In this document: positions 1-64,000 of the stretch, piece by piece
Layout: every line of letters begins with the position of its first letter
Position numbering within the stretch: the first letter of the stretch is position 1
DNA from: Deroplatys truncata
Lineage: Eukaryota; Arthropoda; Insecta; Mantodea; Mantidae
Length of the DNA: 64,000 nucleotides
Direction: 5' to 3'
NCBI GenBank assembly: GCA_030765065.1
Contig: CM060981.1
Coordinates: 224,199,152 to 224,263,151, forward strand
Program-made: the position numbers and the translations under genes
The notes under the pieces: generated by a model
Told to the model about the DNA's origin: nothing
Seen by the model: the letters and a program-made list of their open reading frames with translations, nothing else
Database searches by the model: none

Positions 1-643
1 TTTCAATACTTATTTTCTCAAATGGGAAATATTCTTGGATATGCAAAGAGTATTAATCTGTGGCAAAGGGAATGGTGCTGTACCTAGCAACCAGCTATTA
101 AGAGATATGTATGTGTTTAAAGGCTACTGTATTTCTAATTGCCCTTGTAAATATATATTCCCCTTACATCTACAAGAAAATTAGCAATAAGATAGAGTCT
201 GCAAATGTTTATCTCGATTAACACGAAGTAGATGGAGAATAATTCATTCATTATCTGTTTACCCTCCTCTTGTGTAGGACTTACACCCCCCAGCACTTAC
301 AAGCGGGTGCCTGGGGTCAGAGGCCCGTCGAGGAGCAGACACTCATGGATCGGACAGAGCATCCAGGATGGGTGATCAGCCCGATGCCTGGTATGGGATG
401 CAGGAAGTAGATGAAACGAAATGTTGGTGAAATGGATGAAAGGAAAGGTGATGATGGAGCAGTTGGTGGAATGAATGGCGGGGGAAACCGGAGAACCCGG
501 AGAAAACCCGCCCAGACGCCGCTTCGTCCACCACAAATCCCACATGCAGGTCCCTGGCGCCGCCTCAGATGGAGAATAAGCGTTTGTAAAAATAGTTTGT
601 ACAAGAGTAGAGAAAGTCATGTGAGTGTAACACATCAGATTTT
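1..643 (+). repeat. Family A element, right half, interrupted by a SINE
   Basis: The window opens inside a family A copy. It matches the right half of other copies, such as 57190-57520, and ends with the family's GTAGAGAAAGT and TGTAACACATCAGA motifs at about 620-640. A SINE (243-566) splits it, with the 13-bp duplication AGATGGAGAATAA on each side. It joins directly to a second right half at 644 with no spacer. Confidence 0.85.
243..566 (-). mobile_element. SINE S1, copy lacking its tRNA promoter boxes
   Basis: On the minus strand this matches the SINE at 56225-56614: the same GC-rich body and the same ATTC/ATGA-type tail (here TTCATTCATTAT at the left). It is flanked by AGATGGAGAATAA at 230-242 and again at 567-579, a clean 13-bp target-site duplication, so the insertion is complete. 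About 60 bp of the tRNA-like head are missing: the sequence runs from GGCGGCGCC straight to AGGGACCTGCATG, skipping both promoter boxes. Open reading frames seen here belong to the SINE and are not genes. Confidence 0.85.
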
Positions 644-1021
644 TCAATACTTATTTTCTCAAATGGGAATTCGTTATTCATTTTTTTGTCTTGGATATGC
701 AAAGAGTATTAATCTGTGGCAAGGAGAATGGTGCTGCACCTAGCAATCAGCTATTAAGATATATCTCGATGCTTAAAGGCTACTGTATTTCTATATTGCC
801 CTTGCAATTACAAAACAAGGGGAACATAGTACGCCTTAAGATATAATCAAATATTTCTAGAACTGGTCGCTATGTGTAAAATGTAATTCTCTTTGCATGT
901 CAAAAAGCCGTTTCTGGAAATGTTTATCTGGATTAATATGAAATAGATGAAGAATAAAGAGTTTGTAAAAATAGTTTGTACAAGAGTAGACAAAGTCATG
1001 TGAATGTAACACATCAGATTA
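644..1021 (+). repeat. Family A element, right half, foldback subtype
   Basis: Tandem to the preceding copy. It holds an internal inverted duplication: the arm at about 696-812 (GCAAAGAG...AGCAATCAGCTATTAAG) is followed at 815-899 by a diverged reverse complement (CAAGGGGAACATAGTACGCC ... CTCTTTGCATG). The same structure occurs at 26820-27190 and 45700-45950. Confidence 0.8.
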
Positions 1022-1221
1022 TTTAAAATCGGAACCTACAATTAGGGTCAAATTAAATTGACCGTAAAATGACCATCACAACCTCCTCCAAATAAAACAC
1101 GACTAATGGCATTTACTTTCCCCCATACATTCAAGCAACTTTTAGTAAAGCCATTTCTTTCTACAATGCTTAGTTTTGGAGATATTGTACAGTCTCAACT
1201 TAAATGATCCACACTAAATAT
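1022..1221 (+). repeat. Solo terminal repeat of the 6566-8655 transposon family
   Basis: About 190 bp match the right inverted repeat at 8470-8655. Shared text includes CTCCAAATAAAACACGAC, TTTACTTTCCCCCATA and TAGTTTTGGAGATATTGTAC. No partner end is nearby, so this is a solo or deleted element end. Confidence 0.7.
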
Positions 1222-1484
1222 GTCGTCCTCCGTGATATGGTTACCATGCTAGCCTCTAGTTCCCGAGGTCGCTGGAAACCCGGCGGAGGACGATGGATTT
1301 TTTCGGGCATAAAAATTCTTAGTATGGCTTCCTTCGGAAGGGAAGTAAAGCCGGTGGTCCCGTGTCGTAGATTTATGGCACGTAAAAGAACTTCAAGCCA
1401 AATTTCCAGTCTTTCACGCCCAATATAGGATGGGACGCTAAGGACCATAGCAGTTAAAGAGCGTCCATAAATGAAACTCAATTT
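1222..1484 (+). mobile_element. SINE S2 (tRNA-derived), nearly full length
   Basis: The head CCTCCGTGATATGGTTACC resembles a tRNA box A; other copies read TCCGTGGTGTAGTGGTTACC. The body includes GTCGTAGATTTATGGCACG and CAGTTAAAGAGCGTCCATAA and ends AATGAAACTCAATTT. Relative to 44244-44526 it has lost the box B segment GGGTTCAAACCCG (here GGAAACCCGGCGG). No target duplication is visible. Confidence 0.75.
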
Positions 1485-1489
1485 ATTTG

Positions 1490-1850
1490 TTAACCCTATA
1501 TATATTTTCTGTGAATAGCCTGCCTAGTTTATTTCGTTCTCATTCATTTTATAGAGTTTTATATAACTGGTAAACCATGATATTCTGTGAATAGCCTGCC
1601 TAGTTTATTTCGTTAACATTCATTTTATAGAGTTTTATATAACTGGTAAACCATGAGAGGTAGACAAAAGCTCACTCAAGTCGTAGAGCTCGATAAAACC
1701 TGCAGTTGGTGTCAAATAACTTTCTTCCCACTCCGTTTAAAATTAGCCTTTTCCGAAACTGTATTCATCGTTCTTCGTTGGAATGTTCCAATATTTTAAA
1801 TATTATACTTTTAAGTGCAGTTATTTGCTTCTCCTGAAATCTGCAAATAG
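1490..1850 (+). repeat. Old family A fragment with a 76-bp tandem duplication
   Basis: CTGTGAATAGCCTGCCTAGT ... TATAACTGGTAAACCATGA matches the middle of old family A copies (compare 17165-17230). This unit of about 76 bp is present twice in tandem (about 1507-1582 and 1583-1658) with a few differences. The remainder follows the family into diverged sequence. Confidence 0.6.
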
Positions 1851-2878
1851 TATGCAACATTAAGGCATCGCATACAAAACAGTTTACTGTAATTTCAGCC
1901 TTCTTTATGATCTTATACGTTTTCTACAAGTGTTCTGAAAGCATTTCTGGCACATTATAAGGATTTGCAAGAAGCAGATAGAAAAGCCAGCTTTTGTATG
2001 TGTAATCTATACATTGATATGGAACTAAATGATTGTAGGAAGAAAGTCCTGAGATTTTACACATCCGATTTGTTTTAGCTTCAGTTTGTTATTTGCATAT
2101 TTTTCATCGAGATCCTAAATGATTCCACATTCGCCGAATTTCTTAGCCAGTTATTTCTATTGCTCTTTTACTGGTTCACGTATATTATTTTGCTTATCTA
2201 AAAAAAACCTGCATCACATGGTTTGAAACAATCTTCCATGTATTCTACGCAAGTAAATGTATTCATGTTGCTTTTGCTGTAACGCCAGAAAACTCTCCTC
2301 TCGTGAACTTCCTATAAGAACATAAGGCGAGTGATGCACTTTCCTTTTCTTGGGTGATAACTTGATAAGGATGGAGACAGAAGACAAACGTCGTCTGGGA
2401 GTTAGAGAAGCATTTTTTTTTTTTTTACTTCAGCTGACAATGTTATTATTTCCAATACTTTGTGCGTTTAGTTACTCCCATGCTCGGAAGATAGGAGCAC
2501 TGAACATGCGCCGCATTGCCACCTGGCGGCAACTGATCCAAACAAACGTCGAGGACATCAGTCTCCTAAAATTCTTTGACCACACTCATTTTCATTCATA
2601 ATAATCATGTTTGTCCTTCTGAATGTCCTCCGTGACATTTCACATATTAACCTTTTCAAAGCTACGAAGCTGGGTTTTACCATAAGACTGGCAGAATAAA
2701 AAATGGCTGTATTTAAATTTAAAATCGCAGTGACAAAACAATGCTGTGGCGTGCGGTGCATCAGAATGAACTTCCCCTACTTTGTATAGCTTACAAAATC
2801 CAAAATAGATGAAAAATGCTTGTAATAAATATCTACATATTTTCAATAACACATATAAAAATGAAAACACTTTGAATT
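1851..2878. other. No recognisable feature
   Basis: AT-rich sequence. Short open frames here (for example near 2350-2600) show no family resemblance, and I see no repeat structure. Confidence 0.5.
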
Positions 2879-3020
2879 AAAAAAAACCAATCTAATGTGG
2901 TACATTCACATGACTTTCTTTACTTACTATTATATAAACCATTCTTACAACTGCCTATTATTCCATCTACTTCTTACTAATCGAGATAAACTTTCATTAC
3001 ACTTTTCGTTGTAGTCGTAA
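2879..3020 (-). repeat. Old family A terminal fragment
   Basis: CTAATGTGGTACATTCACATGACTTTC and the following TAATCGAGATAAACTTTCATTACAC correspond to the T-rich end of the older family A subtype, on the minus strand (compare 31420 onward). Confidence 0.6.
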
Positions 3021-3280
3021 AGTAGGCTAAGGCGATAGTTAGAACTTCATAAAGCGTGTCGCAATGTGATGGCTGCATATTACTTGCATGACCTGGAGGG
3101 GGGAGCGGAAGCCAATATACACTTGCCACTAATAAAAAGTGTATTTGACAGTGGCGTAGCTTGATACTGTGTTCTGCGTATACTATATTTGAAAAATTGA
3201 ATTTAGAATTTTTTAAATGATGCACAATTTCCCATACGTTAGTGTTTCATAAAATAGTGTCAATTCTCTATTACGATTCG

Positions 3281-3331
<51 letters not shown>
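3281..3331. repeat. (ATT)n microsatellite
   Basis: Seventeen uninterrupted ATT units, grading into TTG/TTGT repeats. Confidence 0.95.
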
Positions 3332-3519
3332 GTTTGTTGTTGTTTTAGTAGGCATTAGCATGACTACTAATTGCCGAAATTGACTGAACATACATTTTAA
3401 ACTATACTAGATTATAAAACTATAGCTTTAAAATTGTAACTTTACAAAATGCTGACAAACCATTATATGATTGTAAATCAAGAAAACAATGTAGATACTC
3501 AGTTCGATTTTCTTGTATA

Positions 3520-5384
3520 CTGGATGAATCACCTAAAACTTGCACCGCAAATATTTCGGAAATGGAAAGTGCTATTGATGTGCAGTTTTTACAGCACTGA
3601 TTGGTAGTCAGGGGCTCGTACATTTAGCCTATAAACAGATTTTAATAATACTGAGAAAGTGTATTTTTTGAACAAACATACAAATTTTTTAAATGGAACA
3701 ATGCCTAGTTACATCAACAGAAGAAAGGTAGGTTAAATTAGAATGTCAGTGGCGTTTGTTGCAAGATTCTAGTGCAAGTGGTTTACGAGAAATCTTATTT
3801 TGAAACTTTTACGCACCGACACTTGTACAACCTGTGGTAGCACAAACTAAAGAAAAACAAAAGGGAATTACAATACTTCTGTTGATTCTTTCAAGTAAAG
3901 AGAGCATAGCCCTTCAAAGGCTGTGTTCAAAATGACCACCGGCAGCTTCAATACACGCTTCCAGTCTGCTATGGAAAGACTGTTGCACACGTTCTGGCAT
4001 TTCAGCGGAAGTTTCAGAGCAGGCAGCAGTAATACGTCGTTTCATATCGTCTGGTGTAGTTGGTACATCCCTGTAGATAGTAACTTTCAGCCTTTCCCAC
4101 AGAAAAAAGTCTACAGGGGTAAGATCCGGTGAAAGGGCCGGCCAAGGTACAGGTCCTCTTTGCCCAATCCAAGATTTGGAAACAATCCGTTAAGACAAGC
4201 TGTAGTACTTCGTGCACTATGGGCTGGACAGCCATCATGTTGGTACCACAGGTTCCTCCTAGTCTGCAAAGGAACGTCTTCTAGCATCTGTGGCAGTTGG
4301 TATGTCAGGAGGCTGCGATACTTGTACGAGTTCATTGTTCCTTCTATGAACAAAGGGCCTATGAGCTGATGGTTCAATATCCCACACCACACGTTTAAAC
4401 TCCCATGGACGCTGACGTTCCACTTGACGAAGCCAACGGGAATTGTCAACAGACCAATAGTGCATGTTTTTGTGGTTTACCTGGCCATGATTAGTAAATG
4501 TTGTCTCATCACTAAACAAGATACATAAGAATCTGGAGTATCATGTCTTAAACCCTTGTACAAAAGTTAACACGATTCTCAAAATCGTTTCCATGCAGCT
4601 CTTGATGGAGAGAGATGTGATAGGGATGGAATCTATGTCGATGGAGAATGCGCAGTACACTTGCCTGACTTATGCCAGTTCCACGTGCGATTGTGCGGGA
4701 GCTAATTTGCAGATCTACTGCAACGGCAGCCAAAACATTAATTTCTACCTCTTCTCCAGTCACTTGTTTGTTTCTGTTACGTTTTCTACGTGTTACAGTA
4801 CCACTTTCACGTAATTGGTTGAAGAGGCTGATAAATAATTGCCCAGATGGTTGACGTCTATTGGGATACGTTTCCGCATACACCGTACAGGAACGAACTA
4901 CATTCTTCCTACACTCTCCATACTCCATGAGCATGTCAGGTTTTTCTGCATTAGAAAACCCCATCTTGCACTCACGACTTACTGCTTGAACTGTCACAAA
5001 CTAACTGACCAGAAAGTCGCAATGCAATCAATGAACAGAAAACACAATTAACAAAAACATAACATCGTACCTAGTAACTAAGCAGGTTGAATGGGATAAA
5101 CAATTAGCGGGGTGGAAACTTTTCAAAATACGATTTCTCGTAAACCAATTGCACTAGAATCTTGCAACAAAGACCACTGACATTCTAATTTACCCTACCT
5201 TTATTCTGTTGATGTAACTAGGCATTGTTCCATTTAAAAAAATTGTATGCTTGCTCAAAAAATACACTTTCTCAGTATTATTAAAATGTGTTTATAGGCT
5301 AAATGTACGAGCCCCTGACTACCAATCAATAGCACTTTCCATTTCCGAAATATTTGCGGTGCAAGTTTTAGACGATTCACCCTG
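3520..5384 (-). mobile_element. Tc1-like DNA transposon with long terminal inverted repeats
   Basis: The left repeat (3520-3808) and right repeat (5113-5384) are near-identical inverted copies of about 270 bp. Both include AAAACTTGCACCGCAAATAT and TGAGAAAGTGTATTTTTTGA. The outer ends are CTGGATGAATC on the left and, read inward, CAGGGTGAATC on the right, each flanked by TA, the Tc1/mariner target. The left arm has about 22 extra bases near 3580. The single gene lies on the minus strand. High similarity of the two arms suggests moderate age, but the transposase is already broken. Confidence 0.88.
3914..4997 (-). pseudogene. Tc1/mariner-type transposase (helix-turn-helix plus DDE), frameshifted
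   Basis: DNA cut-and-paste transposase remnant. Reading from the ATG at 4997, the first 149 codons give a helix-turn-helix N-terminal region with the stretch QISSRTIARGTGISQASVLR. The reading then shifts frame near 4540, near 4440 and again near 4130. Catalytic landmarks survive in separate frames: FSDETTF (first Asp, about 4510), WYQHDGCPAH (second Asp, about 4225) and LTPVDFFLWERLK (third acidic site, about 4095). The C-terminus ends HFEHSL before a stop at 3914-3916. The total span is about 360 codons, the normal length for this arthropod family. At least three frameshifts make it inactive. Confidence 0.85.
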
Positions 5385-5386
5385 TA

Positions 5387-6565
5387 GAAGCTCCAGTCGG
5401 CGATGTTTATTGCAAGCTTTTCTTTCAATGTTTTTTTATATATGATATTCCTTCAACACTCCATTCCTTTTCGTCGCCAAAAAGCAAACATACGAATCAA
5501 CACACTTTGTTATGAATGTAACTGCCAGTTAAGCAATTAAATTTACTGTACCAGGATGTTTGAAATGTCCGTTTTTGATTCTTTTCCTGGAAGACAATGC
5601 CGAGCTTAGGAATTGCCCTTTTGCCTTTAAGTTCACACTTTTTCTCAAAGATAGAGTCGAAAACTATGTTTAATAAGTAATCTATTAAATCGATGGAATT
5701 GTCTGTATTTCTAAACTCATAACTAAAATACGCACAATGGAAACAATACACAGGTTTAGTAAAATTAACACTTTACTGCACTGCACGGTTGCACGCACAT
5801 AATGCTGGTTCACCAATAACTGAGGAACGAAATGTTTATTTTACACTGCCGTGTCCTACTCTTGTCTCCAATGCCTATTGTCCTGTTTCCGGCTTTGGAG
5901 AGAGCAGGTACAGAGACTAAAAACCTCATTAAACGTGTTAAGTCTGTGCTACTGCCTTTGTGCCCTTAATACACAACAAAATATAGGCACGTCTTCCTAC
6001 AACGAGAGGTGGAATTTAGTGAGAAAAGCTATATAACTCCACTCTTGATGAGATTTGCACTCGCTCAGCCATCCTAGTCTCTACTCGACTTTGCTGCCAC
6101 ATCACGAGATTTCGAAGCTGCCTAAGTACTCAGCACTACAATCTGACACTTAGCAGTAGGGGTTGGGGTAAGCTGCGGTGAAGGTGATTGTATTAATTAG
6201 TTTTTCATCACTTGTCTGAGGCTGTGTTTATTTATATGTTTAAAAATTTTCTTAGCTTCTTGGCAATTTATTTAGGTAGACTCAGTCTTAAAGCCTACCC
6301 TTGCGCTACGCCACTGGTATTTGAACATACAAACTAACAACAAGGAATATATCGGAAATGGTTAACGTCACAAAAAAACTTTGTTTTACACTACCCAGAA
6401 TTTCATGTTTTTCCGTCTCCACAACCAGTACGGGGAATTGAACTTTTCCGTACTTCAACACCAACCTTTTAGCATTCCCTTCCACTGCTTAATCAACAAC
6501 TTAACTGAAACATATGACTACGTTTTTATCCAACATAATATGCAGTACAATATTTAACCAATATA
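5387..6565. other. No recognisable feature
   Basis: Mixed AT-rich sequence between two transposons. Short open frames only. I see no repeat match elsewhere in the window. Confidence 0.5.
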
Positions 6566-6745
6566 CAGGGTGCACCATTTAAGACCAGACTGTACAATAT
6601 CTCCAAAACTAGAAAGAAATGTCTTTAATAAAAGTTGCTTGATATTATGGAGGAAAGTAAATGCCATTAGTCGTGCTTTATTCGGAGGATGTTGTGATGG
6701 TCATTTTAGGATCAATTTAATTTCTTTAAGTGGGAACCTACTTTT

Positions 6746-7153
6746 TACTTTCTCTACTACGTACAGTAAGTAGGGGAAGTATTGTATTCCACCCAAAAAT
6801 TCCATACCGAAATTTCACCGGAAATACATGTTTTGAGACCCCCTGAATTGCTATTGAAGATATTGCCTGTTATTCCCTTAAATTTTCCAATACTTATACT
6901 TTTTCTCAAATTCGTTATTCATTTTTTTTATGTCCTGTACATGCAAAGAGAATGGAATACTCCACATAGAAACCAGCTCTTAAAATATTTGACTATAGTT
7001 TAAAGCCTACCAATTCCCCTTGCATCTACAAGAAAATTAGCAATAAGATTGACATCTCGATATCTCGATTAACATGAAGCATATGGAGAATAAGCGTTTG
7101 TAAAAATAGTTTGTACAAGAGTAGAGAAAGTCATGTGAGTGTAACACATCAGA
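6746..7153 (+). repeat. Family A element, internally deleted
   Basis: The left end TTTCTCTACTACGTACAGTA and about 90 bp of the left part jump near 6850 directly to the right part (TGCCTGTTATTCCCTTAAAT). It ends AGAGAAAGTCATGTGAGTGT plus AACACATCAGA. The microsatellite and core are missing. Confidence 0.85.
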
Positions 7154-7250
7154 ATTTTTTTATTGAGTAAACAGTTTTCAAGATATTGTTCGTTATTCCC
7201 TTAAACTTTCCAATATTTATACTTTTTCTCAAATGGGAATTTGTTATTCA
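7154..7250 (+). repeat. Family A internal fragment in a tandem join
   Basis: A short piece of the right half (AGATATTGTTCGTTATTCCC ... TTTGTTATTCATT) sits between two longer copies, as if one unit of a tandem series had been cut off. Confidence 0.75.
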
Positions 7251-7945
7251 TTTTTAGTTTCTCTACTACGTATAGTAAGTAGGGGAAGTATTGTATTCCA
7301 GCCAAAAATTCGATACCGAGAGTTCACCTGAAATATAGGTGTTGAGACCCCTTGAATCCAAAAAAAAAGCATTTTTGGAAACATGTCCGTGTGAGTGTCT
7401 GTGTCTGTCTTTGTACAGCATAACTCAGAAACGAACAGTCGGATAAACGCCAAACTTGATATTTAGCTTCAGTATCTTCCAGAGATGCGACACGAAGGTT
7501 TTCAAGAAAATCCCCCACCCCAAAATACCCTTTACATGGAACATTTTTCGAAAATTTTAATTTTCTCAAAAATGGCTCTAACGATTTTGATTAAATATCA
7601 TATGATTAAGATACTTTCATGACAAATAAAATGTATATCTCGAATTTTCTGGGAATGTCTCCAAAAGTATTCCTCATTGTGATCGACTTTTGCATAAATG
7701 ATAAACTATAAGAGATAGACAAAATTTTACTACACAAAAAATGTAGACTGCGTTAAAATGCACAATTTATGTCATATACATTTCTTTTGTTGAGTGCACC
7801 ATTTTCGAGATATTGCTTGTTATTCCCTTAAATTTTCCAATACTTATACTTTTTCTCAAATGGGAATTCGTTATTCATTGTTTTGTCCTGTATATGCAAA
7901 GAGTATTAATCTATGGCAAAGACAATGGTGCTGCACCTAGCAACC

Positions 7946-7985
<40 letters not shown>

Positions 7986-8182
7986 CCTTAAAGGCTACTG
8001 TATTTTTCTATATTGCCCTTGTAAATAAATATTCCCCTTACATCTACAAGAAACTTAGCAATAAGATAGAGTCTGCAAACGTTTATCGCAATTAACATGA
8101 AGTAGATGGAGAATAAGCGTTTGTAAAAATAGTTTGTACAAGAGTAGAGAAAGTCATGTGAGTGTAACATATCAGATTTCTT
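7251..8182 (+). repeat. Family A element, full length
   Basis: Runs from TTTCTCTACTACGTATAGTA to GTGTAACATATCAGATTTC. It contains the conserved middle (GGTTTTCAAGAAAATCCCCC) and GTAGAGAAAGT at about 8143. A (TA)n run of about 38 bp at 7948-7985 has expanded at the place where other copies read GAGATATGTATATG. Confidence 0.9.
7948..7985. repeat. (AT)n microsatellite inside a family A copy
   Basis: About 19 AT units replacing the short ATATGTATAT of sister copies. Confidence 0.95.
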
Positions 8183-8799
8183 TTTAAGTGGGAGCCTACT
8201 TTTTTTATGTAGTTTTCTCACTCCTCATAAAAAACTAAACATCATTTGCATAAAGCACTTAGCAATTGTTCTTACAACAACGTAAATAGCAACGAAAATT
8301 ATGAATGGCTGTGTACGAAGAGTACATGAATGGTTGGACCATCCATGGATGGTCATTTGAGCGTCAAGTTACGTTTCGTGATTGGGAACCAACATATTTT
8401 GTTTCCTTATTCCTCATCACAAAATAAACAGCTTTTTATAAACCATTTTCTAATGAGAAAACAACATACAAAATGTAGGTTCCCATTTAAAAACTTAAAC
8501 TGACACTAAAATGGCCACCATGTCCTCCAAACAAAACATGACCAATGACATTTACTTTCCCCCATAATATCAAGCAACTTTTATTAAAGATATTTCCTTC
8601 TGCAACGCTTAGTTTTGGAGACATTGTACAGTCTCAACTAAAACGGTACACCCTGTATAAAGTATTTCAACATAATATATACAATAAAATATTGTATGCA
8701 ATTGCAGGGAAGTGGTTTTTTTTTCAAGACTAGTTTCGATTCGTCCTGAAAAAAAACTCATTTCCTATACAGCTACATAAATAACTATTACATACATTG

Positions 8800-8983
8800 A
8801 GATCTATATGATTTGTGTAGTAAGATTTTATCTGTCCTTACGGTTTACCAGTTATAGTCATTCGGAATGGAGAGGACTTCACAAGCTAATGCCAGAAAAT
8901 TAAAGATATACATTTGCCATGCAGGCATCTACATACGTGATGTTTTAAACAAGATTGTTAGAGCCGTTTTTGAGAAAATAAAA
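8800..8983 (-). repeat. Old family A fragment
   Basis: GTGTAGTAAGATTTTATCTG, TTTACCAGTTATAGTCATTC and TTGTTAGAGCCGTTTTTGAG follow the minus-strand order of family A. It is cut at 8984 where a younger copy begins, so the younger copy inserted into or beside an older one. Confidence 0.7.
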
Positions 8984-9888
8984 AAAAATCTGATGTGTTA
9001 CACTCACATGACTTTCTCTACTCTTGTACAAACTATTTTTACAAACGCTTATTCTCCATCTACTTCATGTTAATCAAGATAAACCTTTGCAGACTCTATC
9101 TTATTGCTAAGTTTCTTGTAGATGCAAGGGGAATATATATTTACAAGGACAATATAGAAATACAGTAGCCTTTAAGCATATACATATCTCTTAATAGCTG
9201 GTTGCTAGGTGCAGCACCATTCACTTTCCCACAGATTAATACTCTTTGCATATCCAAGACAAAAAAAAAAAATAATAACGAATTTCCATTTGACAAAAAA
9301 AAGTATTGAAACATTTAAGGGAATAACAAGCAATATCTCTAAAATGGTTCACTCAACAACAAAAAATGTATATGACATAAATTGTGTATTTTAACGCGAT
9401 CTACATTTTTTGTGTAGTAAAATTTTGTCTATCTCTTATGGTTTACCAGTTATGCAAAAGTCGTTCACAATGAAGAATACTTTTGGAGACATTCCCAGGA
9501 AATTCGAGATATACATTTTATTTGTCATGAAAATATCTTAAACATATGATATTTTAATCAAAATCGTTAGAGCCATTTTTGAGAAAATTAAAATTTTCGA
9601 AAAATCTTCCATGTAAAGGGTAATCTGGGGTGGGGGGATTTTCCTGAAAACCTTCGTGTCGCATCTCTGGAAGATACTGAACCTAAATACCAAGTTTGGT
9701 GTTTATCCGACTGTTCGTTTCTGAGTTATGCTGTTCACAGACACACAGACACACGGACATGTTTCCAAAAATGTTTTTTTGGATTCAGGGGATCTCAAAA
9801 CATGTATTTCCGGTGCATTCTCGGTTTCGAATTTTTGGGTTGAATACAATACTTCCCCTACTTACTATACGCAGTAGAGAAAGTAAAA
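8984..9888 (-). repeat. Family A element, full length
   Basis: Begins AATCTGATGTGTTACACTCA, includes ACTTTCTCTAC at 9010-9020, the short CA microsatellite at about 9738-9756, and ends at the hairpin TACTATACGCAGTAGAGAAAGT. Confidence 0.9.
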
Positions 9889-10354
9889 ATGAATAACGAA
9901 TTCCCATTTGAGAAAAAGTTTAAGTATTGGAAAATTTAAGGGAATAACAAGCAATATCTCGAAAATGGTTCACTCAAAAAAAAAAATGTATATGACATAA
10001 ATTGTGTATTTTAACGCGATATACATTTTTGTGTAGTAAAATTTTGCCTATCTCTTATGGTTTACCAGTAATCCAAAAGTCGTTCAAAATGAATACGTTT
10101 GAGACATTCCCAGAAAATTCGAGATATACATTTTATTTGCCATAAAAATGTCTTAAACATATGATAATTTAATCACAATCGTTAGAGCCGTTCTTGAGAA
10201 AATTAAAATTTTCGAAAAATGTTCCATGCAAAGGGTAATCTGGGGCGGTGAGAGTTTCTTGAAAACGTTTGTGTCGCATCTCTGGAAGATACTGAACCTA
10301 AATACCAAGTTTGGTGTTTATCCTACTGTTCTTTTCTGAGTTATGCTGTTCTCA

Positions 10355-10416
<62 letters not shown>

Positions 10417-10547
10417 CATGTTTCCAAAAATACTTTTTTGGATTCAGGAGGCCTCAAAACATGTGTTTCCAGTGAAATCTCGGTATCGAATTTTTGAGTG
10501 GAATGCAATACTTCCCCATCTTACTATACGTAGTAGAGAAAGTAAAA
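9889..10547 (-). repeat. Family A element, missing its T-rich end
   Basis: Joined directly to the preceding copy. It starts at AATGAATAACGAATTCCCAT, the middle of the family, and runs through the CACG/CA microsatellite to TATACGTAGTAGAGAAAGTA. Confidence 0.88.
10353..10413. repeat. (CACG)n(CA)n microsatellite in a family A copy
   Basis: About eight CACG units followed by about fourteen CA units, at the family's fixed microsatellite position. Confidence 0.95.
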
Positions 10548-10880
10548 AGAACTATCAAACAAGAGTCATTCTCGTTACGTTAATTTGGCTGCATTCTAAT
10601 TAGACTTTTAGTTTAGGAGCATTTTCTTAACTCCACTTAATCTCTCGTCACGTTAAGTATAGTTCTTCGTAATCTCGGTTTTAATGCTAAATATGACGAA
10701 ATCGTACTGGTTATGTTTGAACGAACAAAATATGTTATAAACCGATTGTTTGCGGCTCGATGCTCGGGATTGTCGAGCTATTCCACCAACTAGTGTTAAT
10801 GTTAATTCATTACTTCTAGCCCACGCATCTAAATAACCGGGAATTTAATGTTTAAAGGTTTACATAGCTGAGGAATTTTA
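10548..10880 (+). repeat. Direct repeat D, left copy (~330 bp)
   Basis: Matches 13724-14015 in the same orientation with moderate divergence. Shared stretches include GTTATGTTTGAACGAACAAA, ATAAACCGATT, CTAAATAACCGGGAATTTAA and AAAGGTTTACATA. The two copies enclose about 2.8 kb holding a mariner and a Tigger scrap. They could be long terminal repeats of an unrecognised element or a local duplication. Confidence 0.8.
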
Positions 10881-10982
10881 GTTTTTTTTTAATATTAGCC
10901 ATTTATGTACATACATACGAGGGCTGTAAATAAAGTAGTGGCAACATTGATAGAACACAATATTTATTGAACTCACAAGTAC

Positions 10983-12030
10983 AATTACATTACACTCCTT
11001 CAATGTAGTCACCCGCAAAGTCCCTGGCCTTTTGCCAAATGTAGGGCAGCCGTTGGGGACCGTTGGCAAGGCGATCTCTGTTGATGACTGCGACGGAGCG
11101 CCCTACTGCACGGACTACAGATGCCACGTCAGGAAATCGGAGGCCTCGGAGGGGTTCTTTCAACTTCGGAAACAGGTCGAAGTCACAAGGACTCATGTCT
11201 GGTGAGTACGGAGGATGTTCCAAAACCTCCCAATGCCACCGTTGCAATAAGAGCTGGACATTGTTTGCGTTGTCATGCATGTCACTATGGGGTGATCGTC
11301 TCGCAATAAACGTGGACGTTTGCGCCGCATAGCCGGACGAAGATGTCGCTCCAGAAATCAGCAATAGTAGTCACTGTTGACGGTTTGTCCCTCAGGCACA
11401 GCATGCGTAAGAATAATCCCCTCGTAGTCGTATGCCACAATCAGCATCAGCTTCACCCGACTGGGTTCCTGTCGAACTTTCTGTGGACGTGGTGAACCTG
11501 GGTGACGCCATTCATTCGACTGACGCTTCAATTCCGGCTCATAGGCTCGTGCCCACGACTCATCAATGGCGACAATACGCTGCAGAAATGCGTCTCCTTC
11601 GTTGCAGTATCTGTCCAGGTGGATGCCAGCCAGTGCATACCGGTGCCATTTCTGTACCTCAGTGAGTCGATGTGGAACCCAACGGGACGCAATTTTCCTC
11701 AGGTGAAGACATTTCGTCAGGATATGCCACACAGTTTGATGACTGAGATAACTCCCGGACAGTCCATCGATGGTCCATGGCAACGAGAGCACTCACGATG
11801 TCAATCTGATCTTGCGGAATGGACGGCCGACCTGTGCGGTGCAAATTCGCAGTCTCAGTCCGACCTGCACGAAACGCCTTGACCCATCGTGCAACCGTCC
11901 TGTACGGCAATGCATTCCCGCCACAGGCTTCACGTAATCCTCGATAACATTCTGATGTTGCCACGGGCAACCTCGATTTTAATCCACGAACGCTGATCGG
12001 CTTTAGTAAACATGCTTTAGAGCGGTGCAC
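10983..12030 (-). pseudogene. mariner transposase (DDD type), frameshifted
   Basis: Minus-strand transposase read from ATG 12030. The N-terminal part (to about 11660) carries a helix-turn-helix with YRTVARWVKAFRAGR and HRTGRPSIPQ. A frameshift near 11780 moves to the frame holding FLQRIVAIDESWARAYEPEL, with the first catalytic Asp. Near 11360 another shift leads to DMHDNANN (second Asp) and PPYSPDMSPCDFDLF (third Asp), ending WQKARDFAGDYIEGV. The spacing between second and third Asp is only 29 residues instead of the mariner norm of 34, consistent with a small in-frame deletion just after HDNA. Two frameshifts and the deletion make it non-functional. Confidence 0.88.
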
Positions 12031-12385
12031 TTGACACTGTTCACTTTAACGCTACACAGCAACAACACACTCTCAACTGGCAGTCCGACCAATGCACACC
12101 ACATATCGACACTATTATTTGTTTCAAATGGGAAGAGTTCTGCTCTGCAGCGAATGAGATGCATTTGCGTGCACAGCGTTGCCGCCTCGTTACCCCCACT
12201 CTTTTCATATTTCCCTCTCACTCACACATCGGCCTGGCGCTAGAATGGTCGACGTAACGTAACCCAAACTGAACTTACTAAACTTTTATAATTCTCCTGG
12301 TGTTTAAATTCATAATTGTGAATATACTCGCATGTTACGTACATATTTTTAAGTGTTATGAATTATAGGTTATGAATTACCTGTG

Positions 12386-12587
12386 CTTTTAATCTTGCCT
12401 CTCCGCAAATGCGAGACACACTTGCTTTACCGACACCATACGCTTTAGCAGTAAGCTGTTGAGGATTTCTGTGTTCCTCATTGTTGCATTGTTTAAAAAA
12501 CGAGTAGACCCTAAATATAATACTTCGAGCCTGACTTCGTAATACCTGCCTCTTTGACTCGCCACTAAATTCACCACAATAAGCCAT
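12386..12587 (-). pseudogene. Helix-turn-helix N-terminal piece of a Tc1-like transposase, with possible splice donor
   Basis: Minus-strand frame from ATG 12587. Residues include SIIFRVYSFFKQCNNEEHRN and YGVGKASVSRICGEARLKAQ. The pattern of a conserved Tyr-Phe-Phe helix followed by a G-V-x-K-x-S-V-x-R-I turn is typical of the N-terminus of Tc1-like proteins with a DDE_3 catalytic domain. The frame runs into CAG|GTAATT, a good splice-donor match, so this may be a first exon. No catalytic part follows within the window's minus strand. It lies inside the mariner at 10918-13293. Confidence 0.5.
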
Positions 12588-13394
12588 TGAACTATTTTAC
12601 TCTTGCTGCTTGCTCTCTGAACAACAACTGAATACTGATATTAACTGTGTAGGGTAAATAAACTCCAACCCAGATTTAGAAACAACACACAATAATAAAC
12701 ATGTGACGGCTCACGTTCTGCAGATTCAGCATTCTACAAGTAACACAAGTGAGCTGGTGGGCTGTTTGCTCTCTCTCAGCTTTAACAAACGCCTTGGTTT
12801 TTCAACATAATTCTTTATCACCATCAAGTCAGTAGTTCTGTATAATTACAAATATATACATAATGCATACATACAAATAATGTGACCATTACAGTGCTTA
12901 CGTGGTTATGATATAACATATGGGTATGTTTATTCGTTTGTATTATGAAAACTATTTGAGCTAAAAATATGTGGTTTTTACGGTTGTGTTACGAAAATTA
13001 CTCCCTACCTTCTAGTGGGTTACTTTTTGCAAAATTTGAATTTTTGTCTTAGCGCAAATTATATTTATTAGAAACAGATTCGCTTAGCGCGCGCCACGCT
13101 TAGCTTACGGCGAATGCAATATGACAACACAGCGGAACTCCGATTGGTTGCCGCTCTGGCCGCGCTCAAGGACAAACATCATCCCATTTGAAAATCACAG
13201 TAGTCACCTGATCGCTCCCATATCCTATTGGCTCATACCCGCTCTCCTGTGAATGTGGGGACCATGTTGCCACTACTTTCTTTACAGCCCTCGTATTACG
13301 CTCTCATAGAAAACACTACTGTAGGTTATGTAATTACTTTTTAAAAAGACTTCACAGACCATTTTCTGGTGAAAAATAAGTTGTTCTGTCGCTG

Positions 13395-13590
13395 ACGGGA
13401 ACATAACTGCCTGGAAACTTCACGGGCAACTGTATTCACAGCTTCAATAAACCCGCGATCTTTAATCATTGTGGATAAGGTGGCCTTCCTTGCCAATTCC
13501 ATATTTTTCAGCAATAGTCGTGTTTTTCAATACACTTTAGGATTTTTAGTTTTGTTTGCCGGTCTGCTTCTTCTTGACCATGATTACTGT
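13395..13590 (-). pseudogene. pogo/Tigger-type DNA-binding domain scrap
   Basis: Reading the minus strand from ATG 13581 across frameshifts gives MVKKKQTGK, then KILKCIEK, then IAEKYGIGK, then ATLSTMIKDRGFIEAVNTVA. This order (LKxIxxLE... A.KYGI.K.TLSTIIK) is that of the CENP-B-type N-terminal helix-turn-helix of pogo/Tigger transposases. At least three frame changes occur in 60 codons. No catalytic region is visible. Confidence 0.6.
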
Positions 13591-13723
13591 TTTAAGCCGG
13601 GATTACGATGAACTTAACGTGATGAGTTTGACAGTGCCAAACTTTTCCTTCCTGTTACGTCAAATTTGATGTCACATAGTAATTAGAACCTATCAGCGTG
13701 AAGTAGTAGCATGAAGTAATAAA

Positions 13724-14015
13724 AGAACTACCAAACAAGTTTAAGTGCATTCTAATTAAATCTTTAGTTTAGCAGTAGTTCTTATCTTCAGGTTACGTCC
13801 CGTCAGTTAAGTAAAGTTCATCGTAATCTTGGTTTTAATGCTAAGTATGATGAAATCGTATTGGTTATGTTTGAACGAACAAAATACGTTATAAACCGAT
13901 TATTAGCGCCTCGATGCTCGCGATTGCATTAGCTAGCGTTAATGTTAATTGGATTAATCCCAGCCCACGCACCTAAATAACCGGGAATTTAATGTGTAAA
14001 GGTTTACATAATCTT
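13724..14015 (+). repeat. Direct repeat D, right copy (~290 bp)
   Basis: Second copy of 10548-10880, beginning AAAGAACTACCAAACAAG and ending GTAAAGGTTTACATAATC. Internal small deletions account for the shorter length. Confidence 0.8.
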
Positions 14016-14172
14016 TAGAGGTTCGTGTTAAATGAGATTTAATGATTCAAAGGCCACCAAAACAGTTCACATTTCGTGGTAGCTGAAATTGGTGTTAACC
14101 GATAAAACTTTCTATAAGAAACAATACATTCCTACCGGGACTTAAGTTTTATTCATATCAACACTGTTAGTT

Positions 14173-14250
14173 TGAGAGAGACAACTTAGGCGGTGGCCTA
14201 TCCGCTAGCATTTGAGAGGTCACTGGTTCAAATCTGCTCTTTTTATCCTG
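14173..14250 (+). other. Possible tRNA-like SINE head
   Basis: GGCGGTGGCCTATCCGCTAGC followed by CACTGGTTCAAATCTGCTC resembles spaced box A and box B. No body or target duplication was identified, and the rest of 14016-14654 shows nothing recognisable. Confidence 0.25.
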
Positions 14251-14654
14251 TGGCTTCTCTCAGTTGGCAGATAAATACAGAAATGGATTTTTGGTATCGC
14301 GACCCAACGTTGCACATGTAGAACAATCAAAATAAAACGGCAAAGGAAGGTGACCGTGGGACTAAGAGGCGAGCCCCCTCTCTATTATATGACGTATGCC
14401 ACCCAAAGCTTCATTCTGATTGGCTATTCTAAAAATCGATGCATTTACCAAATGTTCAATCATCTGATTTAAACGCGTACATTCTGCACGGGCTTAGATG
14501 CCTATTTATACAGCTTTATCACACCTATTTTAGAATGCAGATATTCTAAAGCTATTTTATATACAGGCCTTACGAGAAGCGTTATAAGATATTCTTAGGA
14601 CAAAATAACCATATCAGAGATAATTATAACCTTTTATACTGCAAAACTTTCGTT

Positions 14655-15056
14655 GGAATTAATTGTTCTTCCACGCAAGCCGTGTGTTGGACAAGGTTGG
14701 AAAGGTAGAATCAGATGACTGAAAAGTTCAATGCCACAGCCGGGATTTGAACCACAGATCTTCCGGTCTCCGTCCGGTTGCTGTAACCACTGAGCTACCA
14801 TGGCAACATGCCGGCGGGATATTAAATTCTCCAGTTGATTCGCATTTTTCCCGGTAAACCACAACCTTGTGAATCCAACCTTGTCCAACACACGGCGTGT
14901 ATGGAAGAACAATTAATTCCATTAATTGACCTAATAGTGGTTGAAACTATGAAGCCCGGGACTTGAAGTACTTACAACATTGTAAGTCGCCATTGGGGTA
15001 TGTCATCTCAATACAATTTGAGATCTCCTTGTGGTTTTAAGATATTTGCATGACTG
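14655..15056. mobile_element. tRNA-cored SINE C, rearranged copy with inverted arms
   Basis: 14655-14702 (GGAATTAATTGTTCTTCCAC ... GTTGGACAAGGTTGG) is an inverted copy of 14873-14920. Between them, on the minus strand, lies a 74-nt tRNA-like sequence (14732-14805). After the right arm, 14921-15056 carries the other end of the same family on the plus strand (TAATAGTGGTTG ... GAGATCTCCTTGTGG). Compared with 43091-43406, part of this copy has been inverted within a tandem array. Confidence 0.75.
14732..14805 (-). other. tRNA-like core of SINE C
   Basis: Minus strand: TGCCATGGTAGCTCAGTGG ... GGTTCAAATCCCGGCTGTGGCA. A seven-pair acceptor stem (one G-T), a D-stem GCTC and box B GGTTCAAATCC are present, with no CCA. 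It is an RNA polymerase III promoter relic, not a functional tRNA gene in my reading. Confidence 0.65.
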
Positions 15057-15230
15057 ATCAAATTTTCAATAGCATTTCAAGTTCTTTTCAATGTGATTGA
15101 ATTTTGTATAATTCTGTATAACTAGAAACCCATAAGAGATTGACAAAAGTTTACTATCAAAATGTACTTTTTTAGAATAAAATATGTGTGCGTCAAATTT
15201 TTGATGTAAAATCAACGAATGCTTGGATCG
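15044..15230 (+). repeat. Old family A fragment
   Basis: AAGATATTTGCATGAC, TTCTGTATAACTAGAAACCC and AAGAGATTGACAAAAGTTTAC follow the order of the middle of family A, strongly diverged. Confidence 0.4.
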
Positions 15231-15304
15231 CTTAATAAATTAATTCTATTACTATCGAGTTCAGAAAGTAAATTTTTCTTGTAATGTTTAGTCCCCAATA
15301 TCGA

Positions 15305-15385
15305 CAGAGCTGTATGACTCAGCGGTAAAGAGCGAGGCTCGCATTAGGGAAGTTACGGGTTCGATTCCCGTCGAGCCGGTCACTC
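15305..15385 (+). other. tRNA-like SINE head
   Basis: Box A-like TGACTCAGCGGTAAAGAGC and box B GGGTTCGATTCCCGTC at the usual spacing. The acceptor arm is not convincingly paired, so I take it as the head of a tRNA-derived retroposon, possibly the source of the GC-rich body that follows. Confidence 0.5.
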
Positions 15386-15895
15386 TGGTCATGTTCCCCC
15401 CCCCCCCCCCCGTTGTTACCCGGGTCTGTAGGCGAATATTGGGCTGGCTCCTCTTCTACACGAATTTCCTTCCATTCCCTGTCCCACTATTACCTTGCAT
15501 CTGTTTCAGCGTTAAAGGAACAGGCGATGGCGTTCGGTGTGCTGTGGGCAAGACTGTGTGTTGTATGCTTCGGAAAGGTTTCTCCCTGGCGTTTTTTGGT
15601 CTGTTAGGGCCCCCTTCCTGGGAGTGTCTCCGGTCAACGGAAGCCCAAGGGGGCATGCGGCTAACGCGTGGCTACCCGGCGGCAGGATGTGCTCCACCCG
15701 GAATCGTTTGGGACTTTGTTCTAGGTAGCGCATATCGTTGTCCAGATCTGATCGGCCTTCGGATCTTCTCCTCATTCCTCCGAGGGGTCACGTTAGAAGC
15801 AAAAGGGGACACTGTGGCCTACTTGCGGTGCTGTACTCCGGTTTCTGGAGGCCCCTCCGTCTGTGTACTCCTACTCCTATCCAATATCTAATTTT
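15386..15895. other. GC-rich block of unknown nature, starting with a 16-C run
   Basis: A poly-C run (15396-15411) opens about 500 bp of GC-rich sequence that stands out from its AT-rich surroundings. A 166-codon open frame (15391-15891, plus) crosses it, with competing open frames on both strands, as expected from base composition alone. No protein family is recognised. It may be the body of a long SINE whose head is at 15305, or a captured fragment. Confidence 0.45.
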
Positions 15896-15940
15896 ATTCC
15901 ATACCAGAAAATGATTCGATTCAGTTTCAAGTCCTCGAAA

Positions 15941-15976
15941 CCTAATTACTTTCTCTACCACCATATGGTAGTGAAG
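15941..15976 (+). repeat. Isolated family A hairpin end
   Basis: ATTACTTTCTCTACCACCAT followed by ATGGTAGTGAAG is the left terminus of family A with a variant hairpin: stem CTACCA/TGGTAG in place of TACTA/TAGTA. The rest of the element is absent. Confidence 0.55.
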
Positions 15977-16794
15977 TTGTTTACGACGTTGTTTACACAC
16001 GTTGGCGGCATATGAAGCTGTTCACAATGGTTGGGGGCATAAGTAGCTGGCCGCTTCCTTGATGCGTAACAGTTCTCTTCTTTCTCCGGTTAGCGTTGAG
16101 CAGTGTCGACTCTGTAAAGTCTACAGGATGTGGTGAAATTATATATCGATTGCGATAATAAAAACATCGGCTTTGGTGAATATTGACTTTATTATACTGT
16201 TATGTTACACATTCAGGAACACGAGCCACCACTTCGTCAATTATCCGCAACTGACATCGAGATGCTTTGTTAGTCGGCAGTATTAAGATGTATTGTAAAG
16301 TTTTCCCTGCGTTCATAGCCGCGGCCTAACTTGTACGGTGCAGAGTTCAACTTAGAGTGTAGTTACATGACGTAGAGTTTAAGTTTCAGTTCTGCTCAGC
16401 TTTCTCTTTCCACGGTACTATTTACAATTTGTTTAATTTATGCTGTAGTACGTACGTATGTTTATGGCTTTAAGCCTTTTCTCGGCACAAACCTCATGTT
16501 TCTTCCGCTTTGAAAAGAAACAAGCAATTTTTAATGGCTCTATGGCTTTGTATACATTTGCCGACGGACCTTTTCCTGTGTTCCAAGAAAAAGGGTAGGC
16601 CAGTGACCCGAACCTTACTTCCTCAAACAATTTGCAATGTTTTCGTATGAAGGTTTCCCTATCGAGTTATAATATTAAATACAATATTTTACATCTTTGT
16701 TTAATCTATGTACAATCAAATCAAATACGGAGCCGAGTCGACATTTTACATCTTTGTTTAATCTATATACAATTAAATCAAATATGGGGCCTAG
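15977..16794. other. No recognisable feature
   Basis: Apart from a 50-bp near-duplicate pair (16681-16725 and 16740-16785, TTTTACATCTTTGTTTAATC) just before the next family A copy, I see nothing. Confidence 0.5.
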
Positions 16795-17612
16795 TTGAGC
16801 CGTATCAGTAGCGAAAATATTGCATTCCACCCAAAAATTTGATAACGAGATTTCACCGGAAATGCGTGTTTTGAGGCCATCGGAATCCAAAAAAAAAAAT
16901 TAGAAAAAGGTTCGCGCACGCGTGTCTATGTGAGTGCGTCTGTGAACTGCATAGCTCAAAAACGAAAAGTCGGACAAATACCAAACTTAGTATTTAAGTT
17001 CAGTATCTTCCATAGACTTTCAAGAAAATCCCCCTACCCAACTACCCTTTGCATGGAATATTTTTCGAGATTCTATATTTTCTCAAAAATAGCTCTAACG
17101 ATTTTGATTAAATTTCTAGCAGGCATATATTAATGCTATTTACATGACAAAATGCATATCTTGAATTTTCCGGGAACAGCCTGCGAAGTCCTCATTTTGT
17201 ATAACTAGTAAACGTTAAGCGATAGAAGAAAACGCCCTACAATCACTAATCTCCTTAAAACACAAATTTATTTCAAATAACTTTTTTTTGTGGCATAAGC
17301 CATTTCCAAGATATCCATTAATAATGGTTCGAATTCTTCAACACTGTACGTCCTGTTGACATTCAGTTGTTTCTCGAGGTTGCATGGACAGAGTATGCAA
17401 TTTTAAAGGCAGCGTCCAGTTCCTAAACATTTGATTATCACTGTTCTGTTTGTGTTTGTAATGAAATGTTTAATATAGCTATTTCTGCAGAGGTTTATCT
17501 CGACTAAAATGAAGCAGATAGAAAAAAAAACTTTCGTAAGAATAATTTCTATAGCCACCAATAAACGTTACCGGGTACAGAAACTTATGTGAATGTAACA
17601 CAGCCTTTTTTT
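16795..17612 (+). repeat. Family A element, older subtype
   Basis: Follows the family from GTATTGCATTCCACCC-like text (16810) through the GTGTCTATGTGAGTGCGTCT microsatellite relic to ACTTATGTGAATGTAACACA. The left hairpin is lost. The middle reads GGGAACAGCCTGCGAAGTCC, a mark of the older subtype. Confidence 0.8.
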
Positions 17613-18185
17613 GCAGATTATATTGTGACATTTGTAATATTATTAGCATTATTGCGTACGTGACCTGGTGGCCCAGATCGGATATTGTGCAAGAGTGGAG
17701 GGGATGAAAACCCGGTTCCTAGTGTAGCGTGCCCACGCCGAGTTTAGCGTGGGTTGAATCAGTCGAGTCGAGGTTCTGCTTCTGACCAAGTGTGTGTGCA
17801 GCTTGTCCATGCATACAGCATGGCGTCCCCACCGACAGGCAAGGAGGTATTGTAATTCCTTTTTATCATAAAATATAGTCGACATCCAGTTAGTCTTGGT
17901 CTGAATTTCTATAGTAGATAGACCCTTCCCTTATCCACATAATGAATTAAGAATATTGTTAGGGACCTTTAGTTATATTTTCAGAATTTCGTTGAGCGCG
18001 CCCCGTCGTACCTCGCATAATGCGTGATAGAATATTCGATCTGTTCACGGTACCTGTTGCTCTACCCCCCCATTGAGCTAGAATAAGTAAAGAGGTTACG
18101 ACAATATTAACGTATATTTGTGTGTGTCCTTAAGAGAGAATGCTGTATTCGTTAAATTTATTATGCACGAAAACTCTATGAATTG
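17613..18185. other. No recognisable feature
   Basis: Low-copy sequence. A block near 17650-17850 is somewhat richer in GC but without coding or repeat signal that I can name. Confidence 0.45.
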
Positions 18186-18189
18186 GAGA

Positions 18190-18685
18190 TAATTTCTGCT
18201 TTGAGTAGCTTCACCTAATCTCCAAACATTTTAGGGTTACTTCTCACCCTAGCATTGAAATCTCCTATTATATAGAGAATAATATGATTCATTAACATTA
18301 TCGACAATTCTCTGAAGTTTGTTGTTGGTTATTGCTTTCTTGTGCTGTGTGTGTCCATTTGGGTCCATGTGCTTCCACTTTGGAGCGCACAATATACTAA
18401 GAACCAGGATATATTTTGTAATTTTCATACGGGTTGAACAATTCTTTCATTTCACTTATTATAAGTCTCTACTGATTTCCTAATTTCTATGTACGATTAA
18501 TGCCATTCCTGATGAGCTCGGGTAATTTTATCTATATCACTGTTGAATCGTAAATAACTTGTTTCTTTGGAGCCTTTTAATTCCCCTTAGTTTCGATACT
18601 CCTGCAATGCCTGTATGAATATTATCTTACTGACCATATTTATATAAGAAATACATTGAACGTTGCAGGTAGCATATTTATGTTA
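18190..18685 (-). pseudogene. LINE endonuclease (APE-type) fragment, decayed
   Basis: Minus strand, several frames. In order from 18685 downward: ATCNVQ (family pattern TWNVR) near 18670, IQALQEYRN (ALQExRW) near 18615, SGMALIVHRN near 18505, NNKLQRIVDNVNES near 18320, and IIGDFNARVRSNPKMFGD near 18240. The last is the GDFNA motif of the apurinic endonuclease domain of non-LTR retrotransposons. Motif order and spacing agree with that domain. The reverse transcriptase is not adjacent, and frameshifts and stops make this dead. It has no long open frame and is visible only by motif. Confidence 0.7.
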
Positions 18686-18787
18686 TGCCGTTGCCACGTA
18701 TTGTCCTATGTTGTGCAAAGGTTGTCAACATTTAAGTTCCATTTGGACATTTCCTTAATTCTTTTGTGCTAGGGAGTAAGGGTAAAA

Positions 18788-18788
<1 letters not shown>

Positions 18789-18829
<41 letters not shown>
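18789..18829. repeat. (TA)n microsatellite
   Basis: About 20 uninterrupted TA units. Confidence 0.95.
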
Positions 18830-18833
<4 letters not shown>

Positions 18834-19465
18834 TTTGTAACATAATGTATAATTTAGAGCATTAGCTTTGTGTGGGTCCAAGAGTTTGTCTTATTTATAC
18901 AATTTGCCAACTTATAACACTTTGAACCTAACAGTATAACAGAAATTACAAATATATTGGGATCAAAAGTATAAATCAACTTACATTGTTAGATACACGT
19001 CAGAATTGTGTTGGCATTACCATTTGTTTATTGACTTATGTATACTCTTAGGTCCAAAAGCTTGGCAACAACTGTTATTGTAGGGAAATCAGCTGTGTAC
19101 TTATGTTTCAAAAGATGTACGATTATTAAACTGGTATTAATATGTAATTATTTGTGTAACTTGGAACTGATATAATAGTAGAAGAAATTCGGGTTTTGAA
19201 GATGCACAGCAGAGGGGGAAAAATGGTAGAATATGTGAATGCAAAACTAAATCAAGCAAACATATCCAGTGACAGTTCAGGCACATTAATATTTGTATTT
19301 TATTATATTTACACCATTACACACCTATATAAATACATTGTAAGTCTCAAAATATAATAATAAACAAGATTTATACGCATTCTCATGTTTCGTTCATTTC
19401 AAATCGTCACCTGTTAATATTGTCACACTTTTGAAAACTTCTAACCTTTCTCCTGAAAGCTAGCT
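18830..19465. other. No recognisable feature
   Basis: AT-rich low-copy sequence, no structure seen. Confidence 0.5.
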
Positions 19466-19466
19466 A

Positions 19467-19628
19467 ATTACTTTCTCTACTACGTATAGTAAGTAGGGGA
19501 AGTATTGTATTCCACCCAAAAATTCGATACCGAGATTTCACCGGAAATATATGTTTTGAGACCCCCTGAATCCAAAAAAAAGCATTTTTGGAAACATGTC
19601 CGTGTGTGTGTGTCTGTCTGTAAACATA
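19467..19628 (+). repeat. Family A left end only
   Basis: ATTACTTTCTCTACTACGTA through the GTGTGTGTGTCTGTCTGT microsatellite. It stops there and abuts the T-rich end of an opposite-strand copy. Confidence 0.9.
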
Positions 19629-19860
19629 AAAAAAAAGCTGATGTGTTACACTCACATAACTTTCTCTACTCTTGTACAATCTAATTTTACAAACGCCTAT
19701 TCTCCATATGCTTCATGTTAATCGAGATATCGAGATGTCAATCTTATTGCTAATTTTCTTGTAGATGCAAGGGGAATATGGTAGCTTTTAAGCGATAGTC
19801 AAATATTTTAACGCTGGTTGCTATGTGGCGAATTCCATTCTCTTTGCATGTTCAGGACAT
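19629..19860 (-). repeat. Family A right-end fragment (tandem unit 1)
   Basis: GCTGATGTGTTACACTCACA ... TGGTTGCTATGTGGCGAATT ... CAGGACAT. The next unit repeats the same segment almost identically, so about 230 bp are tandemly duplicated. Confidence 0.88.
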
Positions 19861-20766
19861 AAAAAAATCTGATGTGTCACACTCACATGACTTTCTCTAC
19901 TCTTGTACAATCTAATTTTACAAACGCTTATTCTCCATATGGTTCATGTTAATCGAGATATCAATCTTATTGGTAATTTTCTTGTAGATGCAAGGGAAAT
20001 ATGGTAGCTTTTAAGCGATAGTCAAATATTTTAACGCTGGTTGCTATGTGGCGCATTCCATTCTCTTTGCATGTCCAGGACATAAAAAAAATGAATAACG
20101 AATGTGAGAAAAAGTATAAGTATTGTAAAATTTAAGGAAATAACAAGCAATATCTCGAAAACGGTTCACTCAACAAAAGAAATGTATATGACATAAGTTG
20201 CGTATTTTAACGCGATCTACATTTTTTTGTGTAGTAAAATTTTGTCTATCTCTTATGGTTTACCAGTTATGCAAAAGTCGTTCTCAATGAAGAATACTTT
20301 TGGAGACATTCCCAGAAAATTCGAGATATACATTTCATTTCTCATGACATTATCTTAAACATATGATATTTTCATCAAAATCGTTAGAGCCATTTTTGAG
20401 AAAATTAAAATTTTCGAAAAATCTTCCATGTAAAGGGTAGTCTGGGGTGGGGGGATTTTCTTGAAAACCTTCGTGTCGCATCTCTGGAAGATACTGAACC
20501 TAAATACCAAGTTTGGTGCTTATCCGACTGTTCGTTTTTGAGTTATGCTGTTCACAGACACACACACACAGACACACACACACACACAGACACACAGACA
20601 CACACACAGACACACACACAGACACACACACGGACATGTTTCCAAAAATCCTTTTTTTGGATTCAGGAGGTCTCAAAACATGTATTTCCGGTGAAATCTC
20701 GGTATCGAATTTTTGGGTGGAATGCAATACTTCCCCTACTTACTATACGTAGTAGAGAAAGTAAAA
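19861..20766 (-). repeat. Family A element, full length (tandem unit 2)
   Basis: From AATCTGATGTGTCACACTCA to ACTATACGTAGTAGAGAAAG. The microsatellite at 20556-20630 is a long mix of ACAC and ACAG units. Confidence 0.9.
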
Positions 20767-21513
20767 AGAACAGCATAACTCAGAAACGAACAGTCGGATA
20801 AACACCAAACTTGGTATATAGGTTCAGTATCTTCCAGAGATGCGACACGAAGGTTTTCAAGAAAATCCACCCACCCCAGATTACCCTTTACATGGAACAT
20901 TTTACGAAAATTTTAATTTTCTCAAAAATGGCTCTAACGATTTTGATTAAAATATCATATGTTTAAGATATTTTCATGACAAATAAAATGTATATCTTGA
21001 ATTTTCTGGGAATGTCTCCAAAAGTATTCTTCATTGTGAACGACTTTTGCATAACTGGTAAACCATAAGAGATAGACAAATTTTTACTACACAAAAAAAT
21101 GTAGATCGCGTTAAAATACACAATTTATTCATATACATTTTTTGTTGTTGAGTGAACCATTTTCGAGATATTGCTTGTTATTCCCTTAAATTTTTCAATA
21201 CTTATTTCCTCAAATGGGAATTCGTTATTCATTTTTTGTCTTGTATATGCAAAGAGTATTAATCTGTGGCAAAGAGAATGGTGCTGCACCTAGCAACCAG
21301 CTATTAAGAGATATGTATATGCTTAAAGGCTACTGTATTTCTATATTGCCCTTGTAAATATATATTCCCCTTACATCTACAAGAAACTTAGCAATAAGAT
21401 AGAGTCTGCAAATGTTTATCTCGATTAACATGAAGTAGATGGAGAATAAGCGTTTGTAAAAATAGTTTTACAAGAGTAGAGAAAGTCATGTGAGTGTAAC
21501 ACTCAGATTTTTT
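20767..21513 (+). repeat. Family A element lacking its left ~140 bp
   Basis: Begins at GAACAGCATAACTCAGAAAC, just past the microsatellite, directly after the hairpin end of the opposite-strand copy. It runs to GAGAAAGTCATGTGAGTGTA and the T run. Confidence 0.9.
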
Positions 21514-22262
21514 TTTTACTTATACTCGTACTCCCTGGCGTGATAGAATTAAATCTTGAAAGCAGGAAAGTCCTCTCGATGGGTTGCTAGCCAACATCGA
21601 GATAAAGTATATGATACTATTATTATTTTTATTGTTAAATAAGAATACTGTATGTCGTATTCTTGTATGAAATATTTTGAATTTATTGATTTGTCTACTT
21701 TAAATATCGGTTAATTTAAACTGTAAAGGCATCTATAAATTTCGTGCATTTCCCCGGCACATTTTTTTGCGTGGCTACGAGACTGTTGACGAAGCGTCTT
21801 CATTGAGATTTAGTTGGTGTCGACATTTTTCGTTGCACGAAAATAACACTTATTTGGCTACTGATCACACTGGCGCATGCGCTTAAGTAATTTTTTCGGC
21901 AACAGAAAAAGCTGCGATTATTACTCTGCTTAGGCATATTAACAATATGCAAAATAGTTGATATGGCGTATAGACCATCAGCATTGCCATAGAAATATGT
22001 AATTAAAACTTATACTTGTTCCGATCGTAAAGATGCACACGATAATATAAAAACTTTTAGACCCATATTAGCACCATAGAAATGTGTCCACTGCGATATA
22101 GGTTATAGAAAGACTAGACTAGGTGATATAAGCCCTGAGATAAGACTAATTACTTAAGGCAATGCATCTACTTTCAAATTTTCATTAATTTGGCTGAAAA
22201 TTTACTTATAAGTTTACAAATATGCACTGAAAGGTTTCATTCGATATACCTAGCTACCCATT
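21514..22262. other. No recognisable feature
   Basis: Low-copy sequence, no repeat or coding signal seen. Confidence 0.5.
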
Positions 22263-23115
22263 TTTACTTTCTCTACCATGTATACCTAGTATGTAGAGAA
22301 GGTATTGCATTCCACCCAAAAAATTCGACACAAAGATTTCACCGGAAACACATGTTTTGAGGTCCCTAAATAAACAAACGAATTTTTAGAAAAAGCTCTG
22401 TGTATGTGTGTCTATGAACAGCACAACTCAAAAACAAAACTCGGATAAATAACAAACTTGGTATTTAGGTTCAGTTCCTTCCATAGATGCGACAGGAAGA
22501 TTTTCAAGAAAATCCCCCACCCCAAACTACCTTTTACATGGAAAATTGTTCCTTATTTTTTATTTTCTAAACCATGGCTCTAACGATTTTTATAAAAATA
22601 CCATATGTTAAAGATATTTATATGGCTAATAAAATGTATATATTTTAGTTTCTGGGAATAGCCCGTGAAGAACTCTTCATTCGAAAGAAATTTTGTATAA
22701 TCTTGTTTAACTGTAAACGTTAAGCGATAGACGAAAACGTACTGCATAAAAAATGTAGATCTCTTTAAAACACAATTTATTTCAAATACCTTTTCTTTTT
22801 GGAAATCAGCCATTTCCGAGATATCGTTATTAATGGTTCAAATTGTTTAATACTTAGCCATTCTTTTAAAGTCCTGTACATTTACAGTAGTTTTTCGCAA
22901 TGTCATGGAAAAAGTATGGAACTTTAAAGGCCAGCGTAAAACATCTGACTATCGCTATTCCTTTTCTATTGACAACGAAATGTGTAATGCAGCTATTTCC
23001 GGACAGGTTTATCTCGGATAAAATGAAGTAGCCAGGAAAATAAACTTCCGTAAGAATAATTTTTATATCCTTGAGGGTAGAGAAAGCCTGTGCATGTAAC
23101 CCATCAGACTTTTAA
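22263..23115 (+). repeat. Family A element, older subtype, full length
   Basis: ACTTTCTCTACCATGTATAC at the left, the microsatellite relic TGTGTATGTGTGTC, the older-subtype middle (GGGAATAGCCCGTGAAG) and GCATGTAACCCATCAGAC at the right. Confidence 0.85.
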
Positions 23116-23984
23116 ATAATTAGAAACAAACGTTTAAACCATTAATTTCTCCTATGACGAATGCTACATCCGACATTTTCAGAATATTTAATTTATTTTT
23201 TAGACAGCAAGGCTTAAAAATAGAGCTTATAACACAGTCCACACGAGTTAAAAGTCTTAGATTATCGCTTCATTGTCACCAACTTTGGAATCAAAGTCCA
23301 ATCATGTGGTAATTACCCTTTGTATTTGCACATGTTGAATAACTCGACTTGGACTGATTAGGTTTTACTTTCCATTGTCCTTTTACATGATTAATTTCTC
23401 TTGGTGCTCGCATTATCTGTTCACAATAGAAATCGTCATACTTCAATTTATAGCAATTTGTTGTAGTTAACCTATACGTTATATTGGCAGCCTTCTGTTT
23501 TCTTTGATATAAAACGTTATTCCTTTATCTACGATAACCTACATAGAGATTCAGTGGCGGAAATTATGAATTCAGAGAAACTGAAATTACAGAGCAGCAG
23601 AATGAAATAACACTAGACGTTCGTACCCATAAAATCCAGAAAGCAATATGATATAGCATTTAATCGCTTCATTGCCTGGTTTAAGACAAAATATGTTGAA
23701 AATAATTTCACTGAAGATGACTGCTTCCGAATTATCAAAACGACAGACATTTCGCTTTTTTAACGTCATTTTTCTTGTTTCTTGAACCGCGTTCTAAACT
23801 GATTTTTCTTACTTTCGGGAATCAATACAATCTTACTGATATTTTAGAATTTCGAGCGCTTCTAAAAAATAGTGTATGCCATACGTGTTAAAAGTGGTTT
23901 TATTTTGCTCATAGGATAGCGATATAAAACCTTACTTTTATCCCTTCTAACATAATCTACTTTATATCAATGTTTACCTGACGA
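23116..23984. other. No recognisable feature
   Basis: Low-copy AT-rich sequence. Confidence 0.5.
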
Positions 23985-24642
23985 CAATAGAAACCTGATT
24001 TGATGTACTCAAATAACTTTCTCTACTCACTCTTCTACAAAATATTCTAACAAAAGTTTATTCTTCTACGTTACTTCCTGTAAATTAACTTTCATACTCA
24101 TTAATTCATTTCGTTGTGGATATAAAAATAATGCGATAGTCAATTCTTTTCAAAGCCGGTTGTTATGCGATGGCCTTGGAAATTCTATTGTCTTTGTCTG
24201 AACATGAAAAAGAAAGAAAGAAAAAAGAATAACGATTTGCAGTAGAGAAACGTATAAGGTATCTGAAAATTCAAATCAATAACAAAGAATATCTCGGAAA
24301 TGTTTACCACAAAAAACGTATGATCTGACGAGATCTACATTTTTCAGGTAGAAATATTTTCTCTCTCTTACGGTTTACCAAATTATTATACAAAATAAAG
24401 AGACTTCAGAGCTATTTCCAGAAAATTCAAGATATAAATTTTATTTGTCATGAAAATAGCTTAAACATATGTGTTAATTAAACCGTTAGTGATATGTTTT
24501 AGAAAATAACAATTATTTCCCATGTAAAGGCCAGTTTGGAGTGGGGGTATTTCTTCAAAATCTTCGCGACGCATCCTTGGAAGGTCCTGAACTTAAATAT
24601 CAAGTTTCATGTTTAACGGACTTTTCGTTTCTGAGCTATGCT

Positions 24643-24684
<42 letters not shown>

Positions 24685-24835
24685 TCACTCACACACAAAA
24701 GTACCTTTTTCTGAAAATGCCCTTTTTGGGCTTAGGATGTTTCAAAATGTATATTTCCGGTGAAATCTCGACATCGAACTTTTGGGTGGAATACAATACT
24801 TCCTCTACTTACTGTAAGTACTACTGTGGTTAACT
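23985..24835 (-). repeat. Family A element, older subtype
   Basis: From TGATGTACTCAAATAACTTT to CTTACTGTAAGTACTACTGT. The usual CA microsatellite is replaced by a (CT)n run at 24644-24680. Confidence 0.8.
24644..24680. repeat. (TC)n microsatellite at the family A microsatellite site
   Basis: About 18 TC units followed by ACCCTCACTCACACAC, where the CA relic is still visible. Confidence 0.92.
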
Positions 24836-25219
24836 CAGGAGAATGGCTTTGTCCTTGAACTGCAAGCGTACAGTGAACTAGGGAACTTATTACATAAATA
24901 GTGTAACGCCAGCAGCTCAAAAGTATTATTAACAAATGCAGTTTCACATGTGTATGGTCATAAATATATTGTTTTACATGTATGCAGGCTTTCACAAGTT
25001 TACTTATTGAAAGTATGATTAGAATTGCTTTGTTTGATGCGGTAATAGAATGTATTACTGATGCTACTTCGCGTAATATTTATTGTTCCGGGAAAGAAAG
25101 GATAAGTACCTTTGGAATAGGGTGCAAAACGATAGAGCGAAAGGGAAGAACAATACAGCGCGGTCTCAAGTTCGCTTACGTCAACCACAAGGCCATAGCT
25201 AAACTCCTGATTCAAACAC

Positions 25220-26236
25220 AGTAGAGAAGGTCCGTGTTTATCAATAGCATAAAAGCGATATGTCGGATAAATACTGTACTTGGTGTTTTAGTTCACCATC
25301 TTCCAAGGATACAACACGAACATTTTCAAGAAACCCTGCCCCCCAACCAAATATGTAATAATTTCCCTTATTTTTTATTTTCTCAAAAATGACTAACGAT
25401 TCTAATTAAAACACGATACAATGTATATATTGTATTTTATGTGAAAAGGATGCAAAGTCCTCTTCATTCTGAATTAATTTTGAATCAGTTTGAAAAACTA
25501 GATCTACACGAGAATATAGATCTCGTTAAATACACAATTTACGTCAAATTTCTTCTTTTTCTTCTTCTACACTCCAAAACATAGGTATATACTGCCTGTT
25601 CCGTTTTCAAAGATCTTTCAACCATTTCCTCCTGGGTCTTCCTATGGATCTTCTATTTGGGCTATATCTCATACATATTTTGTCAGTGTTGAGTAGTTCC
25701 TTCTCTCTAGATGTCTTTTCCAGTTCGTAATTTCTCAATTTATCATTACTATTAAAATATTTAATTCTTGGCGTATATATTCATTTTTATGTGATCAAGT
25801 ATGGAGCACTTTTACTTCCTCTTCAGAGTTTCATTTCCGACGACTACATTTTTTTGTTTGTCCACAGTTCACATCTGTAGGTTATGTCAACCGGATATAT
25901 GTGATTGATGACGACCACAGCGTGATAGTATATATTTTACGCATTAATAATTTCCGAGATATTCGATATTATTGGTTTGCACTTTCTAATACATAATACA
26001 TTTTTTGAAGCTCTGTTTCTCGCGATGTCACGCAATGACAATGATATTTCAAAGCTAGCTTATAGCGATTGCTTTCTAAAAATTTGACTACCGCTTCAGT
26101 CTCTTATCCTCCTAGTACCTACAACGAAATGTGTAACGAAACCATTTTGCAAATCTCGATTAAACTTGAATTAGGTGGAAAAATGACGTTTTATAGGAAT
26201 GCTTTGGAAATAACTATAGTAACACATCGGACATTT
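25220..26236 (+). repeat. Old family A element split by a LINE fragment
   Basis: CAGTAGAGAAGGTCCGTG, TTGGTGTTTTAGTTCACCAT, AGATCTCGTTAAATACACAA (left part to about 25545) and, after the interruption, TTTCCGAGATATTCGATATT to AGTAACACATCGGACATTTT. Strongly diverged. A young copy begins exactly at its right terminus. Confidence 0.65.
25548..25900 (-). pseudogene. LINE C-terminal fragment
   Basis: Minus strand: KIFNSNDKLRNYELEKTSRE, then YSPNRRSIGRPRRKWLKDLE, then a stop. The GRPRRKW motif preceded by an IxxxNDKxxxY segment is the standard C-terminal end of many arthropod non-LTR retrotransposons (RTE/Jockey-like). Only this end survives, as expected for 5'-truncated insertion. It interrupts an old family A copy. 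Confidence 0.7.
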
Positions 26237-27191
26237 TTACTTTCTCTACTACGTATAGCAAGTAGGGGAAGTATTGTATTCCATCCAAAAATTCGATACC
26301 GAGATTTCACCGGAAATACATGTTTTGAGGCCTCCTGAATAAAAAAAAAAGCATTTTTGGAAACATGTCCGTGTGTGTGTCTGTCTGTGTGTCTGTGAAC
26401 AGCATAACTCAGAAACGAACAGTCGGATAAACATCAAACTTGGTATTTATGTTCAGTATCTTCCAGAGATGCGTCACAAAGGTTTTCAAGAAAATCCCCC
26501 CACCACTGATTACCCTTTACATGGTACATTTTTCGAAAATATCAATTTTCTCAAAAATGGCTCTAACGATTTTGATTAAAGTATCATATGTTTAAAATAT
26601 TTTCATGGCAAATAAAATGTATATCTTGAATTTTTTTGGGAATGTCTCCAAAAGTATTCTTCATTGTGAACGACTTTTGTATAACTGGTAAACCATAAGA
26701 AATAGACAAAATTTTACCACACAAAAAATGTAGATTGCGTTAAAATACACAATTTATGTGGAACATTTTCTTGTTTTTTTTTTGTTGAGTGAACCATTTT
26801 CGAGATATTGCTTGTTATTCCCTATAATTTTTCAATACTTATTTTCTCAAATAGGAATTCGTTATTAATTGTTTTGCAAAGAGTTATAATCTGTAGCAAA
26901 GGGAATGGTGCTGCACCTAGCAACCAGCTATTAAGAGATATGTCTATGCTTAAAGGCTACTGTATTTCTATATTGCCCTTGCAAATACAAAACAAGGGGA
27001 ACAAAGTACGCCTTAAGCGATAATCAAATATTTTAGAACTGGTCGCTATGTGTAGAATGTAATTCTCTTTGCATGTCAAAAGATCGTTTCTGCAAATGTT
27101 TATCTCGATTAATATAAAATAGATGGAGAATAAGAGTTTGCAAAAATAGTTTGTACAAGAGTAGAGAAAGGCATGTGAGTGTAACACATCG
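26237..27191 (+). repeat. Family A element, full length, foldback subtype
   Basis: TACTTTCTCTACTACGTATA to GTGTAACACATCGG. The microsatellite lies at 26370-26396. The internal inverted duplication (arms about 26875-26985 and 26990-27075) is the same as at 644-1021 and 45101-46059. Confidence 0.9.
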
Positions 27192-27860
27192 GTTTTTTTT
27201 GTATTAGTTTCAGCTCAAGCTCATAAAGTAATTTAAACAACGCCGATTAAAATGTCTTTTTGAGTCTCCTTATTGCTCTAAAAAGCAAAAGCCACAAACT
27301 CGCAGTACCGTAAATATATATTATACTTTATTTCATCTTTCTGGGACGTAACCCAATTATTAAAGAATCTGAAGTAAACTGCATGTGCGGAACATTCTGA
27401 ATAAAAAAAATGCAATTAAAACTTACATTATTGCCCACAAAGGTTCTAAAATATAAAAAAAACCATAATTTGTTTTCAAATTATAGGTTTTGAGTGTTTT
27501 AATAGTAATCTAAACGACCGTTTTTGAGATCTTTAAATGAGTTGTGTTGTGTTCCTTTGATAAAATTACTGAAAGGCACACAATCACACCGACTTTCAAA
27601 CAGCAGCTTTTGGACGAAGCGATAATACTTAGAAACTAGAGAAAAGAGAGGGAGAGAAGATCGCGGAGGTCAGGATAGAACCCTAGGCCTTAGAAATGGC
27701 CGCTTACGATTCAACGCTACCTATTGCTTCATCCGTGGCGCATTCTGGGCTCTTCAATCTTTTCCCTAAAACCATTCGCACTACTTCGTTAATTTGTACT
27801 TTGAATAAGAATTACTATTGTATAATTTTCATAATATTTTGCGTAAAGCACGGCTATCAT
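27192..27860. other. No recognisable feature
   Basis: Low-copy sequence. A weak tRNA-like pair of boxes may lie on the minus strand at 27665-27745, too degraded to call. Confidence 0.4.
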
Positions 27861-28690
27861 TTGATACCGTAATTATTCACGGGACGACATAAATAATTAA
27901 ATAAAAAAGCTAATAAGATAAAGAAATAATTGCCTTAAATCATGTCCATAAATCAGTGTATAATGTAATAAGACTGAGTTGAAAGATTTGTTCAGAAAGA
28001 AAAGGTAATTAGCGAGTCATGTTAAGCAAAGTCATTAGTAACAGCCGACTAGCGAAAACGTTAGTATAAAAGTTCCTGGAATGTAATTAGGGTTTATTTC
28101 AGTACGTTTGCAAAGCTCGTAGGCAGGAATTCTGTAAATTAGAGAGGAAATTAAATTCTTAGATTCGAGGAGGTACCCTATAGTAACGGTGTGTGTTTAC
28201 AGAGTTTTAAGATTGGGCTGCGTGAGAAGGATCGTTTGTAGGGGTAACGACAGGTAGGTAGAGCTTAAGTTAAGAAAGGAGCGTGCATTCTAAATCAGAC
28301 ATACTTATTCACTTAGCTCTGCGATTTGCTCGGAGGGCGACGATTGTGGCTACTCGTGTGTTCTTTTAAGCGCACAGTGACCCGCTTGAGTGAGAGAGAT
28401 TTACCGGCTATTGAGAGGAATCTTTCCGAGCAATATTTCTGGACTTACGGCAACTGACGCTTCGTTCAATTGTTGTTATAGAAGCAATTAATTCGTACAT
28501 TCAACAGTCGGTGTCTCTTCTCAAAATGAACAGTTGTCAATATTAAAACCTTCTCAGCTATCTAAACTAGTGTTATCCTTTCAAAATACACTCACGCATA
28601 CACTGAGATAAAGAACTCATAGCTATACTACTAAAGAAGTTGGTGCACGAGACAACGCAGAACGAGCTACGAGATACATCATAAAACTCA
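27861..28690 (+). repeat. LTR-like repeat E, copy 1
   Basis: Diverged partner of 60640-61555. Shared landmarks in the same order: GATACCGTA(A/G)TTATT, CATAAATAATTAA, TGTTAAGCAAAGTCATTAG, a TATAAAAG or CATAAAGC box, TTTTAAGCGC and CTCGTGTG. The TATA-like and late sequence elements suggest a long terminal repeat, but no internal coding region is attached and the exact ends are not fixed. Confidence 0.55.
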
Positions 28691-29035
28691 TCAACAGATC
28701 AGGTAACATTAAAATAAACAATTTAGAAGCAGGGAGTGGCTATAAAAGGTTGTCCACCGAGAACGACTTCACATTATGATGCCCCTCTTCTTCAGTATAT
28801 TCTAAATATGAGATTTCTATACCGAAACAAGCACTGTCTTGTTTCTTTTGGAAAATTCGAAAGCTAAGCGACTTTATGCCACAAAGAGCTGCCTAAGTTA
28901 ACGTTACGTTTATGGACGCGTTAGCCTGTAACGATATTCAGTGAAACAAAATATAACGCAATGCAACGTTAAATTATTAAGTCAGCGATACATACGGTAC
29001 GAAGATCGGTGACACGCTCACATGATATTCTTATG
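28691..29035. other. No recognisable feature
   Basis: Contains CTATAAAAGG at 28741 but nothing else that supports a promoter. Confidence 0.35.
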
Positions 29036-29365
29036 AAAAAATCTGATGTGTTACACTCACATGACTTTCTCTACTCTTGTAAACTATTTTCACTGAGCAA
29101 AAAAAAAAAAAAATGTATGACATAAATTGTGTATTTTAACGTGATCTACATGTTTTGTGTAGTAACATTTTGTCTATCTCTTATGGTTTACCAGTTATGC
29201 AAAAGTCGTTCACAATTAAGAATACTTTTGGAGACATTCCCAGAAAAATCGAGATATACATTTAATTTGTCATGAAAATATCTTAAACATACGATATTTT
29301 AATCAAAATCGTTAGTTATTTTTGAGAAAATTAAAATTTTCCAAAAATGCTCCATGTAAAGGGAA
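29036..29365 (-). repeat. Family A element, right and middle part
   Basis: AATCTGATGTGTTACACTCA to CCATGTAAAGGGAAATTGCG. About 190 bp are deleted near 29085 (AAACTATTTTCACTGAGC joins distant segments). It lacks the microsatellite and hairpin end. Confidence 0.88.
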
Positions 29366-29985
29366 ATTGCGACACAAAGGTTTTCAAGAAAATCCCCCCA
29401 CCCCTGATTACCCTTTACATGGTACATTTTTCGAAAATATTAATTTTCTGAAAAATGGCTCTAACGATTTTGATTAAAATATCATTGTTTAAGATATTTT
29501 CATCACAAATGAAATGTATATCTCGAATTTTCTGGGAATGTCTCCAAAAGTATTCTTCATTTTGAACGATTTTTGCATAACTGGTAAACCATAAGAGATA
29601 CAAAAAATTTTACTACACAAAAAATGTAGATCGCGTTAAAATACACAACTTATGTCATATACAATTTTTGTTGTTGAATGAACCATTTTCGAGATATTGC
29701 TTGTTATTCCCTTAAATTTTCCAATACTTATACTTTTTCTCAAATTCGTTATTCATTTTTTTATGTCCTGGACATGCAAAGAGAATGGAATGCACCACAT
29801 AGCAACCAGCGGTTAAAAGATTTGACTATCGCTTAAAACCTACCATATTCCCCTTGCACCTACAGAAAATTAGCAATAAGATTATCATCTCGATTAACAT
29901 GAAGCATATGGAGAATAAGCGTTTGTAAAAATAATTTGTACAAGAGTAGAGAAAGTCATGTGAGTGTAACACATCAGATTTTTTT
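29366..29985 (+). repeat. Family A element lacking its left end
   Basis: Starts GCGACACAAAGGTTTTCAAG and runs to AACACATCAGATT. It forms a head-to-head junction with the copy on its left, like the one at 20766. Confidence 0.9.
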
Positions 29986-30402
29986 TTGGATTCAGGGGGT
30001 CTCAAAAACTCATGTAATAGGAGTCCGAATATTAAAACTAAAACGTTAAGTCACAAACAGGGAGCGTACGTTTTTCAGTAATTCTTTTGGGCATTTTTCA
30101 TTACAGTTGCAGCGTTTATACTAATTACAATAAAGTGTTCGTAAATATATCTAGGTCTCCTTTAAATTTCTTAATATTTTGGATCTAAAATTAACACTTT
30201 GGCCGGAAGGTTAAATATCATTCATAGAGCCTGACGACATTTATAACCTGAGTTAAGCTGCCAAAACTTCAAAGACGTACTTTGTATGTATGTATGTTCT
30301 AATGTACTACATTTTGGCAAAGAAGTTTGTATATCTAGAGTGTAAAATCCCGTCCTTCCGAGTGTATAACAACGTTTCCGCCTTTCGAAATAATACAAAT
30401 AC
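29986..30402. other. No recognisable feature
   Basis: A scrap of family A left-end text (GATTCAGGGGGTCTCAAAA) at 29989-30010, then low-copy sequence. Confidence 0.45.
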
Positions 30403-30498
<96 letters not shown>

Positions 30499-30500
30499 AA
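30403..30500. repeat. (GAAA)n microsatellite
   Basis: About 24 GAAA units. Long open frames on both strands here are artefacts of the repeat. Confidence 0.97.
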
Positions 30501-30823
30501 CTCTTAGGGAAACAAAATAGCTGTGTAACATTCCAGCGTTTGAACAAAGCAGCGAATATATCGAAGTGCGCACACTTAACACAAGAAACTGTTTATTTTA
30601 ACAAGATTTATATTTGCTCTTATGGCTTCCCATTATATAAAATTAAATAAGAATAACACTAAAGCAGATAATTAAAGAAAATTCAATATATTTCGATTTT
30701 ATTCGTTGTATCCAGCATCTCAACCTTACGACTTAAAATAGTCTTAATCATTTTTTATAAAACTAGGTACTGAAAATGTTCAACAAAGAGTGGGTTGCAT
30801 GTTTAAAAATTTGATGACTTTCA

Positions 30824-31420
30824 CATGACCATCTATACCCACTTTCGTTTATTCTTACATGATTTCTACAAACTATTCTTATGAAAACTTATTACTTTCT
30901 CCACCACGTACATAGTAGGGAGAGAAGGTATTGCATTCCTTTAAAAAATTCGATATCGAGATTTAACGGAAATACATGTTTTGAGGCCCTCTAAATAATA
31001 AAATCATTTTTAGATAAAAGGTCCGCGCGTGCGTGTGTGAACAGCGTAACACGAAAACGAAATGACGGATAAATCGTTAAGAGACATCACAAATAAGATG
31101 CTTACTACACGAAAATGAGATCTCTTAAAACACAATTTATTTCAAATAACTTTTTTTGTGACACCAACCTTTTCGAAGTATCCGTTATTATTGTCTTGAA
31201 GTTTTCAATACGTTTGTTATCTTTAAAGCGCTGCGGCTATTCAGTTGGTCTTCGCGATGCCATGGAAAGAGTATAGAATTTTCAGGCCAGCATATAGCGA
31301 GCCGATTTTCAAATATCTCATTGAATTCGGTTTCCTGCATCTCCCTTGTAGCTTCAACGAAATGTGTAATGAAACTATTTCTGAAAAGGTTTATCTCGAT
31401 CATAATGCAGTAGACAGAAC
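30824..31420 (+). repeat. Family A, older subtype, with a terminal scrap before it
   Basis: 30824-30890 is an opposite-strand right-end scrap (ACTTTCACATGACCATCTAT). 30891-31420 begins TTACTTTCTCCACCACGTAC and follows the older subtype, with a large deletion after the microsatellite, to GTTTATCTCGATCATAATGC. Confidence 0.78.
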
Positions 31421-32236
31421 AAATCTGATGTGGTACATTCACATTACTTTCTCTACCCTCTATCCCTTATTAGCGGGCATACAAATTATTCTTACGAAAG
31501 TTTATTTCCTTATCTACTTAATCTTAATCGAGATAAACCTTGATTCAAAAGGAATAGCGGTAGCCAAATGTTTTAGAACTCGACATTATACGCTGGCCAT
31601 AAAATTAAATACTCTTTTCATGACATCGCGTGAAACAACCGAAAATCGACAGGACTTCCATTAATAACCTATATCTCCGAAATGGTTGATGCTATAAAGA
31701 ATTATTTGAAATAAATTGTATATTTTAAAAAGTTCTACCTTTGTGTTTTTACGAACTAAGTTTCCCTCTATCGCTTAATGTTTACCAGTTATACAAGATT
31801 ATACAAAGTTCCTTCAGACTGAAGTGGACTTCACAGGCTATTCTCAGAAAATTTAAGATATACATTTTATTTGTCATGTACATATATATGGCATTTTAAT
31901 CAAAATTATTAGGCACTTTTTTAGAAAATCAGAAATTTCGAAAAATGTTCCATGTAAAGGGGTAGTTTGGAGTGGTGGTAGTTTCTTGATAATCTTCGTG
32001 TTGCATCTTTGGATGGTACTGAATCTACATACCAAGTTTGGCATTTATCCGACTTTGCCTTTATGAGTTATGCTGTTCACAGAGACATGGACACACACAC
32101 ACTGACCTCTTTCTAAAAATGCTTCTGTTTTTGGATTTAGGAGGTCTCAAAACACGTACTTCCGGCGAAATCTCGATATAGAACTTTTGGGTGGAATACA
32201 ATACGTTCTCTATCTACTATGTACGTGGGAGAGAGT
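31421..32236 (-). repeat. Family A element, older subtype, full length
   Basis: AAATCTGATGTGGTACATTC to TCTACTATGTACGTGGGAGA. Tail-to-tail with the preceding copy: the T-rich ends meet at about 31418. Confidence 0.82.
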
Positions 32237-32249
32237 ACAAATTTGACTC

Positions 32250-32393
32250 GTTTTAGCTTATTCTTATACCTACAACGAATTGCACAATGAAAGTTTATCT
32301 CAATTAAGAGGTGCATAAACGAATAAGCTTTTGCAAGAATAGTTTATAGAAGAGTGAATAGAGAAAATCAAGTGAATGCAAAACTTAAGATTG
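32250..32393 (+). repeat. Old family A right-end fragment
   Basis: AAAGTTTATCTCAATTAAGA ... GAATAGAGAAAATCAAGTGA matches the T-rich end. Confidence 0.6.
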
Positions 32394-32854
32394 TTTAAAG
32401 GTAGATATTTACAATTTCCTTGTATGTAGACAAATGCGGCTTCTTAAGATCCTACAATTCGTATACTTGGAGGATAAATTAGGTTACCAATGGCATAGGT
32501 GCATTCCTTTTAGGTAATCATCACGAAGCGCCTGTGTTTTGGGGTATGCAAGCCTGCAACGAAGTAAAATGAATGAAGTTTTAAGTTAGAAAACAGCCAC
32601 TTTAAGGTTGGCTGTGTTGCGCTCATTTTCAGCCGGTTGGCTTCCACTGCTTGAAGGTAAATCCATAACAATGGTTTGTTCTTTTATCTGCAAAGCGCTC
32701 TTCCATGCAGCGCAGCGTAACGGAGCGTAGCTTGTACAGAACGAGCGTAAGTGTTACAAGTAGAATGGAGACAAAATAGTTGCACTCGGAAAGTTTCTAA
32801 ATAGTTGAGCTGTTCAACTATTCTGTTCTCCTATGTACAGTGGTGGAAAAAGAA
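32394..32854. other. No recognisable feature
   Basis: Low-copy sequence between family A copies. Confidence 0.5.
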
Positions 32855-33575
32855 TCTTGTGCGTACATTCACATGACTTTCTCTTCCCTCTATCTTTATT
32901 AGTGGGTATACAAACTATTCTTACTGAAGCTTATTTTTCTACCTGCTACACTTTAATCCAAAAAAAGCCTTTGCAGAAATAGTTGCATTACACACTTCGT
33001 TATATATATACAAAGGGAAAGCGACAGTCAAATGTTTAAAAACTGAACGCTATATGCGTTCCATACTGTTTCCATGCAATCGCGAGAAACAACTGAAAAT
33101 CGATGGGACTTTCGCTTAACGTTTACAAGTTATACAAGATTATACAAAATTCCTTCCGAATGAAGAGGACTACACAGGCTATTCCCAGAAAATTGAAGAT
33201 ATACATTTTATTTATCATGTAAATATCTTTTATATACGGTATTTTAATCAAAATCATTTGAGCCATTTTTTAGAAAATCAACATTTCGAAAAAGTTCCAT
33301 ATAAAGGGTAGTTGGGGTGGGGGATTTTCTTTAAAATCTTCGTGTCGGATTCTTGGAAGATATTAAATTCAAATACCAAATTTGGTACTTATTTAACTTT
33401 TCGTTTTTGAGTTATGTTGTTCACAGACAGACACACAGGATTTTCCAAAAAAAAATGTTTTATTTGTATTCAGGGCGCCTCAAAACATATATTTCCGGTG
33501 AAATCCCGATATCGAGGTTTTGAGCGGAATGCAATACTTCCCCTAATTATTATAATAGAGAAAGCAATAATTCTA
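32855..33575 (-). repeat. Family A element, older subtype
   Basis: GCGTACATTCACATGACTTT to TTATTATAATAGAGAAAGCA. A 30-bp piece of its left end (TTTTGGATTCAGGGGGCCTC) is repeated at 33572-33600. Confidence 0.8.
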
Positions 33576-33775
33576 TTTTGGATTCAGGGGGCCTCAAAAC
33601 AAGTTCACAGAGATGTGTTCACAAAAGGCCGATAACGGTAATCAAAACGGAAATGCATATTGTGATGAAGCCAGCCGCCAATGCAGTGACCTTCAACGTA
33701 ACGCTAGCCGGCGGATTAGTGGGAAGAGTTTCCAGCTGATATAAACAATTCCAGAAAGACCTAGCTGTAAGGCGA

Positions 33776-33919
33776 GTGTCGTAGATTTATGGCACGTAAA
33801 AGAACCTCAAGCCTGATAAAGAGGCCTCTGAGCAAAATTACCAGTGTTTCACGCCCGATATAGAATGGGACGCTAAGAACCATAGTAGTTAAAGAGCGTC
33901 CATAAATAAAACTTAATTT
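33776..33919 (+). mobile_element. SINE S2, 5'-truncated copy inside the 5' LTR
   Basis: GTGTCGTAGATTTATGGCAC to AAATAAAACTTAATTT, the downstream half of S2. The tRNA head is absent, so this is a truncated copy. Confidence 0.8.
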
Positions 33920-33989
33920 CAATTTCCTTCTGTCGTTCTCTGGCTTTCCAGAACACTCAACATGACTAGAACTCTACAGCCGTATATAA

Positions 33990-36127
33990 AGGCGGGTCTT
34001 CACTGCCTCAACAATCGACACACAACACTCAACGCTAAACATAAACAACTTTAAAAATATGTAATGCCTAACATGTTGAGTCATACGAGTAGTTGGATTT
34101 CCCATCAACATTCCGTCTCCACTGCATTAACAAGTGTAAACACTTGCGTTTGTTAATATCAATAATAGCATGGATTCTTATTATGAAGTTTAGCCTTTGC
34201 AATCACAGCCTGTGCTTGGTGAAAGAGGCGCAAGAAAAGAAAAAGGTTATGAGTGTGCCCTTTTCTAAGTAATAGAAAAATGTAAATAGCACCTTGTCTG
34301 AACTGAAAGTTAAGGGTAGATTCGACTTCGAGAATTTTCCAAGAACACCGAAAGCTTAAAATGGACACCATTCAATCCACAGCACTAAGGATTGCTCTAG
34401 GAACTTTCCCAGCTAGTCCAGTACAGAGTTTACAAATTGAAGCAAACGAACCGCCTCTTGCAATTAGGAGGAAAGCCATGAGTCTCGCATACGCTATAAA
34501 GCCGCCACAAGACCTGATTTCATAGTCTACCCTACTATCTTTCCCCAAACCCAGTATAATCCGCAAAGAAGAAATAAGTTACTTCCTCTATCACTTAGAA
34601 TTATCGGTTGCTTAGAGGAGTTCAACTGACCCTTCCTCCATTGATTCTACGTTCCTTAAATTCTGATTCTCCACCCTGGAAACTCCAAGTCCCCACCATC
34701 GACCTCCTCTAGTGCGTTCCACAAACCCGACATGGACAGTTCCTTCTACCGCTGCATGTTCACAGAAATCTGCAGTGCGCACCAAACTTCAAACGCACCT
34801 ATACGGATGGCTCCAAGAACGAAGCCAGCCGGTTGCGGGTGTGCAATAGTTTTTCCTGACCATATAATGCTTTACAGGCTACCAAAGCATTTATTATCTT
34901 ATCTTGCGACTCTTCGCCATTAAGTTCACCGTGGAATATATTCTTGGTAAAACGTATCACCACTGCTACACAATCTGATTCTGTGAGTGCACTGTCAACT
35001 TTTCAACATCACGTTTGGGTTCCTTCCTACACTGAAATGAATTAGCCGACATAGCCGCTAAAGGAGTCATAAGACAACCTTTTAGTTTACAGCATCTTAA
35101 AACTCTAAATAACGATTTACTTAACCACATCAAACGAAGCATACACTGGAATGACACTCAACCTGCATGCTACACGATATTTCGCCACCAGCCACCCAAT
35201 AAAGCACCTTCCCAGAAGAGACCAATTAGTCATTACACGCCTAACAATTGAACATGCCAGCTACTAGCTAAAGAACCTCCCCCTTTATGCAGTCACTGTC
35301 ATACTCTACTAACAGTCGAACATCTGGTTACAACCTGTCCATTGTATAATGGACACAGAAGACACTGCAGAGTTCCGGACTGCATCCCGACAGCTTCAGG
35401 AAACCTATCCAATATCAGAAAAATAATTCTTTATATGAATCTCAAAAATCAGTACACGAAAGTTTAATTCTGCCAACACAATGTAACTCTTCCTTTCCAT
35501 GTAACAATATCTTACTGTAACATGTTATGCTGTTAATTTTGTATGGTCGCGATAAGACTAAATTGTTCAAACGACCTTAAATAAAGAATTAAAAAAAGAT
35601 TTAAATTTTGTTGCTGACTATAATTTCACCAATAATTGCAAAACAGGAGACGTATTTTGGAGTAGCAATATCAACTGAACTGAGATTAGGCTTAACCTCT
35701 CTCTCTTTTTTCTATTTGTCATAAAAATACGAGCAAGCTCAAGTAAACGCTCCCTTTTCTTGATCTTATTTCCGTAGTCTTTTAGGGATATATCCCAGCT
35801 GACGGGCCTTGCATGAATCTCATTACTTAATCGTTTTGCTTTACTCCATTTTTTTCGCTAGTAATCAATGAATAATATGCATGGGGCACTTGTCTACATT
35901 ATGTCTGGCCAAAGTTAGTCGTGTCTGCACTATGTGAGCCGAATACACATCGCACTCAACACGTCTTCAACTGACGGTGGAGAACAGTTTTGTCCGGTCA
36001 AGACATGTTAAATTAGCATATTACGCAATACTTGGTCAGTGGACACACTCGTTTACCACCGACATGTTAAGCTCAACGTGTTGAATCAACATCTTTTGTT
36101 AATTGTTGAGGCAATGGATACCCGCCT
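33990..36127. mobile_element. PIF/Harbinger-like DNA element (non-autonomous)
   Basis: Starts AGGCGGGTCTTCACTGCCTC and ends, read inward, AGGCGGGTATCCATTGCCTC, followed on both sides by AACAAT. TAA flanks each end (33987-33989 and 36128-36130), while the other LTR reads TTAAGGG uninterrupted at that point. A 3-bp TAA duplication and G-rich ends suit PIF/Harbinger, but no transposase is visible. A LINE end has inserted within it. Confidence 0.65.
34340..35605 (+). pseudogene. LINE 3' end with RNase H and zinc-knuckle tail (I/Jockey-like)
   Basis: Plus strand. The post-RT segment reads MDTIQSTALRIALGTFPASP and IEANEPPLAIRRKAMSLAYA (34361-34500). Next comes TYTDGSKNEAS near 34800, the first Asp motif of RNase H, and a C-terminal cysteine-histidine motif PLCSHCHTLLTVEHLVTTCP with NGHRRHCRVPDC near 35285-35385. 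Reverse transcriptase proper is missing, typical of 5'-truncated insertion. The element ends near AAATAAAGAATTAAAAAAAG (35577-35597), a polyadenylation-type tail. Several stops and frame changes. Confidence 0.78.
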
Positions 36128-36471
36128 TAAGGGAGTGTGCTCGCAAGCGTAGAGTTGAGTTGTGAGTAGTGGTGGTGGTGATGCTGAGAAGTTAATGTGA
36201 GTCAGTCAATGGGCAATTCAAGCGAATTGGTGACGTCCGGGGAGTGCTACTGCAGAGCGAGTGACGGGTTTGTGAGGTCTTGTGTTCGACTCCCGAGTAT
36301 AGTGAACCGTCCGGCTGAAGAGACTGCGCCACGAAGAAAGAAGTGAAGGGACGGAGAACTGAACTATTTCACCTTGAACAAAGTGACATTAGTGAAGTGA
36401 ACTACATAAAAGCGAAACAGTGACAATGAACACTGAGAAAAGTGACAGCTGAAAAACTGGACGAATCATAC

Positions 36472-36489
36472 TGGTGTCAGGAGTGGGAT
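36472..36489 (+). promoter_or_regulatory. Primer-binding site, tRNA-Leu type
   Basis: TGGTGTCAGGAGTGGGAT is complementary to the 3' end of an animal leucine tRNA including its CCA. It lies 1-2 bases after the 5' LTR, the expected place for starting reverse transcription. Confidence 0.8.
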
Positions 36490-36501
36490 TAAAAAGCCAA
36501 G

Positions 36502-37297
36502 ATGGAGGAGACCGAAATGAAGATGGAGACAAAAATGAAATCTGTGATGGAGGAGATAAAAAGCGACATTAAGAATGTTTCAACAATAGAGAAAATGAAG
36601 ACGAAATTTAATCTGGAATGATGGAAGATGACATTAATGCGGTGGAAGAGCGCCTAGATCGACATGAAAAATTACTAGATGGGAAGACAGAAGAAAGCAA
36701 TAGGATGATAGAGCATGCAATGGACGAGTATCTGGACCAGCACATGACGGGGAGTGCTGCAGCCCTACGCCCAGCCAAGGTGATACCTGCAGTTGGTTGG
36801 GACGTGCAGACCTTGAGGAGGAAGCAGCTGGAGGATCGAGACATTGGACCGATCCTGAGGGTTGAAGAATCTGGCGTAGGACCCGCGCGGGCGGATGTTT
36901 CTTCCAGAGGCCCGAGCTATGAGAGCTGTTGGATGAGGTGGGATTCCCTGGTGGTCAGGAACAGTGTATCCAAGAGACTGTGGAAGTTCGTAGCCAGAAG
37001 GACTAGGTTGGAACAACTGGTGCTCCCTAAGAAAATGTGGAGGAAGTCCTTAGGAAACCCATGGCAGCACTATCGGGAGACACCTGGGTGCGAACAACAC
37101 CTTGACGAAGCTCTGACGCCAATTTTATTGGTTGCATCTTAGAAACGACGTGGAGAAGTGGTGCCCACCATGCGATATCCATGCCACAGGTCCTGGACCC
37201 CGTCAATCCCGAGGAAAACTGATGGTGGTCCAGCTTTATCGGCTTGCCCCATATCGCGGAGCTCCTAGGGACGACCAGCTCTGAGAAGGGATCTATA
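36502..37297 (+). pseudogene. gag start fused to integrase zinc-finger region (Gypsy)
   Basis: From ATG 36502 a Met/Glu/Lys-rich coiled-coil-like start (METKMKSVMEEIKSDIKNV) runs to a stop at 36619, in a different frame from the 174-codon frame 36618-37142. That frame holds EERLDRHEKLLDGKTEESNR and GSAAALRPAKVIPAVGW (gag-like), then without a gap QLEDRDIGPILRVEESGVG and MRWDSLVVRN ... LEQLVLPKKM, the region ahead of and within the integrase HHCC domain. After 37142 a frame change leads to VEKWCPPCDI and GKLMVVQLYRLAPY. Capsid, protease, reverse transcriptase and integrase core are gone. GAGAAGGGAT at 37284-37293 is a candidate polypurine tract. Confidence 0.78.
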
Positions 37298-38086
37298 TGA
37301 AAGCCAGCCACCGATGCCGTGACCTTCAACGCAACGCTAGCCGACAGATTAGTGGGAAGATTTGATGTAAACAATTCCAGAAAGGCCTTCTAGCCGTTAA
37401 ATGATCGTTCTGGATCCTTCTGTTGTTCTCCGGCTTTTCAGAATATTCAGCATGACTTTCCAAGAACTCTGCAGCCGTATTTAAGGGAGTATGCTCGTAA
37501 CTGTAGAGCCGAGTTGAGACTGTTGTTGCTGAGAAGTTCAAATGAGTCAGTCAGTGAGCGATTCTCCGAGCGAATTGGTGACGACTGTTGTGAGTGCAGC
37601 GAGTGCCACTGCGGAACGATGGGTTGTGTGCGACTCCCGAGTGAAGTAAACTGTTCGGCGTGAAGAGCCTGCGTCAAGAAGTAAGAAGGGACGGAGAATT
37701 AAACTAGTTCACCTTGGACAAAAAGTCGTGCTCCGTGGTGTAGTGGTTACCATGCTAGCCTCTGGTTCCCGAGGTTGCGGGCGTAAATATCCTTAGCATG
37801 GCTTCCTTCGGGAGGGAAGCAAAGCCGTGGTCCATGTCGTAGATTTACGGCAGGTAAAAGAACCTCAAGCCTGATAAAGGGGCCTCTGAGCAAAATTCCC
37901 GGTCTTTCACGCCCAATATAGAATGGGAGGTAAGGATCACAGCAGTTAAAGAGCGTCCATAAATAAAACTCGATTTAACCTTGGACAAAGTGACAGTGAA
38001 GTGAACCTCCATTGAAGGTAAACTACATAAAAACGAAACAGCGATAGTGAGAACTGAGAAAAGTGACATTTAAAAATTTGGACGAA
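37298..38086 (+). repeat. 3' LTR, split by a SINE
   Basis: Starts TGAAAGCCAGCCACCGATGC and follows the 5' LTR to GAAAAGTGACATTTAAAAAT and TTGGACGAA. GCCGTATTTAAGGGAGT is the uninterrupted form of the site where the PIF-like element sits in the other LTR. Confidence 0.82.
37723..37977 (+). mobile_element. SINE S2 copy inside the 3' LTR
   Basis: GTCGTGCTCCGTGGTGTAGTGG head (box A) to AAATAAAACTCGATTT tail. The 12-bp ACCTTGGACAAA occurs on both sides (37711-37722, 37978-37989), a clean target duplication. Part of the region around box B is deleted (GAGGTTGCGGGCGTAAATAT). Confidence 0.9.
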
Positions 38087-38548
38087 GGCACAATATCGAT
38101 GATCATATCGATCACAAAATGAAAAATTGATTTTGTGCATTAGCATTTCATTTGTTTTTAATTGAAGGCCATTTTTTCACTGCTCTCAATTCAGCGGACA
38201 TAATGCGGATTAGCCGATGTCAAAATTCGATAGAGTAAACATAATAATGCAGATCCATTGCATTTACGACTCCTCTACTCGTACGAAGCTTTCATTCCTT
38301 TATTTGATGACATACATTAAAATTATTTGTTGTTCTTTGTTAATTTCTACCGGTTTTTGCTGCCGTTTATAGTTTCTGCTGTTATTTTTGAGGTAACTGC
38401 CCTTTTGAGTTGTATATAAACTAAAGATGAGCCTTACACTAAACGAACCAACGCTCAATGGATCTGCGGATGCCATGATCTGGCGCTAAGACATACATAT
38501 GCTAGAATTTCTTCCAGTTTTATGTTTGCAGCTTGCGACTATACTGTA
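38087..38548. other. No recognisable feature
   Basis: Low-copy sequence between the LTR element and a MITE. Confidence 0.5.
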
Positions 38549-39474
38549 TTCACTCTTAGGTTGATCCGCGTCAAAACAAACCCCAGGTGACCAGTGCACC
38601 GTTATAATGTATCCTTCCGCCATTCGTACTAGAAATACTGTCACGCTTTCAGACCATGTGCGGTGACTAGCATATTCTGTTTAGGGTTAAAGATGATAAG
38701 ATTGATAGTTGTAACAAAACAAACGTTTGCACATATAATAATAGTTAAGTCTAAAAGAAATGAGCGAAAAATAACGTAACAGGTATGCGATAACTATTTA
38801 TTCACTCTCTGGAAGCGGCACTTTATTTACTGTTGGTGGCTCATTTTAAAAAAGAAATTGTGCACTGTTACGCGAATTGCATTCTTCTCAAGATCACTAC
38901 ATTCTTGCATCGCGTGTTTCATATGCTTTCTTTTTCTTTTTTTTCCGGGTGTAACCACTTTTCTCGTATCAGATTTTTCTGCACAAGCACTGTTTATACT
39001 TGTACTCGAAACACCGGTGAACTCGGAAGTTAATTTTGCCATTTTTTTTCGCGGAAAGTATTGGACATTTCTCACATAACATAATAAAGATTCAACATTA
39101 TTGTTTTTTCACCACTAGTGAATGGTTTGCGCGGCTAATGCTTTACTTAATTCGAAGAAAACACAAGAGCGAATTCACCTTCCTCCATGATACTAAGCAC
39201 ACCTACTGGCTGTAAACAATACTCTGCGCCTACCCGGATGTCAGGTGACTCATACAAATTGCATCATGGGACTTGTAGCTCTGTTTTACGGTATAAATGA
39301 ACATTAAATACAACCTTAGGTATTTGTATAGAATATTATACTATTTAAGGATAAATTTATTCTAAAATTCAGAGATTAACATGGGACTACTTTCCTGGGC
39401 GCATTGCTACCGTGTTGCAACACGGTACACTGAACACGTGGGTTTGTTTTGATGAGGGTCAATCTAAGAGTGAA
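38549..39474. mobile_element. MITE / deletion derivative of a Tc1-like transposon
   Basis: TTCACTCTTAGGTTGATCCG ... TCAAAACAAACCC (left) and, read inward from the right, TTCACTCTTAGATTGACCCT ... TCAAAACAAACCC are inverted repeats of about 50 bp, each bordered by TA. At 926 bp it cannot encode a full transposase but keeps an N-terminal piece on the minus strand. Confidence 0.8.
38827..39075 (-). pseudogene. Tc1-like transposase N-terminal scrap
   Basis: 82-codon minus-strand frame. KKRKRKHMKHAMQECSDLEK followed by NAIRVTVHNFFFKMSHQ resembles the N-terminal leader of insect DDE_3 transposases, where a D-x-x-A-I-R-x-x-V-H-E-F-F helix is conserved. It ends before any catalytic domain. It lies within the 38549-39474 MITE, which fits a deletion derivative. 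Confidence 0.5.
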
Positions 39475-39476
39475 TA

Positions 39477-40290
39477 TAGTGTAGAGAGAGCACTAACAAG
39501 TGTTTGTCAAAGCTGCCTAGAATTATTTCTGCAGTGAGGAGTCTAATATGCCATGTCCGGGAACGAGAAAGTTAAAACCTGGCCAAGTCTTCTTTTCCGT
39601 TACCGGGGCGGCAAAGCTTCCGGTCAATTGTGAACATTCCCATTAAAATACATGTATTTCAACTTTGTTGTTCTCGCTACCGTTCTCGTTGTTGCCTTTA
39701 TAATACAAATCAGATTTTTAATATAAATATAACTACCGGGTGCACTTCAAAGAACGATTTTTCGCAAAAACGCAAAGCCAAATATATGAAAACAAAACCA
39801 GACTTTTCGAAGTGAACGTCTACCTTACTATGTAAGCAGAGTGAGGTATTCTCCGTTCAGGGGAGAAGGATCAAAACCGGCGACCCCCCCCCCATCTCCT
39901 CGCAGTGGGCTGCGGAAACCGCTACCTGTTCTGATGACCGCGTAACCGTGTGAAATTACCGTGAGAACATCAGCACGTTTATAAACGGGCTCTGGCATGG
40001 ACAAAAATACATGAATGCGCCGTTGTGGGTAAGATGAGCGATAAACGCTTTCGGTGATGCATGGAACTAAGAACAAATGTCTGAACATGACAAAAAGAAA
40101 GGAAATAATGAATAGGAAGGGCAGTCAGTCCTTATCGCCAGTAGTTAGAAGCGCTGGCTGAGTTATTAGACATTAACTTGTATACCAAATACCATTTTAT
40201 AACATGTTATGGAAAATCTATGTTAAGTTTAATATAAGGATACGAAGTAAGGGCGTTGAGTTGAAATGAAAGAAAAGGAAGAGGAGGGGA
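39477..40290. other. No recognisable feature
   Basis: Low-copy sequence with a 9-C run at 39885. Confidence 0.5.
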
Positions 40291-40294
40291 AGCT

Positions 40295-40368
40295 AGGTTA
40301 TCGCAGAGATTTGAACCCCTGTTGCTAGTACGCAAAGCGTGGGCGTTACCTCTGAGCCAAGTAAACTG
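40295..40368 (-). other. tRNA-like sequence, probable SINE head
   Basis: Minus strand: TTGGCTCAGAGGTAACGCCC (box A) and GGGGTTCAAATCTCTGCG (box B) with normal spacing. The acceptor stem does not pair, so not a tRNA gene. Confidence 0.45.
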
Positions 40369-41067
40369 TCACGTTTTAATGGTTCTGCTTCCACGTTCAA
40401 TAAAAAAACTTTAAGACGCTTCCTATTTTTACACTGGACAAACGATAAGGAATACTATAGAGACTGTTAACAAGGCTAGTAGCATACTTGAAAACAAGAA
40501 TCGAAGTGGCGATGGAACACTCACTTCCTGTATATGCCTGCTCCCATTTAACTTCGTTTTGCGGTAATCCTCTTATTGAAGAAAACTGTTGCCATTGGTT
40601 ACAAAGATCACGCTGCCACCTACATGGAAAGCTGAATGTGACCAATGAACCCCAATATGAGCGTGTGCGTCGAAAGCAATTTATCTTCAATTATATCAAT
40701 GGCTAATTTTGAAGGAAGGATATTGTCTTTCCTCTCTCTTTCTTTCTTTCCAGCCACAGTTTCACTGAACTTAATTTGCTCTTGCACCACAGAGGAGTTG
40801 CAACTCTATTACTGCGATTATTTTATGGGTGCCACTTTTCCTGCTCTTGTTTTAATTGTATGTTAATATGGTGGATAGGGATTGATAATTGCATTCCTAT
40901 AATAAAAGCGATGTTTTTCGGGCCTATAATATAATATTTATGCCCTAAGTTTATACAGGTTTATGTATTTATATCCTCAAATAAAGGTCATCTCTTTATT
41001 AAACAAACAATGTTATGTGTTGTTACTGAAAACATAAGTTTACAGGAATTCCCTCCAGGAGAGAAAC

Positions 41068-41070
<3 letters not shown>
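40369..41070. other. No recognisable feature
   Basis: Short competing open frames on both strands at 40397-40866, no family resemblance. Confidence 0.45.

Positions 41071-41073
<3 letters not shown>

Positions 41074-41108
<35 letters not shown>
41074..41108. repeat. (GA)n microsatellite
   Basis: About 16 GA units. Confidence 0.92.
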
Positions 41109-41109
<1 letters not shown>

Positions 41110-41113
<4 letters not shown>

Positions 41114-42455
41114 GGGGGTTAATAAAAGCTCCTTAGCTCTAAAGATGTTTCCCTTAGGAAATAAATTTATGCCACTTGGTATTCAATACAAACAAAATTC
41201 TAATTTCTTGAAACGTTTAAAATAAAAGCTGAAAAAGAAACAAATCTCAATACTATGCTCACCATGGCTTAGGCTCGAATATTGAGCTTCCAGTTCAAAT
41301 GAAACTGCTTGCCAAAAACACTAGGGACTACTCCCGTTTGTAGACAAAACTATTAGAAAGCCCTGCGGTAGTACGACATAGAGCTGATATGTACAGTCGA
41401 GTGCATGGAATCACGCCGATATAATGCACAGTAATTTATGCTGGTACGAAAATACTAAAACGCCACTGCCACGCCCAGTCCCCACTCCTCACCTGGTTCT
41501 AGCACTCCACTGTTTGTCTTTTCCGCTTTCTTCTTGTCTTTTCCTTCGCTCCTGAACCAGAAACCGACCTGTGTTCATAGGTTAATGTGCCAGACTTTTG
41601 ACAACAAACCAATACGAGACGGACTTATCCAGGGGCTAGTGTGGACTGTCGTTGCGAAGCGTGTCTTGCAGCCACTCAGGTGAAATGTTTCCGTACTTCT
41701 CTTCTTTCACCGCTCACCTAGGCTTGACCTTTGTTCATATAATAATGCGTTTATATCAGACTTGAAACCTAACCAACAAGAGATTAGCTCACCTGGTGTG
41801 GAACACATATTCACAGATAACGAGATTCTATTAACATTAAATAAAGAAAACTGTGCATGAAACCAGAAGCATTAGCACGTTTCCTTGCATTCGACTGTAT
41901 CTCTAAAGGCAGTAATGAGACTGCATGTGAATTACTTGTGAAGGCTTCTGTAAAATAAAAATCTCTCTTAGCTTGGTCACCAATGGTTAAAACACTATGT
42001 ATAGACACAATGTTTGGAATAATCAGCCATTGTCGCTATTTTCACCCCCAAGTTGCAAACTTTTGCCACTGCCATGTGATATTAGTTTTTACGTGTAATC
42101 TTGCTACCTTACTATCTGTTCATTTGTATGCTCAATATTTACTCTGCATAATCCCCAGAGTTATACGTACCTAGGCTACATAGTTATTTCAAAACCAACG
42201 CATTTGTTGCAGAATAAACTCCTGAAATTTCGGCAAGACTGTTTATTAGTTTTGATTCTTCATTTAAAATAATTTACACGGGTCTTCAATGCTTGCTCGA
42301 TGGTTTTAGAGATCTATATATTTTGTATAGTACGTTTTGGTCTACCTTGAGGCAGTCTTTTTAACACTTAAATGATTTTCAGTCTAATTATATAATATAA
42401 AATTCAATAACAGCCCGCCTTAAAGCAATATGTGTATAAATAACATATAAAATGT
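41110..42455. other. No recognisable feature
   Basis: Low-copy sequence, no coding or repeat signal that I can name. Confidence 0.5.
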
Positions 42456-43003
42456 ATGTAACAGTCATTGTATTATGTTTATATTATTATGTACATGTTT
42501 AATAATGTTATGTGAATGTATTAGGTAATTTAACAATATAGGAGCTGTGATAATAATAGGTGAAAAGTTGCTAACAATGAGGCAACAATGAGGTAACCTT
42601 GAGACGATAATGAATTGGAAGCTTTAATAATGCTACTAGTAATTGTTGGAGCAACAATAATGTAATTTTTAGACAGTTTATAAATAGCCAATCAACAACC
42701 AGAAAAAAGCTTAAGTTAAATAAAAGTATTCTATTGGAGTAGGATTAGCCAAACAGAAACTGAAATAAAGCAAATTGTACAAATTCAGAAGTTAATTGCT
42801 TGTAGACAGCGTTCCTAATCGGACGCGAGACGCGTCCTCGAGAAGTTTAATATGTATTCAGTGTGAGACAAAAATAGTTTACGTGTTAAAAAGTGCAAGT
42901 AGTTAATAAAAGAATCTCACAGCTCTCTATATAAGTGAAGTGTTATTTAATCGTGTCAAGGATTAATAAAAGGAGTGAAGTAAAAATTATAATTTGTGTA
43001 AGT
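42456..43003 (+). repeat. Possible solo LTR, unproven
   Basis: Begins TGTAACAGTCATTG and ends GTGTAAGTCTACA, with CTCTATATAAG at about 42935 and AATAAAAGG at 42967 in promoter and polyadenylation order. No second copy in the window and no matching flanking duplication. Confidence 0.3.
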
Positions 43004-43090
43004 CTACATTCTTATCCGCACCACTCCCTGCAAAGAGAAACATGTCTCTATCAATTAATACTGACGCAGCCGAGGCAAACATAAAAATAC

Positions 43091-43406
43091 AAATTAATTG
43101 TTCTTTCACACAAGCCGTGTGTTGGACAGGGTTGGAATGGTAGAATCAGATGTCTGAAAAATTCAATGCCATAGCCGGGATTTGAACCACGGATCTCCCG
43201 GTCTCCATCCGGTTGCTCTAACCATTGAGCTACCATGGCAACATGCCGACACAACATTAAATTCTCCAACTGATTCGCATTTTCCCCGGTAAACCACAAG
43301 GAGATCTCAAATTGTATTGAGATGTCATACCCCAATGGCGACTTACATTCTTTGTAAGAACTTAAGTCCCGGGCTTTATAGTACAACCACTATTAGGTCA
43401 ATTAAT
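43091..43406 (-). mobile_element. SINE C with tRNA-like core, full unit
   Basis: From AATTAATTGTTCTTTCACAC to CAATTAATGG on the plus strand; the element reads on the minus strand. The 74-nt tRNA-like core is central (43167-43240) rather than at one end. Flanks such as GAGATCTCAAATTGTATTGA and GACTTACATTCTTTGTAAG form small palindromes. A second unit follows head-to-tail. Confidence 0.78.
43167..43240 (-). other. tRNA-like core of SINE C (best preserved)
   Basis: TGCCATGGTAGCTCAATGGT ... GTGGTTCAAATCCCGGCTAT then GGCA. Acceptor stem of seven pairs, D-stem GCTC/GAGC, anticodon stem CCGG with loop ATGGAGA (would be anticodon GGA), box B intact. The T-stem is imperfect. Three copies in the window keep exactly 74 nt. 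Confidence 0.65.
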
Positions 43407-43597
43407 GGAATTAATTGTTCTTTCACACAAGCCACGTGTTAGAATCAGATGACTGAAAAATTCAATGCCATAGCCGGGATTTGAACCACGGATCTCCCGA
43501 TCTCCGTCCGATTGCTCTAACCACTGAGCTACCATGGCAACATGCCGACACGACATTAATTTCTCCAACTGATTCGCTTTTTCCCGGTAAAAATACA
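43407..43597 (-). mobile_element. SINE C, second tandem unit (truncated)
   Basis: GGAATTAATTGTTCTTTCAC to TTTTTCCCGGTAAA, with the tRNA-like core at 43466-43539. The GTTGGACAGGGTTGG segment after the left end is deleted. Confidence 0.75.
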
Positions 43598-43719
43598 AAG
43601 TTGAGTCCTAAACATTGGGGCGAAGGCCACCGGGTACCATACGTGCGGTTGCAACTACTTCAAGTTCGGCTCCCCAACAGTCGAAATACAATACAACTCC
43701 TAAAAGTATCCTTCTTCAA

Positions 43720-44162
43720 CCTCTTATGGTTTACCAGTTATACAAAGTTACACAAAAGTTCTAAATGAAGAGGGCTTCGCATGCTATTTCCAGTAAATTC
43801 AAGATATGCATTTTATTTGATATAAACACGTTAAACACGTGCTTTCTAATCAAAATCGTGTTATATTTGAGAAAATCGAAGTTTCGAAAAAATCTTCCAT
43901 GTAAAGAGTAGTTTGGATGGGGGGCGGGGGTTCTTGAAAATCTTCAAGTCACATCTTTGGAAGATGCTGAACCTGAATACCAAGTTTGGTTTTATAGGAC
44001 ATTTCATTTCTGGGTATTCGTGCACAGACACGAAAATTTTTCTAAATATATTTTTGGATTCCGGGGCCTCAAGATATGTATTTTCGGTAAAATATCGACA
44101 TGAATTCTTGGTTGCAATGCAATACCTCCTCTATCCACTAGGTACATAGTAGAGAAAGTAAA
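43720..44162 (-). repeat. Family A element, older subtype, right part missing
   Basis: TTATGGTTTACCAGTTATAC to CACTAGGTACATAGTAGAGA and AAGTA. The microsatellite is reduced to CACAGACACGA. Confidence 0.75.
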
Positions 44163-44243
44163 AATTCAAACACAGTGCCTTTCTATTTCCTATTTATCAT
44201 CAAAATGTAGAAGTCTGCAGCCACTGTTATAGATGGTAACGGT

Positions 44244-44526
44244 TAAAAAAATTGAGTTTTATTTTTGGAAGCTCTTTAACTGCTGTGGTTCTTAGCGTCC
44301 CATTCTTTATGCAGAGAATTGTGCTCAGAGGCCTCTTTATCAGGCTTGACGTTCTTTTACGTGCCGTAAATCTACGACGCGGGAACACCGGCTTTCTTCC
44401 CTTCCGAATGAAGCCACGCCAAGGCTTTTTAGGCCTGAAAAAAATCCATCGTCCTCCACCGGGTTTGAACCCGCGACCTCGGGAACTAGAGGCTAGCATG
44501 GTAACCACTACACCACGGAGGACGAC
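44244..44526 (-). mobile_element. SINE S2, full length
   Basis: The best S2 copy. On the minus strand: TCCTCCGTGGTGTAGTGGTT (box A), CGCGGGTTCAAACCCGGTGG (box B), the body with GTCGTAGATTTACGGCACGT and tail AATAAAACTCAATTTTTTT. It is flanked by AGATGGTAACGGT (44231-44243) and AGATAGTAACGGT (44527-44539), a 13-bp target duplication with one difference. A 183-codon open frame on the opposite strand is a by-product. Confidence 0.9.
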
Positions 44527-44539
44527 AGATAGTAACGGT

Positions 44540-45100
44540 GAACTCATTAGTATGACCTTTTGTACCACTGACCCAAATTCTTGCTTAGGCTTTTATTATT
44601 TTGATACTACCGCAAAGAGCGCGGATGACAGTCATTACGTCACAGTAAACGAGGTAACTACACCGGCCGGCCCATTTCCTCATTGTGACAAGAGATTGGT
44701 GCAAATTTGTCGAGGGGGAAGAATCCTATTCTACGAGATCAAACCGATCCTGTATAGATTCCTTCCACATTATCACTGTTTACTGTCGTCTTGCATTATT
44801 TGAAGCACATTCATTCTATCAACGGATCTTTTCAAGCATCTCTAGACCTGACCGCTCGAGTTTCAAAACTAGTTTCATGGCTACCCTGACAATCTGTTGT
44901 GCTCATTTTCGACGACTTCTTAATACTACCCTTTGCATATTTGCCAACTTACTGAAATTGAAAACAATAAAACTTTTCCTCTTACAGGAAAGCGTAATAA
45001 TCTTTGCAGTGAGATGAAATTAAGAACGCGTAAAATTTTCAATGCAATAAAGGCACACTCGGTCAAAGTAAACGTGGCTAGTCTCTTGAGCAGTTAATTT
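44540..45100. other. No recognisable feature
   Basis: Low-copy sequence. An open frame at 44685-45017 shows no family resemblance. Confidence 0.45.
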
Positions 45101-46059
45101 TTACTTTCTCTACTACGTATGGTAAGTAGGGGGAGGATTGTATTCCACCCAAAAATTCAATACCGAAATTTCACCAGAAATATATGTTTTGAGACCCCCT
45201 GAATCCAAAATAAGCATTTTTGGAAACATGTCCGTGTGTGTGTGTGTGTGTGTGTGAACACTATAACTCAGAAACAAACAGTCGGATAAACACCAAACTT
45301 GGTATTTAGGTTCAGTATCTTCCAGAGATGCGACACGAAGGTTTTCAAGAAAATCCCCCACCCCAGATTACCCTTTACATGGAACATTTTTCGAAAATTT
45401 TTATTTTCTCAAAAATGGCTGTAACAATTTTGATTAAAATATCATATGTTTAAGATATTTTCATGACAAATAAAATGTATGACTTGAATTTTCTGGGAAT
45501 GTCTCCAAAAGTATTCTTCATTGTCAACGACTTTTGCATAACTGGTAAACCGTAAGCGATAGACAAAATTTTACTACACAAAAAATGTAGATCGCGTTAA
45601 AATACACAATTTATGTCATACATTTTTGGTGTTGTTGACAACCATTTTCGAGCTATTGCTTGATATTCCCTTAAGTTTTTCAATACTTATTTTCTCAAAT
45701 GGGAATTCGCTATTCATTTTTTTTTGTCTTGGATATGCAAAGAGTATTAATCTGTGGCAAAGAGAATGGTGCTGCACCTAGCAACCAGCTATTAAGATAT
45801 AAGTCGATGCTTAAAGGCTACTGTACTTCTATATTGACCTTGCAATTACAAAACAAGGGGAACATAGTACGCCTTAAGCGATAGTCAAATATTTTTAGAA
45901 TTGGTCGCTATGTGTAAAATGTAATTCTCTTTGCATGTCAAAAGATCGTTTCTGCAAATGTTTATCTCGATTAATATGAAATAGATGGAGAATAAGAGTT
46001 TGTAAAAATAGTATGTACAAGAGTAGAGAAAGTCATGTGAGTGTAACACATCAGATTTT
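45101..46059 (+). repeat. Family A element, full length, foldback subtype
   Basis: Reference-quality copy: TTACTTTCTCTACTACGTAT (hairpin end), (GT)n at 45233-45256, foldback arms at about 45735-45840 and 45851-45943, then AGAGTAGAGAAAGTCATGTG and CACATCAGATTTTTTTT. It is flanked by T runs, so no unambiguous target duplication. Confidence 0.93.
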
Positions 46060-46182
46060 TTTTAAAGTCCTTTCGAGTGAGTGCGCCATTCACAACCGTC
46101 AGCTTTTGTGCGCCGCTTTGGTTAACTTTATAATAAAAGCCACAAGGCACTGGTTTGGGCTATCTCCACACTGTGCTTGGCG

Positions 46183-46243
46183 TGGAGCAGTGGTTAAACT
46201 ACAAGCAGCTCGAGTTCGATTCTCCTTAGAGGATTGCTATCTT
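46183..46243 (+). other. Possible tRNA-like SINE head
   Basis: GCGTGGAGCAGTGGTTAAAC and CGAGTTCGATTCTCCTTAG resemble boxes A and B. The surrounding 46060-46457 shows nothing else. Confidence 0.3.
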
Positions 46244-46457
46244 TTTATTTCTACTGTAAAATAGTTAAATAATATTGCTTGTATTACTTCGTTTTGCTTA
46301 GAAATATAATTACAATAATGGTGAAATATGTGCTTCTAAAATTAAACTGACTATGAAACCTCCTTCTGACCGATAAATTAATATCATAGTTGCTATCTTT
46401 CGGTATGACGGACTACTAAACAAACGCCACGTACATAAAAATGAAGAAAACCTGTTA

Positions 46458-48127
46458 AATTTTTACTTTTTCTACCATATACATAGCAGGTAGAGAAGGC
46501 ATTGCAATCCAACAAAAAATTTGAAACTGAGATTTCACGGAAATACATATTCTGAAGCCCCCTAAATCCAAATAAAGCATTTTTGGAAACGTGTCCGCGT
46601 ACGTGTGTGTGTGCCTGAACAACAAAACTCAAAAACGATAACTGTGATAAACACCACATTGGTATTAAGAGTTCAGTGTATTTCAAGCATGCAACACGAA
46701 GATTTTCAAGAAAATACACCCAACCCAACTACCCTTTACAAGAAACAGTTTTCAAAAAATTTGATTTTCTAATAAATTGCCCTAACGATTTTGATTAAAA
46801 TACCATATATGAAAGATATTTACATGACAAATAGAATGGATATCTTGAATTTTCTGGGAATAAGCTAGGAAATCCTCATCATTCGGAAGGAATTTTGTAT
46901 AATCTTGTATAACTGGTAAGCGTTAAACGATAGACGAAAACGTACCACAACAAAAAACGTAATCTCTTTAAAACACACAATTTATTTAAAGTAAGTTTTT
47001 TGTGCCATAAGCCGTTTCTGAGATATCCATTATTAAAACTTCGAATTGTTCAATACTTAACATTCTTTCCAAATCCCATTTCAGTTGTTTCTCGCGATTG
47101 CATGAAAACAGTATGGAATTTTAAGGCCAACATATAGCGTGCAGTTTTTGAACATTTGACTATCGCTGTTCTCTTTGTAGCTATATCGAAATGTGTAATT
47201 GGTTATTCCTGCAAGTGTTTTGAAAGGGGATATATCATACATATTATACATTGTACATTTGAAAGGGGATATATCATACATATTATACATTGTACATATG
47301 AAAGGGGAACCACACACATAAGAATTGTATAGCAATAATTTAATTCACTGAATGTTAAAACATTCAACATGTAACTTTGTACAGAGCTATTTGTAAGCAA
47401 CGGGCGCGCTGGCTAATTGAATGGGAATTCCTGGAACTCATAACGACCGTGCCTGGCACAGAGTGGTACGACGCTACATGATGGCGCTGAAGCGCAAGGT
47501 TCTGAAACCTCATATTTTCATACATGCTTGGGTAATGCGGCCTGAGGGCCAATGGGAAGCATCGTTACATTTTCAAACGTAGAGGACGGCGTGGGTAAGC
47601 CGCCCTATATAAGACCAGATTTTGCCGAGGGGGCACTCTTACTTATTACCAGTTCAGCGCAACAAGAAGTCACGCCGACGCAAGGTGCTACAGATGCACG
47701 TGGGTGCATATAAAGGTGGGGATGCGTGTGAAGATAGATAGGCTCCTGATAAATATTCAAGTGGTGGGATAAAGTAAATGGGAAAAGCTAGCCGCCTATA
47801 TTTATTTGAATAATGAAATAAACATCAGTTATAAAGGGAAAACTTGCAGTGTATTTTTAACTTGCCTCACCCACTAGAACCTGAGTTTAAAGAGACTTAG
47901 CAATTAGGTAGGAATGGAGTACTCAACTACCGACGAGCATCACTAGCCGAGGAAGAAAAATACTACAACAGCACGCTGCAAGAGTCGACCAACCATTTCC
48001 CGCTACAGTTTATTTGTATTAAAATATGGTCGAATGAAAAATAAGCTTTAGTAACAATAGTTTATATACTTATTAATACAGATAGAGGGTAGAGTGAGAC
48101 ATGTGAATGTATCACATCAGATTTTTA
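46458..48127 (+). repeat. Family A element, older subtype, split by a solo LTR
   Basis: The left part, TTTTTCTACCATATACATAG to TATTCCTGCAAGTGTTT (47220), resumes at GTTTATTTGTATTAAAATAT (48008) and ends ACATGTGAATGTATCACATC. The break falls inside the family's conserved TGCAGAGGTTTATCTCGATT, which shows the 787-bp piece between is an insertion. Confidence 0.82.
47221..48007 (+). mobile_element. Solo LTR with internal 39-bp tandem repeat
   Basis: Begins TG, ends CA, and is flanked by GTTT on both sides (47217-47220 and 48008-48011), inside an interrupted family A copy. CCCTATATAAGACC at 47602-47615 is a likely TATA box and GAAATAAAC at 47815 a possible polyadenylation signal, in LTR order. 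The first 80 bp hold two and a part copies of a 39-bp unit (TGAAAGGGGATATATCATAC...). The LTR retrotransposon family is not identified. Confidence 0.62.
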
Positions 48128-48169
48128 CTCATGTATTTAAAATGAAAGGGGGGAGGGAAGTTCAGTAGC

Positions 48170-48232
48170 TCCGCGGAGATTTGAACCTGCAACCTCAGGA
48201 ACAATAAGCTAACTCTCTTTTGCTGAGCTAAG
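48170..48232 (-). other. tRNA-like sequence, probable SINE head
   Basis: Minus strand: CTTAGCTCAGCAAAAGAGAG and GCAGGTTCAAATCTCCGCGG, box A and B with usual spacing. Flanks not recognised. Confidence 0.4.
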
Positions 48233-48637
48233 ATAAGAGTGCTGCAGTAAGTGTGGCATTGTAAAGAGCTTTAGTTATACTCCACTTAAGGCAATAAACT
48301 GTGTTTTGGTTACGAATATCCAGTTTTGAAGCATTGAAGAATCTGTCTGTTTGAAATCTCGTATATGAATTAATTTCTCGGAAGACTTTTGTGATTATAA
48401 TTGTGTTCCCTTATGACTACTACAAGAATATACGCAGTCTTGTGAACAACGCCTGGCTGTCCCGAGCTCTCACGGAAGTATTCGATTTCGACCTCAGTTT
48501 CTCAGACGCCGGCCAGTTTTAAATTAACCGCGTGTACAAAAATTACATGTAACATAATGAGACTTCCGTTTTATAACGATCCTTGAAGACCTGTTAGAAC
48601 TGCTTCTTTCTGTTATACACGCTGCAATTATTCCTGG

Positions 48638-48917
48638 ATTTAAATTTAGATTTATTTATGGACGCTCTTTAACTGCTGTGGTTCTTAGCGTCCCATTCTA
48701 TATTGGGCGTGAAAGACCGGTAATTTTGCTCAGAGGCCTCTTTATCAGGTTTGAGGTTCTTTTATGTGCCGTATATCTACGATACGGGGCCACCGGTTTT
48801 ACTTCCCTTCTGAAGGAAGCCATGCTAAAGATTTTAACGTCCGAAAAAATTCATTGCCCTCCACCGGGTTTGAATCCGCGACCACAGGAATTAGACGTTA
48901 GCATGGTAACCACTACA
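48638..48917 (-). mobile_element. SINE S2, lacking the first few bases of its head
   Basis: On the minus strand it starts GTGTAGTGGTTACCATGCTA and ends with an AT-rich tail (plus strand ATTTAAATTTAGATTTATTT). CAATTATTCCTGG occurs at 48625-48637 and again at 48918-48930, an exact 13-bp target duplication, so the missing head bases were lost at insertion. Confidence 0.9.
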
Positions 48918-48930
48918 CAATTATTCCTGG

Positions 48931-50227
48931 TGATATAATAAACACGTATTAAAGCAAAACACACCACTTTCTAAGCTGTACATATATTTCTAGTCCATAT
49001 TTTACGCTTCGTAAACTATGAATAAAAACTGTCATAAAATGGAAACGCGTCCTTCAACCATAAAATGCGAATACGGTAAATAATTTAGTGAGGGAGTTGA
49101 CTTTAAATTCATGTCGTTCATTACTGAATTTCGTGCCCATTTATTGCTGGTTACTAGAGGTCACTATTGATGCAACTCAATTTTAAATCTGCACAGTATC
49201 ATTTTGTTGCAGCCCATTTAAGGGGGGGGACCATGGTCGTTATAGATATACAGATAAGCTCAGGCCTATCACAGCAATGTGCATATACTTACCAATAGCA
49301 CAGTACATTCAGTCTCTAATCTTAAGTTGCCATACAACGCGGAAGAATTTAACGCTTTGTCATGTAACCGTGGTGAAAATCTTTAACACTTTGAACCTGC
49401 CCACAAAGTCATAAAAAACGCCGCCTTTGCCATAAAGTCGTAAAAAGCCCTCCGCTCTCGTATATTTTACGGGCCAACCATAAAAGTTGGCAGGTATGCG
49501 TCTGCCATTCTGGTCGTCATATAGTTCCAAAATGTTTCAAGATGTTTCTTATGCTTGCTGACTTATGGGCTGGACTCTGTGCTTCAAAAGTTATACCCCT
49601 GTTTACATACTTATAATGACTGTTAGATTAAAAAGCGATCCAGACATTCCCATACACACAATCTGCAAGTACGAGCACATTCTCAACTTGGTGATCTTGA
49701 AATTCATGGAGCAGATGAGTGAGGATAGAGGTTGCAGATGGGAACATTGTGATACAGCAGTATGACTTTCAGTATTGACACAAATTTAATGTCGTGCTAG
49801 AAGAGCGAAATGAATTTACCTGCATCGACTTAATTTTGAAAAACGCAATGGTTAAAGGAAAATGTGCTTTTCAACCCGAAGGAAAGAAAAAAAAAATCGA
49901 AATAATATACTTTCGACTTCTAGAACATAATGTGTTTTATTCGACTATCTTTTTTTTATCTCCTGATGGGCTTTATTTTACGCTTATATGACTTTTTCGT
50001 ACGCCTGTGCAACTTTTTCATTTTCAGTTAGCAGCACTAGCAGCTATGCTCGCATTGAGTTAAACGAGAAAACTCTTCTCCTTTTCATTTTCCTAATGTC
50101 TCTCCTGTATACCCGTCTTTCGATCACGCTTTCTTCTCAACTTCTCTCTCTCTCTCTCTGCTCGTGCAATTTAAATGTGATGTAGTGTTTTAAAAATAGA
50201 TAGTAGCTGTTTTACTAACGTGTTAAT
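48931..50227. other. No recognisable feature
   Basis: Low-copy sequence. ATAAAGTCGTAAAAAGCC-type text is locally duplicated at 49408-49450. Short open frames at 49565-50185 show no family resemblance. Confidence 0.45.
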
Positions 50228-50380
50228 AAAAATCTGTTACATCCACATGAATTTCTCTACCCTCTAACGTTCATTGGTGGGTATACAAATTATTCTTACG
50301 CAAGATTGTTTTCCTATCTATTTAATTTTAATCGAGATAAAGTTTTCGGAAATAGATGTATTACACGTTTCCCCATAGAT
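50228..50380 (-). repeat. Old family A right-end fragment
   Basis: ATCTGTTACATCCACATGAA ... TTTAATCGAGATAAAGTTTT, older subtype, directly followed by a younger copy. Confidence 0.75.
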
Positions 50381-50385
50381 AAAAA

Positions 50386-51212
50386 ATTTGAATGTGTTAC
50401 ATTCACATGACTTTCTCACTCTTGTGTAAACTATTTTTACAAATGCTTATTCTTCATCTACTTCATGTTAATCGAGATAAAACATTTGCAGAAATTATCT
50501 TATTTTTAATTTTCTTGTAGGTACAAGAGGAATATGACAGACTTTAAGCAATAGTCAAATCTTTTAAAGAGTTGATTATTATGTGGAACATTTTATTCTC
50601 TTTGCATGTCCAGGAAATAAAAAAACAAATAATGAATTCCTATTGAGAAAAAGTATAAGTATTGGAAAGTTCAAACAAATAGCAAGGAATATATTAGAAA
50701 TGGTCAGTCTACAAAAAAAAAAAAAAAAAAAATTAATTGTGTGTTTTAACGAGCTCTACATTTTTTGTGTAGAAAAATTATGCCTATCTCTTGCGGATTA
50801 CCAGTTATGCAAAAGCCATTCAGAATGAACAGGAGTTTTAGTGACTTCGCAGAAAATTTAAGATATGCCTTTCATTTGTCATGAAAATGTCTTAAATCTA
50901 TATTTTAATCCAAATCGTTAGCAATTTTTGAGAAAATCAAAATTTTCGAAAAATGTTCCATGTAAAGGGTAGTCTGGGGTGGAGGGTTTCTTGAAATTCT
51001 TCGTGTCGCATCTTTAAAATATACTGAACTTAGATAGCAAGCTCCGACTTTTCGTTTTTGAGTTATGCTGTTCACAGACACACGGACCTTTTTCTACAAT
51101 TTTTTTTTCATTCAGTGGACCTCAAAACATGTATTTCTCGTGAAACTTCGGTATCAAATTTTTGGGTGGAATGCAATGCTTTCCCTACTTACTATACGTA
51201 GCAGACAAAGTA
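50386..51212 (-). repeat. Family A element, full length
   Basis: AATGTGTTACATTCACATGA to TATACGTAGCAGACAAAGTA, with the microsatellite reduced to GACACACGGAC. Confidence 0.88.
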
Positions 51213-51882
51213 AAAAGGGCACAGTGATAGTCATACGTTTTAAAACTGGGCGCGGGACATTGCGGGAAACTGAAAATCGACAGGACCTTTTAAAAATGCC
51301 TAAGTACTGTACAATCCGATCCATTAATAACAGATATTTCGGAAATTGCTGATGCCACAGAAAAGTTATTTGAAACAAATTAAGAGTTGTTTAAGAAATC
51401 TGCATTTTTTATGAAGTACGTTTTCGTCTATGCCTAACATTTACCAGTTATGCAAGATTATACAAAATTCCTTCAAAATAAAACGAACGAACTCCATAGG
51501 CTACTCCCAGAAAATTCAAGATACACATTTGTCATGCAAATATCTTTAATATATGTTATTATAATCAAAATCGTTAGAGCCAATTTTTAGAAAATAAAAT
51601 TTCGAAAAATATTCCATGTAAAGGGTAGTTTGGGGTGGGGGATTTTCTTGAAATCTTCGTGTCTCATCTTTGGAAGGTACTGAACCTAAATACCAATTTT
51701 GGTATTTATCTGACTTTTTGTTTTTGAGTTATGCTGTTCACAGACACTCACTTATGGACCTTGTTCTAAAAATGTGCTTTTTGGATTCAAAGGGCCTCGT
51801 GTTTATATGTATTTCCGGTGAAATCTCAATAACGAATTTTTTGGTGAGTGCAATACCTTCTATGTGCGTGATAGAGAAAGTT
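51213..51882 (-). repeat. Family A element, older subtype, right end missing
   Basis: Joined directly at the hairpin end of the previous copy. It runs from GATAGTCATACGTTTTAAAA to TCTATGTGCGTGATAGAGAA. Confidence 0.82.
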
Positions 51883-52191
51883 AAAATGAAAACTTAACAG
51901 CCTCAACACTTTACAAACTTAGAAGCTTGCGCCTTATGCGTGTAATGTGATAGGAACTATGTCGTTTCTCTGTTGTTTTACGTTCACTGAGTAACGAAAA
52001 ATTGGTGTAAGCTTTTTTAAGCATTAATCTTATCGACATTTCAAATGACACAATTTGTAATAAAATACAAAACTTTTATGTACCATAAAGTTAATCAATA
52101 AGTGTGATATTTAACTTCTTTAGCGTTGCTCCTATATCCTTCACTTGAGGAAAGTAAAATGTCTGAGTCATTTTCTTAGTGGGACCTAAGA
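51883..52191. other. No recognisable feature
   Basis: Low-copy sequence up to the TA at the mariner target site. Confidence 0.5.
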
Positions 52192-52193
52192 TA

Positions 52194-53431
52194 CGAGGGC
52201 GGATTGATAAGTCCATGACTTTGACGAGAGATAGCGCTTTAATCACACGTTTCTTGTTTGCACCCAAGTCTTACATCTATTCTGGGTATAATTGCAGAAA
52301 TTCATGTTTCTTAGAACAATCTAAAATTAGCAGATGTGTGTTGCTTCGTAGAAAATGGAGAAAAGTGAATTTCGTGTTCTGATAAAGCGCTACTTTTTGT
52401 GTGGTAAGACAGTGAAGGTAACGGAAGAAAAGCTGAACAAGTATTGTGGGGACTCTGCTCCATCACATGACATGGTTCACAGAATTTCGATTTGACTGTT
52501 CGAGCAAAAGAGATGTGCGCACAGGTCAACCGGTTGTCGCAACAGAAGAAATGGTGAACAAAGTTGACGATATTGTGCTGGAAGACCATCGAGTGAAAAT
52601 CCGTGAGATAGCCAAGACCGCAAATATTTTGAGTGAACGGATGTATAACATTCTGCACGAATTTTGGGTATGAGAAAGCTGTCAGCAAAATGGGTGCTGT
52701 GGCTGCTCACAGTTGAAAACAAGCAGAATCGTGTGGCCATTTTACAGCGATGTTTGAACCCAAATGAGTTTTTGCGGCGTTATATCACGGTTGATAAAAC
52801 TTGGATCCATTACTATCAACCTGAAACCAAACAACATTCAAAGCAGTGGATTTCCTTCGGCAAACCTGCTCCAAAGAAAGCGAAAACCATTCCGTCGGCA
52901 GGAAAAATCATGGTAGCTGTCTTTTGGGATTCACAGGGGGTGACAGACATCCACTACCTGGAAAAGGGTAAAACGATCGCAGGTTCATATTAGGCCGCAA
53001 TGCTGGATCAGTTTCACAAGGAATTCTTAAAGAAACGACCCCATTTGGTGAAGAAAAAGGTTCTCTTTCACCACGATAATGCACCCGCACACAAGTCAGC
53101 CATTGCCATCACAAAATTTGTGGAATTGGGCTACGAACTGCTACTTCACCCACCGTATTCTCCAGATTTGGCTCCGAGCGACTTCCTCCTCTTTGCAAAT
53201 CTGAAAAATTGGCTCGCTGGGAAGAAATTCACGTCCAGTGAACACATTATGGCACAAACAACTTCATATTTTGCAGACTTCAAAAAATCATATTTTTTGG
53301 AAGGGTTAAAAAAATTGAAGAAACATTGGACAAGGTTTATTGAATTGATAGGAGACTATGTTGAGAAATAAAATTGATTTTGGAAAACATTATTTTATTT
53401 AAAAAGTCACTGACTTATCAATCCGCCCTCG
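52194..53431 (+). mobile_element. mariner transposon, near-intact structure
   Basis: 1238 bp, normal mariner length. CGAGGGCGGATTGATAAGTC on the left and the same 20 bases read inward from the right, extended by a diverged GACTTT, with TA at 52192-52193 and 53432-53433. The transposase is on the plus strand. Confidence 0.95.
52355..53371 (+). pseudogene. mariner transposase (DD34D), lightly damaged
   Basis: From ATG 52355 (MEKSEFRVLIKRYFLCGK) the N-terminal helix-turn-helix frame is lost near 52470, continues in another frame through RTGQPVVATEEMVNKV, and returns near 52670 at MRKLSAKWV. In that frame: RRYITVDKTWIHYY, where the family's DETW is DKTW; VLFHHDNAPAHKSA (second Asp); LLHPPYSPDLAPSDFLLFAN (third Asp, exactly 34 residues later). 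It ends IELIGDYVEK. A TAG at 52991-52993 replaces the usual Tyr after GSY. The pattern resembles the mellifera/cecropia-type mariners. Two compensating frameshifts and one stop make it inactive, but all three Asp remain. Confidence 0.92.
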
Positions 53432-53433
53432 TA

Positions 53434-54049
53434 TGTTATACAGAATCTCTCTGTAGTTTATAGGTGCCTTTCTCTCTCTGCAAGGTAAAACCAGTCCAAC
53501 AATATATTTTTAACAGCATGAAAAGTATTACACTCAATCTGCAGTTCTTGTATTTTATGTCCTGATGACCTTTGTTTTCTTCCTGTACAGTAAAAATGAT
53601 TATAACCATAACCTGTTCCCACCAGAAGCAAGATTGTTAATTCTGGTTCATGCAAGTCAGAGTAGATGCAATTAACATTACAAGTGCTTATTGCGGTATT
53701 TGTACTCCCTGCTCGTGGAGGTGAGCAAGACGATTTTTTAAACTATAAGTTCAACAATTATTTTATTTTCTAAAATAGACTTTTATTCAATTCCTTGCTG
53801 CATTAACCTAGATGGTTCGTCGTCTGTTTAATTCTCTGTCCTCCATTTCTGCTAATAAAGGGTCAATTTCTGTGACAATCAAGCAAAGACGACCAAGGAA
53901 ACAGAGGAAGGTTACTGGTGCCTACTTAAGCATTAAATGCCACTAGATTTATAATAAATCTCTACTAATTTAATATAAATTTTACTATACATTCCAGACT
54001 AATTAAAATCCATTTAATTGAGATGAACCGCAAAGCAAGTAAATTGCCG
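53434..54049. other. No recognisable feature
   Basis: A minus-strand 65-codon frame at 53458-53655 has no family resemblance that I recognise. Confidence 0.45.
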
Positions 54050-54262
54050 GAAGAAAAATGTGCTGCGTGATGACTCTTCTACAAACTATTCTTACAAAAT
54101 CTTATTCAAGTACCTACTTCTTGCAAATTGAGATAAATTTTCATTGCATTTCGTTGTTGGTGCAGCAACTAAAGCGCTGGTCTAATCTTCTAAAATGTAG
54201 TGGTAGTGTAGTGCCGTTCTCTTTGGATGACCATGACAGAAATAAATAATAAATAATAACGA
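54050..54262 (-). repeat. Old family A right-end fragment
   Basis: ACTCTTCTACAAACTATTCT ... GGAAATAAATAATAAATAAC-type text follows the older subtype and is cut by the younger copy at 54268. Confidence 0.65.
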
Positions 54263-54267
54263 AAAAG

Positions 54268-55099
54268 GTCTGATGTGTTGCAATCACATGACTTTCTACA
54301 CTCTTGTACAAACTATTTTACAAACGCTTCTTCTCCATCTACTTCATGTTAATCGATATAAAAATTTACAGAAACTATCTTATTGCTAATTTTCTTGTAG
54401 ATGGAAGGGGAATTGGTAGGCTTTAAGCGATAGTCTAATCTTTTAAGAGCTGGTTGCTATGTGGACCATTCCCTTCTCTTTGCATGTCCAGGACATAAAA
54501 AAAACGAATACTCATTTGAGAAAAAGTATATTGGAAAATTCAAACAAATAACAAGGAATATCTCGGGAATGGTTCACTCGAGAAAAAAAAATGTATATGA
54601 TATAAATTATGTGTTTTAACGAGATCTACATTTCTTTGTGTAGTAACATTTTGTCTATACCACTTACGGTTTACAAGTTTTGCGAAAGTCTTTCGGAATG
54701 AAGAGGAATTTTGGGGATATTCAAGATATATATTTCATTTGCCATGAAGATATCTTAAACATATGACATCTTAATCAAAATCGTTAAGAGCCATTTTTGA
54801 GAAAATAATTTTCGAAAAATGTTCCAAGTAAAGGGTAGTCCGGGATGGGGGGATTTTCTTGAAAATCTTCGTGTTGCATCCTTGGAAGATACTAAACTAA
54901 AATACCAAGTTTGGTATTTATCCGACCATTCGTTTTTTAGTTATGCTGTTCACAAACAGAAACACGCGTGGACATGTTTCCAAAAATGCTTTATTTGGAT
55001 TCAAGGCAACTCAAAACATGTATTTCAGATGAAATCTCGGTATCGAATTTTTGGATTTAATGCAATACTTCCCCGTCTACTATACGTAGTAGAGAAACT
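54268..55099 (-). repeat. Family A element, full length
   Basis: GTCTGATGTGTTGCAATCAC to ACTATACGTAGTAGAGAAAC. The microsatellite is reduced to ACAGAAACACGCG. Confidence 0.88.
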
Positions 55100-55608
55100 T
55101 AAGAAGAAAGTAACGAATACGGATTTGCTGTTAAAAAAAAGTATAAAGTATTTGAAACCTCAAGCCAAACACAAAGAATATATCGGAAATGTTATCTAGA
55201 TAAATATATAAATACGGAAATTAAAAAAATGTGTGCTTTAACGAGATCTACATTATTTGCGTGGCAAGATTTTGTATAATTCTTCGGTTTATCAGCTATA
55301 CAAAGTCATTCAGAATAAAGAGGACCTCGCTGGTTATTCCCAAAAAACTCAAAGATATAGACTTCATTTGCCACGCAAATATCTTTATCATATAGCATTT
55401 TAATCAAAAGTGCTATTTCTGAGAAAATAAAAAATAACGAAAAGGTTTTCCATGTAAAGGAGACTTGGGGTGGGGATTTTCTTGAAAATCTTCGTCTCGT
55501 ACCCTTGTAAGTTACTGAACTTAAATAACATGTTTGGTATTTAATTGACTTCTCGCTTTGGAGTTGTAGTGTTCCTACACACACATGAACATTCTTCTAC
55601 AACTTTCT
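55100..55608 (-). repeat. Family A element, older subtype, both ends missing
   Basis: Middle region from GTAACGAATACGGATTTGCT to CACACACATGAACATTCTTC, joined tandem to the copy on its left. Confidence 0.78.
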
Positions 55609-56200
55609 TTTACTTTCTCTACTACGTACAGTAAGTAGGGGAAGTATTGTATTCCACCCAAAAATTCCATACCGAGATTTCACCGCAAATACATGTTTTG
55701 AGGACCCCTGAATCCAAAAAAAAACATTTTTTGAAACGTGTGTGTGTGTATGTGAATAGCATATCTCAGAAACGAACAGTTGGATAAACATCAAACTTGG
55801 CATTTAGGTTCAGTATCTTCCAAGGATGCGACACGAAGGTTTTCAAGAAAATCCCTCCACCCCAGACTACCCTTTACATGGAACATTTTTCGAAAATTTT
55901 AATTTTCTCCAAAATGGCTCTAACGATTTTGATTAAAATATCATATGTTTAAGATACTTTCATGACAAATAAAATGTATATCTTGAATTTTCTGGGAATG
56001 TCTCTAAAAGTATTCTTCATTGTGAACGACGTTTGCATAACTGATAAACCATAAGGGATAGACAAAATTGTACTACACAAAAAATGTAGATCGCGTTAAA
56101 ATACACAATTTATGTTGAGTGAACCATTTTCGAGATATTGCTTGTTATTCCCTTAAATGTTTCAATACTTATACTTTTTCTCAAATTCGTTATTCGTTTT
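55609..56200 (+). repeat. Family A element, right end replaced by the next copy
   Basis: TTTACTTTCTCTACTACGTA to ATTCGTTATTCGTTTTTTAC. Its right ~330 bp are missing and another left end begins at once, giving a direct tandem. Confidence 0.9.
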
Positions 56201-57523
56201 TTACTTTCTCTACTACGTATAGTAGGGCGGCGCCGTGGCCGAGTGGTTCGACCGCTCGCCTCCCACCGAGGCGACCCGGGTTCAATCCCAGGGATTGCAT
56301 GTGGGATTTGTGGTGGACGAAGCGGCGTCTGGGCGGGTTTTCTCCGGGTTCTCCGGTTTCCCCCGCCATTCATTCCACCAACTGCTCCATCATCATCTTT
56401 CCTTTCATACATTTCACCGACATTTCGTTTCATCTACTTCCTTCATCCCATACCAGGCATCGGGCTGATCACCCATCCTGGATGCTCTGTCCGATCCATG
56501 AGTGTCTGCTCCTCGACGGGCCTCTGACCCCAGGCACCCGCTTGTAAGTCCTGGGGGGTGTAAGTCCTACATAAGAGGAGGGTAAACAGATAATGAATGA
56601 ATGAATGAATGAATACTACGTATAGTAAGTAGGGGAAGTATTGTATTCCACCCAAAAATTCGATACCGAGATTTCACCGGAAATACATGTTTTCAGACCC
56701 CTGAATCCAAAAAAAGCATTTTTGGAAACATGTCCGCGCGCGCGCGCGCGTGTGTGTGTGTGTGTCTGTGAACAGCATAACTCAGAAACGAACAGTTGGA
56801 TAAACACCAAACTTGGTATTTAGGTTCAGTATCTTTCAAGGATGCGACACGAAGGTTTTCAAGAAAATCCCCCCACCCCAGAGCACCCTTTACATGGAAC
56901 ATTTTTCAAAAATTTTAATTTTCTCAAAAATGGCTCTAACCATTTTGATTAAAATAGCATATGTTTAATATATTTTCATGACAAATAAAATGTATATCTT
57001 GAATTTTCTGGGAATGTCTCCAAAAATATTCTTCATTGTGAACGACTTTTGGTAAACTGGTAAAACCATAAGAGAGAGACAAAATTTTACTGCACAAAAG
57101 ATGTAGATCGCGTTAAAATACACAATTTATGTCGTATACATTTTTGTTGTTGAGTGAACCATTTTCGAGATATTGCTTGTTATTCCCTTAAATGTTTCAA
57201 TACTTATTTTCTCAAATGGGAATTCGTTATTCATTTTTTTTTGTCTTGGATATGCAAAGAGTATTAATCTGTGGAAAAGGGAATAGTGCTGCACCTAGCA
57301 ACCAGCTATTAAGAGATATGTATATGCTTACAGGCTACTGTATTTCGATACTGCCTTTGTAAATATATATTCCCCTTGCATCTACAAGAAAATTAGCAAT
57401 AAGATAGAGTCTGCAAATGTTTATCTCGATTAACATGAAGTAGATGGAGAATAAGCGTTTGTAAAAATAGTTTGTACAAGAGTAGAGAAAGTCATGTGAG
57501 TGTAACACATCAGATTTTTTTGG
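56201..57523 (+). repeat. Family A element, full length, with SINE S1 inside its hairpin
   Basis: ACTTTCTCTACTACGTATAG is interrupted by the SINE at 56225-56614, then the element runs to GTGTAACACATCAGATTTTTTT. The microsatellite at 56735-56767 is (CG)n(TG)n. Confidence 0.93.
56225..56614 (+). mobile_element. SINE S1, full length (tRNA-derived)
   Basis: The head GGCGGCGCCGTGGCCGAGTGG (box A) and CCCGGGTTCAATCCCAGGG (box B) resemble a serine/leucine tRNA. The body is about 300 bp and GC-rich, with tail (ATGA)n at 56592-56614. The 13 bases ACTACGTATAGTA occur at 56212-56224 and 56615-56627, an exact target duplication. It inserted into the family A terminal hairpin. Overlapping open frames of up to 142 codons in several frames are chance products of the SINE. 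Confidence 0.95.
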
Positions 57524-57718
57524 TCCTGGTAATGCAAAGAGAATGGAATACTCCACATAGCAACCAGCTCTTAAAAGATTTGACTATCGCTTAAAGCCTA
57601 CCAATTCCCCTTGCATCTACAAGAAAATTAGCAATAAGATTAACATCTCGATAACATGAAGCATATGGAGAATAAGCGTTTGTAAAAATAGGTTGTACAA
57701 GAGTAGAGAAAGTAACAA
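57524..57718 (+). repeat. Family A right-end fragment in tandem
   Basis: GGTCCTGGTAATGCAAAGAG to ACAAGAGTAGAGAAAGTAAC, the short (non-foldback) version of the right part. Confidence 0.88.
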
Positions 57719-58266
57719 TTCTAGCGATATGTATAGCACCCTTTGCGTTGACTTAAATCGCTTATACAGATACTTACCGAGCCAGTTAGCAGAATAGATT
57801 GCTCAGGAACTGAGCAAGGGGAACCTTCGGCGGGACAAACGCTGCAACAATACTTTATGCAGCATCATTTGACGTCCCGGCTGAAATACAGCGCTGGTTC
57901 AACGTTTGCAGCATAAATATATCTCACTGCACTGCTGAATGCAATAAACATGGCGGAAGATGCATTGCCTAGTGATCTCTGAACGACTTGTCTCCTGTTT
58001 TCACTACTGATGATGCTTTCGTAAACCATTAGATAGAGAGGATTTTCCCCCGATATCATTAGAATCTCTCCTAAATTTGCCATATGCAAGTTTATTGATT
58101 TTGTCAGGTAAACTATCGAATATTAATATATACCACTTCATGGCTATTCTGCGTTTTACTATATTTACTAAAATAAATATTGTTGCTACGTCTTGTCGGA
58201 TAATTATGGATAGTTTCACACAGATTATAATCCTGTAGATTTCTCTTAATATACAGTAACCAATTA
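57719..58266. other. No recognisable feature
   Basis: Minus-strand open frames at 57865-58219 show no family resemblance that I recognise. Confidence 0.45.
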
Positions 58267-59159
58267 AAAAAAATCTGATGTGTTACACTCTTATGACTTT
58301 CTCTACTCTTGTACAAACTATTTTTACAAACGCTTATTCTCCATCTACTTCATGTTAATAGAGATAAACATTTGCATACTCTATCTTATTCCTAATTTTC
58401 TTGTAGATGTAAGCGGAATATATATTTACAAGGGCAATTTGGAAATACAGTAGCCTTTAAGCACATACATATCTCTTAATAGCTGGTTGCTAGGTGCAGC
58501 ACCATTCCCTTTGCCACAGATTAATACTCTTTGCATATCCAAGACAAAAAAATGAATAACGAATTCCCATTTGAGAAAATAAGTATTGAAAAATTTAAGG
58601 AAATAAGCAATATTTCGAAAATGGTTCACTCAACAACAAAAAATAAAAAAAAATGTATATGACATAAATTGTGCGATCTACATTTTTTGTGTAGTAAAAT
58701 TTTGTCTATCTCTTATGGTTTACCAGTTATGCAAAAGTCGTTCACAATGAATACTTTTGGAGACATTCCCAGAAAATTCAAGAGATACATTTTATTTGTC
58801 ATGAAAATATCTTAAACATACGATATTTTAATCAAAATCGTTAAAGCCATTTTTGAGAAAATTAAAATTTTCGAAAAATCTTCCATGTAAAGGGTAATCT
58901 GGGGTGGGGGGATTTTCTTGAAAACCTTCGTGTCGCATCTCTGGAAGATACTGAACCTAAATACCAAGTTTGGTGTTTATCCGACTGTTCGTTTCTGAGT
59001 TATGCTGTTCACAGACACACACACGGACATGTTTCCAAAAATGCTTTTTTTGGATTCAGGGGGTCTCAAAACATATATTTGCGGTGAAATCTCGGTTTCG
59101 AATTTTTGGGTGGAATACAATACTCCCCCTACTTACTATACGTAGTAGAGAAAGTAATA
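58267..59159 (-). repeat. Family A element, full length
   Basis: AAATCTGATGTGTTACACTC to TATACGTAGTAGAGAAAGTA. The microsatellite is (CA)5. It ends directly against the LINE fragment at 59160. Confidence 0.93.
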
Positions 59160-59630
59160 TATAGCAGGAAGAGTGAGGATTCCTAGTTGAATAAAATGTG
59201 GTTTATGTGTTTCTGGCGAAAATCCACATACTATTCTTATTGCTCTCTTTTGTAAAATAAAGAGCCTGTTTGCATAGGTATGGTTGGCCCAAAGTAAGGC
59301 ACCGAAATTTAAAAGAGTATATATTACTGTAATACGCTGACAGTAATGAGATTTTTGAATCACACCAGTGATTTGCTCTTGAAGTTATGTCTAACTTTAA
59401 TTGTAATAGCATCATTGTTATCACAACGTATTTAATGCTAAATCATCAGCAAATAAAAGACATTCATCCTGGATGTCTTCAGAAAGTTCATTTATGTATA
59501 CTAGAAAGAAAACAGGTACAAGTACTGAGCCCTGCGGCACACCATACTTGATCATTTTGTAACAGATTTTCTACCACTAACATAAGTAGTCTGATATCTA
59601 TCACTTAGATGTTAACGTACATATGATATT
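59150..59630 (-). pseudogene. LINE reverse transcriptase fragment (Jockey/RTE-like)
   Basis: Minus strand: HLSDRYQTTYVSGRKSV near 59600, then after a frame change KYGVPQGSVLVPVFFLVYIN and CLLFADDLALNTL near 59440-59550. These are the GVPQGS motif and the FADD catalytic motif of reverse transcriptase. After stops it continues TLLNFGALLWANHTYANRLF and LQKRAIRIVCGFSPETHKPH to about 59165, the usual segment after the catalytic core. Frameshifts and stops; both ends missing. Confidence 0.85.
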
Positions 59631-59694
59631 TATAGTGGTATCATGAAATCCATAGTAGGCTAAAAGCGTTAATTTTTAAAACACGTGCACTGCC

Positions 59695-60310
59695 TTTGCA
59701 CCAACACCACGAAGATTTTCAAGGAAGTCCCCAACCAGCCTTTACATGGTACATTTTCCGAAAATTTTGATTTTCTAAAAAATGGCTAACGATTTTGATT
59801 AAAATACTACACATTAAAGATAATTAGATGACAAATGCAATGTATATCCTGAATTTTCTGGAAATGATCTGTGACGTCCTCTGCATTGGGAAGGAATTTT
59901 ATAGTCTTGTATAACTGGTAAACGTTAAGTGATAGACGAAAACGAGCTCCACGAAAAATGTAGATATCTTTAAAACACACAATTTATTTAAAATAACTTT
60001 TTCGAGATATCGGTTAGTAAAGGCTCAGATTGTTCAATAGTTTGGCATTCTTTTCAAGTCCTGTCGATTTTCAGCTGTTTCTCGCGATTCCATGGAAACA
60101 CATGACATTTTAAGGCCAGCATGTAGCGTACAGTTCTTAAACATTTGACTATCGCTATTTTCTTTATATCTACAATAAAATGTGTAATGTAGCTAATTCT
60201 GCAGAGGTTTATCTCAATTAAAATGAAGTAGATGAAAAAATAATCTTTCGTAAGAATAGTTAGTATATCTAAACACTAATAGAGTAAAGCATGTGAATGT
60301 AACATCAGAT
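59695..60310 (+). repeat. Family A element, older subtype, left end missing
   Basis: CACCACGAAGATTTTCAAGG to GCATGTGAATGTAACATCAG. Confidence 0.8.
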
Positions 60311-60638
60311 TTTCTTATATAGCTTCTACAAACTACTCTTAGGAAAGTTTATTTATGTATGTCATGTTAATCGAGATAAACGTTTGCGGAAAGAGTCTAT
60401 TACACATTTCGTCATAGGTATAAGGGAAACAGAGGAAACCTAATCGATATTCAGATGTTTAAAAGCCTGTCGCCATAAGCTGGCCTTGAAGTTCCATACT
60501 CTTTACATGACATCGCAAGCATTAACTGAATAACGCAGCAGTTAAAAATGACAAATTCAAATAAAAAACAATGCCTCAGAAATGACTGATGCCACAGGAA
60601 AAAAGTTTTTTTTAAAATAAACTTTGTATTTTAAAGAT
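60311..60638 (-). repeat. Family A fragment, older subtype
   Basis: Right-end text begins at once on the opposite strand (AGCTTCTACAAACTACTCTT, GTTAATCGAGATAAACGTTT) and breaks off at about 60638, where repeat E begins. Confidence 0.72.
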
Positions 60639-60639
60639 G

Positions 60640-61555
60640 ATACCGTAGTTATTGACGGGAATATATAAATAATTAAGTAAAGAAATAATAGTAGGGTAAA
60701 TAGTTGCAAGAAATAATTTCCGTATGTTAAATCAATGTATAACGTAACAAGCTTGAGTTGCAAAGTTCTGTCAGGAGAAAAGGTCATTAGGGAGTTATGT
60801 TAAGCAAAGTCATTAGCAACAGCTGCAGAAGCGAACACATTAGGCATAAAGCTCTGGGAACGCAGTTTGGAGGTAAATTCAACAAGTTTGCACAGGCACG
60901 TAGGCCAATTCTGGAAATTAGGGAGGCGAAGGAAATTCTTAGAAAATCGAGCCATCGCCTAGTAAGTGTCACATACGCACACTTTTGTTTTGAGATTTGG
61001 CAACGTATAAGGTAGAACTTGGGCGGGGAGTACTTCTAATATAGGCGTGGCTTAACAAGACGTGTAATTAAATCAGAGTTACTGCACTCTACGTCATTGA
61101 TACTGATCGACGTTCTGCACACAGTAGTTTCTCTCTCTCTGGTACCGTCAGCGGCATTTGCTCGTGTGATATTTTAAGCGCCCTTTGATGCGCTTGTGAG
61201 TAGCGGCTAGCGCGAGGGATCTTACTGATTAGCATTTAGCGACATTTTAGCATTTTAAGCAGGTTACGCTTTTAGTTTAGTTTAGTTTTTTTTTTATTTC
61301 CAACCCTAAATTTGATACTGCAGTAGTTAGCAGGTATATGATTCAGTGTTATAGCTTCCAGAGCTAGGATTCAGAGTTTAGTATATTTCATCTCAAACGG
61401 TCGGCAACTGACCTTAATAACTCAAATAGTAGTCCACAATAAATTTCTCAGTAAATTTAAACGCTGCTGTCCTTCACAACACATTCTCTGAGGGAAAGTA
61501 CTCATACTCTACCACTGGAGCAGCCGGCAGCAGCATCAACATCAGATATTAGAGG
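60640..61555 (+). repeat. LTR-like repeat E, copy 2
   Basis: Partner of 27861-28690: GATACCGTAGTTATTGACGG, AGTTATGTTAAGCAAAGTCA, TTTTAAGCGCCC. TGTGGCGACTACATTCCTG follows at 61563-61581 and loosely resembles a BEL/Gypsy primer-binding site (TGGCGAC...). No coding region follows. Confidence 0.5.
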
Positions 61556-61639
61556 TGAGAAAATGTGGCGACTACATTCCTGTATCATACGTCGTACAAT
61601 CGTGTGGCACAAAAAACTGCCGACTAACGTTCCTGCTTC

Positions 61640-62215
61640 AAAGAGTTATAGATTTCCAGCGTAGTAAGGTTTTGCCTCTCTCTTATCCGGTTATACAAAA
61701 TTATACAAAATCCTTTCCGAATGAAGAGGAATTTACGGGCTATTCGCAAAAAATGAAAGATATACATTTTGTCATGGTTTCATGAAAATAGCTTACACAT
61801 AGATCTGGAATTTAAATCAAAATCGTTGGAAATATTTGAGAAAATAAAATATTTCGAAAAATGCTGCATATAAAAAGTAGTTTGGGGTGATGGATTTTCT
61901 TGAAAAACCCTTCGAGTTGGACTTTGGAAGATACTTAACTTAAATGCCAAGTTTAGTATTTAACCAACTTTTCGTTTTTCAGTTATATTGTTCACACACA
62001 CATACAGACTTTTTTCTAAAAATGCTATTTGTTATTCAAAGGGCCTCAAAGTATATATTTCCTGTGAAATTTTAAGTGTACGTAGTAGAGAACGTAATAC
62101 TTTTTTGGGTTCAGAGGTCTCAAAACACGTTATTTCCGATGAAATCTCCACATCGTATTTTTGGGTGGAATATAATACTTCTACTTACTGTAAAGTACAT
62201 TGTAGAAAAAGTAAA
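61640..62215 (-). repeat. Family A element, older subtype, rearranged
   Basis: GTAGTAAGGTTTTGCCTCTC to CTTACTGTAAAGTACATTGT. Two left-end segments appear one after the other (62030-62095 and 62100-62212), a partial tandem duplication. Confidence 0.78.
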
Positions 62216-62756
62216 ATTATCAGAAGCATCGATAGCCCACTTATAACAATTTTTGTGTGATTAATGAATTCTTTGACCTTCAATTGTCTGCCAGTCAAAA
62301 TGTTTTGTAAGAGGCTCGAAACATCTGTGAAACCACAGATGTAACAAAATGCAAAGGGTTATCGCGCGGCATTTCATCTTACTGCACCTCACTTGTCTGG
62401 AGAAGCCTTACAGATATTCACAAAATCCTTTTCTTAAAGAGATGCTTTTAGAATAAGCTCAGCAGTTTGTACGTCTCGCTTAGATACAATTTCCTGTCAC
62501 GGTGCAACACTACATAGCGCATGCTTTTATTAGTGTCTGGTGGTATTGTCTTGCCCAGAGTTCAAACTGTGTTCAATGAAGGTTCTTAGGAAATACTTCT
62601 TGCAATTTCCTTTTTAACAATAATTTTGTTTGGCTTCTTAACCCAGAGATCCCGGGTTCGATTTCCGGCTAGTGCTGGGGAATTTCTTTAACCAGAATCA
62701 TTCCCTATCCGCGGAGTCTGGAAGCATGAATGTTAACAGCAAAGAGCATTTTAAAA
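62216..62756. other. Mostly unrecognised, with one box B-like site
   Basis: AGATCCCGGGTTCGATTTCC at 62648-62667 resembles a tRNA box B followed by SINE-like text, but box A is not clear. Confidence 0.3.
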
Positions 62757-63626
62757 AAAACATCTGATGTGCTGCACACGCATGACTTTCTCTACTCTTG
62801 TATAAAGTATTTTTACAAACGCTTATTCTCCCTCTACTTCATGTTAATCAAGATAAACATTTGCAGACTCTATCTTATTGCTAACTTTCTTGTAGGTACA
62901 AGAGGAATATGGTTGGCTTTAAGTGATAGTTAAATATTTTAAGAGTTGGTTGCTATGTGAAGCATTCCATCCTCTTTGTATGTCCAGGACATAAAAAAAC
63001 GAATAACGAATTCCCATCTGAGAAAAAGTGTAAGCATTGGAAAATGCACACAAATAAAAAGGAATGTCTCGGAAATGGTGGCTGGACCAAAACAGAAAGT
63101 AAATGGCAAATTGTGTGTTTAAACGAGATCTATATTTTTTGTGTAGTAAAATCTATCTATCTTTTACTGTTTACCAGTTATGCGAAAGTCATTCAGAATG
63201 AAGAGGACTTTGGGGACATTTCCATAAAATTAAAGATATTCATTTAACTTGCCATGAAAATATCTTAAGCATATGATGTTTTAACCAAAATCGTTAGAGC
63301 CATTTTTGAGAAGATCAGCATTTCCGAAAAATGTTCAATGTAAAGGTTAGTCTGCGGTGGGGGATTTTCTTGAAAATCTTCGTGTCGCATCCTTGGAAGA
63401 TACTAAACTCAAATAACAAATTTGGTATTTATCAGACTTTTCGTTTTGAGTTATGCTACACACACGCGCACGCACACACACACACACAAACGGACATGTT
63501 TTCAAAAATGCTTAATTTGGATTCATGGCACCTCAAAACGTGTATTTTCCATGAAATCTCGGCATCGAATTTTTGGGTGGAGAGCAATACTTCCCCTACT
63601 TACTATACGTAGTAGAGAAAGTAAAA
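62757..63626 (-). repeat. Family A element, full length
   Basis: CATCTGATGTGCTGCACACG to TATACGTAGTAGAGAAAGTA. The microsatellite is ACACGCGCACGCACACACAC. Confidence 0.92.
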
Positions 63627-64000
63627 ACAAGGTAAGATAATCTACAGTTCAACGAGTAAAAGTGGGTTTCCATATAGCCTATCGAGCTGTGTTTAGGAAC
63701 AGCTAAGGAGCACCTTCCATATAAAAAAGGCTTTTTGTCCATTTCCACATAACCTACTGCGTCCTGTGGTGTCCCTACTGTGCATCGACCATGCTGTCGA
63801 CAATCAGTCAAGATTGACTTCATTGAAAATGCTGGGACACAGTTCCTGACAAGGTAGGCTATGTGAAAATGGCAAAGGATTAATTCAAATTTTGAGAAAA
63901 GTTATGAAATTATTTATGAAATAAAGATGCATAATACTTAAGTAGTTTAATTATCAGTTTAAGCCAGTGATTTCATTCTAATGAGAGCTTAATTTTTATT
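63627..64000. other. No recognisable feature
   Basis: Low-copy AT-rich sequence to the window end. Confidence 0.5.

Follow-up and report, generated by a model that had tools for sequence, protein, structure and literature searches.

Family A, a Helentron-associated repeat of a mantis genome, with nested and composite copies and a Rep-helicase partner

A 64-kb stretch of mantis DNA (the window) holds at 45101..46059 a non-coding repeat of 959 bp, one full copy of a family here called A, and the locus raises the question of what class of element this is, what moves it, and how copies come to lie inside one another. Helentrons, the transposons to which it is compared below, are thought to copy themselves by rolling-circle replication. 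A preliminary description of the window had proposed either a non-autonomous Helentron-associated element (DINE/HINE type) or a new foldback type.

Abundance, subfamilies and ends of family A

With at most one mismatch, the motif ACTTTCTCTAC is found at 47 places in the window where 1.33 would be expected, a count reached in none of 100 shuffles, and a BLAST search with the 45101-46059 copy as query matched 71 stretches, or 30.3% of the window, so that the initial estimate of about 40 copies or fragments was fair. A 264-kb set, made up of the window and 20 stretches of 10 kb each picked for holding a family A copy, gave 71 calls of 5' ends and 82 of 3' ends; at least two of the 71 5' calls are false, and a few end calls are false or diverged. 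The consensus check recommended in the preliminary description was run on the 22 full copies of this set, which have 95-98% identity to the consensus and a mean pairwise identity of 93%. At least three subfamilies have common ends: A1 of ~960 bp, which includes the named copy, A2 of ~830 bp and A3 of ~900 bp. They differ at consensus ~620-865, and the 756-841 segment is inverted in A2 and A3.

From the genome assembly (4.29 Gb in 818 contigs), 20 stretches of 1.5 kb (30 kb) were taken at preset round coordinates. Family A is present in 7 of the 20 and covers 4,450 of 30,000 bases (14.8%, bootstrap 5-26%); in a reversed control, consisting of the 20 preset stretches and the reversed window, 198 bases were matched by the same search. 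Extrapolated from this small 30-kb sample, the family would make up roughly 0.2-1.1 Gb of the genome, and the sample, though small, supports the view that it is a major genome component. Older relatives at ~68-77% identity, some with similar ends, are seen at 46463-46985, 22264-22856 and 31707-32234 of the window, among others, implying a long history for the lineage. No exact match to a family A 3'-end pattern was found in a viral sequence collection, which may omit records near this genome.

Family A begins with TTACTTTCTCTAC and ends with GTAGAGAAAGTC-ATGTG-N7-CACAT-CAGATTTT, and over the 71 called 5' and 82 called 3' ends the consensus termini are constant (TTACTTTCTCTACTACGTATAGTAAGTAGGGGAAGTA... 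and ...GTAGAGAAAGTCATGTGAGTGTAACACATCAGATTTT). The subterminal inverted repeats (subTIRs) are asymmetric, the 11-bp 5' copy (ACTTTCTCTAC) starting two nucleotides (TT) from the 5' end and the 3' copy (GTAGAGAAAGT) ending 26 nt before the 3' end. The first ~38 nt form a long hairpin, with a predicted fold of -17.2 kcal/mol for the 5' 45 nt of the consensus. The named copy confirms the subTIRs, 5' hairpin and T-run end first described, and it has T-runs at both ends. The single terminal hairpin of that description is corrected by a second structure that had been overlooked, the 3' palindrome ATGTG-AGTGTAA-CACAT, which lies between the 3' subTIR and CAGATTTT, 8 nt from the end; its stem is short and the palindrome is weak, the last 40 nt having a predicted fold of only -5.4 kcal/mol.

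The microsatellite had been reported as always present about 120 bp in. A GT run is indeed found at element position 134 of the named copy, but "always" does not hold: a dinucleotide run of at least five units lies between positions 133 and 168 in 16 of the 22 full copies, and the other six fail this test. The longest stop-free frame of the consensus has 100 codons, within the range of 200 shuffles (mean 68, maximum 114), which indicates, as originally stated, that family A is non-coding. Coordinates in the window are given in Table 1.

Table 1. Family A features located in the window
Feature	Position	Strand	Basis or remark
Full-length family A copy, subfamily A1, 959 bp	45101..46059	+	sequence, consensus, empty sites
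5' subTIR ACTTTCTCTAC	45103..45113	+	
5' terminal hairpin / inverted repeat taking in the 5' subTIR	45101..45138	+	consensus fold; named copy differs at a few positions
GT microsatellite	45234..45255	+	
Internal T-run (consensus ~617-624)	45717..45725	+	elsewhere, recurrent landing site for family A and Helentron
3' subTIR GTAGAGAAAGT	46023..46033	+	
3' palindrome ATGTG-AGTGTAA-CACAT	46035..46051	+	8 nt before 3' end
3' terminus CAGATTTT	46052..46059	+	
A1 copy split near consensus 153/156 by opposite-strand composite unit	19468..21511	+	
Composite H-T-T unit (a single 5' end, then two 3' ends in succession), one-piece insert in A1 copy 19468..21511	19633..20764	-	
Head-head: head (1-621), then second 5' end and copy at internal T-run	8985..10545	-	
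Head-head-tail-tail nest at internal T-run; last tail truncated (~consensus 933)	55610..57713	+	
Second full-length A1 copy	26237..27197	+	

Target sites and the autonomous partner

The flanks of the 45101-46059 copy belong to another repeated host sequence, and empty sites were sought by comparing its joined flanks with the genome. Scoring of the best 40 of 2,438 candidates gave 38 matches across the join, the remaining 2 being the flanks of the copy itself. The top 10 spanning matches (79-87% identity), which are paralogous empty sites, all align through the join, reading GTTA(A/C), a T-rich stretch and then mostly CAAAGTCC. In none of the ten is target sequence duplicated or lost, apart from variation within the T-run and next to it, in line with the earlier remark that no clean target duplication was visible. 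Of 47 units tested in the 264-kb set, 18 gave a junction-spanning match, several being trivial self-matches; other nested or paralogous sites (units u9, u18 and u24) agree with insertion into a T-run without duplication.

After two of the 71 5' calls had been dropped as false, further T beyond the terminal TT or TTTT was counted in 57 of 69 5' flanks and 76 of 82 3' flanks of the 264-kb set; where the 5' flank has no further T, the base is A in 11 of the 69 and C in one. The 5' flanks are bimodal, with exactly three T before TTAC in 37 of 69 and no further T (often TTA directly before TTAC) in 12 of 69, perhaps a TTW target rule. Flanks lie inside family A sequence at 22 of 70 5' and 27 of 82 3' ends, a few of these calls being false or weak. 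As this proportion approximates the share of family A in the sampled regions (30% of the window, 12-55% of the other stretches), self-insertion follows abundance. Eight 5' ends of the 264-kb set, L013:2064 among them, are at the internal T-run near consensus 623. The 264 kb contain 284 T-runs of 7 or more, and 35 of them are such sites, so that 8.4 of 68 5' ends are expected there; the internal T-run was rejected as a HINE hotspot, there being no excess beyond T-run length and abundance. The test varies with the cut, with 4.5 expected (P 0.08) for runs of at least 6 and 1.7 (P 0.0003) for runs of at least 5.

An autonomous partner, which the preliminary description had suggested seeking, is present in the same genome as a Rep-helicase element with both ends. 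A PF14214 profile search of the genome gave at least 152 matches (150 of 291 candidates scored), with 18 of the matches listed falling in stop-free frames of 2,000 codons or more. The partner copy C9:66062625-66073042 is 10,418 bp long with one stop-free frame of 2,324 codons. It opens with a match to family A 1-624 at 93% and continues with one to 1-843 at 94% (92-94% for these 5' stretches of 624-843 bp), and its 3' end matches family A 925-961 at 35 of 37 positions (95%). A second copy, C1, likewise has family A 1-624 and then 1-843 at its 5' end, and both copies have GTAGAGAAAGTTATGTGAATGTAACACATCAGATTTT at the 3' end; no match to family A consensus 844-924 was found in the ends of either. 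C9 and C1 are 97.8% identical over the 5' 2.3 kb and 99.8% over the 3' 1.2 kb, and their flanks differ.

Six of the 18 long-frame copies, at six loci, were checked, and all six have family A-type ends with 11-bp subTIRs identical to those of family A at both ends. The 193-400 bp fetched from their 3' ends show 99-100% identity to C9. Over the last 60 bp, family A and C9 match at 41 positions, including 34 of the last 36. By the published rule, at least 11 bp of identical subTIRs define a HINE family and a subfamily calls for a match of at least 80% over the last 60 bp, which puts family A and the partner (the driver, hereafter) in one family but in separate subfamilies. Among the drivers examined, none was found with a tail exactly like that of family A.

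The C9 frame, scanned against Pfam in three pieces, matches Herpes_teg_N (2.8e-09), DUF6570 (5.1e-17), Helitron_like_N (PF14214, 4.5e-28) and PIF1 (PF05970, 5.6e-29). Its motif 2, VEFQMRGSPHEH, reads EFQMRGSPHEH and fits ExQxRGSPHxH; an S between G and P in Rep motif 2 is given as a Helentron mark in PMC4067079. The last 100 aa match Exo_endo_phos_2 (PF14529) at 6.3e-05, with 23.3 bits against a Pfam cut-off of 27.4, a score for the 100-aa tail piece only, as the N-terminal part of the domain lies in the adjoining piece, which was scanned separately. An RPA frame, which some Helentrons have, was not found: all other stop-free frames of at least 120 codons in the 13-kb C9 stretch lie within the main frame.

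The N-terminal region of the protein has features of its own. In L029, the Herpes_teg_N-like domain (2.8e-09) lies at 1530-2370, at the N-terminus of the Helentron protein, with DUF6570 further on, and ~12.5 in-frame repeats of 63 bp, each of 21 aa and highly charged, occupy 2393-3258. PMC4067079 mentions OTU cysteine proteases in Helentrons; a literature search for work joining at least two of Helitron, Herpes_teg_N and DUF6570 found none. Four of the 18 long frames listed have 2,324 codons and seven depart from this length by multiples of 21, which suggests that partner copies vary in their number of 21-aa repeats.

Drivers are also found within family A. Three of the six (C5, C8 and C3) sit at the internal T-run of three HINE copies. 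The HINE tails adjoining them differ by 3.5-7%, while the last 193-249 bp of the drivers are 99-100% identical, indicating independent insertions. These few cases (3/6) are suggestive of a driver preference for the internal T-run.

Nests, composites and rebuilt drivers

In what follows, a head (H) is the element from position 1 to the internal T-run near 623, and a tail (T) is the rest. At L011 701-3384 the order is H H H T T T, each next 5' end beginning at the T-run that ends the previous head and, behind each 3' end, the next tail picking up at that T-run. Such an array might also arise without nesting and remobilisation, by unequal exchange or by tandem duplication in place, and L011 by itself would suit this explanation, its three heads being 97.0-97.3% alike and an identity matrix giving no pairing of heads with tails, as the pieces are too alike. 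However, the same heads are equally like the head at window 20764 (97.1-97.4%), and throughout, head-head and tail-tail junctions fall at the two termini of the element and at one T-run.

A further argument against local duplication comes from the nest H H T T at L015 1351-3153, whose outer and inner parts match different elements. Its outer head is 98.6% identical to the head of L018:787-1674, a copy that lies nested in another family A copy, and its outer tail 99.6% identical to the L018 tail; the inner head and inner tail pair instead with those of window 20764/19864, at 97.3% and 98.6%. Each of these pairings is the best match in the identity matrix, and this is the only nest with clear linkage.

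Multi-tail units also stand whole inside other copies, again arguing against duplication in place. The H-T-T unit at window 19633-20764 has one tail that matches the inner tail of L015 at 98.6% and one that matches its outer tail at 98.3%. Copying of a nest of the L015 type would give this result if it began at the inner head and ran on through the inner tail. At the 3' junction of this unit, between the second tail and the target, are 8-9 nt of unexplained filler (TTTTTATGT), which is similar to the start of the A3 sequence just past its internal T-run and is possibly a trace of the source nest. L016 3972-5366 reads H T T T, with a first tail of A1 type, and lies whole inside another copy, its flanks falling at -486 and -477 with 77-81% identity.

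The drivers themselves are composite. Five of the six (C9, C1, C5, C8 and C10) have a common H-H start, 96.7-99.7% identical to C9 across the junction, and this recurrence of one junction at five loci is likewise difficult to reconcile with local events. Nesting, and composites at independent sites, are directly observed here, and an origin of the arrays by local duplication or unequal exchange is accordingly considered unlikely.

The first head of these drivers is of A3 type, with 97.6% identity to window 20764 as against 93.7% to the driver's own second head. Two of the H-H drivers, C5 and C8, lie inside an A3-type HINE, with its head before them and its tail after them; the second head of C8 holds an A1 insert. 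C3, the sixth driver, begins with an A3-type head that is damaged upstream, continues with a single driver head and the driver tail, and closes with an A3 tail, an order of pieces that reads as a single-head driver inside a HINE. Its driver head is nearer to L018 (94.7%) than to C9's own head (91.5%). The product arrangement, an H-H driver, is thus well shown, and the precursor arrangement, a single-head driver inside a HINE, reads as such at one imperfect locus, C3 (1/6).

Proposed mechanism and relation to known elements

Inverted repeats near both ends and a hairpin would also be expected of a foldback element or MITE whose repeats are recognised by a DDE transposase of the cut-and-paste kind, with duplication of a TT or TTAA-like target; T-rich flanks could mask a TT duplication, and DINE-1 has been classed as a MITE before (PMC2374699). 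Against this, the repeats of family A are subterminal and asymmetric (2 versus 26 nt) and accompanied by a separate 3' palindrome, the empty sites show no duplication outside the T-run, and an element with the same ends encodes Rep/PIF1. Chance placement of the Rep element between family A ends is unlikely, because the same arrangement is found at six of six loci. A DDE-moved foldback element or MITE is therefore highly improbable, and the new foldback type once proposed is not needed, as the HINE reading suffices. Of negligible probability is membership among non-autonomous canonical Helitrons (5' TC, 3' CTRR, insertion between A and T), with which family A has in common a 3' palindrome, no target duplication and a partner of the rolling-circle class, but not the ends, which are TTAC and CAGATTTT with no TC start or CTRR end, nor the T-run target, nor the partner's Rep motif, RGSPHEH, which is of Helentron type and goes with an endonuclease-like C-terminus.

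We conclude with high confidence that family A is a HINE, that is, a non-autonomous and non-coding Helentron relative, with joining at T-runs and, probably, Helentron-driven movement and composites derived from nests. The DINE/HINE reading first offered is supported by the consensus, the empty sites and the Rep-helicase partner, the drivers examined being another subfamily by their last 60 bp. Given the partner's domains and the missing target duplication, we infer that family A is moved by the partner's proteins through rolling-circle copy-out. Starts and stops would be chosen at nests. The Helentron Rep nuclease, PIF1 helicase and endonuclease would recognise the 5' end (TTACTTTCTCTAC and hairpin) and the 3' end (inverted subterminal repeat, palindrome and CAGATTTT) of family A. 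One strand would be copied from the 5' end to a 3' terminator formed by subTIR and palindrome, and the copy would be joined into a T-run, leaving the target unduplicated. Family A has T-runs of its own, which is why its copies often come to lie within one another. The resulting nest would have two starts and two stops, so that copying from the outer head to the inner tail would give H-H-T, and a start at the inner head with the inner tail passed would give H-T-T; both composites would then move as units.

On balance, we lean towards a broader scheme of "nest and swap", in which the T-run of family A is the landing pad and nests, through their alternative starts and stops, give rise to multi-head or multi-tail composites, each transposing as a unit. 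The driver would have been rebuilt likewise: five of six have a HINE-type head and then their own, two of these lie in a HINE of that type, and the sixth reads as the expected precursor order. In this manner the parasite would return ends to the driver, and nest-and-swap may have contributed to one family filling ~15% of 4.3 Gb. The class of element is already known; any novelty lies in the abundance and the visible nest-and-swap history. To earlier proposals of end-swapping and end-bypass are added a linked nest, multi-tail units and the driver's extra HINE-type head, all in one genome.

HINEs are marked by a subTIR of ~11-15 bp located 2-4 nt from the 5' end and an inverted copy near the 3' end, and insert without duplication into T-rich targets with at least two T on each side (PMC4067079). 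Those of Metaseiulus occidentalis and Culex resemble family A in having a 5' subTIR a few nucleotides in, a 3' subTIR followed by a palindrome, a T-rich target without duplication, a variable number of terminal T, no coding capacity, and a partner with Rep, helicase and endonuclease (in family A's partner, an endonuclease-like C-terminus) and common termini (PMC4067079). The 3' subTIR is 26 nt from the end in family A and 38-60 nt in the mite HINEs. Unlike the Metaseiulus and Culex systems as described there, the partner here matches the family A tail at 41 of the last 60 bp, is without an RPA frame and has an N-terminal Herpes_teg_N-like domain with 21-aa repeats, and elements with several heads or tails occur. 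DINE-1/INE-1 of Drosophila, likened here by description, has a 5' inverted repeat nested in the subTIR, a microsatellite, a 3' stem loop, a T-rich target and very high copy number, as does family A (PMC4067079); the genome size here, 4.29 Gb, is unlike the Drosophila setting.

In FoHeli of Fusarium oxysporum, too, self-insertion occurs, and some elements have several 5' termini but a single 3' terminus, for which a nick at the outer 5' end and a stop at the inner 3' end were invoked (PMC5148889). The duplicated 5' sequence is typically <200 bp in FoHeli and ~624 bp in family A, and a linked head/tail nest, multi-tail units and H-H drivers are found here in one genome. Tandem arrays have been attributed to end bypass (PMC4067079). 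In Crassostrea gigas, non-autonomous Helentron relatives also carry repeats (PMC7492417), but these are satellite-like tandem repeats, whereas in family A whole heads and tails are multiplied by nesting. A Helitron content of ~6% in vesper bats and 6.6% in Heliconius counts as a considerable genome share (PMC4067079). A single HINE family at ~15% of 4.3 Gb (from a small sample, 5-26%), with a long-frame partner, would if true be an extreme case, and at such a share family A would be a rich source of recent insertions. The presence of linked nests beside relocated composites makes end-swapping and end-bypass directly testable in one genome.

Other repeats were seen in and near family A in the window. 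A tRNA-like, SINE-type insert with a TGAA-type tail occupies 56228-56612, in the 5' hairpin of the inner head of the 55610..57713 nest, and has TACTACGTATAGTA on either side, a target duplication of 14 bp. Three matches to tRNA models lie on the minus strand, at 14732-14804, 43166-43240 and 43466-43538, and ARAGORN calls one of them tRNA-Ser; instead of genes, they may represent the heads of SINEs.
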